A stretch of DNA of 64,000 bases from Streptomyces sp. NBC_01551. Its GTDB lineage: Bacteria; Actinomycetota; Actinomycetes; Streptomycetales; Streptomycetaceae. The notes under the pieces are model-generated. The model was not told the DNA's origin. It worked only from the letters and a program-made list of their open reading frames with translations, and made no database searches. Both the position numbers and the translations under genes were made by a program. Positions 1 through 64,000 of this stretch are shown here, piece after piece. The first letter of the stretch is position 1; every line of letters begins with the position of its first letter. The DNA lies in assembly GCF_026339935.1 (NCBI RefSeq), contig NZ_JAPEPX010000001.1:4987501-5051500 (forward strand). Direction: 5' to 3'.

Positions 1-2553
<2,553 letters not shown>

Positions 2554-2622
2554 GTTGCTCGCGTCCACTGTGTTAGTTCTGAAGTAACGACCGTGTTGTC
2601 ATCCGGTTGATATCTTCATAGT

Positions 2623-2741
2623 GTTTCGGTGGTCATAGCGTTAGGGAAACGCCCGGTTACATTCCGAACCCGGAAGCTAAGCCTTTCAGCGCCGATGGTA
2701 CTGCAGGGGGGACCCTGTGGGAGAGTAGGACGCCGCCGAAC
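2623..2741 (+). rRNA. 5S ribosomal RNA
   Basis: About 119 bases beginning GTTTCGGTGGTCATAGCG and ending in GGACGCCGCCGAAC, whose ends pair. The internal CCGAACCCGGAAGCTAAG is the conserved loop B/C segment of 5S rRNA. It lies about 70 bases after the 23S gene, the usual rrn order. Ends are accurate to a few bases. Confidence 0.97.
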
Positions 2742-2746
2742 AACCC

Positions 2747-2819
2747 GCCCTTTTAGCTCAGTCGGTAGAGCGTCTCCATGGTAAGGAGAAGGTCAACGGT
2801 TCGATTCCGTTAAAGGGCT
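2747..2819 (+). tRNA. tRNA-Thr (anticodon GGT)
   Basis: A complete 73-base cloverleaf can be folded: acceptor GCCCTTT/AAAGGGC, D stem GCTC/GAGC, anticodon stem TCTCC/GGAGA with loop ATGGTAA (anticodon GGT at 2780-2782), T stem AACGG/CCGTT with TTCGATT loop. No CCA is encoded. It follows 5S by only five bases, so it is probably co-transcribed with the rrn operon. Confidence 0.97.
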
Positions 2820-2826
2820 CACAATG

Positions 2827-2861
2827 AAAAGGCCCCCGCCTCTTGGCGGGGGCCTTTTTTT
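2827..2861. terminator. Bidirectional intrinsic terminator after rrn/tRNA-Thr
   Basis: AAAAGGCCCCCGCC - TCTT - GGCGGGGGCCTTTTTTT: a ten-base GC stem flanked by an A run on the left and a T run on the right. It can end transcription of the rRNA/tRNA-Thr unit and, read the other way, of the minus-strand gene that stops at 2866. Confidence 0.93.
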
Positions 2862-2865
2862 GTTT

Positions 2866-3336
2866 TCAGCGCAGATGCCGGCCCGCGGCGTCCAGGAAGG
2901 TTTCCACGGCCGCCTCGAATTGGGCTTCGACGGTGATGAGGGCCTGGCGGTCCGCCGCGCGCTCGATCTCGCCGAGTTTGGTGGATATCGCTTCGGTGAG
3001 GGGCCGTAGGGCCGGGTCGTTCGCGACGAGGCGGAGGCGGAAGACGGCAGTCTCGGCGGCCGCGCCGAGGCGGTCGCTGTCCAGCTGGGCGGCCTGGAGG
3101 GTCTCCTCGTCGCGTGGGAGCCGGCGTCGGCGGAACCAGAGGGTGATCAGGGCCCGTTTGAGGTCGCTGACCGCGCCGGCGTAGCCGCTGTAGGCCGCCA
3201 GGCGCTCCTGGCGCAGCCGTTCCTCCCGGTTGGCCGCGTCTGCTCGTGCCGCGGTGCGTCGCTGGAACACGTAGGTGCTCCAGGAGCCGATGAGTGTGCC
3301 GATCACGGCGACCACGCTCGTCAGAACAGTGTTCAT
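2866..3336 (-). CDS. Small membrane-anchored hypothetical protein, 156 aa
   Basis: Function not recognised. Residues 5-25 (TVLTSVVAVIGTLIGSWSTY) form one hydrophobic segment close to the N-terminus, followed by an arginine/glutamate-rich, probably alpha-helical cytoplasmic part. The layout is that of an anchored helical protein of the type often annotated as hypothetical in Streptomyces. The ATG at 3336 was chosen because the membrane segment follows directly; an upstream in-frame extension would be arginine-rich and non-hydrophobic. It ends next to the shared terminator at 2827-2861. No neighbour suggests a role. Confidence 0.75.
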   Translation of the reverse strand: MNTVLTSVVAVIGTLIGSWSTYVFQRRTAARADAANREERLRQERLAAYSGYAGAVSDLKRALITLWFRRRRLPRDEETLQAAQLDSDRLGAAAETAVFRLRLVANDPALRPLTEAISTKLGEIERAADRQALITVEAQFEAAVETFLDAAGRHLR

Positions 3337-3368
3337 GCGGTGAGTCGACCACAGCCCGCGGGACGGAA

Positions 3369-3396
3369 GAAGGCCCCCGACCGTCCGGGGGCCTTC
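3369..3396 (-). terminator. Intrinsic terminator of the DinB-like gene
   Basis: GAAGGCCCCCG / CGGGGGCCTTC hairpin with a six-base loop (11-bp stem), lying just after the minus-strand stop at 3405 and followed, in minus orientation, by TTC-rich sequence. Confidence 0.85.
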
Positions 3397-3404
3397 CTTG
3401 GGCG

Positions 3405-3917
3405 CTAGAAGTAGCCGGTCTCGCCGTCGAGGAGTTCGCGGATCGTGTCGAGGTGGCCGGCGTGCCGGGCGGTCTCTTCGATCATGTGGAGGAGCATCCA
3501 GCGCAGGGAGGCCGCTCCGGACTTGAAGTCGCGGTTGAGGCCGGTCTGGTCGAGGGCGTGGGCCGCGGTGATCTCGTTGGAGGCCGCGCACTGGGCGTCG
3601 TACTCCTCCAGGAGCCGGGCGAGCGGGACGCCTTCGACCTTGAAGTCGAGGTCCTCCTCGTCACCGAACTGAGGGTTCTCCGGGGCCTGCTGGTTCAGGA
3701 AGAGGACCTGGAACCAGCAGTGTTCCGTCCAGCGCATGTGGGAGATGAGCCCGGCGACGGTCATCAGAGGGGAGTCGGGCAGGACGACCCGGTGGGCGTC
3801 CTCTTCGGAGATCCCCTCACATTTCCACCGGACGATCGAGCGCTGGAGGTCGAGCCAGCCAACGAGCTGAGTGCGTTCGTCTGCCGTGAAGTCCGGCCGG
3901 GTGCGAGGTAGGGGCAT
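3405..3917 (-). CDS. DinB-like (DUF664) four-helix protein, 170 aa
   Basis: Member of the DinB/YfiT/maleylpyruvate-isomerase superfamily of metal-binding four-helix bundles, many of which act as thiol-dependent transferases or isomerases; the substrate here is unknown. The three-histidine metal site is suggested by SHMRWTEH (about residues 59-66) and by HMIEETARHAGHLD near residue 145-158. The full length of 170 aa fits the family. On the minus strand a TAGCCT hexamer lies eight bases before the ATG, so the transcript is probably leaderless. It lies 63 bases downstream of osaC in the same direction but has its own promoter-like element and terminator. Confidence 0.88.
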   Translation of the reverse strand: MPLPRTRPDFTADERTQLVGWLDLQRSIVRWKCEGISEEDAHRVVLPDSPLMTVAGLISHMRWTEHCWFQVLFLNQQAPENPQFGDEEDLDFKVEGVPLARLLEEYDAQCAASNEITAAHALDQTGLNRDFKSGAASLRWMLLHMIEETARHAGHLDTIRELLDGETGYF

Positions 3918-3980
3918 GGGCGCCGAGGCTAGTGCGGGTCGGGGGCACGCGCATCGGGTTTTCCGCGGCGCCCCGTGGCG

Positions 3981-6503
3981 TCAGTCGCCCTCGCGTTGCT
4001 GGGGGACGCGGAAGGCGAGGATGGCCATGTCGTCCGAGGCGGGTTCCGCCGCGAAGCGTTCCACGGCGCGCAGGACGCGGGAGGCCACGGCGCCGGCGGT
4101 GAGGCCGGTGCAGGTGGTGAGGACCTCCGTGAGGCCGTCGTCGCCGAGCATGCGGGTGCCCTCGCGGCGTTCCGTGACGCCGTCGGTGACGCAGAGGAGG
4201 ACGTCGCCCGGGTCCAGGGTGAGGGTCTGCTCGTAGAGGTCGAGGTCGTCGATCACGCCGAGCAGGGGCTGGGGCTCCGCCGCCGGGACGACCTCGCCGT
4301 TCGGGCGCAGGCGGAGGGGGAGCGGGTGGCCCGCGCAGACGACCTTCATCAGGGCGCTGCCGTCCGGCTGGGGGTGGAGCTCGCCGTACAGGAGGGTGAG
4401 GAAGCGGCTGCGGGCGCCCTCGTCGAGGATCGCCGCGTTGAGGCGCTCCAGGACCGCCGGGCCGCCCAGGCCCTCGCGGGCCAGGAGGCGCAGGGCGTGG
4501 CGGGCCAGGCCCGTGACGGCGGCCGCCTCGGGGCCCGTACCGCAGACGTCGCCGATGGCGAAGCCGTACGCGCCGTCGCGGATCGGGAAGACGTCGTAGA
4601 AGTCGCCGCCGACCTCGTTGCCCTCGCCGGCCGCGCGGTAGATGACCTCGACCTCCATGCCGGGGATGGCGGGGGAGCCGGGCGGCAGCAGGCTGCGCTG
4701 GAGAGAGCGGCTGATGGCGGTGCGCTCGGAGTAGAGACGGGCGTTGTCCAGGGCGAGCGCGGCCCGGCGGGAGAGGTCCTCGGCGAGTTCGAGGATCTCC
4801 TGGCGGAAGTGCTCCTCGGACGGCTTGCCGAGGGTGAGCAGGCCGATGACGCGGTTGCGGGCGAGGAGCGGCAGGACCACGGTCTCGCCGCCGACGGCGA
4901 GCGCCGTCTCGGGCCAGGGGCGGGCGCCGGCCTCGCGGACCGGCTCGGGCGGGCTGACCCGGGAGAGCAGGGCCTTGAGGCCGTCGATGCGCTCCTCGTC
5001 CTCGTGCAGGACGTAGGAGAGGAACGGGTCGGAGGACTGGTCGGCGATGGTGTAGACGGCGCACCAGGTGGCGAGGGTCGGGACGGTCATCTGGGCCATG
5101 AGGGCCAGGGTCTGGTCCCGGTCGAGGGTGCCGGCGAGCAGGTCGGACGCCTCGACGAGGAAGGACAGGGAGCCGCGGCGCAGCCGTTCCAGCTCGCCGA
5201 GGCGGGCGGACTCGACGGCGAGGGCGATGCGGTCGGCGGCGAACTGGAGGCGCAGGGCCTCGGCGTTGGAGTAGCGCCCGGGGTTCTCGGTGGCGACGCC
5301 GAGCGAACCGGTGAGGCGGCCCTCGACCTTGAGGGGGACGGTGATCACCGAGCGCATGCCGGTGGCCTCCAGCAGCGGTACGGCTCCGGGGACGGCGGCG
5401 AGGTCGTCGTGGACGGCGGGCATGCGGGCGGAGCCGTAGCGGTTGGTGCCGGCCTCGACGGGGACGCGGGCGAAGCGCTGGCGGGTGGAGGGCAGGCCGG
5501 TGGTGGCGCGTACCTCCAGCTCCGTTTCGTCGTCGGTGGCCAGGAGGAGGAAGGCGGCGTCCGCGTCGAGCATGTCGCGGGCCCGTTCCACGGTGCGCTG
5601 GAGCAGGCCGTCGAGGTCGTCGGGGGCGGGGGAGCCGATGAACACCTCGAAGGGGTCCGCGGGGCGGGGCTCGGTGAGCCCGGCGTCGGACGTGGCGACG
5701 CGTACGGGGGTCTGGAGCAGGGCACGTTCGTCGTCGTGGACCAGGAGGCAGACGATGGACGGTTCGCCGTGTGCGTCGCGGACCCGCAGGTGCGAGGCGT
5801 AGACGGGGATGACGCGGCCGTCGGCGCCGCGGATGCCGTAGCTGCCCTCCCAGCGGGACAGGCGCAGGGCCTCGGCGATGCCGGTGCCGGTGCCGGGGGT
5901 CTGGGGCCAGGCGGCGAGTTCGGCGAGGGGGCGGCCGAGGACCTTGTCGGCGGAGTACCCGAAGACGTGCTCGGCGTCCTCGTTCCAGGCGGAGATGCAG
6001 TCGGCGGCGTCGATCTGGAGGACGGCGACGCGGACGCGGCTGTCGGCGAGGGGGAGGAGCTGGTCGGGGACGACGGGGCCGGCGGACCGGGTACCGACCG
6101 GTCGGTCGGGCAGGTCGAGGCGGAACCAGACGTGTTTGTGCGTGGCCGTGTACTCGACGCCCCAGCGGGTGGCGAGCGCGGCGCACAGCATCAGGCCGCG
6201 GCCGCTCTCCCGGTCGGGGTCGGCGTAGGGGCGCTCGTCGGGGTGGCGCAGGGGGAGCTCGCGTTCGGGGTACCGGTCGGCGACCTCGACGCGCACGCCG
6301 TCCTCGGCCCGCAGGCACAGCACCTCGGCGCGGGTTCCGGCGTGGACCACGGCGTTGGTGACCAGCTCGCTCGTGAGGACCACCGCGTCGTCGACGATGT
6401 CGGCGAAGCCCCAGCCCTGGAGGGTGTCGCGGACGAACGCGCGGGCGGCGGCGACCGACCGCCCGAGAGGGTCGAAACTGGCAGCCGCCCGAGCCGTGAT
6501 CAC
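3981..6503 (-). CDS. osaC: OsaC-type multidomain stress regulator: anti-sigma kinase, PAS, GAF, PP2C phosphatase
   Basis: An 840-aa cytoplasmic regulator. Order of domains: RsbW-like HATPase (about 20-145; [12 protein letters not shown] with the catalytic Asn near residue 50), PAS (about 160-260), two GAF-like regions (about 290-610) and a C-terminal SpoIIE/PP2C phosphatase (about 620-840; GGDFYD near 632-638 and SDDMAILAF at the end). It is divergent from osaA, the arrangement of S. coelicolor osaC (SCO5747), which is reported to modulate SigB after osmotic stress; by that model the kinase domain binds the sigma factor or an antagonist. A GTG start is preceded by AAGGAG. No membrane segments. 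Identity rests on domain order plus the osaA/osaB neighbours. Confidence 0.93.
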
Positions 6504-6763
6504 AAATCTCCTTCGACGCGGTTGGACATCGGATGCCAGGTTACTTACCTTCGCGGTCGGCGTGGTGCGGTCGTCCGGGATTCCACCCGCGGGGTAAGGC
6601 GGGTGTGCGATGGTGCCGAAGTGTTATGGCCGGGTTCGGCCAGGGTGAAACACTGGGCAGGCTTGGAGAGCCGGGCTGTGGAGTGTCGGGCCTTGGAGTG
6701 GTGTCCGGCCTTCGTGGCCGGAAGTCCGGTGGAACAGCGGTCGACCCTTTCGGGAGGGACACG

Positions 6764-12295
<5,532 letters not shown>

Positions 12296-12344
12296 TCGCC
12301 GCCGGGCGGTAATGACGTCAATCGCTGACACAGTGTGGCGAAGG

Positions 12345-12391
12345 CGGTGTGGGAGGGCGGTATCCGGGGAACCTTCTGCTCTCCCACACCG
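12345..12391 (+). terminator. Hairpin terminator between osaA and osaB
   Basis: CGGTGTGGGAG (12345-12355) and CTCCCACACCG (12381-12391) form a perfect 11-bp stem with a 25-base loop, followed by TTTCTGCTT. It lies 50 bases after the osaA stop, implying that osaB has its own promoter or depends on read-through. An 8-bp palindrome TGACGTCA at 12313-12320 sits between the osaA stop and the hairpin. Confidence 0.75.
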
Positions 12392-12569
12392 TTTCTGCTT
12401 CGTGCACAGTGACATCTTGGTGACAGGGTGTGGCGATCTCGGGACTGGGGCTACGATGACCGGCACAAGGACGGACGGCGCAAGGATGCCGTCCTCTGGG
12501 GCGGGGCCCGGCGCACAGGCCGGAGCCTGGAGCCGGGGAGGCCCCATGCCGGGGCGAGGAGGACAGGGC

Positions 12570-13256
12570 ATGGTGCAGAAGGCCAAGATCCTCCTGGTCG
12601 ACGACCGGCCGGAGAATCTGCTGGCGCTGGAGGCCATCCTCTCCGCGCTCGATCAGACACTGGTCCGGGCGTCGTCGGGGGAGGAAGCGCTCAAGGCGCT
12701 GCTGACGGACGATTTCGCGGTCATCCTGCTGGATGTGCAGATGCCGGGAATGGACGGATTCGAGACCGCCGCGCACATCAAGCGGCGGGAGCGGACCCGG
12801 GACATCCCGATCATCTTCCTCACCGCGATCAACCACGGTCCCCACCACACCTTCCGCGGCTACGCGGCCGGAGCGGTGGACTACATCTCCAAGCCCTTCG
12901 ACCCGTGGGTGCTGCGGGCCAAGGTCTCGGTGTTCGTCGAGCTCTACACGAAGAACTGCCAACTGCGGGAGCAGGCCGCGCTGCTGCGGCTCCAGCTGGA
13001 GGGCGGCGGCTCCAGCGGCACCGAGGGCTCCAAGGAGACGGCCGGGCTGCTGGCCGAGCTCTCCGCGCGGCTCGCGGCGGTCGAGGAGCAGGCCGAGGCA
13101 CTGACCAAGCAGCTCGGCGAGGAGTCGGCCGACGCGGCGGTGGTGGCGACGGCGGCCCATCTGGAGCGCAAGCTGACCGGACTGCGGCGGGCGCTGGACG
13201 CGCTGGAGCCCGGGACCGGCGCCGGCGGCGCGCCCGTACTGCCCGCACAGGGCTGA
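12570..13256 (+). CDS. osaB: OsaB: receiver-domain response regulator with coiled coil, 228 aa
   Basis: Response regulator of the OsaA phosphorelay. An N-terminal CheY-like receiver (about 4-125) carries the acidic DD pair after KILLV, phospho-acceptor Asp55 (LLDVQMPGMDG) and the conserved Lys in SKPFDPW. The C-terminal third is a glutamate/leucine-rich coiled coil, and there is no DNA-binding output domain, so it must act through protein contacts. ATG at 12570 has a perfect AGGAGG seven bases upstream (12557-12562); in-frame starts further upstream would add a low-complexity Gly/Pro segment. The S. coelicolor counterpart is SCO5749. The gene is separated from osaA by 274 bases that contain a terminator. 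Confidence 0.93.
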   Translation: MVQKAKILLVDDRPENLLALEAILSALDQTLVRASSGEEALKALLTDDFAVILLDVQMPGMDGFETAAHIKRRERTRDIPIIFLTAINHGPHHTFRGYAAGAVDYISKPFDPWVLRAKVSVFVELYTKNCQLREQAALLRLQLEGGGSSGTEGSKETAGLLAELSARLAAVEEQAEALTKQLGEESADAAVVATAAHLERKLTGLRRALDALEPGTGAGGAPVLPAQG

Positions 13257-13363
13257 GCCTCCCGCGCGAGTGCCCGGCCGCTGCCCGCGAGGGCGCCCGG
13301 TCTGGCGGTCCGTCAAAGAGGCCACCGGTGCGGCGACACGAACGGGTGAAGGGGTGGGCACGC

Positions 13364-13383
13364 GTGTCCACCGGCGTGGACAC
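13364..13383. promoter_or_regulatory. Inverted repeat upstream of ftsK
   Basis: GTGTCCAC - CGGC - GTGGACAC, a perfect 8-bp inverted repeat 17 bases before the ftsK ATG, ending three bases before a TAATCT hexamer (13387-13392). Each half matches seven of nine positions of the Streptomyces DnaA box TTGTCCACA. Function unknown. Confidence 0.5.
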
Positions 13384-13399
13384 CGGTAATCTCGGGCGC

Positions 13400-16228
13400 A
13401 TGGCCTCAAGTACGTCCGGCAAGGGTTCCCAGAGCACCGCGGGTACCGCGAAGGGCCGCACCGGCCGTACGACGGCGCCGGCGAAGAAGGCGGCTCCCGC
13501 GCGCAAGGCTCCCGCGAAGAAGACCGCGGCCGCCAAGCGCGCCCCGGCCAAGAAGGTCGCGGCCCAGCCCGCGCCGTCGCCGACCGGGGGAGTCGTACGG
13601 CTGGTACGGGCGTGCTGGCTCGGGCTCGCGCACGCGGTCGGAGCGGTGCTGCGCGGCATCGGGAAGGGGGCGAAGAACCTGGACCCCGCCCACCGCAAGG
13701 ACGGCGTCGCGCTGCTGCTGCTCGCGCTCGCCCTGATCGTCGCCGCCGGAACCTGGTCGAACCTGCGCGGTCCCGTGGGCGATCTGGTCACGATGCTGGT
13801 CACCGGCGCCTTCGGACGACTGGATCTGCTCGTGCCGATCCTGCTCGGCGTCATGGCGGCACGTTTCATCCGCCACCCCGAGCAGACCGACGCCAACGGG
13901 CGCATCGGCATCGGCCTGTCCGCGTTCGTCATCGGCGTCCTCGGGCTCGTCCACATCGCCTGCGGGGCGCCCGGCCGGGACGAGGGCACGACCGCGATGC
14001 AGAACGCGGGCGGGCTCATCGGCTGGGGCGCCTCGAAGCCGCTGATCTTCACCATGGGTGCGCCGCTGGCCGTGCCGATGCTGGTGCTGCTGACGATCTT
14101 CGGCCTGCTCGTCGTCACCGCCACCCCGGTCAACGCGATCCCGCAGCGGCTGCGGGCGCTGGGGATCCGGCTGGGGATCATCGCGCCGAACGAGTACGAC
14201 GAGCAGGAGGCGGCGGGCGAGAGTCGGGGCCGGCGCGACCGGCACGACCCCGAGCAGTGGCGGGCCCGGTCCGGGGACCAGGACGACCCCGCCGACAACG
14301 CCGACGCCGCCGAGGAGGAGGCGCTGGCCCGGCGCCGGCGCCCGCGCCGGAGCGCCGGCGGGCCCGCGATGGGCCGGGAGATGGACGCCGTGGACGTCGC
14401 CGCCGCGGCCGCCGCCGCACTGGACGGGGCCGTGTACGGAGGAATGCCGCCCTCGGCGCTGGTCGCCGACCTCACCCAGGGGATCTCCGTCGAGCGCGAG
14501 GGCGCGGAGTTCACCGCTCCGGTGCCGCCGGCGCGCGAGGCCAAGCCCGGGCCGGCGTCTGCGGCCCCGGCCCCGGGGCCGGCCCGGGCCCCGGCCCCGG
14601 CCCCGCAGGCTTCCCCGGCCGCCGAGGGCGCGGCGGCGCCCCACGACAGCACCGCCGCGGCCTCCGGGACGCTGGCCGTGCCGGACCTGACCAAGGCCCC
14701 GCCGCAGACCCAGGCCCTGCCGCCGCGCGCCGAGCAGTTGCAGCTGCGCGGGGACATCACGTACGCCCTGCCCTCGCTGGACCTGCTGGAGCGCGGCGGA
14801 CCCGGCAAGACCCGCAGCGCCGCCAACGACGCGGTCGTGGCCTCGCTGACCAACGTGTTCACCGAGTTCAAGGTCGACGCGCAGGTCACCGGCTTCACCC
14901 GGGGCCCGACGGTCACCCGCTACGAGGTCACCCTCGGCGCGGCGGTCAAGGTCGAGCGGATCACGGCACTGGCGAAGAACATCGCCTACGCCGTGGCCTC
15001 CCCGGACGTCCGGATCATCAGCCCGATCCCGGGCAAGTCGGCGGTCGGCATCGAGATCCCGAACACCGACCGCGAGATGGTCAACCTGGGGGACGTGCTC
15101 AGGCTGGCGGACGCCGCCGAGGACGACCACCCGATGCTGGTCGCGCTCGGCAAGGACGTCGAGGGCGGCTACGTCATGGCCAACCTCGCGAAGATGCCGC
15201 ACGTGCTGGTCGCCGGCGCCACCGGCTCCGGCAAGTCCTCCTGCATCAACTGCCTGATCACCTCGGTCATGGTGCGGGCCACCCCGGAGGACGTCCGGAT
15301 GGTGCTCGTGGACCCCAAGCGCGTCGAGCTGACCGCGTACGAGGGCATCCCGCACCTGATCACGCCGATCATCACCAACCCCAAGCGGGCCGCCGAGGCG
15401 CTCCAGTGGGTCGTGCGCGAGATGGACCTGCGCTACGACGACCTGGCCGCCTTCGGCTACCGGCACATCGACGACTTCAACCGGGCGATCCGGGACGGCA
15501 AGATCAAACTGCCGCCGGGCAGCGAGCGGGAGCTGAGCCCGTACCCGTACCTGCTGGTGATCGTCGACGAGCTCGCGGACCTGATGATGGTGGCGCCGCG
15601 CGACGTGGAGGACTCGATCGTCCGCATCACCCAGCTGGCCCGCGCGGCCGGCATCCACCTGGTGCTCGCCACCCAGCGGCCGTCGGTGGACGTCGTCACC
15701 GGCCTGATCAAGGCGAACGTCCCCTCGCGGCTCGCGTTCGCCACCTCCTCGCTCGCCGACAGCCGGGTCATCCTCGACCAGCCCGGCGCCGAGAAGCTCA
15801 TCGGAAAGGGTGACGGACTGTTCCTGCCGATGGGCGCGAACAAGCCGGTCCGCCTGCAGGGCGCGTTCGTCACCGAGGACGAGATCGCCGGGATCGTCCA
15901 GCACTGCAAGGACCAGATGGCGCCCGTCTTCCGGGACGACGTCACCGTCGGGCAGAAGCAGACCAAGGAGATCGACGAGGAGATCGGCGACGACCTGGAC
16001 CTGCTGTGCCAGGCGGCGGAGCTGGTGGTCACCACCCAGTTCGGCTCCACCTCGATGCTCCAGCGCAAGCTGCGCGTGGGCTTCGCCAAGGCCGGCCGGC
16101 TCATGGACCTGATGGAATCGCGCTCCATCGTCGGCCCGAGCGAGGGTTCGAAGGCGCGCGACGTCCTGGTGAAGCCCGACGAGCTGGACGCGGTGCTGGC
16201 GGTCATCCGGGGAGAGACCCAACCGTAA
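13400..16228 (+). CDS. ftsK: FtsK/SpoIIIE DNA translocase, 942 aa
   Basis: Membrane-anchored hexameric dsDNA pump that clears chromosomes from division septa, in Streptomyces mainly sporulation septa. Residues 1-60 are a Lys/Ala/Pro-rich tail of the histone H1 type. Four hydrophobic segments follow (about 101-120, 140-155, 170-190, 212-238), then a long acidic and Pro/Ala-rich linker and the motor: Walker A GATGSGKSS at about 606-614, Walker B LLVIVDELAD from about 717. The C-terminal gamma winged-helix domain (about 865-930), which reads orientation sequences, is intact. Start ATG 13400: the hexamer TAATCT lies seven bases upstream, a leaderless layout. Next gene downstream is 217 bases away. 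Confidence 0.97.
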   Translation: MASSTSGKGSQSTAGTAKGRTGRTTAPAKKAAPARKAPAKKTAAAKRAPAKKVAAQPAPSPTGGVVRLVRACWLGLAHAVGAVLRGIGKGAKNLDPAHRKDGVALLLLALALIVAAGTWSNLRGPVGDLVTMLVTGAFGRLDLLVPILLGVMAARFIRHPEQTDANGRIGIGLSAFVIGVLGLVHIACGAPGRDEGTTAMQNAGGLIGWGASKPLIFTMGAPLAVPMLVLLTIFGLLVVTATPVNAIPQRLRALGIRLGIIAPNEYDEQEAAGESRGRRDRHDPEQWRARSGDQDDPADNADAAEEEALARRRRPRRSAGGPAMGREMDAVDVAAAAAAALDGAVYGGMPPSALVADLTQGISVEREGAEFTAPVPPAREAKPGPASAAPAPGPARAPAPAPQASPAAEGAAAPHDSTAAASGTLAVPDLTKAPPQTQALPPRAEQLQLRGDITYALPSLDLLERGGPGKTRSAANDAVVASLTNVFTEFKVDAQVTGFTRGPTVTRYEVTLGAAVKVERITALAKNIAYAVASPDVRIISPIPGKSAVGIEIPNTDREMVNLGDVLRLADAAEDDHPMLVALGKDVEGGYVMANLAKMPHVLVAGATGSGKSSCINCLITSVMVRATPEDVRMVLVDPKRVELTAYEGIPHLITPIITNPKRAAEALQWVVREMDLRYDDLAAFGYRHIDDFNRAIRDGKIKLPPGSERELSPYPYLLVIVDELADLMMVAPRDVEDSIVRITQLARAAGIHLVLATQRPSVDVVTGLIKANVPSRLAFATSSLADSRVILDQPGAEKLIGKGDGLFLPMGANKPVRLQGAFVTEDEIAGIVQHCKDQMAPVFRDDVTVGQKQTKEIDEEIGDDLDLLCQAAELVVTTQFGSTSMLQRKLRVGFAKAGRLMDLMESRSIVGPSEGSKARDVLVKPDELDAVLAVIRGETQP

Positions 16229-16279
16229 TTCGTGGGCGGGCAACCGTTTCCCTTGGGTCCGCGTCAAGTTGAGGGAGGT

Positions 16280-16306
16280 GGCGGCACCGTGCCCGGTGCC
16301 GGGCCG
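16280..16306 (+). terminator. Probable ftsK terminator
   Basis: GGCACCG / CGGTGCC stem (16283-16289 with 16294-16300) extended by outer GGCGG/CCGCC pairing with mismatches. No T run follows, which is common in Streptomyces. Confidence 0.5.
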
Positions 16307-16317
16307 CCGCAGCGCCC

Positions 16318-16365
16318 GGACTTCCCGCACTGTTCGGATTGCCATTCGAATGGCGTAGGAAGTCC
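16318..16365. promoter_or_regulatory. Nested inverted repeats before the RodZ-like gene
   Basis: Outer arms GGACTTCC (16318-16325) and GGAAGTCC (16358-16365) enclose a perfect 14-bp palindrome GCCATTCGAATGGC (16341-16354). The structure ends ten bases before a TTGCTC / TAGACT (16375-16380 / 16400-16405) promoter-like pair. It could be an operator or a second terminator of ftsK. Confidence 0.5.
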
Positions 16366-16445
16366 ACCCTCCGGTTGCTCCACCCTTTCGTCACCCCCCT
16401 AGACTGGACATCCAGCAGGTGGCTACACGCTCGAAAGGCGCCCTC

Positions 16446-17336
16446 GTGTCCATCGGCAACGCCAACTCCCCCGAAGAAGAGCAGCCTTCGACCGACGACC
16501 GGTCCGAGGACCGGCTCGTCGAACGCTCCGTCGAAGGCCCGTCCATCGGGGCGGCCCTCAAGAAGGCCCGCATCGCCGCCGGGCTCACCGTCGACGAGGT
16601 CAGCTCCACCACCCGCGTGCGCATCCCGATCGTGCACGCGATCGAAGAGGACGACTTCACGCGGTGCGGCGGCGACGTCTACGCCCGCGGTCACATCCGA
16701 ACGCTCGCCCGCGCCGTCAACCTCGATCCGACCCCCCTGATCGACAGCTACGACGCGGCCCACGGCGGCCGGCCGGCCCCCACGCCCGCCGCGCCGAGGT
16801 TCGAAGCCGAGCGCATCCGCCCCGAACGGCAGCGGCCCAACTGGACCGCGGCCATGGTCGCCGCCATCGTCGCCGTGATCGGCTTCGTCGGCTTCACCGC
16901 CTTCAACGACGGCGACACCGCCAAGCGGCCGGTGGCGGACGGATCCGCCTCCCCCAAGCCCGCCCCCAAGCAGCCCGCCGGGAAGCCCGCCGCCCAGCCC
17001 CAGACCCCGCAGGCGCCCAAGCCGGAGCCCTCGGACAGCGCCATCGCCGCCGCGCCCAAGGACCTCGTCACGGTCGTCCTGACGGCCAACGACGGCGACA
17101 GCTGGATCTCCGCGAAGGACCACAGCGGCCGACTGCTGTTCGACGGGACCCTCCAGGTGGGTGAGTCGAAGACCTTCACCGACAAGGAATCCATCGACCT
17201 CGTCCTCGGTGACGCGGGCGCCGTCAACCTGTTCGTGAACGGCAAGGAGATCAAGGACGATTTCCAGCCGGGCCAGGTGGAACGCCTCACATACACCAAG
17301 GACGATCCGCGTCAGGGCCAGGCCCAGGCGGGCTGA
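16446..17336 (+). CDS. RodZ-like membrane HTH protein (HTH_25 + DUF4115), 296 aa
   Basis: Single-pass membrane protein of the RodZ type. An N-terminal Cro/CI-like helix-turn-helix (IGAALKKARIAAGLTVDEVS, about residues 30-90) faces the cytoplasm. One transmembrane segment (AAMVAAIVAVIGFVGFTAF, about 138-156), a Pro/Lys/Ala linker and an extracytoplasmic beta domain of the DUF4115 family (about 200-285) follow. RodZ couples MreB to cell-wall synthesis in rods; in Streptomyces the role is not settled. GTG 16446 was chosen because AAAGG lies seven bases upstream and a TAGACT hexamer at 16400-16405 would give a short leader; GTG 16419 is the alternative. It sits between ftsK and rimO, as in other Streptomyces. 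Confidence 0.85.
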   Translation: MSIGNANSPEEEQPSTDDRSEDRLVERSVEGPSIGAALKKARIAAGLTVDEVSSTTRVRIPIVHAIEEDDFTRCGGDVYARGHIRTLARAVNLDPTPLIDSYDAAHGGRPAPTPAAPRFEAERIRPERQRPNWTAAMVAAIVAVIGFVGFTAFNDGDTAKRPVADGSASPKPAPKQPAGKPAAQPQTPQAPKPEPSDSAIAAAPKDLVTVVLTANDGDSWISAKDHSGRLLFDGTLQVGESKTFTDKESIDLVLGDAGAVNLFVNGKEIKDDFQPGQVERLTYTKDDPRQGQAQAG

Positions 17337-17370
17337 CCCCGCCCCGGCCACCTGCTGAACAGGCAATTCC

Positions 17371-17406
17371 GGATCCCCGGGGCACAGCGCCGCGCCCCGG
17401 GGATCC
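17371..17406 (+). terminator. Hairpin terminator after the RodZ-like gene
   Basis: GGATCCCCGGGGC - ten bases - GCCCCGGGGATCC, a perfect 13-bp stem without T run. It separates the RodZ-like gene from rimO. Confidence 0.8.
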
Positions 17407-17449
17407 TGCTGTACCCGGACGTGCGGCGGGGGCCCGCGCCGGGACGAAG

Positions 17450-17463
17450 TAGTCTTGAGTCCA
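17450..17463 (+). promoter_or_regulatory. rimO leaderless promoter -10 element
   Basis: TAGTCT at 17450-17455 lies seven bases before the ATG at 17463, and no ribosome binding site is seen. Transcription is therefore likely to start at the A of the start codon. Confidence 0.6.
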
Positions 17464-18977
17464 TGCCCGAACGCCGTACCGTCGCCCTTGTCACTCTTGG
17501 CTGCGCCCGTAACGAGGTGGACTCGGAGGAGCTCGCAGGCCGCTTGGCGGCGGATGGCTGGGAGCTCGTCGAGGACGCCGCCGACGCGGACGTAGCCGTC
17601 GTCAACACCTGTGGCTTCGTCGAAGCCGCCAAAAAGGACTCCGTAGACGCCCTCCTGGAAGCCAACGATCTCAAGGATCACGGCAAGACCCAGGCCGTCG
17701 TCGCCGTCGGCTGCATGGCCGAGCGCTACGGCAAGGAGCTCGCCGAGGCGCTTCCCGAAGCCGACGGCGTGCTCGGCTTCGACGACTACGCCGACATCTC
17801 CGACCGCCTCCAGACCATCCTGAACGGCGGCATCCACGCCTCCCACACCCCGCGCGACCGGCGCAAGCTGCTGCCGATCAGCCCGGCGGCCCGCCAGGAC
17901 GCCGAGGTGGCCCTGCCCGGCCACGCGCAGGGTGTGTCCGCCGAGTCGACCGCGGCGGCGGCCGAGGCCGCCCCCGCGGACCTGCCCGAGGGCGTCGCGC
18001 CCGCTTCCGGGCCGCGCGCGCCGCTGCGCCGCCGCCTGGACAAGAGCCCGGTGGCCTCGGTCAAGCTGGCCTCCGGCTGCGACCGGCGCTGCTCCTTCTG
18101 CGCCATCCCGTCCTTCCGCGGCTCCTTCATCTCGCGCCGCCCCAGCGACGTGCTGGGCGAGACGCGCTGGCTCGCCGAGCAGGGCGTCAAGGAGATCATG
18201 CTGGTCTCCGAGAACAACACCTCGTACGGCAAGGACCTGGGCGACATCCGCCTGCTGGAGACCCTGCTGCCGGAGCTGGCCGAGGTGGAGGGCATCGAGC
18301 GCGTCCGCGTCAGCTACCTCCAGCCCGCAGAGATGCGGCCCGGCCTGATCGACGTACTCACCTCGACCCCCAAGGTCGTGCCGTACTTCGACCTGTCCTT
18401 CCAGCACTCGGCCCCCGACGTGCTGCGCTCCATGCGCCGCTTCGGTGACACCGACCGCTTCCTGGAGCTGCTGGACACCATCCGCTCCAAGGCCCCGCAG
18501 GCCGGTGTCCGGTCCAACTTCATCGTCGGCTTCCCCGGCGAGACGGAGTCGGACTTCAAGGAGCTGGAGCGCTTCCTCACCCACGCGCGGCTCGACGCGA
18601 TCGGCGTCTTCGGCTACTCGGACGAGGACGGCACCGAGGCCGTCACGTACGAGAACAAGCTGGACGAGGACACCATCGCCGAGCGCCTCGCGCACATGCA
18701 GCGCCTCGCCGAGGAGCTCACCTCGCAGCGCGCGGAGGAGCGGATCGGGGAGACCCTGGAGGTGCTCGTCGAGTCCGTGGAGTCGGTGGACGAGGACGGC
18801 GAGGGCGCCTACGGGCGCGCCGCCCACCAGGCCCCCGAGACCGACGGTCAGGTCGTCTTCACCGACGGCACGGGCCTGGTTCCGGGGCGTATCGTCACGG
18901 CGAAGGTGGTCGGCACCCTCGGTGTGGACCTGGTGGCCGAGCCCCTGGGCATGGATCTTGAGGAGGCGGCCGGATGA
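17463..18977 (+). CDS. rimO: RimO: ribosomal protein S12 methylthiotransferase, 504 aa
   Basis: Radical-SAM enzyme that adds a methylthio group to the conserved Asp of ribosomal protein S12. Domain order is typical: N-terminal MTTase domain with cluster-binding cysteines ([25 protein letters not shown]), a radical-SAM core with CxxxCxxC (CDRRCSFC, Cys206/210/213) and a C-terminal TRAM domain. [11 protein letters not shown] after the cysteine motif fits RimO rather than MiaB. A Pro/Ala-rich insertion of about 40 residues (about 155-195) lies between the first two domains. It overlaps pgsA by four bases (ATGA) and starts the rimO-pgsA-cinA operon. Confidence 0.96.
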
Positions 18978-19630
18978 CCGGAGTCCCGGCATCTGCGGCG
19001 GGCGGGACCGGCCGCCGGCCCGTGCCCGGCGCGAAGCTCGGGGCCGCGGCCGTCAATCAGGCCAGCCTGTGGAACATCGCCAACATCCTGACGATGGTCC
19101 GGCTCGTGCTCGTGCCGGGATTCGTCCTGCTGCTGCTCGCCAACGGGGGCTATGACCCCGTCTGGCGGGCGTGGGCGTGGGCGGCTTTCGCCGTCGCCAT
19201 GATCACGGACATCTTCGACGGGCACCTCGCCCGCACGTACAACCTGGTCACGGACTTCGGGAAGATCGCCGACCCCATCGCCGACAAGGCGATCATGGGG
19301 TCGGCTTTGGTCGTTCTCTCCTGGCTCGGCGATCTGCCCTGGTGGGTCACCGGGGTGATCCTCGGACGGGAACTCGGGATCACTCTGCTGCGTTTCTGGG
19401 TCATCCGGTACGGGGTGATTCCGGCCAGCCGGGGCGGCAAGATGAAGACCCTGGCCCAGGGCACGGCGGTGGGCATGTACGTCCTCGCCCTGACCGGGGC
19501 GCTGGCGACCATGCGCTTCTGGGTGATGGCGGTCGCCGTCGTGCTGACCGTGGTCACCGGGTTGGACTACATCCGGCAGGCCGTCGTGCTGCGCCGCAAG
19601 GGCATTGAAGCGGAGCGGGCGGCGGCGTGA
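18974..19630 (+). CDS. pgsA: PgsA: CDP-diacylglycerol-glycerol-3-phosphate phosphatidyltransferase, 218 aa
   Basis: Integral membrane enzyme making phosphatidylglycerophosphate, the first step to phosphatidylglycerol and cardiolipin. The CDP-alcohol phosphotransferase signature D-G-x2-A-R-x8-G-x3-D-x3-D is complete (Asp82, Gly83, Ala86, Arg87, Gly96, Asp100, Asp104). About five or six hydrophobic segments are visible. The start ATG overlaps the rimO stop in ATGA, and the gene is joined to cinA by GTGA, so the three are translationally coupled. Other family members, such as phosphatidylinositol phosphate synthase, share the motif, but this position is typical for pgsA. Confidence 0.93.
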
Positions 19631-20196
19631 CGCGCGGGGCGGGGGATTCGCCGGACAGCGAAACCGCTGGTGTCGCGGTGACTGGTGCCGCTGGGGTGGC
19701 CGGGGACGTACTGCGGATGCTCGCGGAGAGTGACCAGACGGTCGCGGTCGCGGAGTCGCTGACCGGCGGTCTGGTGGCCGCCCAACTCACGGAGGTGCCC
19801 GGGGCCTCCCGCTCCTTCCGCGGCTCGGTCACGGCGTACGCGACCGAGCTGAAGCACCGGGTCCTCGGGGTGGACGCGGAGCTGCTGGCGGCACACGGTG
19901 CGGTGAACGCGCAGGTCGCCGAGGAGATGGCGGCCGGGGTGCGGCGCGTACTGGGGGCCTCGTGGGGGATCGCCACCACCGGAGTGGCCGGTCCGGACCC
20001 GCAGGACGGGCAGCCGGTGGGCACGGTTTTCATCGCCGTCGCCGGTCCGGCGGGCAGGAAATCGTCCCGTCTGCGGTTGAACGGCTCCCGTGGGGAAATC
20101 CGTAGGGAGAGTGCACGGACAGTGCTCGAACTCCTCTCGAGCGAACTCCGCGAGAATCTGCGGGGGCAGGATACGGAACAGAACGGGGGGATTTGA
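19627..20196 (+). CDS. cinA: CinA C-terminal domain protein, nicotinamide-nucleotide amidase (PncC type), 189 aa
   Basis: Single-domain CinA/PncC protein, which deamidates nicotinamide mononucleotide in pyridine nucleotide salvage. Family blocks are present: AVAESLTGGLVAAQLTEVPGAS, TAYATELKHRVLGV, HGAVNAQVAEEMA and ATTGVAGPDP, with a C-terminal arginine-containing SRLRLNGSRGEIRRESA segment. The large N-terminal domain of full CinA is absent, which is normal in this position in actinobacteria. The GTG start overlaps the pgsA stop by four bases. It is the last gene of the operon; clgR follows after 109 bases. Confidence 0.93.
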   Translation: MTRGAGDSPDSETAGVAVTGAAGVAGDVLRMLAESDQTVAVAESLTGGLVAAQLTEVPGASRSFRGSVTAYATELKHRVLGVDAELLAAHGAVNAQVAEEMAAGVRRVLGASWGIATTGVAGPDPQDGQPVGTVFIAVAGPAGRKSSRLRLNGSRGEIRRESARTVLELLSSELRENLRGQDTEQNGGI

Positions 20197-20305
20197 TGTT
20201 TGCAGCCCTGAGTGAACACGACATCGCTCCCCGCACGGCCGCGGCGCGAGGCGGTACGGTGGGGCGTGAAGGTTACGGCTACACGGTCAGAGGAGGGAGC
20301 CACCG

Positions 20306-20689
20306 ATGATTCTGCTCCGTCGCCTGCTGGGTGACGTGCTGCGTCGGCAGCGCCAGCGCCAGGGCCGTACTCTGCGCGAAGTCTCCTCGTCCGCCCGAGT
20401 TTCGCTCGGCTATCTCTCCGAGGTGGAGCGGGGGCAGAAGGAGGCATCCTCCGAGCTGCTCTCCGCGATCTGCGACGCGTTGGACGTACGGATGTCCGAG
20501 CTGATGCGAGAAGTCAGCGACGAGCTGTCGCTGGCCGAGCTGGCACAGTCGGCCGCGGCGAGCGAACCGGTGCCGGCACCGGTACGCCCGATGCTCAATT
20601 CGGTCTCCGTGACCTCGGTCACGGGTGGCCCGCCGGAACGGGTGACCATCAAGGCGCCCGTGGAAGCGGTGAATGTCGTAGCCGCGTGA
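20306..20689 (+). CDS. clgR: ClgR: transcriptional activator of clp protease genes, 127 aa
   Basis: Cro/CI-type HTH regulator (about residues 10-68; [20 protein letters not shown]). In actinobacteria ClgR switches on clpP1P2, clpC and, in some species, DNA-repair genes, and is itself a ClpP substrate. The protein ends in VVAA: a C-terminal Ala-Ala is the known degradation signal of Streptomyces ClgR, so feedback proteolysis is likely. GAGGAGGGAG lies close before the ATG. Position after cinA and upstream of recA matches the conserved actinobacterial order. Confidence 0.93.
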
Positions 20690-20829
20690 GCGTGTGAGTG
20701 CGCCCCAGGTGTGGCCGGAGCCCCGGTCGGTGCGATGCACCGGCCGGGGCTCCCGGCTGTTTGGGGTGCGGGCGCGCAAGGGGTGCGGGAGGATGGGGCC
20801 GTCCGGGTCCCCGGTCCTGGGAGGCGGCC

Positions 20830-21120
20830 GTGCGGCGGTTCCTGCGCATACGTCCGGTGTCGGCTCTCGCGCTGGCGGTGGGCGCGCTGTGGTGGTGGGC
20901 CGTGCTGCGGCTGGCGTTCGCGCCGGCGGACGCCGGGCCCGTGGAGGGCGCGGTGGCCGTGGGCGGCTGGGGGCTGGGCCTGCTGCCGGTGCACTGCGCG
21001 CCCGGTCCCGTACGGCGCAGGGCGCGGCGGGCGGACACCGCCGACGCGGAAGCCGCGGCGGCGGCGACTACCAGGGCATCGACACTCCACCGTTCGGGCG
21101 AAGAATCTGTCCGGTCATGA
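20830..21120 (+). CDS. Possible small membrane protein, 96 aa
   Basis: Unrecognised. From GTG 20830 the frame encodes an arginine-rich start, a hydrophobic stretch (SALALAVGALWWWAVLRLAF), a second weaker one (VEGAVAVGGWGLGLLPVHC) and a basic/Ala-rich tail. Its last 53 bases overlap the 3' end of the convergent SDR gene. The hydrophobic segments speak for a real small membrane protein, but a start further downstream or no gene at all remain possible. Confidence 0.45.
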   Translation: MRRFLRIRPVSALALAVGALWWWAVLRLAFAPADAGPVEGAVAVGGWGLGLLPVHCAPGPVRRRARRADTADAEAAAAATTRASTLHRSGEESVRS

Positions 21121-21832
21121 AGGACGAGGCGTCCGAGGCCAGGTAGAGCACGGCCTGCGCGATGTCCTCGGGCTCGCCGACGCGGCGCAGCGGGGACATC
21201 CGGACCATCGCGGCCTCGGTCTGCTCCTGGACCTCGGGGGAGTGGCGGCCGGTCATCGGCGTGCGGATCCAGCCCGGCGCGACGGCGTTGACGCGGATGC
21301 CGTGCGGGCCGGTCTCGGTGGCCAGGGTCTTCGTCAGCTGGACCACGGCGGCCTTGGCGGCGCTGTAGCAGAGCAGGCCCGGCTGGGCGGCGTCCACGGC
21401 GCCGGAGGCCATCGTGACGATCGACCCCGGACGGCCGGCGGAGATCATGGCGCGGGCCGCCTCCTGGCAGGTGCGCAGGACCCCCTTGAAGTTGATGTCC
21501 AGCACCCGGTCGAGGTCCTCGTCGGTGGTCTCCAGGACGGTGCTGGTGTGCATGACGCCGGCGATGGCGGCGGTGATGTCGAGGGGGCCGGCGGCCGCGA
21601 CGGCGGCGCGGATCGCGGTGCGGTCGGTGACGTCGAGGGGGTGGACGGCGGCGGCGCCGCCCGCTTTGGCGATGAGGGCCGCCGTCTCGGTGAGGCCCCG
21701 TTCGTCGCGGTCCGCGCAGTGCACGGTCGCGCCCGCCTCGGCGAGGAGCAGGGCGGTGGCGCGGCCGATGCCGCTGGCGGCGCCGGTGACCAGGGCGGTG
21801 CGGCCGGTGAGGTCGTACGCGGGTATGGGCAT
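21068..21832 (-). CDS. Short-chain dehydrogenase/reductase (SDR), 254 aa
   Basis: Classical NAD(P)H-dependent SDR with a Rossmann fold. Cofactor motif TGAASGIG near the N-terminus; Asp in CADRDE at the end of beta-2 suggests NAD(H) preference. Catalytic Ser lies in VTMASGAV and the YxxxK pair in YSAAKAAV, followed by GIRVNAVAPGWIRTPM. Substrate unknown; many relatives are annotated as 3-oxoacyl-ACP reductase or glucose dehydrogenase. A TACCGT hexamer six bases before the ATG indicates a leaderless transcript. The gene stands alone and ends in overlap with the possible small membrane protein on the other strand. Confidence 0.93.
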   Translation of the reverse strand: MPIPAYDLTGRTALVTGAASGIGRATALLLAEAGATVHCADRDERGLTETAALIAKAGGAAAVHPLDVTDRTAIRAAVAAAGPLDITAAIAGVMHTSTVLETTDEDLDRVLDINFKGVLRTCQEAARAMISAGRPGSIVTMASGAVDAAQPGLLCYSAAKAAVVQLTKTLATETGPHGIRVNAVAPGWIRTPMTGRHSPEVQEQTEAAMVRMSPLRRVGEPEDIAQAVLYLASDASSFMTGQILRPNGGVSMPW

Positions 21833-21899
21833 GCGGGGACGGTACGACCGGATCTGACGGAGCGTCAACTGGTGGGCGGGAACTGTCGCGAGGCCGGGG

Positions 21900-22685
21900 T
21901 TACGGCGTGGGACCTCTCTGGCAGCGGGGGCACCAGTACGAGGGGCGGTCGTCCTGCTGGGCCTCGCGGACCGGGGTGCCGCAGCGCAGGCAGGGCCGGT
22001 GGGCGCGGCCGTAGACGAACAGGTCCTGGCCGGGGCGGCGGCTGCCGGTGGTGTTGCGACGGCGGTCCTTGTTGGCGGCGAGCAGCCGCTGGGCGGCCGC
22101 GGCCAGCCGGGGGATGTCGGCCTCTGGGAGCGCGCCGACGGGGCTCCAGGGGGTGACCTGTGCCAGGAAGCAGAGCTCGGACTTGTAGATGTTGCCGATC
22201 CCGGCCAGGTTGCGCTGGTCCAGGAGGGCCTCGCCGAGGGGGCGCTGTGGGGCGGCCAGCAGATTGGCGGCGGCCTTGGCGGGGTCCCAGTCCGGGCCGA
22301 GCAGGTCGGGACCGAGGTGGCCGACCACGCGCTCCTCGTCGCAGGTGCGCAGCAGTTCGAGGACCGGGAGGCGGTAGCCGACGGCGGTGTCGGTGGCGGT
22401 GCCCAGGATGGCGCGGATCTCGTGGGCGGGGCCGCCGCGCCACTTCTCCCCGGCGGCGAAGATCCGCCAGGCGCCGTCCATCCGGAGGTGGCTGTGCAGG
22501 GTGAGGCCGCCTTCGAGGCGGGTGAGGAGGTGTTTGCCCCGGGGGGTGACGTCGAGGGTGGTGCGGCCGGTGAGGTCGACGGTGGCGAGCCGGGGGACGC
22601 GCAGGTCGCTGCGCACCAGTTCCCGGCCCGCGAACGTGGCGTGCAGGCGGGCGGCCAGGCGCCAGATGCTGTCACCTTCGGGCAT
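21900..22685 (-). CDS. nei: Fpg/Nei family DNA glycosylase (endonuclease VIII type), 261 aa
   Basis: Base-excision repair glycosylase/AP lyase acting on oxidised bases. N-terminus MPEGD carries the catalytic Pro2 and Glu3; the conserved Lys is in PRGKHLL. The C-terminus has a four-cysteine zinc finger, CLRC and CPRC with arginines between. MPEGD and the H2TH-region motif LDQRNLAGIGNIYKSE fit the Nei2-like actinobacterial group more than MutM (which starts MPELPE). CACAAT lies six bases before the ATG, again a leaderless layout. The DNA helicase Lhr follows upstream, with one lipoprotein gene in between, a pairing I recall from S. coelicolor. Confidence 0.93.
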   Translation of the reverse strand: MPEGDSIWRLAARLHATFAGRELVRSDLRVPRLATVDLTGRTTLDVTPRGKHLLTRLEGGLTLHSHLRMDGAWRIFAAGEKWRGGPAHEIRAILGTATDTAVGYRLPVLELLRTCDEERVVGHLGPDLLGPDWDPAKAAANLLAAPQRPLGEALLDQRNLAGIGNIYKSELCFLAQVTPWSPVGALPEADIPRLAAAAQRLLAANKDRRRNTTGSRRPGQDLFVYGRAHRPCLRCGTPVREAQQDDRPSYWCPRCQRGPTP

Positions 22686-22696
22686 GACCCCATTGT

Positions 22697-22818
22697 GACG
22701 GGCGGGGCGGTGGCGGGGCGGGTGGTGGCGATGCGAGCGGTGGCGGGGCGAGTGGTGGCGGGGCAGGTGGTGACGGGGGTCGTGGCGGGGCGGGTGGCCG
22801 CGGGGCGGGACACGGGGC
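22697..22818. repeat. G-rich imperfect tandem repeats before nei
   Basis: About 120 bases made of variants of GGTGGCGGGGCG(A/G)GTGGTGGCG. On the plus strand several runs of four Gs are spaced closely enough for quadruplex formation. The tract lies immediately upstream of the nei promoter element and ends at the lipoprotein terminator. Confidence 0.7.
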
Positions 22819-22852
22819 GAGCCCCTGCGGCGGGGTGCCGTCGCAGGGGCTC
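22819..22852 (-). terminator. Terminator of the lipoprotein gene
   Basis: GAGCCCCTGCG / CGCAGGGGCTC, a perfect 11-bp stem with a 12-base loop, lying 38 bases after the minus-strand stop at 22890. Confidence 0.8.
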
Positions 22853-22889
22853 GGTGATCGGGAGTCGCGGAGGCCGGTCGGCCCGCCGA

Positions 22890-23588
22890 CTACTTCCAGT
22901 ACAGGGGCTTGCTGTCGTTCAGGTTGTTGTACGGGTCGCCCCAGTACTCGGCGCCGACGACCTTCGTCTCCGCCGACGGGGCCAGGGCTATCGCGCAGTT
23001 GGTCTGCGTCTTGCCGCCCGTGAAGCCCTTCGGGAGCGAGTCGTCCTTGCACTTCTCGAACTTGCCGATGACCGACACGCCCTGCGCCTCGCTGCCGTCC
23101 GGGAGCAGGCCCTTGATGTGGCCGACCGAGGCGTACGCCAGGTCCGTCGTGCCGACGTTCTTGACGGTGTAGCGGATGTAGTAGGGGACCATCCCCTTCA
23201 CCTTGTCGCCGAGCTTGAGCGGCTCCAGGTCGGCGGCCTGGCCCTGCTCCACCGCGGTGACGGTGAGGGCGATGGTTCCGTTGGTGGTGGTGCCGTACTT
23301 GAACGGGACCGTGGCGCTCTCGCCGATCTTGAAGGTCTGGCCCGGCTTCGCCGCGCCGGCCGGCGCCCCGCCGGGAGCCTCGCCGCCGCCACCCGTGCCG
23401 GTGCTCGGGCTGGCCGGGGCGCTGGGCTGCTCCGACGGGGCGGTCTGGGACGGCTGCGTGGCCGGGGAGCCGCTCTGTACCGGGCCCGCCTCCTCGTTGC
23501 CGTTCTTGCAGCCCGTCAGGGACAGGGTTCCGGCGACCGCCAGGCCGATGGCGCCGAGCGTGGTTCGCTTCATACGGTTGGTGCTCAC
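22890..23588 (-). CDS. Secreted lipoprotein, 232 aa
   Basis: Exported lipid-anchored protein of unknown function. A signal peptide with lipobox LSLTGC puts the modified Cys at residue 27 when GTG 23588 is used. That start has GGGGGGAAG upstream; the alternative ATG is 23573. A linker rich in Ser, Pro, Thr and Gly (about 35-85) is followed by a beta-rich domain (about 90-232) with VPYYIRYTVKNVGTTDLAY, resembling the DUF4352-like immunoglobulin fold common in actinobacterial lipoproteins. Two cysteines (KFEKCKDD and QTNCAIAL) could form a disulfide. It is flanked by nei and lhr but has its own terminator. Confidence 0.87.
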   Translation of the reverse strand: MSTNRMKRTTLGAIGLAVAGTLSLTGCKNGNEEAGPVQSGSPATQPSQTAPSEQPSAPASPSTGTGGGGEAPGGAPAGAAKPGQTFKIGESATVPFKYGTTTNGTIALTVTAVEQGQAADLEPLKLGDKVKGMVPYYIRYTVKNVGTTDLAYASVGHIKGLLPDGSEAQGVSVIGKFEKCKDDSLPKGFTGGKTQTNCAIALAPSAETKVVGAEYWGDPYNNLNDSKPLYWK

Positions 23589-23760
23589 TCTCTTCCCCCC
23601 ATGATGTGCATCGTCATGAATGTGCATCGTCAATTCGATGCCTTCGTGGATCTTGATAGTCCACAACCGGGGGGCGCTGCCAGGCCGGAGGGGGCCGGGC
23701 GGCCTTTCGTGACGTGCTCCGTACATAAGCGCGACATAAGTGGAACAGTGGAGCCTGGGG

Positions 23761-26700
23761 TCAGGAACGCATGCGCAGTCCCCGGGGCGTCGCGTGGAAC
23801 CCCGCCGATTCCAGGGCTCGGCCCAGCGGCGAGGTCAGCGCGGGCGCCGCGTTGACCCGCTCCACCGTGAGGTCCGGGACGGTGCCCGCGCGGGAGGCCG
23901 CGGCCAGGGCCGCCGTGGCCGCCGCGAGCCGCGGATCGTCCGCCGGGGGCCAGGCGAGCAGGGTCTTGCCGCCGCGCTCCAGGTAGAGCGTGAGCTCGCC
24001 GTCGACCAGGACCACCAGCGAACCCGCCTTGCGGCCCGGCTTGTGGGTCGCACCCGTCGGGGGCTCCGGCCAGGGCAGGGCCGCGCCGTACGCGTTCGCC
24101 GGGTCGGCGGCCGCCAGGACCACGGCCGCCAGCGGGGGCGGAGTGCGCTCGGCCGCCCGGAGCCGGTCCACCGCGCCGTCCATCGCGAACTGGGCCGCGC
24201 CCAGGCCCTCGACGACATAGCCGCGCCGGGCCTGGCCGCTGTCCTCGAAGGCGGACAGCACGCGGTAGACCGCGCTGAAGCCGCCCTCCACCCCCTCCGC
24301 GGCGACCGCGCCCCGGGTGACCACCCCGTGCCGGTCCAGGAGGGTACGGGCCAGGGCGTGGGCCCGGTGCGTCGGATCCGGGGCGTGGGTCGGGAGCAGG
24401 GACCAGCGCCCGGTGACCGTGGGCGGGCCGGTACGGGAGACCGTGGCGCTGAGCGTGCCGTACCGGCCGCGCGGGATGGTGCGCCGGGCCCGGTGGGCGG
24501 TCGCGCCCGCCGTACGGCCGGAGCCGAGCAGCGAGCGCAGCGGAGCCAGCGTGTCGTTCGTCAGCCTGCCGGACCAGGCCAGGTCCCAGACGGCCGAGGC
24601 CAGCTCCGGTTCGGTGGTCTCGGGGTGGCGGGCCCGGGCCGCCTCCGCGAGCTGGCGGAAGAACAGGCCGTACCCGCCGGAGAGGGTGTCGAGGACCGTC
24701 TGGTGGAGCTCGGTCAGCTCCAACGGGTGCGGCGGCGGCAGCAGGAGGGGGGCCGCCTCCGCCAGGTAGAGGGAGATCCAGCCGTCCTTGCCCGGCAGGG
24801 CTCCCGCTCCGGCCCAGACCACCTCGCCGGTGGTGGTGAGCTCGTCCAGCAGCGTCGGGGAGTACCCCGAGACCCGGGACGGGAGGATCAGGCGCTCCAG
24901 CGCCGAGGCCGGGACCGGCGCCCCCTGGAGCTGCTCGACGGCGCGGGCCAGCCCGTCGATGCCGCGCAGGGCGCCGCCCAGGTGCTGCCACTGCGGCAGG
25001 AACGTCGCCAGGGAGGTCGGCGGTACCGGCTCCAGCTCCTGCCGCAGCGCGGCCAGCGAGCGGCGCCGCAGCCGGCGCAGCACCGTCGCGTCGCACCACT
25101 CCTGGCCGATGCCCGCCGGGTGGAACTCGCCCTGGACCACGCGGCCGGCCGCCGCCAGCCGGTGCAGGGCGCCCTCGGTGACCGCCGCGCCCAGGCCGAA
25201 GCGGGCCGCCACGACGGCCGTGGTGAACGGACCGTGCGTGCGGGCGTAGCGGGCCAGGAGATCGCCGAGCGGGTCCTTGACCGGCTCGGTGAACGCCTCC
25301 GGGACCCCGACCGGCAGGGCGGTGCCCAGCGCGTCGCGCAGCCGGCCGGCGTCCTCGATCGCCGCCCAGTGGTCCACGCCGCCGATCCGGACGCCGATCG
25401 CCCGGCGGGCGGCGGAGAGCTCGACGGCCCAAGCCGGCTCCGCCCCGCGCGCGGTGAGCTCGGCGTCCGTCAACGGGCCCAGCAGCCGCAGCAGATCGGC
25501 CACCGACTCGGGATCCTTGGCCCGGCGGTCCTGCGTCAGCCACTGGAGCTCCCGCTCCAGCTCCTCCAGGACCTCCGCGTCCAGCAGTTCGCGCAGCTCC
25601 GCCTGGCCGAGCAGCTCGGACAGCAGCCGGGAGTCCAGCGACAGCGCGGCCGCCCTGCGCTCGGCGAGGGGCGAGTCGCCCTCGTAGAGGAACTGGGCGA
25701 CGTACCCGAACAGGAGCGAGCGGGCGAAGGGGGACGGCTCGGCGGTGGTGACCTCGACCAGGCGGACCCGGCGCGCCTCGACATCGCCCATCAGCTCCGT
25801 CAGCCCAGGCACGTCGAAGACGTCCTGGAGGCATTCCCGTACGGCCTCCAGCACGATCGGGAAGGAACCGAACTCGGACGCCACCTGGAGCAGTTGGGAG
25901 GCCCGCTGGCGCTGCTGCCACAGCGGGGTGCGCTTGCCCGGACTGCGGCGCGGCAGCAGCAGGGCGCGGGCCGCGCACTCGCGGAACCGGGACGCGAACA
26001 GCGCGGAGCCGCCCACCTGGTCGGTGACGATCTGGTTGATCTCGCCCTGGTCGAAGGCGACGTCCGCCGCGCCCAGCGGGGCCTGCTCGTCGTCGTACTC
26101 GAACGCCCGGTCCGGCGCGGGGTCGTGGTCGAGGAGGTCCATGGAGAGCAGGTCCGCGTCCGGCAGGCGCAGCACGATCCCGTCGTCGGCGTGCATCACC
26201 TGCGCGTCCATCCCGTACCGCTCGGCGAGGCGGGCGCCGAGGGCCAGCGCCCACGGGGCGTGCACCTGCGCGCCGAAGGGGGAGTGGACCACGACCCGCC
26301 AGTCGCCCAGCTCGTCACGGAACCGCTCGACCACGATGGTCCGGTCGTCCGGGACGTGGCCGCACGCCTCGCGCTGCTCCGCGAGGTAGGCCAGCACGTT
26401 CTCCGCGGCCCAGGCGTCCAGCCCGGCCGCCAGCAGCCGCAGCCGCGCGTCCTCGTCGCCGAGACCCCCGAGTTCGCGCAGGAACGCGCCGACCGCACGG
26501 CCCAGTTCGAGCGGACGGCCCAGCTGGTCGCCCTTCCAGAACGGCAGCCGGCCCGGCACCCCGGGCGCGGGGGAGACCAGCACCCGGTCCCGCGTGATGT
26601 CCTCGATGCGCCAGGAGGTGGTGCCGAGGGTGAACACGTCCCCGACGCGGGACTCGTAGACCATCTCCTCGTCGAGCTCGCCGACCCGGCCGCCGCCCTT

Positions 26701-28350
26701 CTTCGGGTCGGCGCCCGCCAGGAACACCCCGAACAGCCCGCGGTCGGGGATGGTGCCGCCGGAGGTCACCGCGAGCCGCTGGGCGCCCGGCCGGCCGGTG
26801 ATCGTACCGGCCACCCGGTCCCACACCACGCGCGGCCTGAGCTCCGCGAAAGCGTCCGACGGATAGCGGCCGGCCAGCATGTCCAGCACCGCCGTGAACG
26901 CCGAATCGGGCAGCGCCGCGAAGGGCGCCGCCCGCCGCACCAGGGCCAGCAGGTCGTCCAGCTGCCAGGTGTCCATCGCCGTCATCGCGACCAACTGCTG
27001 CGCCAGCACGTCCAGCGGGTTGGAGGGGATGCGCAGGGACTCGATCGAGCCGGTGCGCATCCGCTCGGTGACCACCGCCGCCTGCACCAGATCGCCCCGG
27101 TACTTGGGGAACACCACGCCCGTGGAGACCGCGCCGACCTGGTGTCCCGCCCGGCCGACGCGCTGGAGCCCGGAGGCCACCGACGGCGGCGACTCCACCT
27201 GCACCACCAGGTCCACGGCGCCCATGTCGATGCCCAGCTCCAGGCTGGAGGTCGCCACCACGGCGGGCAGCCGGCCCGCCTTCAGGTCCTCCTCCACCAG
27301 CGCCCGCTGCTCCTTGGAGACCGAACCGTGGTGCGCGCGGGCCAGCAGCGGCGGGGCGCCCCGCGCGGCGCCCGACTGGGCCATGATCTCGGCCGGCGGA
27401 GCTCCCTGCGGCAGCTTCTCGCCCATCGCCCGCTCGTAGGCGATCTCGTTGAGCCGGTTGCACAGCCGCTCCGCCAGCCGCCTGGAGTTGGCGAACACGA
27501 TCGTCGAGCGGTGCGCCTGCACCAGATCGGCGATCCGCTCCTCCACGTGCGGCCAGATCGACGGCTTGTCACCGCCCTCGCGGCCCTCGGTCGCGGGAGA
27601 GCCGCCCAACTCGCCCATGTCCTCGACCGGGACGACCACCGACAGGTCGAACTCCTTCGCCGACGGCGGCTGGACGATCTCCACCCGGCCGCGCGGCGCG
27701 AGGTAGCGGGCCACCTCCTCCACCGGCCGGACCGTCGCCGACAGGCCGATCCGGCGGGCCGGACGCGGCAGCAGCTCGTCCAGCCGCTCCAGGGAGAGCG
27801 CCAGGTGCGCGCCGCGCTTCGTCCCCGCGACCGCGTGCACCTCGTCCAGGATCACCGTCTCGATCCCGGCCAGCGCCTCGCGGGCGGCCGAGGTCAGCAT
27901 CAGGAACAGCGACTCGGGCGTCGTGATCAGGATGTCCGGCGGCCGGGTCGACAGCGCCCGCCGCTCGGCGGGCGGGGTGTCACCGGACCGGATCCCGACC
28001 CGGATCTCCGGCTCGGGCAGCCCCAGCCGCACCGACTCCTGGCGGATCCCGGTCAGGGGGCTGCGCAGGTTCCTCTCCACATCGACGGCGAGGGCCTTCA
28101 GTGGCGACACGTACAGCACCCGGCAGCGCTTCTTCGGATCGGCCGGCGGCGGGACCGAGGCGAGCCGGTCCAGGGCGGCGAGGAAGGCGGCCAGGGTCTT
28201 CCCGGAGCCGGTGGGCGCCACGACCAGCACGTCCGAGCCCTCCCCGATGGCCCGCCAGGCGCCCTCCTGGGCGGAGGTGGGCGTACGGAAGGCCCCCGTG
28301 AACCAGGAGCGGGTCGCGGGGGAGAACGAATCGAGCGCGGCAGTGGCCAT
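23761..28350 (-). CDS. lhr: Lhr: large ATP-dependent superfamily 2 helicase, 1529 aa
   Basis: Giant DEAD/DEAH-box helicase; mycobacterial Lhr is a 3'-to-5' DNA translocase and RNA:DNA helicase induced by DNA damage. Walker A APTGSGKT at residues 45-52, Walker B ILDEVH, motif III SATV, motif V SLELGIDMG and motif VI QRVGRAGH are all present in the N-terminal half (Lhr core with winged helix). The C-terminal half is the long extension typical of actinobacterial and proteobacterial full-length Lhr. ATG 28350 was chosen because the protein then starts shortly before the helicase domain and CACGAT lies six bases upstream. Divergent from the AraC gene. Confidence 0.95.
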   Translation of the reverse strand: MATAALDSFSPATRSWFTGAFRTPTSAQEGAWRAIGEGSDVLVVAPTGSGKTLAAFLAALDRLASVPPPADPKKRCRVLYVSPLKALAVDVERNLRSPLTGIRQESVRLGLPEPEIRVGIRSGDTPPAERRALSTRPPDILITTPESLFLMLTSAAREALAGIETVILDEVHAVAGTKRGAHLALSLERLDELLPRPARRIGLSATVRPVEEVARYLAPRGRVEIVQPPSAKEFDLSVVVPVEDMGELGGSPATEGREGGDKPSIWPHVEERIADLVQAHRSTIVFANSRRLAERLCNRLNEIAYERAMGEKLPQGAPPAEIMAQSGAARGAPPLLARAHHGSVSKEQRALVEEDLKAGRLPAVVATSSLELGIDMGAVDLVVQVESPPSVASGLQRVGRAGHQVGAVSTGVVFPKYRGDLVQAAVVTERMRTGSIESLRIPSNPLDVLAQQLVAMTAMDTWQLDDLLALVRRAAPFAALPDSAFTAVLDMLAGRYPSDAFAELRPRVVWDRVAGTITGRPGAQRLAVTSGGTIPDRGLFGVFLAGADPKKGGGRVGELDEEMVYESRVGDVFTLGTTSWRIEDITRDRVLVSPAPGVPGRLPFWKGDQLGRPLELGRAVGAFLRELGGLGDEDARLRLLAAGLDAWAAENVLAYLAEQREACGHVPDDRTIVVERFRDELGDWRVVVHSPFGAQVHAPWALALGARLAERYGMDAQVMHADDGIVLRLPDADLLSMDLLDHDPAPDRAFEYDDEQAPLGAADVAFDQGEINQIVTDQVGGSALFASRFRECAARALLLPRRSPGKRTPLWQQRQRASQLLQVASEFGSFPIVLEAVRECLQDVFDVPGLTELMGDVEARRVRLVEVTTAEPSPFARSLLFGYVAQFLYEGDSPLAERRAAALSLDSRLLSELLGQAELRELLDAEVLEELERELQWLTQDRRAKDPESVADLLRLLGPLTDAELTARGAEPAWAVELSAARRAIGVRIGGVDHWAAIEDAGRLRDALGTALPVGVPEAFTEPVKDPLGDLLARYARTHGPFTTAVVAARFGLGAAVTEGALHRLAAAGRVVQGEFHPAGIGQEWCDATVLRRLRRRSLAALRQELEPVPPTSLATFLPQWQHLGGALRGIDGLARAVEQLQGAPVPASALERLILPSRVSGYSPTLLDELTTTGEVVWAGAGALPGKDGWISLYLAEAAPLLLPPPHPLELTELHQTVLDTLSGGYGLFFRQLAEAARARHPETTEPELASAVWDLAWSGRLTNDTLAPLRSLLGSGRTAGATAHRARRTIPRGRYGTLSATVSRTGPPTVTGRWSLLPTHAPDPTHRAHALARTLLDRHGVVTRGAVAAEGVEGGFSAVYRVLSAFEDSGQARRGYVVEGLGAAQFAMDGAVDRLRAAERTPPPLAAVVLAAADPANAYGAALPWPEPPTGATHKPGRKAGSLVVLVDGELTLYLERGGKTLLAWPPADDPRLAAATAALAAASRAGTVPDLTVERVNAAPALTSPLGRALESAGFHATPRGLRMRS

Positions 28351-28430
28351 GCCCCCATCGTGCACCCGGGCACTGACAGGGGGTCGGACCTGCGCGAACA
28401 CGGCCTGGAGACGGGGCGCAGAATGGGGGG

Positions 28431-29267
28431 ATGGGAGCGGACGAGGGCGGCCGGACGGAGTGGGCCCGCCACTGGCAGTACGCGGAGCTGCCCGGGCTGG
28501 ACCTGCTGCGCGCCCACTACGTACGCCACACCTTCCCGCGCCACGCGCACGACGGCTACGTCATCGCGGCCGTCACCGGCGGCATCGAGCAGATCGGCAT
28601 GCCCGGCGGCACCCTGCGGGCCGGCCCGGGCAGCGTGGTCCTGATCAACCCGGAGGTGCCCCACAGCGCCCGCGCCGGGGTGCCCGAAGGCTGGGCGTAC
28701 GCCACCCTCTACCCCTCCCGGGCGCTGATCACCGAGGTCGCCGCCGAGATCGGCACCCTGCGCGGGACCCCCGGGTTCACCACCGACATGGTCACCGACC
28801 CGCAGACCTCCCAGGTGATCACCGAGGTGCACCGGGCCGCCGAGGCCGGCAACGCGCTGGCCGCCGACACCCTGCTGCGCGGCGCGGTGGCGCGGATGCT
28901 CAGCCGGCACGCGGGCCCGCTGCCCGCCCGTACGGTACGCCGCGCGGGCGCCGCCGACGCCGAACGGGCCCGGGCCGTCCTGGCGGGGCGGATGAGCGAC
29001 CCGCCCTCCCTGGAACAGCTCGCGGCGGAGATCGGGACGAGCCCGTTCGCGCTGCTGCGGGCCTTCCGCGAGCGGTACGGGATGCCGCCGCACACCTGGC
29101 TCACCGACGCCCGGGTCCGCCAGGCGCGCCGGCTGCTCGACGCCGGGACCCCGCCCGCGGAGGCGGCCGTCGCCGTCGGGTTCACCGACCAGCCGCACCT
29201 GAACCGCCACTTCACCCGGATCGTGGGGGTGCCACCGGGTGCGTACCGGCGCGAGCGCGCCGGTTAG
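28431..29267 (+). CDS. AraC family transcriptional regulator, 278 aa
   Basis: N-terminal cupin-like ligand domain (about 20-165; PRHAHDGYVIAAVTGG, NPEVPHSARA) and a C-terminal double helix-turn-helix (about 180-275; LEQLAAEIGTSPFALLRAF and AAVAVGFTDQPHLNRHFTRI). The inducer is unknown, but the next genes, 131 bases downstream in the same direction, are azlC-azlD, so control of branched-chain amino acid export is the natural guess. CAGAAT six bases before the ATG gives a leaderless layout. No membrane or signal segments. Confidence 0.93.
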   Translation: MGADEGGRTEWARHWQYAELPGLDLLRAHYVRHTFPRHAHDGYVIAAVTGGIEQIGMPGGTLRAGPGSVVLINPEVPHSARAGVPEGWAYATLYPSRALITEVAAEIGTLRGTPGFTTDMVTDPQTSQVITEVHRAAEAGNALAADTLLRGAVARMLSRHAGPLPARTVRRAGAADAERARAVLAGRMSDPPSLEQLAAEIGTSPFALLRAFRERYGMPPHTWLTDARVRQARRLLDAGTPPAEAAVAVGFTDQPHLNRHFTRIVGVPPGAYRRERAG

Positions 29268-29398
29268 GCTCCGGCCCGCCCCGCCGCACCGGGGACCGCC
29301 GCGCGCGAGCCGCGGCGGCCGTGGGAGCCGCGCGCGCAAGAACGTACAAGACCCGACCGCCCCGTCCTGCGTACGTTCGCGGGGTGGGAGAACATCAG

Positions 29399-30097
29399 AT
29401 GGTGATACAGGAGACCCCCGAGGGGGTCGCCGGGCGGCCGCGCGCCGCCGTCGTACGGGACGCGCTCGGGGTCGGGGTGGCCGTCGGGCTGTCCGGATTC
29501 GCGTTCGGGGTGACCGCCGCCGGGGCCGGCATCAGCACCCTTCAGGCCTGCGTGCTGAGCCTGCTCGTCTTCACCGGGGCCTCGCAGTTCGCCCTGGTGG
29601 GAGCGCTGGCCGCGGGCGGCAACCCGTTCACGGCCGCCGCCGGGGCCTTCTTCCTCGGCACCCGCAACGCCTTCTACGGGCTGCGGCTGTCCCAGCTGCT
29701 CGCGCTGCCCCGGGCCGTACGGCCGCTCGCCGCGCACTGGGTCATCGACGAGACCACCGCCGTCGCCCTGGCCCAGCCCGACCGGAAGTCGGCCCGCCTC
29801 GGCTTCACCGTGACCGGGCTGGCCCTCTACGTCCTGTGGAACCTCACCACCCTGCTCGGTGCGCTCGGCGCCGAGGCCATCGGGGACACCAACGCCTGGG
29901 GCCTCGACGCCGCGGGCCCCGCCGTCTTCCTCGCCCTGCTCGCGCCGATGCTGAAGACCTCCACCGAGCGGGCCGTCGCCGCGCTCGCGCTGATCCTCGG
30001 GCTGGGCCTGCTGCCGGTGCTGCCCGCCGGGGTGCCCGTGCTCGTCGCCGCCCTCGCCGCCCCCGTGGTGCTCTGGATGAAGGGACGCCGCTCGTGA
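29399..30097 (+). CDS. azlC: AzlC: branched-chain amino acid exporter, large subunit, 232 aa
   Basis: Integral membrane protein of the AzlC/YgaZ family, which with AzlD exports branched-chain amino acids (and their toxic analogues such as azaleucine). Typical blocks: LSGFAFGVTAAGAG, SLLVFTGASQFALVG, FLGTRNAFYGLRLS and HWVIDETTAVAL. Several transmembrane segments are apparent. The ATG has GGTGGGAG eight bases upstream. The stop overlaps the azlD start by four bases. Confidence 0.93.
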   Translation: MVIQETPEGVAGRPRAAVVRDALGVGVAVGLSGFAFGVTAAGAGISTLQACVLSLLVFTGASQFALVGALAAGGNPFTAAAGAFFLGTRNAFYGLRLSQLLALPRAVRPLAAHWVIDETTAVALAQPDRKSARLGFTVTGLALYVLWNLTTLLGALGAEAIGDTNAWGLDAAGPAVFLALLAPMLKTSTERAVAALALILGLGLLPVLPAGVPVLVAALAAPVVLWMKGRRS

Positions 30098-30402
30098 ACG
30101 TCTGGATCGCCATCGGCATCACCGTCGTCGGCTGCTACGCCGTCAAGCTCGCCGGGCTGCTCGTGCCCGCCGGGGCCCTGGAGCGGCCGATGGTGCGCAA
30201 GCTCGCCGCGCTGCTGCCGGTGGCCCTGCTCGCCGCGCTCACCGCCCAGCAGACCTTCAGCACCGGGGACGCGCTCGTGATCGACGCCCGCGCCGCCGGC
30301 CTCGCCGCCGCCGGGGTGGCGCTGCTGCTGCGGGCCCCCTTCCTCGTCGTGGTCGCGGCCGCCGTCGTGGTCACCGCGGGGGTACGGGCGCTGGGCGGTT
30401 AG
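30094..30402 (+). CDS. azlD: AzlD: branched-chain amino acid exporter, small subunit, 102 aa
   Basis: Small hydrophobic partner of AzlC with three or four membrane segments (VWIAIGITVVGCYAVKLAG, LLPVALLAALTAQQTF, LAAAGVALLLRAPFLVVVAA). Size fits the family (about 100 aa). GTG 30094 overlaps the azlC stop (GTGA), so the two subunits are translationally coupled. Its last 32 bases overlap the 3' end of the convergent gene 30371-31348. Confidence 0.92.
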   Translation: MNVWIAIGITVVGCYAVKLAGLLVPAGALERPMVRKLAALLPVALLAALTAQQTFSTGDALVIDARAAGLAAAGVALLLRAPFLVVVAAAVVVTAGVRALGG

Positions 30403-31348
30403 CCCCGCCGGGCAGCCGGCCGTACGCCCGCAGGGTCAGCAGCGACTCCAGGGTGGCGATCGGGCGCCGCTCCAGGGAGCTGCCCGGCGCCCAGTCCCGC
30501 CGGTGCACCGGCCAGCCGCCGTCCGGGGCCTGCTCGGCGGCCAGGAACGCCAGCGCGCCGGACATCTCCGCGTCGGTGAACCAGCCCCGGGCCAGCGACT
30601 CCGGCCGGCGCGCGAAGTCGTACGGGAACAGCTGCTCGCCCGGCGCGTACCCGGGGAACACCGGGTACTCCTCGCGCCGCCCCGGGTCCAGCACCGCGAG
30701 GCCCCGCTCGCGCACCAGCCGCCCCAGCCGGTCCGCGGCCTCCGCCGCCCGGGCCCGGTCCGGGGCGCCGTCGAGGAAGGCCACCGCGCTCTGGATCTCG
30801 TACGGGTGCGAGTGGCGCAGGTTCTCGACCCGCTCCCAGCAGAACTCCGTGGCGCGGAACAGCCACGCGTGCCAGACCCGGTTGCGGTGCAGCACCCCGA
30901 CGACCGGGCCCGTGGCCAGCAGCTCGCCCGGCGGGTCGTCCCGCACCGGGTGGTACGGGGCCGCCGGATAGTCGGCCGGGGCCGGGAAGACCACCGGAAG
31001 CGCCCCTTCCGGGGTGGAGACCCGGGTCAGGTGACGGCAGAGGCGCTCGATCCGCTGCCCGGCGCAGCGGCCGAGGCTGTCCAGGACCCGCAGGGCGTGC
31101 GCCGTGTGCAGGGGCTGACTCAGCGGACCGCGCAGATCCGGATCGAGCGCGTGTCCGTACCCGCCGTCGCCGCCCAGGTACGCGCCGAGGGCGGCGTCCA
31201 CCGGGTCGGCGTCCCCGCCGAGGAAGTGGAACGCGAACCGTCGCTGCTCCAGTACACGGGCCGTGAGCCAGATGAACCGCTCGGCGCGGGCCAGCACGGC
31301 CCCGTCGTCGGTCGGCCGGCTCAGCGCGGAAGCTTCGTCTCCAGGCAT
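30371..31348 (-). CDS. Alpha/alpha-toroid (prenyltransferase/squalene-oxidase repeat-like) protein, 325 aa
   Basis: Cytoplasmic protein whose sequence shows spaced helical repeats with DGGYGHALDPDLRGPLSQPL and APDGGWPVHRRDWAPGSSLE, similar to the QW-like motifs of terpene-cyclase-type toroids. It is annotated in Streptomyces only as hypothetical or prenyltransferase-like. No DXDD catalytic motif of squalene-hopene cyclases is seen, so cyclase activity is not supported. TACGGT lies seven bases before the ATG (leaderless). Convergent with azlD, with which it overlaps by 32 bases. Confidence 0.82.
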   Translation of the reverse strand: MPGDEASALSRPTDDGAVLARAERFIWLTARVLEQRRFAFHFLGGDADPVDAALGAYLGGDGGYGHALDPDLRGPLSQPLHTAHALRVLDSLGRCAGQRIERLCRHLTRVSTPEGALPVVFPAPADYPAAPYHPVRDDPPGELLATGPVVGVLHRNRVWHAWLFRATEFCWERVENLRHSHPYEIQSAVAFLDGAPDRARAAEAADRLGRLVRERGLAVLDPGRREEYPVFPGYAPGEQLFPYDFARRPESLARGWFTDAEMSGALAFLAAEQAPDGGWPVHRRDWAPGSSLERRPIATLESLLTLRAYGRLPGGANRPAPVPPR

Positions 31349-31429
31349 GCGTGAAACCGTAGGACGCCGTCGCGCGGACAGGGGGCGGGAACGGGGCCGG
31401 TGCACTCTCCGGGGCGGGATACTGGAGGC

Positions 31430-31624
31430 ATGCGGTTGACGATTTTCTGGGAACGGATGGCCGAACACTTCGGCGCGGCCTACGCGGACTCCTTCGCGCG
31501 GGACCACGTCATGACGGAACTCGGCGGGCGCACCGTCCACCAGGCGCTGGACGCCGGCTGGGAGGCCAAGGACGTGTGGCGCGCGGTGTGTTCGGCGATG
31601 GACGTGCCGGCCTCGCTGCGCTGA
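31430..31624 (+). CDS. DUF3046 protein, 64 aa
   Basis: Small conserved actinobacterial protein (MRLTIFWERMAEHFG, RDHVMTELGGRTVHQALD). It is found near recA in many actinobacteria; its function is unknown. The start is fixed by family conservation. GATACT lies six bases before the ATG, matching the leaderless layout; the GGAGG in between is too close to work as a ribosome binding site. Confidence 0.88.
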   Translation: MRLTIFWERMAEHFGAAYADSFARDHVMTELGGRTVHQALDAGWEAKDVWRAVCSAMDVPASLR

Positions 31625-31675
31625 CGCCGCGCACCGACTGCCTCGAACGGGTGGCGGGTGGGACAGACTGGGGTC

Positions 31676-32956
31676 GTGGCAGCGACTGAAGACACGACCG
31701 ACCAGGCAGACGGGGCAGGCGCGGCAGCCCGTGTGGGGCCGCCCCGCCAGGAGCCCGCCGGCAGCCCCGGACCCGCCGCGAGCCCCGAGCCCGCCGGGGT
31801 CCACGGGCCCCCCGACCCGCCCGACCGGGGAGGAGCCGCGGCGGCGGCCCGGATGCCGCGCTGGCTGCCGCGCGCGGTGATCCTCGTACTGGCCCTCTAC
31901 GCCTGCTTCCAGCTCGGCAGCTGGGCTTTCCACCAGCTCGTCGGGCTGCTCGTCAACATCCTGATCGCGTTCTTCCTCGCCCTCGCGGTCGAGCCCGCCG
32001 TGGCCAGGATGGCGGCCCGCGGGATGCGGCGCGGGCTCGCCACCTTCCTGGTCTTCCTCGGGGTGTTCGCCGCGGCCGTCGGCTTCGTCGTCCTGCTCGG
32101 CTCGATGCTCGCCGGGCAGATCGTCGCCATGGTGGGCGGCTTCCCGGGCTACCTCGACTCGGTGATCAGCACGATCAACGAGACCTTCCACACCAAGCTG
32201 TCCCGGCTGGCGATCCAGGACAGCCTGCTGCACTCGGACTGGCTGCAGAAGTACGTGCAGAACAGCGCGACCGGCGTGCTCGACGTGTCCGCCACCGTGC
32301 TCGGCGGGCTCTTCAAGCTCCTGACGATCGGCCTGTTCTCCTTCTACTTCGCCGCCGACGGGCCGCGGCTGCGGCGCGCGCTGTGCTCCGTCCTGCCGCC
32401 CTCCAAGCAGTCCGAGGTGCTGCGCGCCTGGGAGATCGCCGTCGCGAAGACGGGCGGGTACCTGTACTCGCGCGGGCTGATGGCGCTGATCTCCGGCGTC
32501 GCGCACTACGTCGTGTTCGTCGTCCTGCAGGTGCCGTACGCGCCCGCGCTCGCGGTGTGGGTGGGGCTGGTCTCCCAGTTCATCCCCACCATCGGCACCT
32601 ACCTGGCGGGCGCGCTGCCGATGCTGATCGCGTTCCCGGACTCGCCCTGGTACGCGCTGTACGTGCTCGGCTTCGTGGTGATCTACCAGCAGTTCGAGAA
32701 CTACGTCCTGCAGCCGAAGCTGACCTCGAAGACGGTCGACATCCACCCGGCGGTGGCCTTCGGGTCCGTCATCGCGGGCACGGCCCTCCTGGGCGCGGTC
32801 GGGGCGCTGATCGCGATCCCGGCCGTCGCCACGCTGCAGGCGTTCCTCGGGGCGTACGTGAAGCGGTACGAGCTGACGGAACGCGCGGCCGGGGAGCCCG
32901 CGACTACTGCTTCTTCTCCTCGGCTGCGGCGAGGAAGGCTGCCAGGGCCTCGTTGA
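31676..32956 (+). CDS. AI-2E family (UPF0118) membrane transporter, 426 aa
   Basis: Polytopic permease of the AI-2E/PerM family; members include a putative AI-2 exporter and Na+/H+ antiporters, so the substrate is open. An N-terminal Ala/Gly/Pro-rich cytoplasmic tail (about 60 residues) precedes seven or eight membrane segments. The family block GLVSQFIPTIGTYLAGALP and QQFENYVLQPKLTSKTVDIHP is intact. GTG 31676 was chosen because CAGACT lies six bases upstream; GTG 31658 is an alternative. The last 53 bases overlap the end of the convergent Clp-N gene. Upstream neighbour is the DUF3046 gene. Confidence 0.9.
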   Translation: MAATEDTTDQADGAGAAARVGPPRQEPAGSPGPAASPEPAGVHGPPDPPDRGGAAAAARMPRWLPRAVILVLALYACFQLGSWAFHQLVGLLVNILIAFFLALAVEPAVARMAARGMRRGLATFLVFLGVFAAAVGFVVLLGSMLAGQIVAMVGGFPGYLDSVISTINETFHTKLSRLAIQDSLLHSDWLQKYVQNSATGVLDVSATVLGGLFKLLTIGLFSFYFAADGPRLRRALCSVLPPSKQSEVLRAWEIAVAKTGGYLYSRGLMALISGVAHYVVFVVLQVPYAPALAVWVGLVSQFIPTIGTYLAGALPMLIAFPDSPWYALYVLGFVVIYQQFENYVLQPKLTSKTVDIHPAVAFGSVIAGTALLGAVGALIAIPAVATLQAFLGAYVKRYELTERAAGEPATTASSPRLRRGRLPGPR

Positions 32957-33665
32957 CGGTCGCCTCGGCGGCGGCCTTGTCGACGCCGAGGCCGCTGAAC
33001 ACGCCCTCGCCGTTCTCGAGTTCGAGGAGGGCGAGCAGGATGTGCTCGGTGCCGACGTAGTTGTGGCCCAGGCGCAGGGCCTCGCGGAAGGTGAGCTCCA
33101 GGGCCTTCTTGGCGGAGGCGTCGAAGGGGACGAGGTCGGGGACCTCCCCGGAGGCCGGGGGCAGGGCGGCGGTCGCCGCGGCGCGGATGTCCTGCGGCGC
33201 GATCCGCTGGGCGCTCAGGGCGAGCGCGGCGAGGCCCTCGTCCTCGGCGAGCAGGCCGAGGACGAGGTGCTCGGTGCGGATCTCGGGGTTGCCGGCCGCG
33301 CGGGCCTCGTTCTGCGCGGTCACGACGACGTTGCGGGCGCGGGGGGTGAAGCGGCCGAAGCCCTGGTTGGGGTCGATGCCGCCCTCGCCCTCCTTGTCGG
33401 CCTTGGGGACGAAGCGCTTCTGGGCGGCCTGGCGGGTGACGCCCATGCTGCGGCCGATGTCGGTCCAGGAGGCGCCGGAGCGGCGGGCCTGGTCCACGAA
33501 GTGGCCGATGAGGTGGTCCGCGACGTCACCGAGGGACTCGGCGACGACGACGGCGCCGCTGAGCTGTTCGAGGGTGTCGGAGTGGACCTTCTTGATGGCC
33601 TCGATCAAGTCGTCGAGGCGTACCGGGTTGGTCATGCGAACGGGTTCCACCGAAGGGTTCGTCAT
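32904..33665 (-). CDS. HTH protein with two Clp N-terminal (Clp_R) repeats, 253 aa
   Basis: No ATPase domain is present, so this is not a Clp unfoldase. An N-terminal helical part holds an HTH-like segment (SWTDIGRSMGVTRQAAQKRF, about residues 65-85). Two Clp_R repeats follow: FTPRARNVVVTAQNEA... with EHLVLGLLAEDEG (about 105-165) and FDASAKKALELTFREA... with EHILLALLELENG (about 180-245). In ClpC/ClpA this domain binds adaptors and substrates. The protein thus looks like a DNA-binding regulator that senses Clp clients or adaptors; this is inference. TACGGT lies seven bases before ATG 33665 with TTGACA 18 bases further up; an internal ATG at 33635 is the alternative. Divergent from recA. Confidence 0.9.
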   Translation of the reverse strand: MTNPSVEPVRMTNPVRLDDLIEAIKKVHSDTLEQLSGAVVVAESLGDVADHLIGHFVDQARRSGASWTDIGRSMGVTRQAAQKRFVPKADKEGEGGIDPNQGFGRFTPRARNVVVTAQNEARAAGNPEIRTEHLVLGLLAEDEGLAALALSAQRIAPQDIRAAATAALPPASGEVPDLVPFDASAKKALELTFREALRLGHNYVGTEHILLALLELENGEGVFSGLGVDKAAAEATVNEALAAFLAAAEEKKQ

Positions 33666-33670
33666 AGGCG

Positions 33671-33712
33671 CAACCGTAGGTTGACAGTCGAGAGGGTGTC
33701 AACCCTGGGTTG
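33671..33712 (-). promoter_or_regulatory. Promoter and twin palindromic operator of the HTH/Clp-N gene
   Basis: Read on the minus strand: TTGACA (33702-33697), 18-base spacer, TACGGT (33678-33673), then seven bases to the ATG. Two 13-bp palindromes of the form CAACC-NTN-GGTTG overlay it: CAACCGTAGGTTG at 33671-33683 covers the -10, and CAACCCTGGGTTG at 33700-33712 covers the -35. Centres are 29 bp apart. The arms also form GGTTGACA-N10-TGTCAACC. Binding here should block RNA polymerase; the encoded HTH protein is the obvious candidate ligand. Confidence 0.72.
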
Positions 33713-33772
33713 TCAGGTGGCGTGGTGGTGGACTTGCCGTATGGCGGCGCTCCCGGGTCTGGTGTGGCGCGC

Positions 33773-33799
33773 TTGACAGGGAAATCGAACATCTATTCT
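33773..33799 (+). promoter_or_regulatory. recA promoter
   Basis: TTGACA (33773-33778) and TATTCT (33794-33799) with a 15-base spacer. The predicted start near 33806 leaves a leader of about 100 bases before the recA ATG. Confidence 0.7.
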
Positions 33800-33800
33800 C
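33785..33800 (+). promoter_or_regulatory. LexA (SOS) box of recA
   Basis: TCGAACATCTATTCTC overlaps the recA -10. The core GAACATCTATTCTC differs by one base from GAACATCCATTCTC, the SOS-like box I recall from the Streptomyces lividans recA promoter. The left half TCGAAC matches the actinobacterial LexA consensus TCGAAC-N4-GTTCGA; the right half is degenerate. Confidence 0.7.
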
Positions 33801-33805
33801 ATGAG

Positions 33806-33814
33806 TTATCCACA
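33806..33814 (+). promoter_or_regulatory. Perfect DnaA box in the recA leader
   Basis: TTATCCACA, an exact consensus DnaA box, begins six bases after the SOS box at about the predicted transcription start. Confidence 0.55.
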
Positions 33815-33903
33815 GCCGAACCGGGCGTGGAAGCGCATTGTCAGTGGCAGGCGTTAGCGTCAATGGCGTGAAGCGATCGACTCAAGCAAATCGGGTGGAA
33901 CCC

Positions 33904-35013
33904 ATGGCAGGCACCGACCGTGAGAAGGCTCTCGACGCCGCTCTCGCACAGATTGAACGGCAATTCGGCAAGGGTGCGGTCATGCGCCTCGGCGACAAGC
34001 CGAACGACCCCATCGAGGTCATCCCCACCGGGTCGACCGCGCTGGACATCGCCCTCGGCGTCGGCGGGCTGCCCCGCGGCCGTGTGATCGAGGTGTACGG
34101 CCCGGAGTCCTCCGGTAAGACGACCCTGACCCTGCACGCCGTGGCCAACGCCCAGAAGGCCGGCGGCACCGTCGCCTTCGTGGACGCCGAGCACGCGCTC
34201 GACCCCGAGTACGCGAAGGCCCTCGGCGTCGACACCGACAACCTCATCCTGTCGCAGCCGGACACCGGCGAGCAGGCGCTGGAGATCGTGGACATGCTCG
34301 TCCGCTCCGGCGCGCTCGACCTGATCGTCATCGACTCCGTCGCGGCGCTCGTGCCGCGCGCGGAGATCGAGGGCGAGATGGGCGACTCGCACGTGGGTCT
34401 CCAGGCCCGACTGATGAGCCAGGCGCTCCGCAAGATCACCGGTGCGCTCAACCAGTCCAAGACCACCGCGATCTTCATCAACCAGCTCCGCGAGAAGATC
34501 GGTGTGATGTTCGGCTCGCCGGAGACCACCACCGGTGGCCGCGCGCTGAAGTTCTACGCCTCCGTGCGCCTCGACATCCGCCGTATCGAGACCCTCAAGG
34601 ACGGCACCGACGCGGTCGGCAACCGCACCCGCGTCAAGGTCGTCAAGAACAAGGTCGCGCCGCCGTTCAAGCAGGCCGAGTTCGACATCCTCTACGGCCA
34701 GGGCATCAGCCGCGAGGGCGGCCTGATCGACATGGGCGTGGAGCACGGCTTCGTGCGCAAGGCCGGCGCCTGGTACACGTACGAGGGCGACCAGCTCGGT
34801 CAGGGCAAGGAGAACGCCCGCAACTTCCTCAAGGACAACCCCGACCTCGCCAACGAGATCGAGCGGAAGATCAAGGAGAAGCTGGGCGTGGGTGTCCGCA
34901 AGGACGCCGCCGCCGACGAGGCGGGCGCCGCTGCCCCCGCCGATGCCGCGGCCGTGCCCGCCCCGGCATCGAAGGCCAAGACGACGGCCAAGGCCGCCGT
35001 GGCCAAGAGCTGA
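33904..35013 (+). CDS. recA: RecA recombinase, 369 aa
   Basis: Strand-exchange ATPase of homologous recombination and co-protease for LexA. Walker A GPESSGKT at residues 66-73, Walker [12 protein letters not shown]1/L2 DNA-binding loops around [14 protein letters not shown] and [22 protein letters not shown]. The C-terminus is an Ala-rich extension (about 345-369) seen in streptomycete Rec[11 protein letters not shown] is the conserved start; GGTGGAA precedes it. recX follows after three bases, so they form an operon. Control by LexA is indicated by the box upstream. Confidence 0.99.
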
Positions 35014-35016
35014 TCC

Positions 35017-35625
35017 GTGCGGGAGCAGGAAAGGGGCGGCGGGGGCGGCCGTGAAGGCCGTCGCGAAGGTGGCCGGGAGGGCCGCCGGGAAGGCGGTCGC
35101 GAAGGCCGCCAGGAACTGCCGCCCCAGAGTCCCGAGGAGCAGGCGCGGGCGATCTGCCTGCGCCTGCTCACCGGGATGCCGCGTACCCGGCGGCAGCTCG
35201 CGGACGCCCTGGAGAAGCGGGGCATCCCCGAGGAGGTGTCGCAGGCGGTCCTCTCCCGGTACGAGGAAGTGGGCCTGATCGACGACGCCGCCTTCGCCGG
35301 GGCCTGGGTCGAGTCCCGGCACCGTGGCAGGGGCCTCGCCCGCCGGGCGCTCGCGCAGGAGCTGCGTACCAAGGGGGTGCACGCCACCCTCGTACAGGAG
35401 GCGCTGGAACAGCTGGACTCCGAGCAGGAGGAGCAGACCGCCCGGGAGCTCGTGGAGCGCAAGCTCCGCTCGACCCGGGGCCTGGAGCGTGACAAGCGGC
35501 TCCGGCGCCTCGCCGGGATGCTCGCCCGCAAGGGGTACCCGGAGGGCATGGCCCTGCGGGTGGTCCGGCGTGCCCTGGAGGAGGAAGGCGAGGACGCCGA
35601 CGACCTGGGGTACCAGGGGTTCTGA
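35017..35625 (+). CDS. recX: RecX regulatory protein, 202 aa
   Basis: Modulator that binds RecA filaments and restrains RecA. The C-terminal 165 residues have the three tandem three-helix RecX repeats (ICLRLLTGMPRTRRQLADAL, VGLIDDAAFAGAWVESR, LARRALAQELRTKGV). The first 35 residues are an unusual Gly/Arg/Glu repeat (REGRREGG units) encoded by near-repeats of GGCCGxGAAGG. GTG 35017, three bases after the recA stop, was chosen for the tight operon spacing; a start after the repeat cannot be excluded because the RecX domain begins only near residue 40. Confidence 0.92.
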   Translation: MREQERGGGGGREGRREGGREGRREGGREGRQELPPQSPEEQARAICLRLLTGMPRTRRQLADALEKRGIPEEVSQAVLSRYEEVGLIDDAAFAGAWVESRHRGRGLARRALAQELRTKGVHATLVQEALEQLDSEQEEQTARELVERKLRSTRGLERDKRLRRLAGMLARKGYPEGMALRVVRRALEEEGEDADDLGYQGF

Positions 35626-35730
35626 ACCGCTGAATCGCTGACGTGCCGACCGGGGGTGGGGGTAGCCCCCCGGTGCGGACGCCGGGGTGCTCCAATGTCA
35701 GGAGCCGTCCCTGGCAGCAGAGTTGATCAC

Positions 35731-38304
35731 ATGATGCTGCGTTACGCCCTCCAGACCGTCCGGCACCGCAAAGCCGGGTTCCTCGGCGCCTTCGTCACCC
35801 TCCTGTGCGCGGCGGCCCTGATCACCGCCTGCGGCACCCTCCTGGAAACGGGACTCCGCGGAAAGATCGCCACCGAGCGTTACGCGGCCGCGCCGGTCGT
35901 GGTCTCCGCCGACCAGAACGTCCACGAGACGACGGTCAAGGAGAAGAAGGGCAAGACCAAGACGAAGCACAAGGCCAAGCCCGTCGCCGAACGGGCCTGG
36001 CTGCCGGCCGCCACCCTGGACACCGTCCGCGCCGTGCCCGGCGTCGAGCGGGCCGTGCCGGAACTCACCTTCCAGGCCGTCCCCCTGGTCAAGGCCCCGC
36101 TCGACGGGAAGCTCTCGTACGGGCACGCCTGGACCTCGGCGGTCCTCACCCCCTTCACGCTCGGCGAGGGCCGCGCGCCGCGCGGCGGCGACGAGATCGT
36201 CGTCGACCGTGAACTCGCCGCCCGGGCCGGGCTCAAGACGGGCGACCGGCTGACCGTCCAGGCCACGGGCGAGCCGAAGACGTACCTGGTGAGCGGGGTC
36301 GCGGGCACCGGTGACGGTGGCGGGGGCAGTGGAGGCGGCGCCCTCGGCGGCCTCGGCCGGCAGCACTCGCTGTTCTTCGCCGACGCCGAGGCCCAGCGGC
36401 TGGCCGCCCGCGAAGGGCAGGTCAGCGCCATCGGGGTACTGCCCGCGCCCGGCGTCGACGCGGGCGAGCTGGCCGGACGGGTCGGGCGGGCCCTCAAGGG
36501 CACCACCGCGCTGGTCGCCCACGGCGACGGGCGGGGGCCCGTCGAATTCCTCGACGCGGCCGGAGCCCGGGTCAAGCTGGTCTCCATGGGCGGTGCGATG
36601 GGCGGCACCTCGCTGCTCGTGGCGATCCTGGTCGTCGTCGGCACGTTCGCCCTCTCCGTCCAGCAGCGCCACCGCGAACTCGCCCTGCTGCGCGCCATCG
36701 CCGCCACCCCCCGGCAGCTGCGGCGCCTGATCGGCCGGGAGGCGCTGCTCGTCGGCCTGGCCGCCGGGGTCGCGGGCGCCGTCGCCGGACTGCCGCTCGC
36801 CGCCTGGCTGCACGGCCGGTTCATCGAGACCGGGGCCATCCCCGCCACCTTGGAGCGCACCGCCGGGATCTTCCCGATGTTCGCCGCCGTCGGCGCCAGT
36901 CTGCTCGGCGCCTGGGCGGCGGCCCGGATCACCGCGCGGCGCATCGCCCGGATCCGCCCGGCCGAGGCGCTGGCCGAAGCCGCCGTCGAGCGCGGGCGGC
37001 CCGGCTGGATCCGGCTCGCCGTCGGCGGGCTGCTGCTGGCCGGCGGGGCGGTGCTGGTCGTCGTACTCGGCTCGCTGCGCACCGAGCCGGCGTCGACCCC
37101 GGTGACGTTCCTCGCCGTGGTGGTCCTGGCGGGCGCCGTCTGCCTGCTCGGCCCGCTGCTGGTCCGGGCCGCGACCGCGCTGCTCGCCGGACCGCTGCGG
37201 CTGGCCGGCGCGGGCGGCCACCTGGCCACCGCGAACCTGCGTGGCAACGCGACCCGGATGGCCTCCGCCGTCACCCCGCTCACCCTGCTGATCGGGATGA
37301 CCTGCACGGTGCTCTTCGTCACGCCGACGCTCGGCGGCGCGGCCCGGGCGCAGGCGCGCGAGGGCATCCGGGCCGAGTGGGTGCTCGCCGCGCAGGGGCC
37401 GGGGGTGAGCGGGGCCGCCGCCGAGAAGATCCGGCGGACCCCCGGGGTCACCGCCGCGACCGAGATCACGCACACCTCGGTACGGGTGGGGCTGGCCAAG
37501 TACGCGGCGCAGGGCGTCACCCCGGCCGGGCTGGAGCGGACGTGGGACCCGGCGGTGACGAGCGGGAGCCTGACCGGGTTCGGGGAGCGCAGCGCGGCGG
37601 TGAGCGAACTGGCCGCCGACCAGCTGGGGCTCAAGCCGGGGAGCTCGCTGAAGCTGACGCTGGGGGACGGGACGCCGGTGACGCTGACGGTGGCCGCCGT
37701 GTACGCGCGGGGGCTGGGCTTCGGGGATCTGACGCTGCCGCACGGGCTGGTCGCCGGGCATGTCGACAATCCGCTGGCGGGCAGCGTGCTGGTGGCGGCG
37801 GAGCCGGGGGTCGGACGGGAGCGCCTGGCCGCCGCGGTGGCGGGGTTCGCCGGGGTCGCGGTGCTGTCGGCGGCGGAGGCGGACGGGGCGCGGGCCGAGC
37901 GGCAGGCCGCCGGGGCGGAGATCAACCTGCTGGCGATGGGGCTGGTGCTGGCGTTCACCGCCATCGCGGTCGTCAACACGCTGGCGATGTCGACCGCCGA
38001 GCGGCTGCGGGAGTTCGCGATGCTGCGGCTGGCCGGGGCGAAGCGGAGGCAGGTGCGGGGGATGCTGCGGGCGGAGGCGGTGGCGGTGCTGCTGATCGGG
38101 GTGGTGCTGGGGTCGGGGATCGCGCTGGCCGTACTGACCGCGTTCAGTGTCGGCATGACGGGCGTGGCGGCGCCGGCGGTGCGGCCGGTCGCCTACGCGG
38201 TGGTCGTGGGCGTGGCGGGGCTGCTGGCGCTGGGCGCGACCGGGGTTCCGGGGCGGCTCGCCCTGCGGGTACCTCCGGTGGGGGTGGCGATGTCCAAGGC
38301 CTAG
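35731..38304 (+). CDS. FtsX/MacB-type ABC transporter permease, 857 aa
   Basis: Large permease with two FtsX domains. An N-terminal membrane segment (FLGAFVTLLCAAALITACG) is followed by a MacB-like extracytoplasmic domain, a first FtsX block (about 290-400; RHRELALLRAIAATPRQLRRLI), a second extracytoplasmic domain and a second FtsX block (about 735-857; ERLREFAMLRLAGAKRRQVRGM). Such proteins export lipids, peptides or antibiotics, or act as mechanotransmitters, together with an LolD-type ATPase. No ATPase gene is adjacent. Residues about 80-95 are a Lys-rich insertion (KEKKGKTKTKHKAKP). ATG 35731 fits the conserved start of relatives; ATG 35695 is possible. Confidence 0.87.
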   Translation: MMLRYALQTVRHRKAGFLGAFVTLLCAAALITACGTLLETGLRGKIATERYAAAPVVVSADQNVHETTVKEKKGKTKTKHKAKPVAERAWLPAATLDTVRAVPGVERAVPELTFQAVPLVKAPLDGKLSYGHAWTSAVLTPFTLGEGRAPRGGDEIVVDRELAARAGLKTGDRLTVQATGEPKTYLVSGVAGTGDGGGGSGGGALGGLGRQHSLFFADAEAQRLAAREGQVSAIGVLPAPGVDAGELAGRVGRALKGTTALVAHGDGRGPVEFLDAAGARVKLVSMGGAMGGTSLLVAILVVVGTFALSVQQRHRELALLRAIAATPRQLRRLIGREALLVGLAAGVAGAVAGLPLAAWLHGRFIETGAIPATLERTAGIFPMFAAVGASLLGAWAAARITARRIARIRPAEALAEAAVERGRPGWIRLAVGGLLLAGGAVLVVVLGSLRTEPASTPVTFLAVVVLAGAVCLLGPLLVRAATALLAGPLRLAGAGGHLATANLRGNATRMASAVTPLTLLIGMTCTVLFVTPTLGGAARAQAREGIRAEWVLAAQGPGVSGAAAEKIRRTPGVTAATEITHTSVRVGLAKYAAQGVTPAGLERTWDPAVTSGSLTGFGERSAAVSELAADQLGLKPGSSLKLTLGDGTPVTLTVAAVYARGLGFGDLTLPHGLVAGHVDNPLAGSVLVAAEPGVGRERLAAAVAGFAGVAVLSAAEADGARAERQAAGAEINLLAMGLVLAFTAIAVVNTLAMSTAERLREFAMLRLAGAKRRQVRGMLRAEAVAVLLIGVVLGSGIALAVLTAFSVGMTGVAAPAVRPVAYAVVVGVAGLLALGATGVPGRLALRVPPVGVAMSKA

Positions 38305-38745
38305 CCGAGGCCGGTACGGGGCCTCCCGCCCGCGTCCGCCCCGGACCCCGTGTCCGGGGCTGCTTCACCGCTGGGTGGGGGCGGGCCCCGGGCGGGGGCT
38401 GTTCCGCCGTCGGGTGGGTGGTGTGCGCACCGGGCCGGGGTTGCTGCGCCGTTGGGCGGGGGTGGGGCTGGCCACGGGGCTGGCGTTCCTTCGACGCTGG
38501 GTCGTGGCGGGTGGCGGGTGGCAGGTGGCAGGTGGCAGGTGGCGGGCCCGGCCGGGCGGGGTGGGGCGGGCCTGCGGCGCTGCTCCCCGCCCCGCCCTTT
38601 CTCCGTTTCCCGGGCTCTGCCCGGACCCGCCCTGGGGCTCCGCCCCAGCCCCCGCGCCCCAGCCCCCGCGCCTCAGCCCCCGCGCCTCAAACGCCGGCGG
38701 GGCTGGGGGTCCCCTGGCGGGGCTGGGGCGGAGCACCCAGGGGGT
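38305..38745. repeat. Repeat-rich convergent intergenic region, 441 bp
   Basis: No gene is supported here. It holds six copies of a 7-bp unit GTGGC(G/A)G at 38504-38545, hairpins CCGGGC-TCT-GCCCGG (about 38609-38624) and CTGGGGC-TCC-GCCCCAG (about 38632-38648), and three 14-bp units C(C/T)CAGCCCCCGCGC at 38644-38685. These lead into CTCAAACGCCGGCGGGG, a dispersed motif seen in many Streptomyces intergenic regions. The hairpins probably end transcription from both sides. Confidence 0.7.
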
Positions 38746-39156
38746 TCAGGGCGTCCGGGGTTTGAGGAGGACCGGGAGGCCGGTGGATTTCCAGGACTGG
38801 AAGCCGCCCTCCAGGTCCGTTGCCCGGTGGAGGCCCAGGGCGTGGAGGGAAGCAGCGGCCAGCGTAGAGGCGTAGCCCTCGTTGCAGATGACGATCACCT
38901 GGAGGTCGTGGCTCGTCGCCTGCGGGGTGCGGTGGGAGCCCTGCGGGTCCAGGCGCCATTCGAGTTCGTTGCGCTCGATCACCAGCGCGCCCGGGATCAG
39001 CCCGTCCCGCTCGCGCAGCGCCTGGTAGCGGATGTCCACCAGGAGCGCGCCCCGGCGGGAAGCGGCGTACGCGGCTTGCGCGTCGACGCGGGTGTACGTC
39101 TCGCGGACCCGGTCGATCAGGGCGTCGATGCCGGTCGGCGCGGCGGCGGCGCTCAC
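38746..39156 (-). CDS. Rhodanese-like sulfurtransferase, 136 aa
   Basis: Single rhodanese domain, which moves a sulfane sulfur through a cysteine persulfide. The active-site loop CNEGYAST (about residues 92-99) carries the catalytic Cys after VIVI; the family start LLVDIRYQALRERDG and end HRATDLEGGFQSWKSTGLPV are intact. GTG 39156 overlaps the stop of the cysteine dioxygenase gene by four bases (GTGA), so the two are co-translated. Together they suggest handling of sulfur from cysteine breakdown. Confidence 0.93.
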   Translation of the reverse strand: MSAAAAPTGIDALIDRVRETYTRVDAQAAYAASRRGALLVDIRYQALRERDGLIPGALVIERNELEWRLDPQGSHRTPQATSHDLQVIVICNEGYASTLAAASLHALGLHRATDLEGGFQSWKSTGLPVLLKPRTP

Positions 39157-39680
39157 TGCCAGTCCGCCGGGCGCTCGACGTGCTCCAGGGTGAGCACCGG
39201 GCCGCTGCGGCTGTAGCGGCGGATCAGCGGGAGCGGCGGGTAGTACGCGTGCACCGAGACCGCGTGCTCGGTCGGGGACTCGTTGAGCACCTCGTGCACG
39301 TGGTGCTCGGAGAAGCCGCGGGCCGCCCCCTGCGGCAGGCTCCGCTCCCGGTCCACGTCGGCGGCGAGCACCAGGCTGCGCCAGCCCTCCGAGGGCAGCC
39401 GCACGGCCAGCGAGTGCTCGGTGAGCCGGCCCCGGGCGGTCGCGAACGCGCCCCGCGACTCGGCGTGGTCGTGCCAGCCGGTGCCGGTGCCCGGCGGCCA
39501 GCCGATCAGCCAGGCCTCGCTGCCGCCGGGCCCGTCGAGCCGGATCCACGTGCGGCCCTCCGGGTCGAGGGGCAGCGAGTCCACGATCTCGGGGTCCGCG
39601 GCGGTGCGCAGGGCGAAGGAGAGGAGTTCGGCGGTGGTGGGGCCCGCGGAGACACGGGTGGGCGCAGGGGCAACAGACAT
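39153..39680 (-). CDS. Cysteine dioxygenase family protein, 175 aa
   Basis: Cupin-fold non-haem iron enzyme that oxidises cysteine to cysteine sulfinate. The metal motif GWHDHAESRGAF (two His, about residues 76-87) and the later histidines in FSEHHVHEVLNE fit CDO. A related 3-mercaptopropionate dioxygenase activity is possible. ATG 39680 is preceded by AGGACGG and removes a non-conserved upstream stretch. It overlaps the rhodanese gene and lies 99 bases behind a cysteine-rich leader peptide, which indicates regulation by cysteine supply. Confidence 0.9.
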   Translation of the reverse strand: MSVAPAPTRVSAGPTTAELLSFALRTAADPEIVDSLPLDPEGRTWIRLDGPGGSEAWLIGWPPGTGTGWHDHAESRGAFATARGRLTEHSLAVRLPSEGWRSLVLAADVDRERSLPQGAARGFSEHHVHEVLNESPTEHAVSVHAYYPPLPLIRRYSRSGPVLTLEHVERPADWQ

Positions 39681-39779
39681 GGAATGACCGTCCTGGGGGT
39701 TCGCGAAGGTGCGCGCGGGCCCGGCAGAGCAGTGCAGGGCAGCGGTGCGGGGCACGGGGCGCGCGGAGGAGAGGGCGAA

Positions 39780-39827
39780 TCAGCAGGAAGGGCGACACAC
39801 GCAGCCCGCGTAGCGGAGCAGGTCCAT
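39780..39827 (-). CDS. Cysteine-rich leader peptide, 15 aa
   Basis: The frame reads MDLLRYAGCVCRPSC, then TGA. Three of the last seven residues are cysteine. GGAGG lies six bases before the ATG (minus-strand GGAGGGTTCACATG). The peptide is far below normal gene-size cutoffs but has the properties of the poly-cysteine leader peptides that control sulfur genes in actinobacteria: ribosomes stall or slow when Cys-tRNA is low and change expression of the operon behind. Here that operon is cysteine dioxygenase-rhodanese, 99 bases downstream. No clear terminator/antiterminator pair was worked out in the spacer. Confidence 0.75.
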   Translation of the reverse strand: MDLLRYAGCVCRPSC

Positions 39828-39907
39828 GTGAACCCTCCGCCACAGGCGTACGTCGTTGCCGGTCATGTCCGCGAGTGAAGCACGAGGACGGGATACGGGT
39901 CAATCGA

Positions 39908-41512
39908 TCAAGCGGGTGGAGCAATCGCGGAGGTGGCAGGAGCCGCCGGAGTGGCGGGAGTGGCTGGAGTTGACGATGTGGCCGAGGCCGGCGCGCCCGC
40001 GCGGACGGTGTCCGCCGCCTCGTAGAGCTCGGCCGGCCGCACCCCGGCGAAGGTCGCCGCCAGGTGGCCGTCCGGCCGTACGAGGAGCACGGTGTGCGCC
40101 GGCGCCCCCGGGTAGCTGTCGGCGACCAGCAGTTCGGCCCTGACCGGCAGCGCACTGACCGCCGCCGCCAGCCGGGGCATCAGCCCGGCGCCCAGCCAGT
40201 GCCGCCGGTCCCACACCCCGGTGCCCGGGGCGACCAGGAGCACCAGCAGCCGGCCCCGCCCCAGCAGGTCGCGCAGCGGCACCGTGGACCCGTCGGGCGC
40301 GGTCACGGGAACGTTCGCCACCGGGCCGCCCGGCTCGGTGGCGGTCGGCACCTCGCGCACCGCGACCGGCGGGCCGTACGTCGGGGCCGCGCCGAGCGGG
40401 CCGCGCCCCAAGTGGCCGTCGGTGAGCAGGGATTCCGCGGAGCGTGCGGCTCCGGGGAGGTAGGTGCGCAGTCCACCGCCGCTGCGCAGGGCCGGCATCG
40501 CCTGGTCGGCGGCGCGCAGCCGGGCCGCGACCGCCCTGCGCCGCTCGTCCTCGTACCCGTCGAGCAGCGCCTCGGAGGCCCCCTGGTGCCAGGCCAGCGC
40601 CAGCTTCCAGGCCAGGTTCTCGGCGTCCCGCAGCCCCTCCTCGACGCCCTGGGTGCCGAGCGCGCCGAGCAGGTGCGCCGCGTCCCCGGCGAGGAAGGCC
40701 CGGCCGTCGCGCCAGCGCCGGGCGAGCCGGTGGTGCAGGGTGTGGACGCCGGTGTCGATCAGTTCGTACGGGGGCGTCGTGCCACCGCACCACGTCGCCA
40801 GGGTGTCGCGGATGAGGGTGACCAGCGCGTCGGGGGTGACGAGCTCGCCGCGCGGCGGAAGCAGCCAGTCCAGCCGCCACACCCCGTCGGGCAGCGGCCG
40901 CGCGGTGACCTCGTCGGGGGCGCGGCGGTGCAGCAGGGCCTCGCCGGGCCACGGCAGCTCGGTGCGCAGCGCGGCCACGGCGTGCCGCTCGACGGCGGTG
41001 CGGCCCGGGAAGCGGATGCCGAGCAGCTTGCGCACGGTGGAGCGGGCGCCGTCGCAGCCGACCAGGTAGCTCCCGCGCCACCAGGTGGTCTCGGCGCCCT
41101 TGGTGTGCGCGGTGACGCCCCGGCCGTCCTGCTCCAGGGAGTCGAGTTTGCTGTCGGGGACCAGCTGGACGAGGGGGTGCGCGGCGGCGGCGTCGCGCAG
41201 CCCGCGCGTGAGGGCGTGCTGCGGCAGGTGCAGCGGCGCCGGGTGGTCCTCGAAGGTGACGCGCTGGGTGTCACGCCCGCGCCGCAGGGTGCGCCAGGCG
41301 GCGTAGTACGCGCCCTCGTCGCGCAGTGTCGTACAGCCCAGCCGGTGGGCCATGGCCGCGGTGTCGGAGTGCAGCACGACGGTTCGGGCGGGCCGGGGCT
41401 CGTCCTTGCCGGGGCCTTCGTCGAGCACGACGCAGGGCACGCCCGAGCCGGCCAGGGCCAGGGACAGGGAGAGTCCGACGGGCCCTGCGCCGACGACGAT
41501 CACCGGGTCCAT
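39908..41512 (-). CDS. FAD-dependent aromatic-type monooxygenase, 534 aa
   Basis: Class A flavoprotein hydroxylase of the PheA/TfdB/MhpA group. The FAD-binding GAGPVGLSLSLALAGSG lies at residues 8-24; the DG motif is in GCDGARSTVRKLLG and the second FAD motif is RAFLAGDAAHLLGALGTQGVEEGLRDA. The C-terminal thioredoxin-like domain (about 400-505) fits phenol hydroxylase relatives. The last 25 residues are a Thr/Pro/Ala repeat (STPATPATPAAPAT). Substrate unknown; no ring-cleavage gene is adjacent. ATG 41512 directly precedes the Rossmann fold, with GGGAG upstream. A palindrome lies in the promoter region. Confidence 0.9.
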   Translation of the reverse strand: MDPVIVVGAGPVGLSLSLALAGSGVPCVVLDEGPGKDEPRPARTVVLHSDTAAMAHRLGCTTLRDEGAYYAAWRTLRRGRDTQRVTFEDHPAPLHLPQHALTRGLRDAAAAHPLVQLVPDSKLDSLEQDGRGVTAHTKGAETTWWRGSYLVGCDGARSTVRKLLGIRFPGRTAVERHAVAALRTELPWPGEALLHRRAPDEVTARPLPDGVWRLDWLLPPRGELVTPDALVTLIRDTLATWCGGTTPPYELIDTGVHTLHHRLARRWRDGRAFLAGDAAHLLGALGTQGVEEGLRDAENLAWKLALAWHQGASEALLDGYEDERRRAVAARLRAADQAMPALRSGGGLRTYLPGAARSAESLLTDGHLGRGPLGAAPTYGPPVAVREVPTATEPGGPVANVPVTAPDGSTVPLRDLLGRGRLLVLLVAPGTGVWDRRHWLGAGLMPRLAAAVSALPVRAELLVADSYPGAPAHTVLLVRPDGHLAATFAGVRPAELYEAADTVRAGAPASATSSTPATPATPAAPATSAIAPPA

Positions 41513-41535
41513 GACGCGGCTCCCGATGTCCGGTA

Positions 41536-41545
41536 TGTGATCACA
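41536..41545. promoter_or_regulatory. Palindrome upstream of the monooxygenase
   Basis: TGTGATCACA, a perfect 10-bp palindrome inside CGGTATGTGATCACAGAAGGTATG (a GGTATG direct repeat flanks it), about 25 bases before the start codon. A regulator binding site is likely; no regulator gene is adjacent. Confidence 0.5.
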
Positions 41546-41603
41546 GAAGGTATGCAACCGACTGGAGGTGCCTGCGTCAAGTGACGCCGGTCGCGACAAT
41601 GCC

Positions 41604-41638
41604 GTGTGGTGCGACGGAAGAGATCCGCCGCACCACAC
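41604..41638 (-). terminator. Terminator of gluABCD
   Basis: GTGTGGTGCG / CGCACCACAC, a perfect 10-bp stem (41604-41613 with 41629-41638) with a 15-base loop, 42 bases after the gluD stop in minus orientation. Confidence 0.8.
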
Positions 41639-41679
41639 GTGTCACGCCAGTGTACTGACCGGGTGTCAGAGAGCTGGGA

Positions 41680-42573
41680 TCAGGGAGCCTCGCCCACACC
41701 CGCGGCGCCGCCCGCGTCGACTTCGGCCACGTCGCCGCCGACGACCGCGCCGGTGGTCTTCTGCGACTTGCGCTGACGGCTCTCCAGGAAGGAGGCCACG
41801 GAGGTGAGCGCGAAGTTCACCACGATGTAGATCAGCGCGATGACCGTGAACGTCGCGATGGTGTTGCTGTAGTTCGCGGAGATCTGCCGGGCCATCGAGA
41901 GCAGTTCGGCGAGCCCGAGCAGGGTGCCGCCGAGCGCCGTGTCCTTCAGGATCACCACGAGCTGGCTGACCAGGGCCGGCAGCATCGCGGTGACCGCCTG
42001 CGGGATCAGGACGTGGACCATGACCTGGCCCTTGCGCATGCCGATCGCCTTGGCCGCGTCCGTCTGGCCGCGCGGCAGGGACAGCACGCCCGCCCGGACG
42101 ATCTCGGCGATGACCGCGGAGTTGTACAGCACCAGGCCGGTGACCACCGCGTACAGCGGCCGGACGTCGGAGGAGACCGTCGAGAACTGCACGTACAGGG
42201 CGCTGCCGAAGAGCATCAGCATCAGCACCGGGATGGCGCGGAAGAACTCGACGAACGCGCCGACCGGGACGCGCACCCAGGCGTGGTCGGACAGCCGGCC
42301 GATGCCGAGCAGCGCGCCCAGCGGGAGGGCGATCACGACGGCGATCACACCGGCCTTGAGCGTCTCCAGCAGGCCGGGGATCAGGAACGTCGTCCAGATC
42401 TGGCTGTCGGTGAGGAAGGGGCTCCACTTGTCGGCTTCGAGCTGGCCCTTCTCCGACATCAGGCCCAGGGCCCACCACAGGACGAGCGCGAACGCGACGA
42501 CGAAGACACCGGAGTAGATCCAGTTGCGGATCTTGGCCTTGGGGCCCGGGGTGTCGTACAGAACGGAGCTCAT
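41680..42573 (-). CDS. gluD: GluD: glutamate ABC transporter permease, 297 aa
   Basis: Inner-membrane permease of a polar amino acid importer (His/Glu/Gln/Arg/opine family). About five or six membrane segments; the EAA-like loop that contacts the ATPase is AVIAEIVRAGVLSLPRGQTDAAKAIG with the following MVHVLIPQA. It has an N-terminal extension compared with GluC and an acidic/Gly-rich tail. ATG 42573 overlaps the gluC stop in ATGA. It is the last gene of gluABCD, matching S. coelicolor SCO5774-SCO5777. Confidence 0.95.
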   Translation of the reverse strand: MSSVLYDTPGPKAKIRNWIYSGVFVVAFALVLWWALGLMSEKGQLEADKWSPFLTDSQIWTTFLIPGLLETLKAGVIAVVIALPLGALLGIGRLSDHAWVRVPVGAFVEFFRAIPVLMLMLFGSALYVQFSTVSSDVRPLYAVVTGLVLYNSAVIAEIVRAGVLSLPRGQTDAAKAIGMRKGQVMVHVLIPQAVTAMLPALVSQLVVILKDTALGGTLLGLAELLSMARQISANYSNTIATFTVIALIYIVVNFALTSVASFLESRQRKSQKTTGAVVGGDVAEVDAGGAAGVGEAP

Positions 42574-43244
42574 CGCTTCACCGCCACTCGCTTGGCCACC
42601 CAGCCCAGCAGGAGGCCGGTGGGCAGGGTCAGCAGGACGAAGCCGAGGGCGAAGACCCCGAAGACGGCGAAGAGCGCGTCCGCCTCGTTCTCGATCATTT
42701 CCTTCATCAGCAGGGCCGCCTCGGCCACGCCGATGGTCGCCGCCACCGTGGTGTTCTTGGTGAGGGCGATCAGTACGTTGGTGAGCGGCGCGATGACCGC
42801 CCGGAAGGCCTGGGGGAGCACGATCAGCGTGAGCACCTGGAAGAAGCTCAGGCCCAGCGCGCGCGCCGCCTCCGCCTGTCCCACGGGCACGGTGTTGATG
42901 CCCGAGCGCAGTGCCTCGCAGACGAAGGTGCCGGTGTAGGCCGTCAATCCGAGAACGGCCAGCCGGAAGCCGGTCTCCTTGAACGTGCCGCCGCCCAGCG
43001 TGATGCCGAGGGTCTCGCTCAGACCGAGCGAGCACGCGATGACCAGCAGGGTCAGCGGGGTGTTGCGCACCACGTTGACGTAGGCGGTGCCGAAGCCGCG
43101 CATGAGCGGGACCGGGCTGACCCGCATCCCGGCGAGGACGGTGCCCCAGATCAGGGATCCGGCCGCCGAGTAGAGGGTGAGCTGAACCGTCACCCAGAAG
43201 GCTCCGAGCACGTCGTACTGCCCAGAATCAAGAAAATCGAACAC
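42570..43244 (-). CDS. gluC: GluC: glutamate ABC transporter permease, 224 aa
   Basis: First permease of the glutamate importer. Membrane segments begin near residue 13 (VLGAFWVTVQLTLYSAAGSL); the ATPase-contact loop is FVCEALRSGINTVPVGQAEAARALG. Size and motif fit HisM/GluC-type permeases. It forms a heterodimer with GluD. The start lies 83 bases after gluB with a strong hairpin in between, and the stop overlaps gluD by four bases. Confidence 0.95.
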   Translation of the reverse strand: MFDFLDSGQYDVLGAFWVTVQLTLYSAAGSLIWGTVLAGMRVSPVPLMRGFGTAYVNVVRNTPLTLLVIACSLGLSETLGITLGGGTFKETGFRLAVLGLTAYTGTFVCEALRSGINTVPVGQAEAARALGLSFFQVLTLIVLPQAFRAVIAPLTNVLIALTKNTTVAATIGVAEAALLMKEMIENEADALFAVFGVFALGFVLLTLPTGLLLGWVAKRVAVKR

Positions 43245-43275
43245 GATGCCCTGCGCTCTCCCCAGGATGGCCGGC

Positions 43276-43318
43276 GAGGGGCGCCGCCGCCCGTGACAGG
43301 CGGGCGGCGACGCTCCTC
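43276..43318 (-). other. Stable hairpin between gluB and gluC
   Basis: An 18-bp stem with two mismatches (43276-43293 with 43301-43318) and a seven-base loop; no T run. In binding-protein transporter operons such intergenic hairpins protect the upstream message or partly terminate, giving more binding protein than permease. Confidence 0.75.
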
Positions 43319-43327
43319 ACCGAGGAA

Positions 43328-44179
43328 TCAGCTGCCTTCGGTGATCTGCGGGGCAGGCTCGTTCTTGTAGTTGGCCGGGCCGAAGTTCTTCTTCACGGCC
43401 GCCTCCCAGGCGCCGTCCGCGACCATCTTCTTGAGCGCGGCGTTGATCTTGGTCTGGAGCTCCTTGTCGCCCTTCTTCAGACCGATGCCGTAGTTCTCGT
43501 TGCTCAGGCTCAGCCCGACCAGCTTGAACTTGCCCTTGTTCTTGTCCTGCGCGGCGTAACCGGCCAGGATCGAGTTGTCCGTGGTCAGCGCGTCCATGGA
43601 CTTGCTCTCCAGGCCGGTGAGGCACTCGGAGTAGCCCGCGGACTCCTTCAGGTCGGCGTCGGGCGCCAGCTTGGTCTTGACGTTCTGCGCGGAGGTGGAA
43701 CCGGCGACCGAGCAGAGCTTCTTCTTGTTGAGGTCCTCGGCCTTGGTGATGCTGTTGTCGTCGGCGCGGACCAGCAGGTCCTGGTGCGCGAGGAAGTACG
43801 GGCCGGCGAAGTCGACCTTCTCCTTGCGCTTGTCGTTGATCGAGTAGCTCGCGACGACGAACTTCACGTCGCCGTTGGAGATGAGGTTCTCGCGCTCGGC
43901 GCTGATGGCCTGCTTGAACTCGATCTGGTTGGGCTCGTAACCGAGCTCCTTGGCCACGTACGTCGCGACGTCGACGTCGAAACCGGTGAACTTGCCGTCC
44001 GGGGTCTTCAGGCCCAGACCGGGCTGGTCGAACTTGATGCCGATGACGACCTTGTTCCCCTTGGCGCCACCGGACGCGCCGCCGTCACTGGCCTTGTCGC
44101 TGCTGCCGCCGCACGCGGTGGCCGTCAGTGCGAGGACGACGGACACGGCCGCGGCCGCACCGGCCTTGAAGAGCTTCAT
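43328..44179 (-). CDS. gluB: GluB: glutamate-binding lipoprotein, 283 aa
   Basis: Solute-binding subunit of the glutamate importer, anchored outside the membrane. The signal peptide ends in the lipobox ALTATAC with lipidated Cys23. The SBP_bac_3 fold follows from about residue 43: IGIKFDQPGLGLKTPDGKFTG, TGFDVDVATYVAKELGY, and the hinge region KKKLCSVAGSTSAQNV. A Ser/Gly/Lys linker separates lipid and domain. It lies between gluA (116 bases upstream) and gluC. Confidence 0.96.
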   Translation of the reverse strand: MKLFKAGAAAAVSVVLALTATACGGSSDKASDGGASGGAKGNKVVIGIKFDQPGLGLKTPDGKFTGFDVDVATYVAKELGYEPNQIEFKQAISAERENLISNGDVKFVVASYSINDKRKEKVDFAGPYFLAHQDLLVRADDNSITKAEDLNKKKLCSVAGSTSAQNVKTKLAPDADLKESAGYSECLTGLESKSMDALTTDNSILAGYAAQDKNKGKFKLVGLSLSNENYGIGLKKGDKELQTKINAALKKMVADGAWEAAVKKNFGPANYKNEPAPQITEGS

Positions 44180-44295
44180 GATGAACTTCCCTCGGATGAG
44201 ACGTAGTTGAAGGATGAGGCGAGTGCGACGGGTGCACCGCCGACCGCATCGCTGCGGCAGTGATCCGCCAACGGATTCACTACCAGACGAAACCG

Positions 44296-45081
44296 TCAGT
44301 GGTGCAGGATCTTCGACAGGAAGTCCTTGGCGCGGTCACTGCGCGGGTTGCTGAAGAACTGCTCGGGCGCGGCCTCTTCGACGATCTTTCCGTCGGCCAT
44401 GAAGACGACCCGGTTGGCCGCAGAGCGGGCGAAGCCCATCTCGTGCGTGACGACCACCATCGTCATGCCCTCGGCGGCGAGCTGCTGCATGACCTCCAGC
44501 ACCTCGTTGATCATCTCCGGGTCGAGGGCCGAAGTCGGCTCGTCGAAGAGCATCACCTTCGGCTCCATGGCCAGCGCGCGGGCGATCGCCACGCGCTGCT
44601 GCTGGCCGCCGGAGAGCTGCGCCGGGTACTTGTCGGCCTGCGAGCCGACGCCCACCCGGTCCAGCAGCGCCTGCGCCTTCGCGTGGGCGGTCGACTGCTC
44701 CGTCCCGCGGACCTTCAGCTGGCCCAGCATGACGTTCTGCAGCACCGTCTTGTGCGCGAACAGGTTGAACGACTGGAAGACCATGCCGACATCGGCGCGC
44801 AGCCGGGCCAGTTCCTTGCCCTCGGCGGGCAGTTCCTTGCCGTCGAGCGTGATGGTGCCCGAGTCGATGGTCTCCAGTCGGTTGATGGTCCGGCACAGTG
44901 TGGACTTGCCCGATCCCGAGGGACCGATCACCACGACGACCTCACCGCGGGCAATGCTCAGATCGATGTCCTGAAGCACGTGCAGCGCGCCGAAGTGCTT
45001 GTTGACGTTGCTCAGTACGACCAGGTCGTCCGCGGCGCCGGCCGCGTCCTGCACGTCCTTGGTCACTGATACTCCGCTCAT
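44296..45081 (-). CDS. gluA: GluA: glutamate ABC transporter ATPase, 261 aa
   Basis: ATP-binding subunit powering glutamate uptake. Walker [10 protein letters not shown] at residues 53-61, Q-loop in [10 protein letters not shown], signature [15 protein letters not shown], Walker [13 protein letters not shown] and the switch His in [10 protein letters not shown]. The N-terminal 20 residues before [11 protein letters not shown] are an extension; ATG 45081 has a GGAGGACGG tract upstream, while a GTG four codons later is also possible. It is the first gene of the operon and is divergent from gluR across 328 bases. Confidence 0.96.
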
Positions 45082-45409
45082 CGGCTCTTGCTCCGTCCTC
45101 CTCGGTTGGGAGGACAGTAGTGAGAGGTCGCGCACAGCGTCATCACATCTGAGGGAGAATTGAGCATAACGATACGGCCTCGCCCGGATACGCTCCGTGG
45201 GCACGCCCGGCCGTGGAGCCGCGCGGGGAGTACCGGGTGCGTAACGGAAGGCGCGCCGGACCGGAACCCCCTTGACGTGGGACTCTCCATCGGTATGGAT
45301 GCAGGGTGGCCTGTGAACGGAACGTGAACGGGCCGCAGCGACACACTCGCGGATCCCGACGACCTCGAAGATCCTCAGACCTCGAAGAAGACCACGGAAG
45401 GGGGACGCA
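45082..45409. promoter_or_regulatory. Divergent gluA/gluR control region
   Basis: 328 bases without a gene. For gluR a promoter is readable: TTGACG (45272-45277), 16-base spacer, TATGGA (45294-45299). Just after it comes GTGAACGG-AAC-GTGAACGG (45313-45331), a direct repeat with an 11-bp period as bound by OmpR-type dimers. No convincing gluA promoter was found by eye in the more AT-rich stretch at about 45140-45176. Confidence 0.6.
45313..45331 (+). promoter_or_regulatory. Candidate GluR binding repeats
   Basis: Two perfect copies of GTGAACGG starting 11 bp apart (45313 and 45324), downstream of the proposed gluR -10. OmpR/PhoB-family regulators bind direct repeats with this spacing. Confidence 0.5.
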
Positions 45410-46120
45410 GTGAGACTGCTGCTCGTCGAGGACGACGACCACGTCGCCGCCGCCCTGTCCGCGATCCTGGCCCGGCACGGCTTCCGGGTGACGCACGCCC
45501 GCAACGGCGAGGAGGCCCTCCAGGCCCTGCTCCCCGCCGACGCCCCGCCCTTCGGTGTCGTCCTGCTCGACCTCGGCCTGCCCGACCAGGACGGCTACGA
45601 GGTCTGCGGCAAGATCCGCAAGCGCACCAGCACACCCGTGATCATGGTGACCGCGCGCGCCGACGTGCGCTCCCGGATCCACGGCCTCAACATGGGCGCC
45701 GACGACTACGTGGTCAAGCCCTACGACACCGGCGAGCTCCTCGCCCGGATCCACGCCGTCGCCCGGCGCACCGGAGCCTCCGAGGACGCCGCCGCCGGGA
45801 CGGCCGGGGCCGGCGAACCCGGCGTGGTCCGGCTCGGGCCCGTCAGCATCGAGCTGCCCACCCGCCGCGTCAGCGTGGACGGCGCCGACGTACCCCTCAC
45901 CCGCAAGGAATTCGACCTGCTGGCCCTGCTCGCGCAGCGCCCCGGCGTCGTCTTCCGCCGCGAGCAGATCATCAGCGAGGTGTGGCGCACCAGCTGGGAG
46001 GGCACCGGGCGGACCCTGGAGGTCCACGTCGCCTCGCTGCGCTCCAAGCTGCGCATGCCCGCGCTCATCGAGACCGTCCGAGGGGTGGGCTACCGGCTCG
46101 TCACCCCGGCCGCCTCCTAG
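45410..46120 (+). CDS. gluR: GluR: OmpR-family response regulator, 236 aa
   Basis: Receiver domain (about 1-115) with Asp54 as phospho-acceptor ([11 protein letters not shown]) and Lys in [11 protein letters not shown], followed by a Gly/Ala linker and a winged-helix output domain (about 140-232; [41 protein letters not shown]). In S. coelicolor the GluR-GluK pair beside gluABCD is reported to sense glutamate and control its uptake. GTG 45410 has a GGAAGGGGG tract upstream. gluK starts 11 bases after its stop. Confidence 0.94.
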
Positions 46121-46131
46121 CGGCCCCTGCC

Positions 46132-47544
46132 GTGCGCGCCAGGCTGCTCCCGCTGCTCGTCATCCTCATGGCGGGCGTCCTGGTCGCGCTCGGATTCCCG
46201 CTCGCCGTCGCCCTCGCCGCCGGACAGCAGCAGCGCGTCGTCGTCGACCGGATCGACGACAGCGCCCGCTTCGCCGCACTCGCCCAGTTCGTCATCGACG
46301 CGGAGGGCTCCGGCGCCTCCGGCGCCGACGAACGCCGCAAGACCCTCCAGCAGGAACTCGCCCGCTACCAGGAGCTGTACGGCATCCGGGTGGGCGTCTT
46401 CTACCGCGACGACAACGCCATGGCCCGGTCGCCCGGCTGGTGGCAGCTGCCCTCCTCCAAAGACGGGCGGCGGGCCTTCGAGGAGGCCCTCGCCGGACGC
46501 CGCAGCCACGACCCCGGCCAGGTGTGGCCCTGGCAGACGCACGGCAAACTCCTCGTCGTCTCCCCGGTCGTCCTCGACGGGGACGTCGTCGCCGTCGTCG
46601 CCACCGAATCACCCACCGACCAGATGCGCGCCCGCATCCTGAACGGCTGGCTGCTCATCGTCGCCGGTCTCGGCGCCGCCATGCTCCTCGCCTTCGGCGC
46701 CGCCCTGCGGCTGACCACCTGGGTGCTCAAGCCCGTACAGACCCTGGACGCCGCCGCCCACGGCATCGCCACCGGGCGGATGAACTCCCGCGTCGCCGCG
46801 GCCGGCGGGCCTCCGGAACTCAGGCGCCTGGCCCGCTCGTTCAACGAGATGGCCGACAACGTCGAAGAGGTACTGGAACAGCAGCGGGCGTTCGTCGCCG
46901 ACGCCTCCCACCAGCTGCGCAACCCGCTCGCCGCCCTGCTGCTGCGCATCGAGCTGCTCGCCCTCGAACTCCCCGAGGGCAACGAGGAGATCGCCTCCGT
47001 ACGCACCGAGGGCAAACGCCTCGCCCAGGTCCTCGACGACCTGCTCGACCTCGCGCTCGCCGAGCACGCCTCCGCCGAGATCAGCCTGACCGACATCGGC
47101 GCCCTGACCGCCGAGCGGGTCGCCGCCTGGCGGCCCTTCGCCGAGGAGAAGGGCGTACGGCTCACCGAGACGGGCCGGGCCGCCGTCACCGGCTGGGCCG
47201 ACCCCATCGCCCTGTCCAGCGCGCTCGACGCCGTCATCGACAACGCCCTCAAGTTCACCCCTGAGGGTGAGGAGGTCGAGGTGTCGGTCGCCGGCGAAGG
47301 ACGCTCGGTGCTCGTCGTGGTCGCCGACCGGGGCCCCGGGCTGACCGAGGAGGAGCTGCTGCGCGTCGGCGACCGCTTCTGGCGCAGCGGCCGCCACCAG
47401 AACATCAAGGGCTCCGGGCTCGGCCTGTCCATCTCCCGCGCGCTGCTCGCCGCCGGCGGCGGATCCCTCTCCTACGAGAAGAACCCGCCGCACGGGCTGC
47501 GGGTGACGGTGTCGGTGCCGCGCACCGACCCGCACCCCACCTGA
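46132..47544 (+). CDS. gluK: GluK: sensor histidine kinase, 470 aa
   Basis: Membrane sensor of the GluRK system. Transmembrane helix at residues 5-27, an extracytoplasmic sensor domain of about 140 residues, a second helix at about 173-193, HAMP, HisKA with His260 (DASHQLRNPLAALL) and HATPase (about 360-470; DNALKF, DRGPGL, GSGLGLSI). The N-box and G-boxes are intact. GTG 46132 lies 11 bases after gluR. The ligand is presumably glutamate, by analogy with the S. coelicolor system. Confidence 0.93.
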   Translation: MRARLLPLLVILMAGVLVALGFPLAVALAAGQQQRVVVDRIDDSARFAALAQFVIDAEGSGASGADERRKTLQQELARYQELYGIRVGVFYRDDNAMARSPGWWQLPSSKDGRRAFEEALAGRRSHDPGQVWPWQTHGKLLVVSPVVLDGDVVAVVATESPTDQMRARILNGWLLIVAGLGAAMLLAFGAALRLTTWVLKPVQTLDAAAHGIATGRMNSRVAAAGGPPELRRLARSFNEMADNVEEVLEQQRAFVADASHQLRNPLAALLLRIELLALELPEGNEEIASVRTEGKRLAQVLDDLLDLALAEHASAEISLTDIGALTAERVAAWRPFAEEKGVRLTETGRAAVTGWADPIALSSALDAVIDNALKFTPEGEEVEVSVAGEGRSVLVVVADRGPGLTEEELLRVGDRFWRSGRHQNIKGSGLGLSISRALLAAGGGSLSYEKNPPHGLRVTVSVPRTDPHPT

Positions 47545-47571
47545 GCGACCGAGCGCCCGCCCGCCCCGCTG

Positions 47572-49860
47572 TCAGGTCCAGGCGAGGGTGGTGGCGGACG
47601 GGGCGGAGAGGGCGTACAGCTCGTCCACCGCGCGGACCTCGAAGGCGGCCGCCGTTTCCCCGGACGCGCGGTCGACGGCGGGGAGGTGGAGCGCGGCGGC
47701 GCAGGTGCCGCCGAGGAAGCGGCGGGTGCCGTCGGGGAGGACGCGGGACACCTCGTAGTGGCGGACCGGCCCGGGGGAGCGGTGCCAGGCCAGCCGGAGC
47801 GAGGCCCTGCCGTTCTCCTGGGCCGAGGCGGTCACCGTCAGGGCACCTGGCGGGGCCGGTTGCCGCCGGGCGGGCGCGTCGTGCAGCGACAGGGCTCCGA
47901 GCCGCCATGACACCGGTGTGTTCCCGGCCGGGGTGATCCGTACGGCCAGGGCGTGGGCGGTGGTGCCGGGTGGGGAGGAGATCCGGAACCGGGAGGTCTG
48001 CCAGCCGTTCGTGGTGCCGGACGCCTCCGGTTTCCGCCAGGCGTACGGGACGGGGGCGCCCGGTGCGGACGGCTCGCGGGTGGCCACGCCGATCTCCACG
48101 GTCACCGCGCCCGACTCCGTCGCGTGGACCAGCTCCAGCACCGTGGCGCCGGTCAGCGGGACGCGGGTGCGGTGCAGCCCGACGACGGCAGGCGCGGTGA
48201 GCCGGCCCGCCACCAGCAGGCTGGAGCCGCCGCGCCAGGCCCGCGCGAAGTCGAGGGTGACGGAGGGGCGTTCCCCGGCCGTGTCCACCACCCAGCGCCG
48301 CCCCGGCAGGCGGTCCTGGAGCCCGAGGTGGTTCCACGGGGCGTCGGAGGTGATCTCGCCGCCCTCGTACCAGCGCTCCCCGTGCCCGGTGTTGAAGGCG
48401 CAGGCGAACGGGAGCGCGGTGACCGTCGAGCGGTCGGCGACGGCGGTGGCGGGTGCCCGCCAGGCCGCCCCGGGCGCGGGCCGGGCCGGGTCCAGGGACT
48501 CGCCCGTCCAGAACCGGTCGTCGGCGCGGTGGAAGGCGCCCGGGGAGCGGTCGGTGAGGTGGTTGCGGGTCCACTCGGGACGGTAGAAGCCGAAGCTGAC
48601 CACGTGCCGGCGATCGCGCGGGACGAAGGCGTCCCAACGGACACTGGAGTCCCAGCCGTTGGACTCCGTGTCCACGGCCGCCCACAGCTCGTACCGGCTC
48701 CGGCCGAGGCGGTCGGCGAGCGCGCCCGAGGCGGCCAGCGACCGGGGCGTCCAGCGGAAGTCCACGAACACGCTGTCCGCGACCCGGCCCGCCCGGTCCT
48801 CGAAGAACTCCTGGTTCAGGGCGTTGAGCGCGCCCTGCCAACCGACGCGCCCGGTGCTGTTCATGGCGTCGTACCAGGTGATGCGCAGGCCGTGCGGGGC
48901 GCCGGCCGCCCGCAGGGCGCGCAGGAACTCCCGCATCCGGGTGGCGAGGGCGCTGTCCCCGCCGTCGGTCTCGGCGTTGACGAACCAGCCGTCGAACCCG
49001 TACGTCCGCGCCACCTGTACGAGCTTCTCGGCGACGGGGAACCGGCCGAGCGCGTCCCGCTGGACCAGGTCCCGCGTCCAGCGGAGGTCGCCCCCGTACG
49101 CGACGGGCGGCAGGAAGACGTTGCCGAGCACCGGGACCCCGTTGCGGTGCGCGGCGTCGACCACGGGCGCGTTCGGGGCGAGCACGATGCCCTCGCCGGA
49201 GGAGCCGCCCCAGAACACCAGCTCGTCGAGGTACGCCCAGTGCGTGAGCGCGTAGTAGTCGGCGGTCGGGGAACCCTGGGAGGGGTTGCGCGAGGTCGGC
49301 CCGAAGGAGACGAGCGAGGCGATGCGAGCCTGCCCGGCGCGGGCGCCGGGGTGCGCGGGCACGGGCGTGAAGCGCGGCGCGAGCGGGACGGTCGCGGTGT
49401 TGTGGGCGAGGTCCGGGTCCGACTCCGGACTCCAGCGCAGCAGCGAGCGCCACACGATGCCGGGGCCGGGGGTCCCGCTCGGGAGCGAGTCGGGGAACCA
49501 GTAGGAGGCGTACGGGGCCAGGTCGGGCAGGGCGGCCGGAGCCACCGGGGTGACCTCGGGCGGGGCCGGGGCCGGGGCTGCTGTGGCGGGGGCTGCGGTG
49601 GCAGGGGCCGCGGAGGCGGTGGCCGCGCCCGTCGCGCCGAGGAGTGCGGCGGCCCCCGCCCCGGCCGCGGCGGCGAGCACCCCGCGCCGGGTCTGCGGTG
49701 CGGGGGGTGCCGGGGGCACCAGGCCGGCCGGGCTCGTCGGTCTCGTCGGGCTCGGGCTCGGGCTCGGCGGGTTCGGCGGGTTCGTTCTGCTCGGCGTACT
49801 GCGGGGCGGGCGTATCGAGCGGGCGGTGCGAGGTTCGGCGCCGTTGCCGGTCTCGGACAT
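47572..49860 (-). CDS. Exported GH85 endo-beta-N-acetylglucosaminidase, 762 aa
   Basis: Cuts between the two core GlcNAc residues of N-glycans. The catalytic (beta/alpha)8 domain spans about 100-480, with YLDELVFWGGSSGEGIVLAP and the catalytic pair Asn295/Glu297 in GFDGWFVNAETDGG, as in Endo-A/Endo-D relatives. Beta-sandwich domains follow, the last like fibronectin III (about 665-760). Residues 58-59 are the twin arginines of a Tat-like signal (RRGVLAAAAGAGAAALLG). The 57 residues before it are Pro/Ser-rich and unusually long, but GAGGAG supports the ATG. It is followed in the same direction upstream by the GH5 gene. Confidence 0.92.
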   Translation of the reverse strand: MSETGNGAEPRTARSIRPPRSTPSRTNPPNPPSPSPSPTRPTSPAGLVPPAPPAPQTRRGVLAAAAGAGAAALLGATGAATASAAPATAAPATAAPAPAPPEVTPVAPAALPDLAPYASYWFPDSLPSGTPGPGIVWRSLLRWSPESDPDLAHNTATVPLAPRFTPVPAHPGARAGQARIASLVSFGPTSRNPSQGSPTADYYALTHWAYLDELVFWGGSSGEGIVLAPNAPVVDAAHRNGVPVLGNVFLPPVAYGGDLRWTRDLVQRDALGRFPVAEKLVQVARTYGFDGWFVNAETDGGDSALATRMREFLRALRAAGAPHGLRITWYDAMNSTGRVGWQGALNALNQEFFEDRAGRVADSVFVDFRWTPRSLAASGALADRLGRSRYELWAAVDTESNGWDSSVRWDAFVPRDRRHVVSFGFYRPEWTRNHLTDRSPGAFHRADDRFWTGESLDPARPAPGAAWRAPATAVADRSTVTALPFACAFNTGHGERWYEGGEITSDAPWNHLGLQDRLPGRRWVVDTAGERPSVTLDFARAWRGGSSLLVAGRLTAPAVVGLHRTRVPLTGATVLELVHATESGAVTVEIGVATREPSAPGAPVPYAWRKPEASGTTNGWQTSRFRISSPPGTTAHALAVRITPAGNTPVSWRLGALSLHDAPARRQPAPPGALTVTASAQENGRASLRLAWHRSPGPVRHYEVSRVLPDGTRRFLGGTCAAALHLPAVDRASGETAAAFEVRAVDELYALSAPSATTLAWT

Positions 49861-49867
49861 GCGGGCT

Positions 49868-49970
49868 CCTCGATGAGGGGTGCGGGTCGGGGTGCGGGTG
49901 GGGGTTCGCGATCGGGGTGCGGGTCGGGTGCGGGGTGCGGGGTGCGGGTCCGGGTCGGGGCGAGGGGTGG
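49868..49970. repeat. G-rich GGGTGCGGGT repeats between GH5 and GH85 genes
   Basis: About 100 bases of variants of GGGTGCGGGTC on the plus strand, with many runs of three to five Gs. It forms most of the 120-base gap between the minus-strand GH5 and GH85 genes; the GH85 ribosome binding site lies just beyond it. Confidence 0.7.
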
Positions 49971-49980
49971 AAGGGACCGG

Positions 49981-51246
49981 TCAGGTGACGTCGGGCACGC
50001 GCAGCACCTCGGTGATGCCCCGCGCGGACAGGTGGGCGCGGTCCTCGGCCAGCTCGGCCAGCACCACCGCCGGGCGGACCCCCTCGGCGGTCAGCGCCGC
50101 CCAGGCCTCGAAGAACGCCCCGCCCGGCGCGCACACCGAGCGCCGCGGCGCCGTCTGCGCCCCGCCGACGTCGACGGCGAGCGCGGTGGTCCGTACGGCG
50201 GGGCGGTGCTCCCGGCCCCGCCACTCCCCGGCGACGCGGGCGACGGCCGCCCCGGCGGGCTTGACCGCGCGGCCGTTGGTGAGCAGGCCGAGCCCGTACT
50301 CCAGCTCGGGGAAGTCCGCGAGGTCCCGCGACACGTCGTGCGAGCACCACCAGGTCACGCCCCACAGGTCCGCGCAGTCCAGCGCGCCCGCCAGGGTGGC
50401 CCGGGTGAACTCCGCCGCGTGCTCCGCCGGGATCAGCGGCGCGGGCGCCCCGACCTCCTGGAGCCACACCGGCCGGTGCGGGTCGCGCGCCCAGGCCTTG
50501 GAGAGTTCGATCAGGTACGCGGCATGGTGCTCGGTCGCCGTCCCGGTGCGGCCGTGGCGCTGGGCGGTGCCGTTGAACACCCAGGAGTGCACGGCGGTCG
50601 CGGCCCCGAGCCGGGCGGCCTGGGCGACGGTGAACGGGTGCCCGTCCTGGTACCAGGCGGCGTCGTACGCGGCGTGCAGGTGGAACCGCCCCGGGGCGCC
50701 CTTCTCGCAGGCGGCGAGCATCCTTTCGAGCCACCGGCCGGCCTGGTCCGGGGTGATCCGGTCGGGGGAGGGGTGCGGGGCGTCGGAGAACTGGTTGACC
50801 TCGTTCCCGACGGTCATGCCGAGGAAGTTGGGCCGGTCCGCGAGGGCGGCGGCCAGCGTGCGCAGGTACTCCTCCTGACCGGCGATCACGTCCGGGTCGG
50901 TGAAGAGGTTCCGGCGGTGCCAGGTCGTGGTCCACGCGGGCAGGAAGTCGAAGCTCGACAGGTGCCCCTGGAGGCCGTCCGCGGCGACGTCGAGGCCGCG
51001 TTCGGCGGCCGCGTCGGCCAGCGCCACGAGCTGCTCGACGGCGCGCGGCCGGATCAGCGCGCGGTTCGGCTGGAACACCGGCCACAGCGGAAAGACCCGG
51101 ACGTGGTCCAGGCCGAGCGCGGCGATCGAGTCGAGGTCGGCCCGCACCTCGTCGAGGTCGAAGTCGAGCCAGTGGTGGAACCAGCCGCGGGTCGGGGTGT
51201 AGTTGGCGCCGAAGCGGAGCGGACGAGGGGTGACTTCGTCGTGCAT
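49981..51246 (-). CDS. GH5 (subfamily 18-like) beta-mannosidase, 421 aa
   Basis: Cytoplasmic (beta/alpha)8 glycosidase with no signal peptide. FGANYTPTRGWFHHWLDFD and HVRVFPLWPVFQPNRALIR near the N-terminus recall the GH5_18 beta-mannosidase of Bifidobacterium longum, which removes the core mannose of Man-beta-1,4-GlcNAc from N-glycans. Acid/base Glu149 is in VGNEVNQFS and nucleophile Glu264 in WLQEVGAP. The subfamily call is from recognised similarity, not a search. Start at ATG 51246; upstream in-frame codons belong to a tandem repeat and are not conserved-looking. It is divergent from the GH38 gene. Confidence 0.85.
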   Translation of the reverse strand: MHDEVTPRPLRFGANYTPTRGWFHHWLDFDLDEVRADLDSIAALGLDHVRVFPLWPVFQPNRALIRPRAVEQLVALADAAAERGLDVAADGLQGHLSSFDFLPAWTTTWHRRNLFTDPDVIAGQEEYLRTLAAALADRPNFLGMTVGNEVNQFSDAPHPSPDRITPDQAGRWLERMLAACEKGAPGRFHLHAAYDAAWYQDGHPFTVAQAARLGAATAVHSWVFNGTAQRHGRTGTATEHHAAYLIELSKAWARDPHRPVWLQEVGAPAPLIPAEHAAEFTRATLAGALDCADLWGVTWWCSHDVSRDLADFPELEYGLGLLTNGRAVKPAGAAVARVAGEWRGREHRPAVRTTALAVDVGGAQTAPRRSVCAPGGAFFEAWAALTAEGVRPAVVLAELAEDRAHLSARGITEVLRVPDVT

Positions 51247-51272
51247 AAGGCGTCCTGGAGTTCTGGAGTTCT

Positions 51273-51348
51273 GGGACTCTCGGGTTCGGAGACTCTCGGG
51301 TTCTGGGACTCTCGGGTTCTGGGACTCTCGGGTTCTGGGACTCTGGGG
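51273..51348. repeat. 16-bp tandem repeat, 4.7 copies
   Basis: Units GGGACTCTCGGGTTCK start at 51273, 51289, 51305 and 51321, with a partial fifth at 51337. The second unit has one change, GAGACTCTCGGGTTCT. The array is preceded by a shorter TTCTGGAG repeat. It lies in the leader of the GH5 gene, inside the divergent GH5/GH38 region. Confidence 0.93.
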
Positions 51349-51421
51349 AATTCGCCGGGTGACGCACAACCTGCCGGGTGCCACGAGGTAAGTCAACAGG
51401 GCCTCAGAAGGCGGAACTTAT

Positions 51422-51470
51422 GCGCTTCAGCGCCGTTGACAGCAGGGCTCATGGCCTCTCAAGCTGAGAG
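51422..51470 (+). promoter_or_regulatory. GH38 promoter region with two inverted repeats
   Basis: GCGCT-TC-AGCGC (51422-51433) lies just before TTGACA (51436-51441), and CTCTCA-AGC-TGAGAG (51456-51470) covers the expected -10 position and ends five bases before the GH38 ATG. These are the best candidates for the operator of the LacI-family regulator encoded downstream. Confidence 0.5.
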
Positions 51471-51475
51471 AGCTA

Positions 51476-54400
51476 ATGCGGTTTAGTTTTGCTGCCACGA
51501 GAAAGTGTGCGGAATTGGACAGCGGTATTTCGGTCACGGCGGTCACCACGCCCGCCCTCTTTACCGGCTCCGCGGAATCCCCCGCGCAGGTGGTCCGCGT
51601 GCGGATCCGCAGGGAGCGCCCGGCCGGCCCGCTGTACGTGACCGTGCACGGCCCCGGGATCACCACCCCGCACCCGCGCATCATGCGGGCCGAGGCCGTC
51701 GAGGCCGGGGCAGAGGCCGGGGCTGAGGCGGGGGCTGAGGCGGGGGCGGGGCCGGGTACCGGCGCCGCGGAGTCCACCGTCGAGGTGGCCGTCCGTACCG
51801 GCGACGCCGAACCGGGGGCGCTGCTCCCCGCCACCGTCCGGGTCGCCACCCCCGACGGCCGCCCCCTGGCCGAGCTGCCGTTCCGCCTGACCGTCGCCGA
51901 GCCCGGCTGGACCGTCCGGCTCGTCCCGCACTTCCACTACGACCCCATGTGGTGGAACACCCAGGCCGCCTACACCGCCCTGTGGGACGCCCCGCCGAAA
52001 CCCGGCGAGCCGGAGCGAGGCTGGGAGTACACCGGGGTCCCCGCCTTCACCCTGATCCCGCTCCACCTCCAGCAGGCGCGCGAGGACCCCGCGTACCGCT
52101 TCGTGCTCTCGGAGGTCGACTACCTCAAGCCGTACTGGGACAGCCACCCCGCCGACCGCGCCGAGCTGCGCGCGCTGATCGCCGAGGGCCGCGTCGAGAT
52201 CGTCGGCGGCACCTACAACGAGCCCTCCACCAACCTCACCTCGGCCGAGAGCACCGTCCGCAGCGCGGTCCACGGCCTGGCCCTGCACCGCGGCACCCTC
52301 GGCGCCGACCCGCGCACCGCCTGGCAGCTCGACGTCTTCGGCCACGACCCCTCGTTCCCCGCCCTGATGGCCGGCGCCGGACTCGACTCCGCCGTCCTCG
52401 CCCGAGGCCCGCACCACCAGTGGGGCCCGATGGCGGACCGCTGGGGCGACCCCCTCCGGGCTCCCACCGCCATGCAACTGCCCTCCGAGTACGAGTGGAT
52501 CGCGCCCGACGGCACCGGACTGCTGCTGCACTACCTGCCCGCGCACTACTCCGCGGGCTGGTTCTCGCACCGGGCCCCGGACGCGGAGAGGGCCGCCGAG
52601 CAGTTGCTGGAGCTGTACGAGCTGCTGCGCACCCGGGCCGCGACGCGGAACGTCCTGATTCCGATGGGCACCGACTTCTCGTGGCCGCACCGCTGGGGCC
52701 TGGACGTGCAGCACGCCTGGAACCGCCGCTACCGCTGGCCGCGCATGGAGCACTCCGGCCCGCGCGGCCACTTCGACGCCGTCCGGGCCGAGCTGGCGGC
52801 GCGCGGGGAGCGGCCGCTGCCGGTGACGCGGGAGATGGGCCCGGTGTACACCGGCAAGGACGTCTCGTACATCGACGTGAAGCAGGCCCACCGCGCCGCC
52901 GAGAACCTCCTGGAGCAGGCCGAGACGTTCGCCGCGCTGGCCTGCGCGGAGGGGCTGCTGGACTACCCCGCGCAGACCCTCGCCAAGGCCTGGCGGCACC
53001 TGCTGCACGCCGCGCACCACGACGCCGTCACCGGGACCTTCTCCGACCAGGTGTACCTGGACCTGCTGCCGACCTGGCGCGAGGCGCACGACCTGGCGGA
53101 CGCCGTACGGGAGGAGGCGCTGCGGGCGCTGACGGCCGCGGCCGACACCCGGAGCCCGGCGGCGGCCCCGCCGTGCCTGCTCGCGGTGACCGTGTTCAAC
53201 CCGGTGTCGTGGACGCGGACCGACCTGGTCCGTACGACGGTGGACCTGGCGGCCCTCGGGATCCGGGGCGGGGGCGGAGACAGGGACGGGGACGGGGGCG
53301 GAGGACGGGGCCGGGACGTGGGCCCGTACCCGTACCTGGACCCGTACCCGGACCCACGGCGTGTCACCCTGCGTGATGACACCGGCCGGGACGCGCCCGT
53401 CCACGTCGAGGCCGTGAGCGGCGGGGTGGCCGAGGTGGTGTTCCTGGCCCGGGAGGTCCCGCCGCTCGGCCACCGCACGTACTGGCTGCACGCCTCCGGC
53501 CGGCCGGTTTCGGGCGGCTGGGAGCCCGCCGACGGCCTCGTCGCCGAGAACGCCCGCTTCCGGGCCGAGGCCGACCCGGCGCGCGGCGGCGGCCTCGCCC
53601 GGCTGCGGGACCTGCGCACCGGGCAGGAGCTGTTCACCCCGGGGCAGGTGGACGAGCTCGTCGTGCAGGAGGAGTACGACCGGCACCCCTTCTTCGAGGA
53701 GGGCCCCTGGCACCTGCTGCCCAAGGGCCCGGGCACCGGTTCGGGCGACGCGCCCGCCGAGTCCTGCCGCGTCGAACGGGGACCGCTCGGCGCGCGGATC
53801 GTGGCCACCGGGCGCACCGGCGCGGTCCGCTGGATCCGCACCACCACCCTGTGGGACGGCCTGGACCGTGTGGAACTGACCACGACCGTGCGGGAGTTCC
53901 AAGGGCGCGACCAGCTGCTGCGGCTGCGGATCCCGGCCGATGTGCCGGGGGCGCTGCCGGTGGCCGAGACGGCCGCGGCCGCCGTGGGGCGCGGCTTCGC
54001 GTTCCCCGAGGCGGACGCGGGGGCGGATCACACCCGGGCCCCGTGGACGCTGGACAGCCCCTGCCTCAACTGGTTCGCGCTGTCGGCGCCGCTGTGCGTG
54101 GGCGGCCGGGCGGTCGGCGCGGCCGAGATCGTGCTCCCGGACTCCGGAACTCCGCCGGGCCTGCGGGAGTTGGTGACCGCGCTCGGCCGTCGCGGGGTCA
54201 CCGCCACCCCGACCCGGCCCGGCGGGCCGCGCTGGGGCGACCTGGCGGTGGACAGCAGCCTCCCGGACCTGCGGATCGCGCTGGGCGGGCCCGAGCGGAA
54301 CGCCTTCACGGCGGAGGTCCTGGCGACGGCCGACCCCGCCTACGCCCAAGCCGTACGAGAGCACGCGCGGGTCTGGATCCCGGCCCGGGCCCCTCTTCGC

Positions 54401-55924
54401 GAGCTCTGGGAGCCCGGCTGTGACCTGACCGGCTTCCGTGACCTGCCGGTCCTGGTGATCCCCGGGTCACCCGAAGACCTCGCCCCGGCCCTCGCCTGCG
54501 ACGGCCCGCTCGAAGCGGTGGATCCGCTGCCCGGTCCCGCCGCGCGCGGGGAGACGTACGCGGGCCGGACCGTCGGGATCCTGGTCAAGGGCACGCCCGG
54601 CTTCGCGGTGGACACCTCGGGCCGGCTTCACGGCAACCTGATGCGCTCCTGCACCGGCCGTCCCGCCGGGGCGTGGATGGACCCGCCCCGGCGCACCGCC
54701 CCGGACGGCAGCTCCTTCCAGCTCCAGCACTGGACCCACGTCTTCGAGCACGCCCTGGTCGCGGGAGCCGGGGACTGGCGGGAGGCCGATCTGGTCCGCC
54801 GGGGGCGGGAGTTCAACAAGCCCCTCACCGCCGTGGTCGCCGTGCCGGGGGCGGGCCCGAGGCCGGGCGCCCGCTCGCTGCTGGCGGTGGAGCCGGCCGA
54901 CCGGGTGCTGATCGAGGCGGTGAAACGGGCCGAGGGAACGCGTGGTGACGCTGCCCTGGCGGTCCGGCTGCGCGAGACGCACGGCCGTCCCGCCGCCGCC
55001 CGGGTCTCGCCGGCATGGCCGACCGCGGGAGCCGCCGCCGTCGGAGCCGCTGCCGCTGCCGTCGGAGCCGCCGGATCTGCTGGAGCCGTCGGAGCCGTCG
55101 AGGCCGACCTGCTGGACCGCCCGCGCGGCCCCTTCGCGGGCGGTGTCGGCGCCGCCGCCACGACCACGCTGCTGCTGCCCACGCCCTCCGGCATGCCGCT
55201 CCGCACGGACGAACGGGAGCCCGGCCGACCGGTGTTCAGCCGCTACTGGCTGCACAACACGGGCACGGCCCCGCTCGGCGACGCCCCGTACACGGTGATG
55301 TGCGATGGCACGCCTTCGGAGGTGGTGGTCACCCTCGCAGCCCACGGCGGCGCGACCCCGCCGGCCGGCGGCCCGGTCAGGCTGGAGGTGCGGGTGCCCG
55401 GGGGGTGGCGGGCCTCCTGGACCCACCGCACCGCCGATCTGCCGCCCGGCGGCCATCTGCGGCTGCCGCTGGCCGTCGTACCCGCCGCCGGCGCCGAGCC
55501 CGGTGAGCACCTGGTCCGGGTCGTCGCCGCCACCCCGGCCGGGGAGTTCGAGGACGTGCTCGCGGTGACCGTCCCGGGCGACCCCGCCGCGGCGGAGGTC
55601 CCCGCGCTGTGGGTCGAGGCGGACCCCGGGGTCGAAGTCGCCCCCGGGGCGCGGGCCTTCGTACGGGTCCGGGTCGGCAGCACCGGCATCCGGAGCCCGC
55701 TCACGGGTACGGCGTACGCGCTCTCCCCGTACGGCAGCTGGCAGCTGGTGGGGCCCGCCGCCCAGCCCCTGCACGTCCCGGCGGACCGCCCGGCCGAACT
55801 GGAATTCGTCCTCGCCCCGCCGCCCGGCACCCCTCCCGGGAGCTACTGGACGGCGGTCAAGGCGGTCTGCCAGGGCAGGATCGCGTACGGTCCCGCCATC
55901 GCAGTCCGCGTCACCGAGGGATGA
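51476..55924 (+). CDS. GH38 alpha-mannosidase, 1482 aa
   Basis: Zinc-dependent retaining alpha-mannosidase, cytoplasmic (no signal peptide). Metal ligands: His152 and Asp156 region in HFHYDPMWW, nucleophile Asp286 in WQLDVFGHDPSFP and His515 in AAHHDAVTGT. The protein is longer than the usual 900-1100 aa: an N-terminal beta domain (about 1-145), two Gly/Asp/Tyr-rich or Ala/Gly-rich insertions (about 598-625 and 1178-1205), and C-terminal Ig-like domains (from about 1215). It heads a GH38-LacI-ROK operon, with LacI seven bases downstream. The first 12 codons use AT-rich triplets (TTT, AGT, AGA) rare in Streptomyces. GAGAGAG precedes the ATG; TTG 51515 is a weak alternative. Confidence 0.92.
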   Translation: MRFSFAATRKCAELDSGISVTAVTTPALFTGSAESPAQVVRVRIRRERPAGPLYVTVHGPGITTPHPRIMRAEAVEAGAEAGAEAGAEAGAGPGTGAAESTVEVAVRTGDAEPGALLPATVRVATPDGRPLAELPFRLTVAEPGWTVRLVPHFHYDPMWWNTQAAYTALWDAPPKPGEPERGWEYTGVPAFTLIPLHLQQAREDPAYRFVLSEVDYLKPYWDSHPADRAELRALIAEGRVEIVGGTYNEPSTNLTSAESTVRSAVHGLALHRGTLGADPRTAWQLDVFGHDPSFPALMAGAGLDSAVLARGPHHQWGPMADRWGDPLRAPTAMQLPSEYEWIAPDGTGLLLHYLPAHYSAGWFSHRAPDAERAAEQLLELYELLRTRAATRNVLIPMGTDFSWPHRWGLDVQHAWNRRYRWPRMEHSGPRGHFDAVRAELAARGERPLPVTREMGPVYTGKDVSYIDVKQAHRAAENLLEQAETFAALACAEGLLDYPAQTLAKAWRHLLHAAHHDAVTGTFSDQVYLDLLPTWREAHDLADAVREEALRALTAAADTRSPAAAPPCLLAVTVFNPVSWTRTDLVRTTVDLAALGIRGGGGDRDGDGGGGRGRDVGPYPYLDPYPDPRRVTLRDDTGRDAPVHVEAVSGGVAEVVFLAREVPPLGHRTYWLHASGRPVSGGWEPADGLVAENARFRAEADPARGGGLARLRDLRTGQELFTPGQVDELVVQEEYDRHPFFEEGPWHLLPKGPGTGSGDAPAESCRVERGPLGARIVATGRTGAVRWIRTTTLWDGLDRVELTTTVREFQGRDQLLRLRIPADVPGALPVAETAAAAVGRGFAFPEADAGADHTRAPWTLDSPCLNWFALSAPLCVGGRAVGAAEIVLPDSGTPPGLRELVTALGRRGVTATPTRPGGPRWGDLAVDSSLPDLRIALGGPERNAFTAEVLATADPAYAQAVREHARVWIPARAPLRELWEPGCDLTGFRDLPVLVIPGSPEDLAPALACDGPLEAVDPLPGPAARGETYAGRTVGILVKGTPGFAVDTSGRLHGNLMRSCTGRPAGAWMDPPRRTAPDGSSFQLQHWTHVFEHALVAGAGDWREADLVRRGREFNKPLTAVVAVPGAGPRPGARSLLAVEPADRVLIEAVKRAEGTRGDAALAVRLRETHGRPAAARVSPAWPTAGAAAVGAAAAAVGAAGSAGAVGAVEADLLDRPRGPFAGGVGAAATTTLLLPTPSGMPLRTDEREPGRPVFSRYWLHNTGTAPLGDAPYTVMCDGTPSEVVVTLAAHGGATPPAGGPVRLEVRVPGGWRASWTHRTADLPPGGHLRLPLAVVPAAGAEPGEHLVRVVAATPAGEFEDVLAVTVPGDPAAAEVPALWVEADPGVEVAPGARAFVRVRVGSTGIRSPLTGTAYALSPYGSWQLVGPAAQPLHVPADRPAELEFVLAPPPGTPPGSYWTAVKAVCQGRIAYGPAIAVRVTEG
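51701..51748 (+). repeat. Four 12-bp coding repeats in GH38
   Basis: GAGGC(C/G)GGGGC(A/T/G) repeated four times, encoding EAGA-EAGA-EAGA-EAGA, in the N-terminal beta domain. Length variation between strains would be expected. Confidence 0.85.
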
Positions 55925-55931
55925 GGCAGGC

Positions 55932-56960
55932 ATGGCCCGCAGACCCACCATCAAGGACATCGCCCGGCAGGCCGGGGTGTCGGAGAGCGCCGTGTCCTTC
56001 GCGCTCAACGACCGCCCGGGCGTCTCCCAGGACACCCGCGCCCGGATCCGCCGGGTCGCCGAGGAACTCGGCTGGCAGCCCAACAGCGCCGCCCGCGCCC
56101 TGTCCGGGGAGCGCTCCGGGGCGGTCGGCCTCGTCCTCGCCCGGCCCGCCCACACCCTCGGTGTCGAGTCCTTCTTCCTCCGACTGGTCTCCGGCATACA
56201 GGAGGTGCTCGCGGCCGGCCGGATCGCCCTGCTCTTCCAGGTGGTGGAGGACATCGACGCCGAATGCGCGGTCTACCGGCGCTGGTGGGCCGAACGCCGC
56301 GTGGACGGAGTCCTCGTCGTCGACCCGCGTACGGATGACCCGCGCCCTGCCCTGCTCGAACAGCTGGCGCTGCCCGCGGTGCTGGTCGGCGGCGCGGGCG
56401 GCGGCGCGCACTCCTCGGTCTGGGCGGACGACGCCCGGGCCATGACCCGGGTCCTGGAACACCTCCACGCGCTCGGCCACCGCCGGATCACCCACATCGC
56501 CGGCCTGCCCGGCCTCGCCCACACCGCCCGCCGGATGGCCTCGCTGCGCACCGAGGCGGCGCGGCTCGGCCTCGGCCCCGACCGGGTGCGCTCCGTCGTC
56601 ACCGACTACTCCGACGCGGAGGGCGCCGCGGCCACCCGCCGGGTCCTGGCCGAGCCCGAGCCGCCCACGGCCCTCGTCTACGACAACGACGTGATGGCGG
56701 TGGCCGGCAGCGCCGTCGCCGCCGAGCTGGCCATCCCCGTCCCCGACCGGCTCTCGATCGTGGCCTGGGACGACTCCGCGCTCTGCCGCGTCACCCACCC
56801 CCGGCTCACCGCCCTGGTCCGGGACACCGCCGCCTTCGGTCGGCTCGCCGCCGAGGAACTGCTCTCGGTGCTCGCCGGGGGCCCGCCCCGGGTCCGGGAG
56901 GCCGAACAGCCGCGACTGGAACCCCGCGAGAGTACGGCGCCGCCGACGGCCGCATACTGA
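55932..56960 (+). CDS. LacI family repressor of the glycan cluster, 342 aa
   Basis: N-terminal HTH and hinge (TIKDIARQAGVSESAVSFAL through GWQPNSAARALSG, about 4-57) and a periplasmic-binding-like effector domain (about 60-330; HLHALGHRRITHIAGL, ALVYDNDVMAVAG, SIVAWDDS). The effector is likely mannose or a mannoside, judged only by the neighbours. It lies seven bases after GH38 and 27 bases before the ROK kinase, so repressor and enzymes share an operon, which predicts autoregulation from the GH38 promoter. Confidence 0.94.
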   Translation: MARRPTIKDIARQAGVSESAVSFALNDRPGVSQDTRARIRRVAEELGWQPNSAARALSGERSGAVGLVLARPAHTLGVESFFLRLVSGIQEVLAAGRIALLFQVVEDIDAECAVYRRWWAERRVDGVLVVDPRTDDPRPALLEQLALPAVLVGGAGGGAHSSVWADDARAMTRVLEHLHALGHRRITHIAGLPGLAHTARRMASLRTEAARLGLGPDRVRSVVTDYSDAEGAAATRRVLAEPEPPTALVYDNDVMAVAGSAVAAELAIPVPDRLSIVAWDDSALCRVTHPRLTALVRDTAAFGRLAAEELLSVLAGGPPRVREAEQPRLEPRESTAPPTAAY

Positions 56961-56987
56961 GTTCCGTCCCTCATCTGGAGCGCCTCC

Positions 56988-57974
56988 GTGACCCCTTCCA
57001 CCTCCGCCGTCCCCGACGTCCCGGGCTCCGCCCCGGCCGAGGGCCTGACGGTGGCGATCGACATCGGCGGCACGAAGATCGCCGGTGCGCTGGTGCACCC
57101 CGACGGCACGATGACGGCCACCACCCGCCGCCCGACCCCCCGGGGCGTGGACGGCGACGGGGTGTTCGCCGCCGTCGCGGAGGTCGTCGCGGAGCTGGCG
57201 CGATCCCCACTCTGGGTCTCGGCGGTCCGCTGCGGTGTCGGCAGCGCGGGCCCGGTCGACACCTCGCGCGGCACTGTGAGCCCGGTGAACATCGGGGCGT
57301 GGCGCGACTTCCCGGTCCAGGAGCGGGTCTCGGCCGAACTGGCCCGGCACGGCGCCGCCGTTCCCACGGTCCTGGCCGGGGACGGAGTGGCGATGACCGC
57401 GGCCGAGCACTGGCTGGGCGCGGCCCGGGGCCACGCGAACGCCCTGTGCATGGTGGTCTCCACCGGCGTCGGCGGCGGGCTGATCCTGAACAACCAGCTC
57501 CACCCCGGCCCCACGGGCAACGCGGGCCACATCGGCCACATCAGCGTCGCCTTCGACGGGGAGCGCTGCGTCTGCGGCGGGCACGGCTGCGTCGAGTCGA
57601 TCGCCTCGGGCACCGCCATCGCCCGCTGGGCCCTCGCCCAGGGCTGGACCCCGGCCGCGGACGCCACGGCGGCGGGCGTGGCGGCCGCTGCCGAAGCCGG
57701 GGACCCGGTCGCGCTGGCCGCCTTCGACCGCGCGGGCCGCGCGCTGGCCGCCGCCATCGCGGCCACCGCGACCCTGGTCGAGACGGACATCGCCGTCATC
57801 GGCGGAGGGGTCGCGGCCTCGGGGGAGACCCTGTTCGGTCCGATCCGGGCGCACCTGGGCTCGTACGCCACGCTGTCGTTCGTGCGGGACGTCCGGGTGG
57901 TACCGGCCTCGCTCGGCACCCACGCGGGGCTGATCGGGGCGGCGGCCGCGGCCCTGAGCCTGTTGCCGGGATAG
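56988..57974 (+). CDS. ROK family sugar kinase, 328 aa
   Basis: Phosphorylates a hexose or amino sugar. The ATP-binding DIGGTKIAGALV lies at about residues 24-35, the sugar-binding GNAGHIGHI and zinc motif CVCGGHGCVES follow at about 178-205. No HTH is present, so it is a kinase rather than a ROK repressor. In bifidobacterial N-glycan loci a ROK kinase handles released mannose or GlcNAc; the same role is inferred here. GTG 56988 was chosen because it begins 27 bases after the LacI stop; an exact ribosome binding site was not clear. Confidence 0.9.
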   Translation: MTPSTSAVPDVPGSAPAEGLTVAIDIGGTKIAGALVHPDGTMTATTRRPTPRGVDGDGVFAAVAEVVAELARSPLWVSAVRCGVGSAGPVDTSRGTVSPVNIGAWRDFPVQERVSAELARHGAAVPTVLAGDGVAMTAAEHWLGAARGHANALCMVVSTGVGGGLILNNQLHPGPTGNAGHIGHISVAFDGERCVCGGHGCVESIASGTAIARWALAQGWTPAADATAAGVAAAAEAGDPVALAAFDRAGRALAAAIAATATLVETDIAVIGGGVAASGETLFGPIRAHLGSYATLSFVRDVRVVPASLGTHAGLIGAAAAALSLLPG

Positions 57975-58007
57975 TTGGCGGGATAGAGGCCCGGCCTGGC
58001 CTCAGCC

Positions 58008-59003
58008 CTACGGCTTGACGGAGCGGTAGTACCGCCCGGCGCCCTCGTGCAGGTCCAGCGGGTCCGTGTAGATCGCCGTCCGGAGGTCCACCAGCTGCGC
58101 CGCGTGCACCTCGTGCCCGATGCGGTCCCGGCTCAGGATCACCGTGCGGGTGAACTGCTCCGTCAGCTTCGGGTCGGTCGCGGCCGTCGTGACCAGCAGG
58201 TTCGGCACGGCCACCGTCGCCACCGCCGAGGTGTTGCGGGCCCGGCCGTAAGCGTCCTGCGGCATCACCGCCGCCCGGTAGTACCGGGCCGGGCTGCCGC
58301 CCGCCTGAAGCCGCTCCACCAGGTCGCCCAGCTGCACGAGGCGGATGTCGAACCGCTCCGACAGCTCCCGCACGGCGTTCGTGGGAAGCCCGCCGGACCA
58401 GAAGAACGCGTCGATCCGGCCCGCCTCCAGCTCCGCGGGCATGGTGTCGATGCCGATGGACACCGGCTTGATGTCCCGCGCCGGGTTCAGCTTGGCCGCC
58501 GTGAGCAGCCGGTCCGCGATGAGCCGCACCCCGGAGCCGCTCTGGCCGACCGCGACCCGCTTGCCCTTGAGGTCCGCCGTCGACTGCACCGGCGACCCGG
58601 CGGGCACCACAAGCTGCACGTAGTCGTCGTAGAGCCGCGCGCAGCCGCGCAGCGCCTCCGCGCCCGGCTTCCCGTCGGCCCGGTACTTGGCGACCGCGTC
58701 CGCCGTCGCCACCGTGAAGTCCGCCTGCCCGGCGGCGACCCGCTGGAGGTTCTGCTGCGAGCCCTCGCTCGGCTCCAGCCGTACGTTCACCCCGGGCATG
58801 TCCGTCGCGAGTGCCTGCTGGAGCAGTTCGCCGTAGAGGTGGTAAACGCCGGTACGGACGCCCGTGCTGAGGGTGAGATCGCCCTTCAGCTCCGGCTCAC
58901 CGAAGGGTTTCAGCCACCACAGCAGCGCTGCGAGGACGGCCAGCACGACGACCAGACCCCGCAGGACGCGGCGCCTGCTGATCCGGGGCAGTACGAGGTG
59001 CAT
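58008..59003 (-). CDS. TAXI family TRAP-transporter binding protein, 331 aa
   Basis: Membrane-anchored or secreted solute-binding protein of the TAXI group, typically for glutamate or other organic acids. A hydrophobic segment ([19 protein letters not shown], about residues 13-31) is followed by family blocks [47 protein letters not shown] and [15 protein letters not shown]. The TRAP membrane subunits are not in the window. CAGGAT lies seven bases before the ATG (leaderless). It ends 33 bases from the ROK gene, with which it is convergent. Confidence 0.92.
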
Positions 59004-59215
59004 GGCCGCGATCCTGCCAGCCCCCCGCCGTCCTGTCACGGCCAGCCCCACCCGGCCCCCGCCCCCAGCGCCCTGGCACGGGCTGTGGGGCCCCGCCCCG
59101 AGCGCTCCGGTCGGGGCTGCGGGGGCGCGGAGCTCGTTGGGCTTGCTGTCCCGGCGGAGATGCCCGTTTCGGTCGGCTGGCAGGGGCCTCTGGTGCCCGG
59201 GCGCGGGGGGCCGGG

Positions 59216-60169
59216 TCAGGGGTGCCGGCCCGCCGCATCCGCCCGGTCCGGCCCGGGGGCGGCGCCCGCGCTCCGTGTGCGGAGTCGGGTGAGCAGGGTT
59301 CGGGCGGCCGGGCCCGACGGGCCGTCCGTGCGCCAGGCCAGTGCGACCCGGGCGCTCAGGGCGGGCTCGGTGATCCGTAGCGCTCGTAGGTCCGCGCCCG
59401 CCGCGGACTCGGCGCCAGCGGGGACGACCGCGACCCCGAGCCCCCGCGCGGCCAGCCGCACCAGCACCGCGGGCGCGGCCGCCTCGAAGTCCACCCGGGG
59501 GCCGAATCCGGCCTCCGCGCACGCGCGCTCCAGGACCCCGCGCAGCCCGGTCCCGCGCGGCAGGCAGATCAGCGGGCGCCCGCTCAGCGCCGTCAGCGCA
59601 ATCTCCCCGTCCAGGGACGCCCGTACGAGCGGATCGTCCGGCCGCACCGCCGCGACCAAGGGCTCGGCGAGCACGACCTGCACGGAGATCCCGGCCGGCG
59701 GCTCCCCGTCCAGCCCGATCACCGCCAGATCCAGTTCGCCCCGCCGCAGCCCGGCCAGCATCCGCTCCGAGGTGTCCTCGGCCAGCGCGATCTCCACCTC
59801 GGGGTGCGCGTCATGGAAGTCGCCGAGCACCCCGATCACGTCCAGGCCGTCCACCACCGCCCCGGCCGCCCCCGGGATCAGCCCGACGGACACCCGCCCC
59901 CGCAACAGGCCGGACACCTCCTCGGCCGTCCGCCGGATCCCCTCCACCGCCGCCAGCGCGGCCCGCGCGTACGACAGCACCGCCTCGCCCGCCTCCGTCG
60001 GCGTCACCCGCCGCCCGGACCGGTCCAGCAGCCGCAGCCCCAGCTCCCGCTCCAGCCGCCGCACCTGGGCGCTCACCCCCGGCTGCGACACGTGCAACCG
60101 GGCCCCGGCCCTGGTGAAGCCGCCCTCCTCGACCACCGTCACGAAATACCGCAGCTGGGCCAGTTCCAT
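59216..60169 (-). CDS. LysR family transcriptional regulator, 317 aa
   Basis: Winged HTH at residues 1-60 ([38 protein letters not shown]) and a LysR substrate domain (about 90-300). TAGAAT lies eight bases before the ATG, so the transcript is likely leaderless. It is divergent from the maleylpyruvate-isomerase-like gene, 71 bases away, which LysR proteins usually control; AGAAATTCTAGA near 60174-60186 lies at the -10 and may be part of the binding site. Confidence 0.94.
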
Positions 60170-60240
60170 AATCAGAAATTCTAGATCGGAGAAGAACCCG
60201 CTCTTGGACTTATGCCCCTCGCCCCGCACACCCTGGGCCC

Positions 60241-60897
60241 ATGACCGACATCGCCGCCGCCACCGCCGCCGAGCGCCGCGAACTGGCCGACGTACTCGAC
60301 GCCCTCACCCCCGAGCAGTGGGACGCCCCGTCGCTCTGCGCGGGCTGGCGGGTGCGCGAGGTCGCCGCGCACCAGTCGATGGGCTTCCGCTGCTCCCTGC
60401 CCCGCCTCGCCGCCGAACTCGTCAGGGCCCGCGGCAGCCTGCACCGCATGACCGACCGCACCGCCCGCCGCGACGCGGCCGCCCTCACCCCGCGCGAGCT
60501 GGCCGCCCTGTTGCGGGACAACGCCGGCCACCCGTGGAAGCCCCCGGCCGGCGGCCCCACCGCGGGCCTCGCCCACGACGTCGTCCACGGCCTCGACGTC
60601 ACCGTCGCCCTCGGCCACCCGCGCCGCGTCCCCGAGGACCGGCTCAGCCCCCTCCTCGCCGCCGTGAACCCGCGTGGCCTGCGGTTCTTCGGCGTGGACC
60701 TGACCGGCATCCGGCTGTGCGCCGACGACCTCGACTGGTCGTACGGCAGCGGCGTGACGGCCGGCGACCCGACGGCCGTCACCGTCCACGGACAGGCCCA
60801 GGACCTGCTGCTCGTCCTGTTCGGCCGCCGCCTCCCCGCGGGCCGGCTGCACGGGGGACCGGAGGGCTCCCGGGTACCACCTACCCTTGTTGCATGA
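60241..60897 (+). CDS. Maleylpyruvate isomerase/DinB-like protein (TIGR03083 type), 218 aa
   Basis: Member of the mycothiol-dependent metal-binding family. The signature [17 protein letters not shown] with the metal His lies near residues 31-47; [17 protein letters not shown] gives further histidines. Mycothiol is the actinobacterial thiol, and relatives are thiol S-transferases or isomerases; the substrate here is unknown. CACCCT lies six bases before the ATG. The stop overlaps the miaB start (ATGA), yet miaB seems to have its own promoter inside this gene. Confidence 0.88.
60882..60894 (+). promoter_or_regulatory. miaB leaderless -10 element
   Basis: TACCCT at 60882-60887, six bases before the miaB ATG, without ribosome binding site; it lies inside the end of the preceding gene. 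Confidence 0.5.
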
Positions 60898-62435
60898 CCA
60901 GCAGCAGTGACCGGAGCCCGGCAGTGGACGTGGACGACGCGGACGTCGACGTCAAGGGAACATACGAGGTACGCACCTACGGGTGCCAGATGAACGTGCA
61001 CGACTCCGAGCGACTCTCCGGTCTGCTGGAGGGCGCGGGCTACGTGCGCGCCCCCGAGGGCTCCGACGGCGACGCCGACGTCGTGGTGTTCAACACCTGC
61101 GCCGTCCGCGAGAACGCCGACAACAAGCTGTACGGGAACCTCGGCCGTCTCGCCCCGATGAAGACCAAGCGCCCCGGCATGCAGATCGCCGTCGGCGGCT
61201 GCCTCGCGCAGAAGGACCGCGACACGATCGTGAAGCGGGCCCCCTGGGTCGACGTCGTCTTCGGCACGCACAACATCGGCAAGCTGCCGGTCCTGCTGGA
61301 GCGCGCCCGTGTCCAGGAAGAGGCGCAGGTCGAGATCGCAGAGTCGCTGGAGGCGTTCCCCTCCACGCTCCCGACCCGCCGCGAGTCCGCGTACGCCGCG
61401 TGGGTGTCGATCTCCGTCGGCTGCAACAACACCTGCACCTTCTGCATCGTCCCGGCGCTGCGCGGCAAGGAGGAGGACCGCCGTCCCGGCGACATCCTCG
61501 CCGAGGTGGAGGCCCTGGTCGCCGAGGGCGTCTCCGAGATCACCCTGCTGGGCCAGAACGTGAACGCGTACGGCTCCGACCTGGGTGACCGCGAGGCGTT
61601 CTCGAAGCTGCTGCGCGCGTGCGGGCAGATCGAGGGTCTGGAGCGGGTCCGCTTCACCTCCCCGCACCCGCGCGACTTCACGGACGACGTGATCGCGGCG
61701 ATGGCCGAGACCCCGAACGTGATGCCGCAGCTGCACATGCCGCTGCAGTCCGGCTCGGACCCCATCCTGCGCGCGATGCGCCGCTCGTACCGGCAGGAGC
61801 GCTTCCTCGGCATCATCGAGAAGGTCCGCGCCGCCATTCCGCACGCGGCGATCTCCACCGACATCATCGTGGGCTTCCCCGGTGAGACGGAGGAGGACTT
61901 CCAGCAGACGATGCACACGGTGCGCGAGGCGCGCTTCGCGAACGCGTTCACCTTCCAGTACTCCAAGCGTCCCGGCACGCCGGCGGCGGACATGGAGGGG
62001 CAGATCCCGAAGGAGGTCGTCCAGGACCGCTACATGCGGCTGGTCGCGCTCCAGGAGGAGATCTCCTGGGAGGAGAACAAGAAGCAGGTCGGCCGCACGC
62101 TGGAGGTCATGGTCGCGGAGGGCGAGGGCCGCAAGGACGGCGCCACCGACCGCCTCTCGGGGCGCGCCCCGGACAACCGCCTGGTCCACTTCACGAAGCC
62201 GGAGCAGGACGTCCGCCCGGGCGACGTCGTCACCGTGGACATCACCTACGCGGCTCCGCACCACCTGCTGGCGGAGGGCCCGACGCTGTCCGTGCGGCGG
62301 ACGCGGGCGGGGGACGCGTGGGAGAAGCGCAACGCCGCTCCGGCGCAGCCGGCGGGCGTCATGCTGGGCATCCCCACCCTGGGCGTCCCGGCCCCCCTCC
62401 CTCCGACCACCTCGGGCTGCGCCATCCCGTCCTGA
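60894..62435 (+). CDS. miaB: MiaB: tRNA-2-methylthio-N6-dimethylallyladenosine synthase, 513 aa
   Basis: Radical-SAM methylthiotransferase that modifies A37 of tRNAs reading UNN codons. MTTase cysteines: Cys31 in [21 protein letters not shown] and GCLAQKDRD. Radical-[11 protein letters not shown] is Cys177/181/184, and [12 protein letters not shown] after it is typical for MiaB. A C-terminal TRAM domain (about 385-455) is followed by a Pro/Ala tail. ATG 60894 overlaps the previous stop. It is the second methylthiotransferase in the window (see rimO). Its position downstream of recA-recX is conserved in actinobacteria. Confidence 0.96.
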
Positions 62436-62537
62436 CCACGCCGCTCGCCACGGGCGGAGAGCCGGGGCTGCGGGGTTGGGTCGGGTGGTGTGGGAGGCGG
62501 GCTCGGGATTTGGGTGGTGGCGGATAGGCTGCGGATC

Positions 62538-63245
62538 ATGCTCGTAGCCGCCGCCGTCTGCCCCGCCCCGCCGCTCCTCGTACCGGAGGTCGCCGCCGGC
62601 GCCGCCCCCGAACTCGCGGACGCCCGCACCGCCTGCTCCGACGCCCTCGCCGTCCTGGCCGCCTCCCGCCCCGACCTCCTGGTCGTCGTCGGCGCCGCCG
62701 ACCAGGACCACCGCGGCCCCTACCCCCAGGGCTCCCGCGGCAGCTTCCACGGCTTCGGGGTCGAGGCCGACGTACAGCTCGGGGAGGGCGAGGAGGGGCC
62801 GCGCCTGCTGCCCCCGTCCCTGGCCGTCGGCGCCTGGCTGCTCCGGCATGCCCGCTGGGGCGCCGCCCCGGTCGAGGGGCTCGGTGTCGGGGAGCCCCTC
62901 GAAGCCGAGCAGTGCATGCTGACCGGCCGCGGCCTCGCCGCCCGCGAGGAGCGCGTGGCCCTGCTCGTCATGGGCGACGGCAGCGCCTGCCGCACCGTGA
63001 AGGCCCCCGGGTACCTCGACGAGCGCGCCGCCGCGTTCGACGCCGCCGCGGCCCGCGCGCTCGCCACGGCCGACACCACCGCGCTGGCCGGCCTCGACGC
63101 CGGGCTCGCGCACGAGCTCAAGGCCGCCGGACGCGCCCCCTGGCAGGTGCTCGCGGGCGCCGCCGAGGGCGCGGGGCTCGACGGCCGCCTGCTCTACGAG
63201 GACGCCCCGTACGGCGTCGGCTACTTCGTCGCCACCTGGTCCTGA
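62538..63245 (+). CDS. Class III extradiol dioxygenase-like protein, 235 aa
   Basis: Cytoplasmic protein of the LigB/MEMO-like fold (MLVAAAVCPAPPLLVPEVA, DLLVVVGAADQDHRGPYP, VMGDGSACRTVKAPGYLDERA). It is conserved next to miaB in streptomycetes and mycobacteria; activity is unproven. The usual iron-binding His residues near the start (H-x-P-P or similar) are replaced by C-P-A-P-P, so a classical dioxygenase reaction is doubtful. TAGGCT lies seven bases before the ATG (leaderless). Confidence 0.85.
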   Translation: MLVAAAVCPAPPLLVPEVAAGAAPELADARTACSDALAVLAASRPDLLVVVGAADQDHRGPYPQGSRGSFHGFGVEADVQLGEGEEGPRLLPPSLAVGAWLLRHARWGAAPVEGLGVGEPLEAEQCMLTGRGLAAREERVALLVMGDGSACRTVKAPGYLDERAAAFDAAAARALATADTTALAGLDAGLAHELKAAGRAPWQVLAGAAEGAGLDGRLLYEDAPYGVGYFVATWS

Positions 63246-63280
63246 AACCCCTGGTCCTGAACCCCTGGTCCTGAAGCCCC
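63237..63280 (+). repeat. Three short repeats at a gene end
   Basis: CCTGGTCCTGAA(A)CC, CCTGGTCCTGAACC and CCTGGTCCTGAAGCC in a row. The first copy contains the last codons of the preceding gene and the next two are non-coding, each with a further TGA. They look like a small duplication. Confidence 0.75.
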
Positions 63281-63299
63281 GCGGTCCCCGGACATGCCG

Positions 63300-63336
63300 A
63301 AGGGGCGCGAGGGCACCCGGCCCCCGCGCCCCTTCC
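63300..63336. terminator. Terminator hairpin
   Basis: GAAGGGGCGCG (63300-63310) and CGCGCCCCTTC (63326-63336), a perfect 11-bp stem with a 15-base loop that can pair further (GGG/CCC). It lies between convergent genes and can serve both. Confidence 0.8.
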
Positions 63337-63344
63337 GGGACCGC

Positions 63345-63590
63345 CTAGGACGCCGCCGGCGGCGTCGGTCCGCCGGGGCTGTCCTTGTGCGCGATCTTGC
63401 CCAGGGCGTCCTTCGCCTTGCTCGTGCCGGTCTCGATGTGGCCGTGGTACTTGCCCTTGGTCTTCGAGTCCACGGCCTGGGCCACCTTGTCCAGATTTTG
63501 GCCGATCTTGCCCTCGTGCTGCTGCGCGAGGTCGCCGACCTTCTCCTTCGCCGGAGCGAGCTTGGCCTTCAGAGTGTCCAGCAGGCCCAT
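63345..63590 (-). CDS. Antitoxin-like protein (Rv0909/MT0933 family), 81 aa
   Basis: Small lysine-rich helical protein MGLLDTLKAKLAPAKEKVGDLAQQHEGK..., matching the family named MT0933-like antitoxins. No toxin gene lies next to it, and in Streptomyces such proteins usually stand alone, so the antitoxin label is doubtful. A structural or CsbD-like stress role is equally possible. Good ribosome binding site GGAAGGTGA before the ATG. It ends at the shared hairpin 63300-63336. Confidence 0.85.
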   Translation of the reverse strand: MGLLDTLKAKLAPAKEKVGDLAQQHEGKIGQNLDKVAQAVDSKTKGKYHGHIETGTSKAKDALGKIAHKDSPGGPTPPAAS

Positions 63591-63613
63591 GGGTCACCTT
63601 CCAGTGGCGGTAG

Positions 63614-63820
63614 CTACGTGCGGGCGCCCTCGCCGGTCTCGCTGTCCGCCGCGACCTCCGCCGACTGCTGCTTCGGGATCTCGACGGCTTCCGCCGCCGG
63701 AGCCTCCGCCGCAGCCGTCCCGGCCTCCGTCTCCTCGGACGCGGCCGTCAGGTCCTCGGCCGCGACCTCCTCGGTCGAAACCTGCTCCTTGCGGCCAAAA
63801 AACCGGCCAAAAACGCCCAT
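63614..63820 (-). CDS. Small acidic conserved Streptomyces protein, 68 aa
   Basis: Starts MGVFGRFFGRKEQVSTEEV and ends with EIPKQQSAEVAADSETGEGART; the middle is Ala/Glu/Thr-rich and probably disordered. Relatives in Streptomyces carry the misleading name gliding motility protein; the C-terminal block is the conserved part. Function unknown. GGGAG lies five bases before the ATG. A 10-bp palindrome GTAACGTTAC sits at 63831-63840, next to the ribosome binding site. It lies 23 bases upstream of the antitoxin-like gene in the same direction. Confidence 0.8.
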   Translation of the reverse strand: MGVFGRFFGRKEQVSTEEVAAEDLTAASEETEAGTAAAEAPAAEAVEIPKQQSAEVAADSETGEGART

Positions 63821-64000
63821 GTCTACTCCCGTAACGTTACTCGTGTGAGTGAAGTTCCGCCCGGTTCGAACCTGCTTGCGCCGGTCCGCTCCGAGCCCGC
63901 TCCAGGCCCGCCCTCCGGGCGTGCGCCCGGCCGGAACCACGCAAGGGCAACGACGCCGTACCGACCCCGTCACGTAACTCGATCGGGTACATGGCGAGGC

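Follow-up and report, generated by a model that had tools for sequence, protein, structure and literature searches.

The window (the whole 64-kb stretch of DNA analysed here) carries on its minus strand a clpC2-type gene, at 32904..33665, that opens with an ATG and encodes a 253-aa protein consisting of an N-terminal helix-turn-helix (HTH)-like/dimer domain and two Clp_N repeats, with no ATPase. Its 3' end overlaps by 53 bp (window 32904-32956) the 3' end of a convergent ORF for an AI-2E-family transporter (31658-32956, plus strand). At the N-terminus, MTNPSVEPVRMTNP (window 33633-33665), the MTNP start is repeated, a feature common to the close relatives L004-L006 that perhaps reflects a local duplication lengthening this end of the protein. 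Pfam identifies Clp_N at E 7.6e-24, in two stretches, and lists no AAA+/ATPase domain for the 253 residues, while the NCBIfam Clp models score far under their cut-offs. The double repeat, residues 103-225 (32991..33359, minus strand), is homologous to the cyclomarin-binding domain of ClpC2 and ClpC1, as seen from Pfam and from matches to structure entries. Sequence-family models see the HTH weakly, with HTH_28 reaching 13.9 bits against a cut-off of 25. AlphaFold2 models place helices at residues 48-62, 67-74 and 78-85, and these models together with conservation predict an HTH at residues 67-85 (33411..33467, minus strand), the second helix of which, RQAAQKRF (78-85), would be the recognition helix. 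The initial annotation had described an HTH-like segment fused to two Clp N repeats without an ATPase, and this description is confirmed, strongly by Pfam for Clp_N and weakly for HTH_28.

Upstream of the gene, the palindrome CAACCNTNGGTTG occurs exactly at 33671-33683 and again at 33700-33712, 29 bp apart. The corresponding operators on the minus strand are a proximal one, GTCAACCTACGGTTGCG (33669..33685), which lies 3 nt before the ATG and contains the -10, and a distal one, GACAACCCAGGGTTGAC (33698..33714), which contains the -35; scored against GTCAAC-n5-GTTGAC, these match at 10/12 and 11/12 positions, respectively. By sequence, the -35 element TTGACA (33697..33702, minus strand) comes from the right arm of the distal operator, and the -10-like element TACGGT (33673..33678, minus strand), which agrees with TATAAT at 3/6 positions, forms the centre of the proximal operator, 7 nt from the ATG. 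A strict sigma-70 promoter scan found no promoter at this position. The combination of TTGACA, an 18-bp spacer and TACGGT 7 nt before the start codon fits a leaderless promoter, and the clpC2 transcript is probably leaderless. Twin palindromes 29 bp apart over the -10 and -35 of a leaderless promoter had been proposed in the initial annotation, and both the exact matches and the promoter geometry bear this out.

Single sites of this kind are common (with up to 2 mismatches, 7 are observed in the window versus 10.0 expected) and hence constitute weak evidence; the tandem pair is the telling feature. It is the sole pair in the 64-kb window, and 40 first-order Markov resamples of 64 kb yield 0 pairs. 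Across the 7.05-Mb genome to which the window belongs, a scan for palindrome pairs, as the initial annotation had suggested, returns one tandem site: this is the sole match to the two-site pattern at a spacing of 29 with up to 3 mismatches, and the sole place where exact CAAC-n5-GTTG cores lie 12-20 bp apart.

The operator pair is found at 41 of 42 distinct family loci, the window included (47 rows, five of them duplicates), each site scoring at least 10/12, and the one exception, L036, is a 39% paralogue. It is likewise present at 80/80 named loci (the best 80 of 569 confirmed matches), at 30/30 class-level loci, 15 of them from the genus of the window, and in 31 of 32 rows of the G349-family set, namely all 30 of L172-L201 plus the paralogue L202, whose pair is altered and weak; these four locus sets partly overlap. 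The palindromes are conserved upstream of homologues at each of these 80 named and 30 class-level loci, a point on which the initial annotation had staked its reading. The named loci, fetched by the motifs DHLIGHFV and GASWT[DE]IG, represent Streptomyces, Micromonospora, Rhodococcus, Prescottella, Actinomadura, Saccharopolyspora, Amycolatopsis, Actinokineospora, Blastococcus, Microtetraspora, Sphaerimonospora and Streptacidiphilus, together with three MAGs. Among these best 80 of 569, the spacing is 28 (46 loci) or 29 (34), with the pair 2-3 nt before the ATG; the -35 reads TTGACA in 42 and TTGACG in 38, the proximal centre is TA in 77, and the distal centre has no fixed dinucleotide. A -35 of TTGACA/G at all 80 loci, with a TA at the proximal centre and a distal centre that is free to vary, supports the promoter reading.

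Counted by genome, with adjacency observed at the listed places only, the gene and the exact tandem pattern occur together in 145 of 200 family genomes, the gene alone in 9, the pattern alone in 1 (G062) and neither in 45. The gene (E <=1e-40) is thereby present in 154 genomes, a count from which 10 matches of E 7e-35 to 6e-31 were left out as probable ClpC1, and the exact pattern in 146, five of which have two pattern places, as compared with 4 genomes for a reversed control pattern. Eight of the nine gene-only genomes were fetched, and all eight have the pair with mismatches. In a class sample, 75 of 296 genomes (hand count) have a match at E <=1.8e-77 over both domains; the genus of the window, with 28 genomes in the sample, accounts for 20 of these.

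Several outlying copies and sites may be recorded here. Loci L172-L175 of the G349 family form a separate group of ClpC2-type proteins of 229-233 aa, 38% identical to the window protein, with D at the position of R198 and slightly altered operators. Tandem GCCAAC-n5-GTTGGC-like sites 30 bp apart are seen at L034 3706-3752 (G143:C4) and L035 4087-4133 (G187:C5), with no ClpC2 match in the 8-kb stretch around them; these belong to another repressor or are due to chance. As for mobile copies, 25 plasmid records match, 5 of them over at least 80% of the query, and four phage records show similarity to the Clp_N part. Stretches of the mycobacteriophages Myrna (NC_011273.1, 152889-153242) and Phabba (NC_054714.1, 151763-152128) are ~47% identical to the Clp_N half and could be phage decoys or ClpC-like proteins; one Phabba record names the gene 'Clp family protein, ATPase domain'.

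In a search of solved structures, the N-terminal part of the window protein matches a fragment of Rv2667 (8ADA, residues 4-72) at E 7e-29, and the C-terminal domain matches the ClpC2 C-terminal domains 8B9O and 8AD9 ahead of ClpC1 N-terminal domains, with 56-58% identity to the former versus 43-44% to mycobacterial ClpC1 entries. With the N-domain alone, Foldseek gives 8ADA as its sole match below E 0.001; the KorB/ParB rows of VIA are middling. The salt bridge of the M. tuberculosis (Mtb) ClpC2 dimer, D46-R57, corresponds to D50-R61 here. The gene thus combines an N-terminal dimer domain, a Clp_N double repeat without AAA+, the contact residues and paired operators, as the Rv2667 type does, and its 253-aa product lacks the AAA+ modules of a Clp ATPase (ClpC/ClpA/ClpB). 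This homology makes it the Streptomyces equivalent of ClpC2 from mycobacteria. At E 0.001, its own genome holds three matches, namely the window gene, an 842-aa frame (ClpC1-like) and an 886-aa frame.

Mycobacterial ClpC2 represses its own gene via paired GTCAAC-n5-GTTGAC operators (Taylor et al., 2023; PMC10030653). There the operator, CGTCAAC-n5-GTTGACG, lies 1-2 nt before the ORF and is repeated upstream, overlapping the -35 and -10 of a leaderless promoter (PMC10030653). Cyclomarin A releases ClpC2, which then sequesters the drug from ClpC1 and so protects it (PMC10030653). It is in mycobacteria only that autorepression, cyclomarin derepression and protection have been demonstrated; the legend to the published operator alignment (Fig. 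4b of PMC10030653) covers seven species, with no Streptomyces among them, and in the open-licence literature, supplements aside, we found no paper on a Streptomyces protein of the Rv2667 ClpC2 type. The initial annotation erred in taking the family to have no described function, as the role of ClpC2 as an autorepressor and drug sponge was published in 2023 (PMC10030653). Its proposal that the protein represses itself via the two palindromes and senses through its Clp-N half is on the other hand well supported by the published mycobacterial mechanism and by the presence of the operator pair at nearly all of the clpC2-type loci covered here; reasoning from the DNA alone, it came close to a mechanism already in print.

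The window protein and Rv2667 ClpC2 are alike in domain order, dimer residues, cyclomarin contacts, operator sequence, placement of the pair over the -35 and -10, and leaderless start; they differ in host, in the position of the gene beside recA in a small clade, and in the slight degeneracy of the operators here, where the system is known from sequence. With the ClpC1 N-terminal domain the protein shares the Clp_N double repeat and the cyclomarin-binding face, but it lacks the AAA+ modules, has an added HTH-like domain and is 43-44% identical to mycobacterial ClpC1 in the common part. Its HTH-like segment (residues 38-89) also resembles the RelI antitoxin of M. tuberculosis (9SDC, E 1.7e-4; PMC13284704), which in contrast has 84 residues in the solved chain, lacks Clp_N and binds a toxin, with no evidence of DNA binding. 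The Streptomyces 'ClpC2' that appears in the excerpted text of PMC9765437 is a Clp-ATPase working with ClpP1P2, and has the name alone in common with the protein described here.

We consider it very likely that the window gene is a Streptomyces clpC2 encoding a self-repressing ClpC1 decoy that is released by ligand. The domain make-up, homology, operators, promoter geometry, single tandem genome site and conservation are established here. By analogy with mycobacteria, we infer autorepression, ligand release and ClpC1 protection in Streptomyces. A ClpC2 dimer, held together by its N-terminal helical domain, would sit via the helix-turn-helix on both operators, which span the -35 and -10 of the leaderless clpC2 promoter, and would hold expression very low. 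The C-terminal half would mimic the ClpC1 N-terminal domain, such that it could be filled by a cyclic peptide directed at Clp, or by ClpC1 clients when these are in excess, and the dimer would then leave the DNA. ClpC2 would be overproduced as a result and, as a decoy, would prevent the ligand from reaching ClpC1, and there is perhaps one further site bound besides its own operators.

By alignment, the cyclomarin contacts F96, F172, E181 and Q94 of Mtb ClpC2 correspond to F103, F181, E190 and Q101 here. Among 117 homologues, F103 is F throughout, the F181 position is mostly F (60) or Y (53), and E190 is E in 111. With the more diverse G349-family set included, alignment further reveals substitutions of F103 by Y, L, W or M, of F181 by Y, L, V, I or A, and of E190 by D, Q, R or G. 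The crystal entry 3WDE is titled as ClpC1 F80Y bound to cyclomarin, and a tyrosine thus need not abolish binding. Ilamycin and ecumicin bind ClpC2 without inducing it, according to the excerpted text of PMC12913811. The natural signal could instead be endogenous clients, such as unfolded proteins or adaptors under stress, with ClpC2 acting as a holdase that relieves ClpC1 and not as a toxin-driven device, a reading that we regard as possible but doubtful. In M. smegmatis, clpC2 goes up ~2-fold on heating, and ClpC1P degrades casein more slowly when ClpC2 is in excess (PMC10030653). The gene is also widespread and was not observed beside peptide-antibiotic genes in 96 loci, by a crude test with NRPS/PKS motif sets. 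Against this, cyclomarin produces a 263-fold rise in mRNA as compared with the ~2-fold response to heat (PMC10030653), and F103 of the pocket is invariant in the 117 homologues, but this position differs in 5 of the 31 parsed rows of the G349-family set (L178, L179, L180, L196 and L202, by alignment). Self-immunity inside antibiotic clusters was also considered and set aside, with 0/96 clpC2 flanks having at least two kinds of NRPS motif or a KS motif in this crude test. Eight long ORFs near clpC2-type copies encode a subtilase, a kumamolisin-type peptidase, a glycosidase, a BTAD regulator, an FtsX permease, a PIG-L/CBM9 protein, an AAA_23 protein and, in one case, a product without a match.

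A second alternative retains the autorepressor and assigns the reading of DNA to the C-terminal domain (Mtb R185/R189, equivalent to R194/R198 here), with the N-domain serving for dimerisation only, as proposed by Taylor et al. This we think unlikely. The double arginine mutant does bind more weakly by EMSA, with a 2.0-fold rise in expression (PMC10030653); R194 is R in 117/117 aligned homologues; and at L164 both arginines are lost and the canonical operator pair is lacking too. The published crystal constructs (4-72 and 94-252; PMC10030653), however, omit the helix equivalent to residues 78-85 here, and the R194 helix is common to ClpC1, whose own binding to the operator is weak and not very specific (PMC10030653). 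In 8/117 aligned homologues, R198 is replaced by H, K or L. Within the G349-family set, seven homologues retain the operator pair although one of the two arginines is changed: L172-L175, with D for R198 (and sites that deviate at up to two arm bases each), L176 and L201, with K and L, respectively, for R198, and L188, with G for R194. Recognition-helix residues Q79, A80, Q82 and R84, in contrast, are unchanged in 31/31 parsed rows of that set. Since the named loci had been fetched by the motifs given above, entropy was recomputed on 40 sequences chosen without an HTH motif, and residues 50-88 have a mean of 0.18 bit versus 1.20 and 0.83 for the two Clp_N repeats. We infer that the operator is read by the HTH and not by the C-terminal arginines.

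The same repressor might also control a cobalamin locus via a lone candidate site, GTCAACGGCGAGTTGAC, which matches GTCAAC-n5-GTTGAC at 12/12 positions (own genome C1:1283430-1283446; L218 1201-1217). The initial annotation had allowed for binding at other sites, and this conserved one could be such a second target. The site lies 210 bp before an ORF that we take to be CbiB/CobD-like, just upstream of a cobalamin riboswitch (RF00174, L218 1269-1352). At 11-12/12 it occurs upstream of the orthologue in 23/23 clpC2-bearing genomes of the genus, our own included, but in only 8/14 without clpC2 (a fifteenth has no upstream sequence), and it is perfect in 18/23 versus 3/14 (Fisher P 0.0013 and 0.0016 for site versus clpC2 presence, kinship uncorrected). 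Control windows inside the cobalamin gene reach 7-8/12 at most, and the distal operator at clpC2 of L187 is almost identical to this site. On the other side, the site is single and not paired, and its GTTGAC right arm could simply be a -35. Base 7, a purine here, is never one in the 160 operators of the named loci (best 80 of 569), and is so in only 3 single operators of the G349-family set (L187, L190 and L197). Something else may maintain the site, given that it is perfect in three genomes without clpC2 (G009, G110, G119), and with this and the possible -35 the cobalamin locus is a lead, not a finding; control by ClpC2 strikes us as improbable.

Elsewhere in the genome, GTCAAC-n5-GTTGAC with up to 2 mismatches occurs 313 times per strand versus 142 for the reversed control; among the matches listed, which leave out the distal operator of the window, 11 sites have 0-1 mismatch, ten of them inside high-GC3 open frames and the perfect one, the site at the cobalamin locus, outside. 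For CAACCNNNGGTTG with up to 1 mismatch the count is 92 versus 143 for the control, and the three exact occurrences are the two operators and C1:4297853. This last (L033 3354-3366; C1:4297853-4297865) is single, with poor outer arms, and lies 40 bp before a GTG ORF (3406-4158) that may encode a GntR-type regulator.

That the protein controls the divergent recA, with which clpC2 shares an intergenic region in the window and which the initial annotation had offered as a further target, is unsupported and exceedingly improbable, being rejected on the grounds of synteny (recA lies within 10 kb of the gene in 6/47 genomes of the genus) and of promoter layout, in that the operators end ~58 bp before the TTGACA of recA, which has its own presumed LexA-like box, GAACATCTATTC, at 33787-33798 in its promoter region (3 matches to the motif in the window versus 1.4 expected). 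Among the 48 genomes of the genus that carry clpC2, recA is listed for 47; beyond the 6 within 10 kb, it is on the same contig but at least 340 kb away in 17, and on another contig in 24. Among the best 80 of 569 named loci, recA appears in the fetched flank (up to 8 kb per side, shorter at 15/80) of 12, all close relatives (identity at least 74.6%) and often with room for genes between, and the neighbourhood looks recent and incidental. As for the ClgR that the initial annotation noted 13 kb away, the open frame 20270-20689 at that distance holds an ORF that we take to be ClgR-like from a sequence motif.

The core mechanism is already published. What is new here comprises the conservation counts for the operator pair, the single tandem site, the local recA link, the argument for the HTH as reader and the cobalamin lead, which together offer a testable correction on the DNA-reading helix and one candidate second target. 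More tentatively, ClpC2 proteins may be a class of 'decoy repressors', widespread in actinobacteria, in which a constant HTH and operator are joined to an exchangeable Clp_N sensor, the HTH reading the DNA and, in some Streptomyces, maybe a cobalamin-riboswitch promoter as well; this broader view we consider doubtful. The HTH and its operator hardly vary between genera whereas the Clp_N pocket does, so that copies would differ in the Clp-directed peptides or phage proteins to which they respond. The clpC2 promoter is, moreover, a ready reporter for finding Clp-targeting compounds. Streptomyces make several peptides that poison ClpC1, and this fact, together with a conserved self-repressing decoy, suggests that actinobacteria in general, and not mycobacteria alone, defend themselves against Clp poisons.
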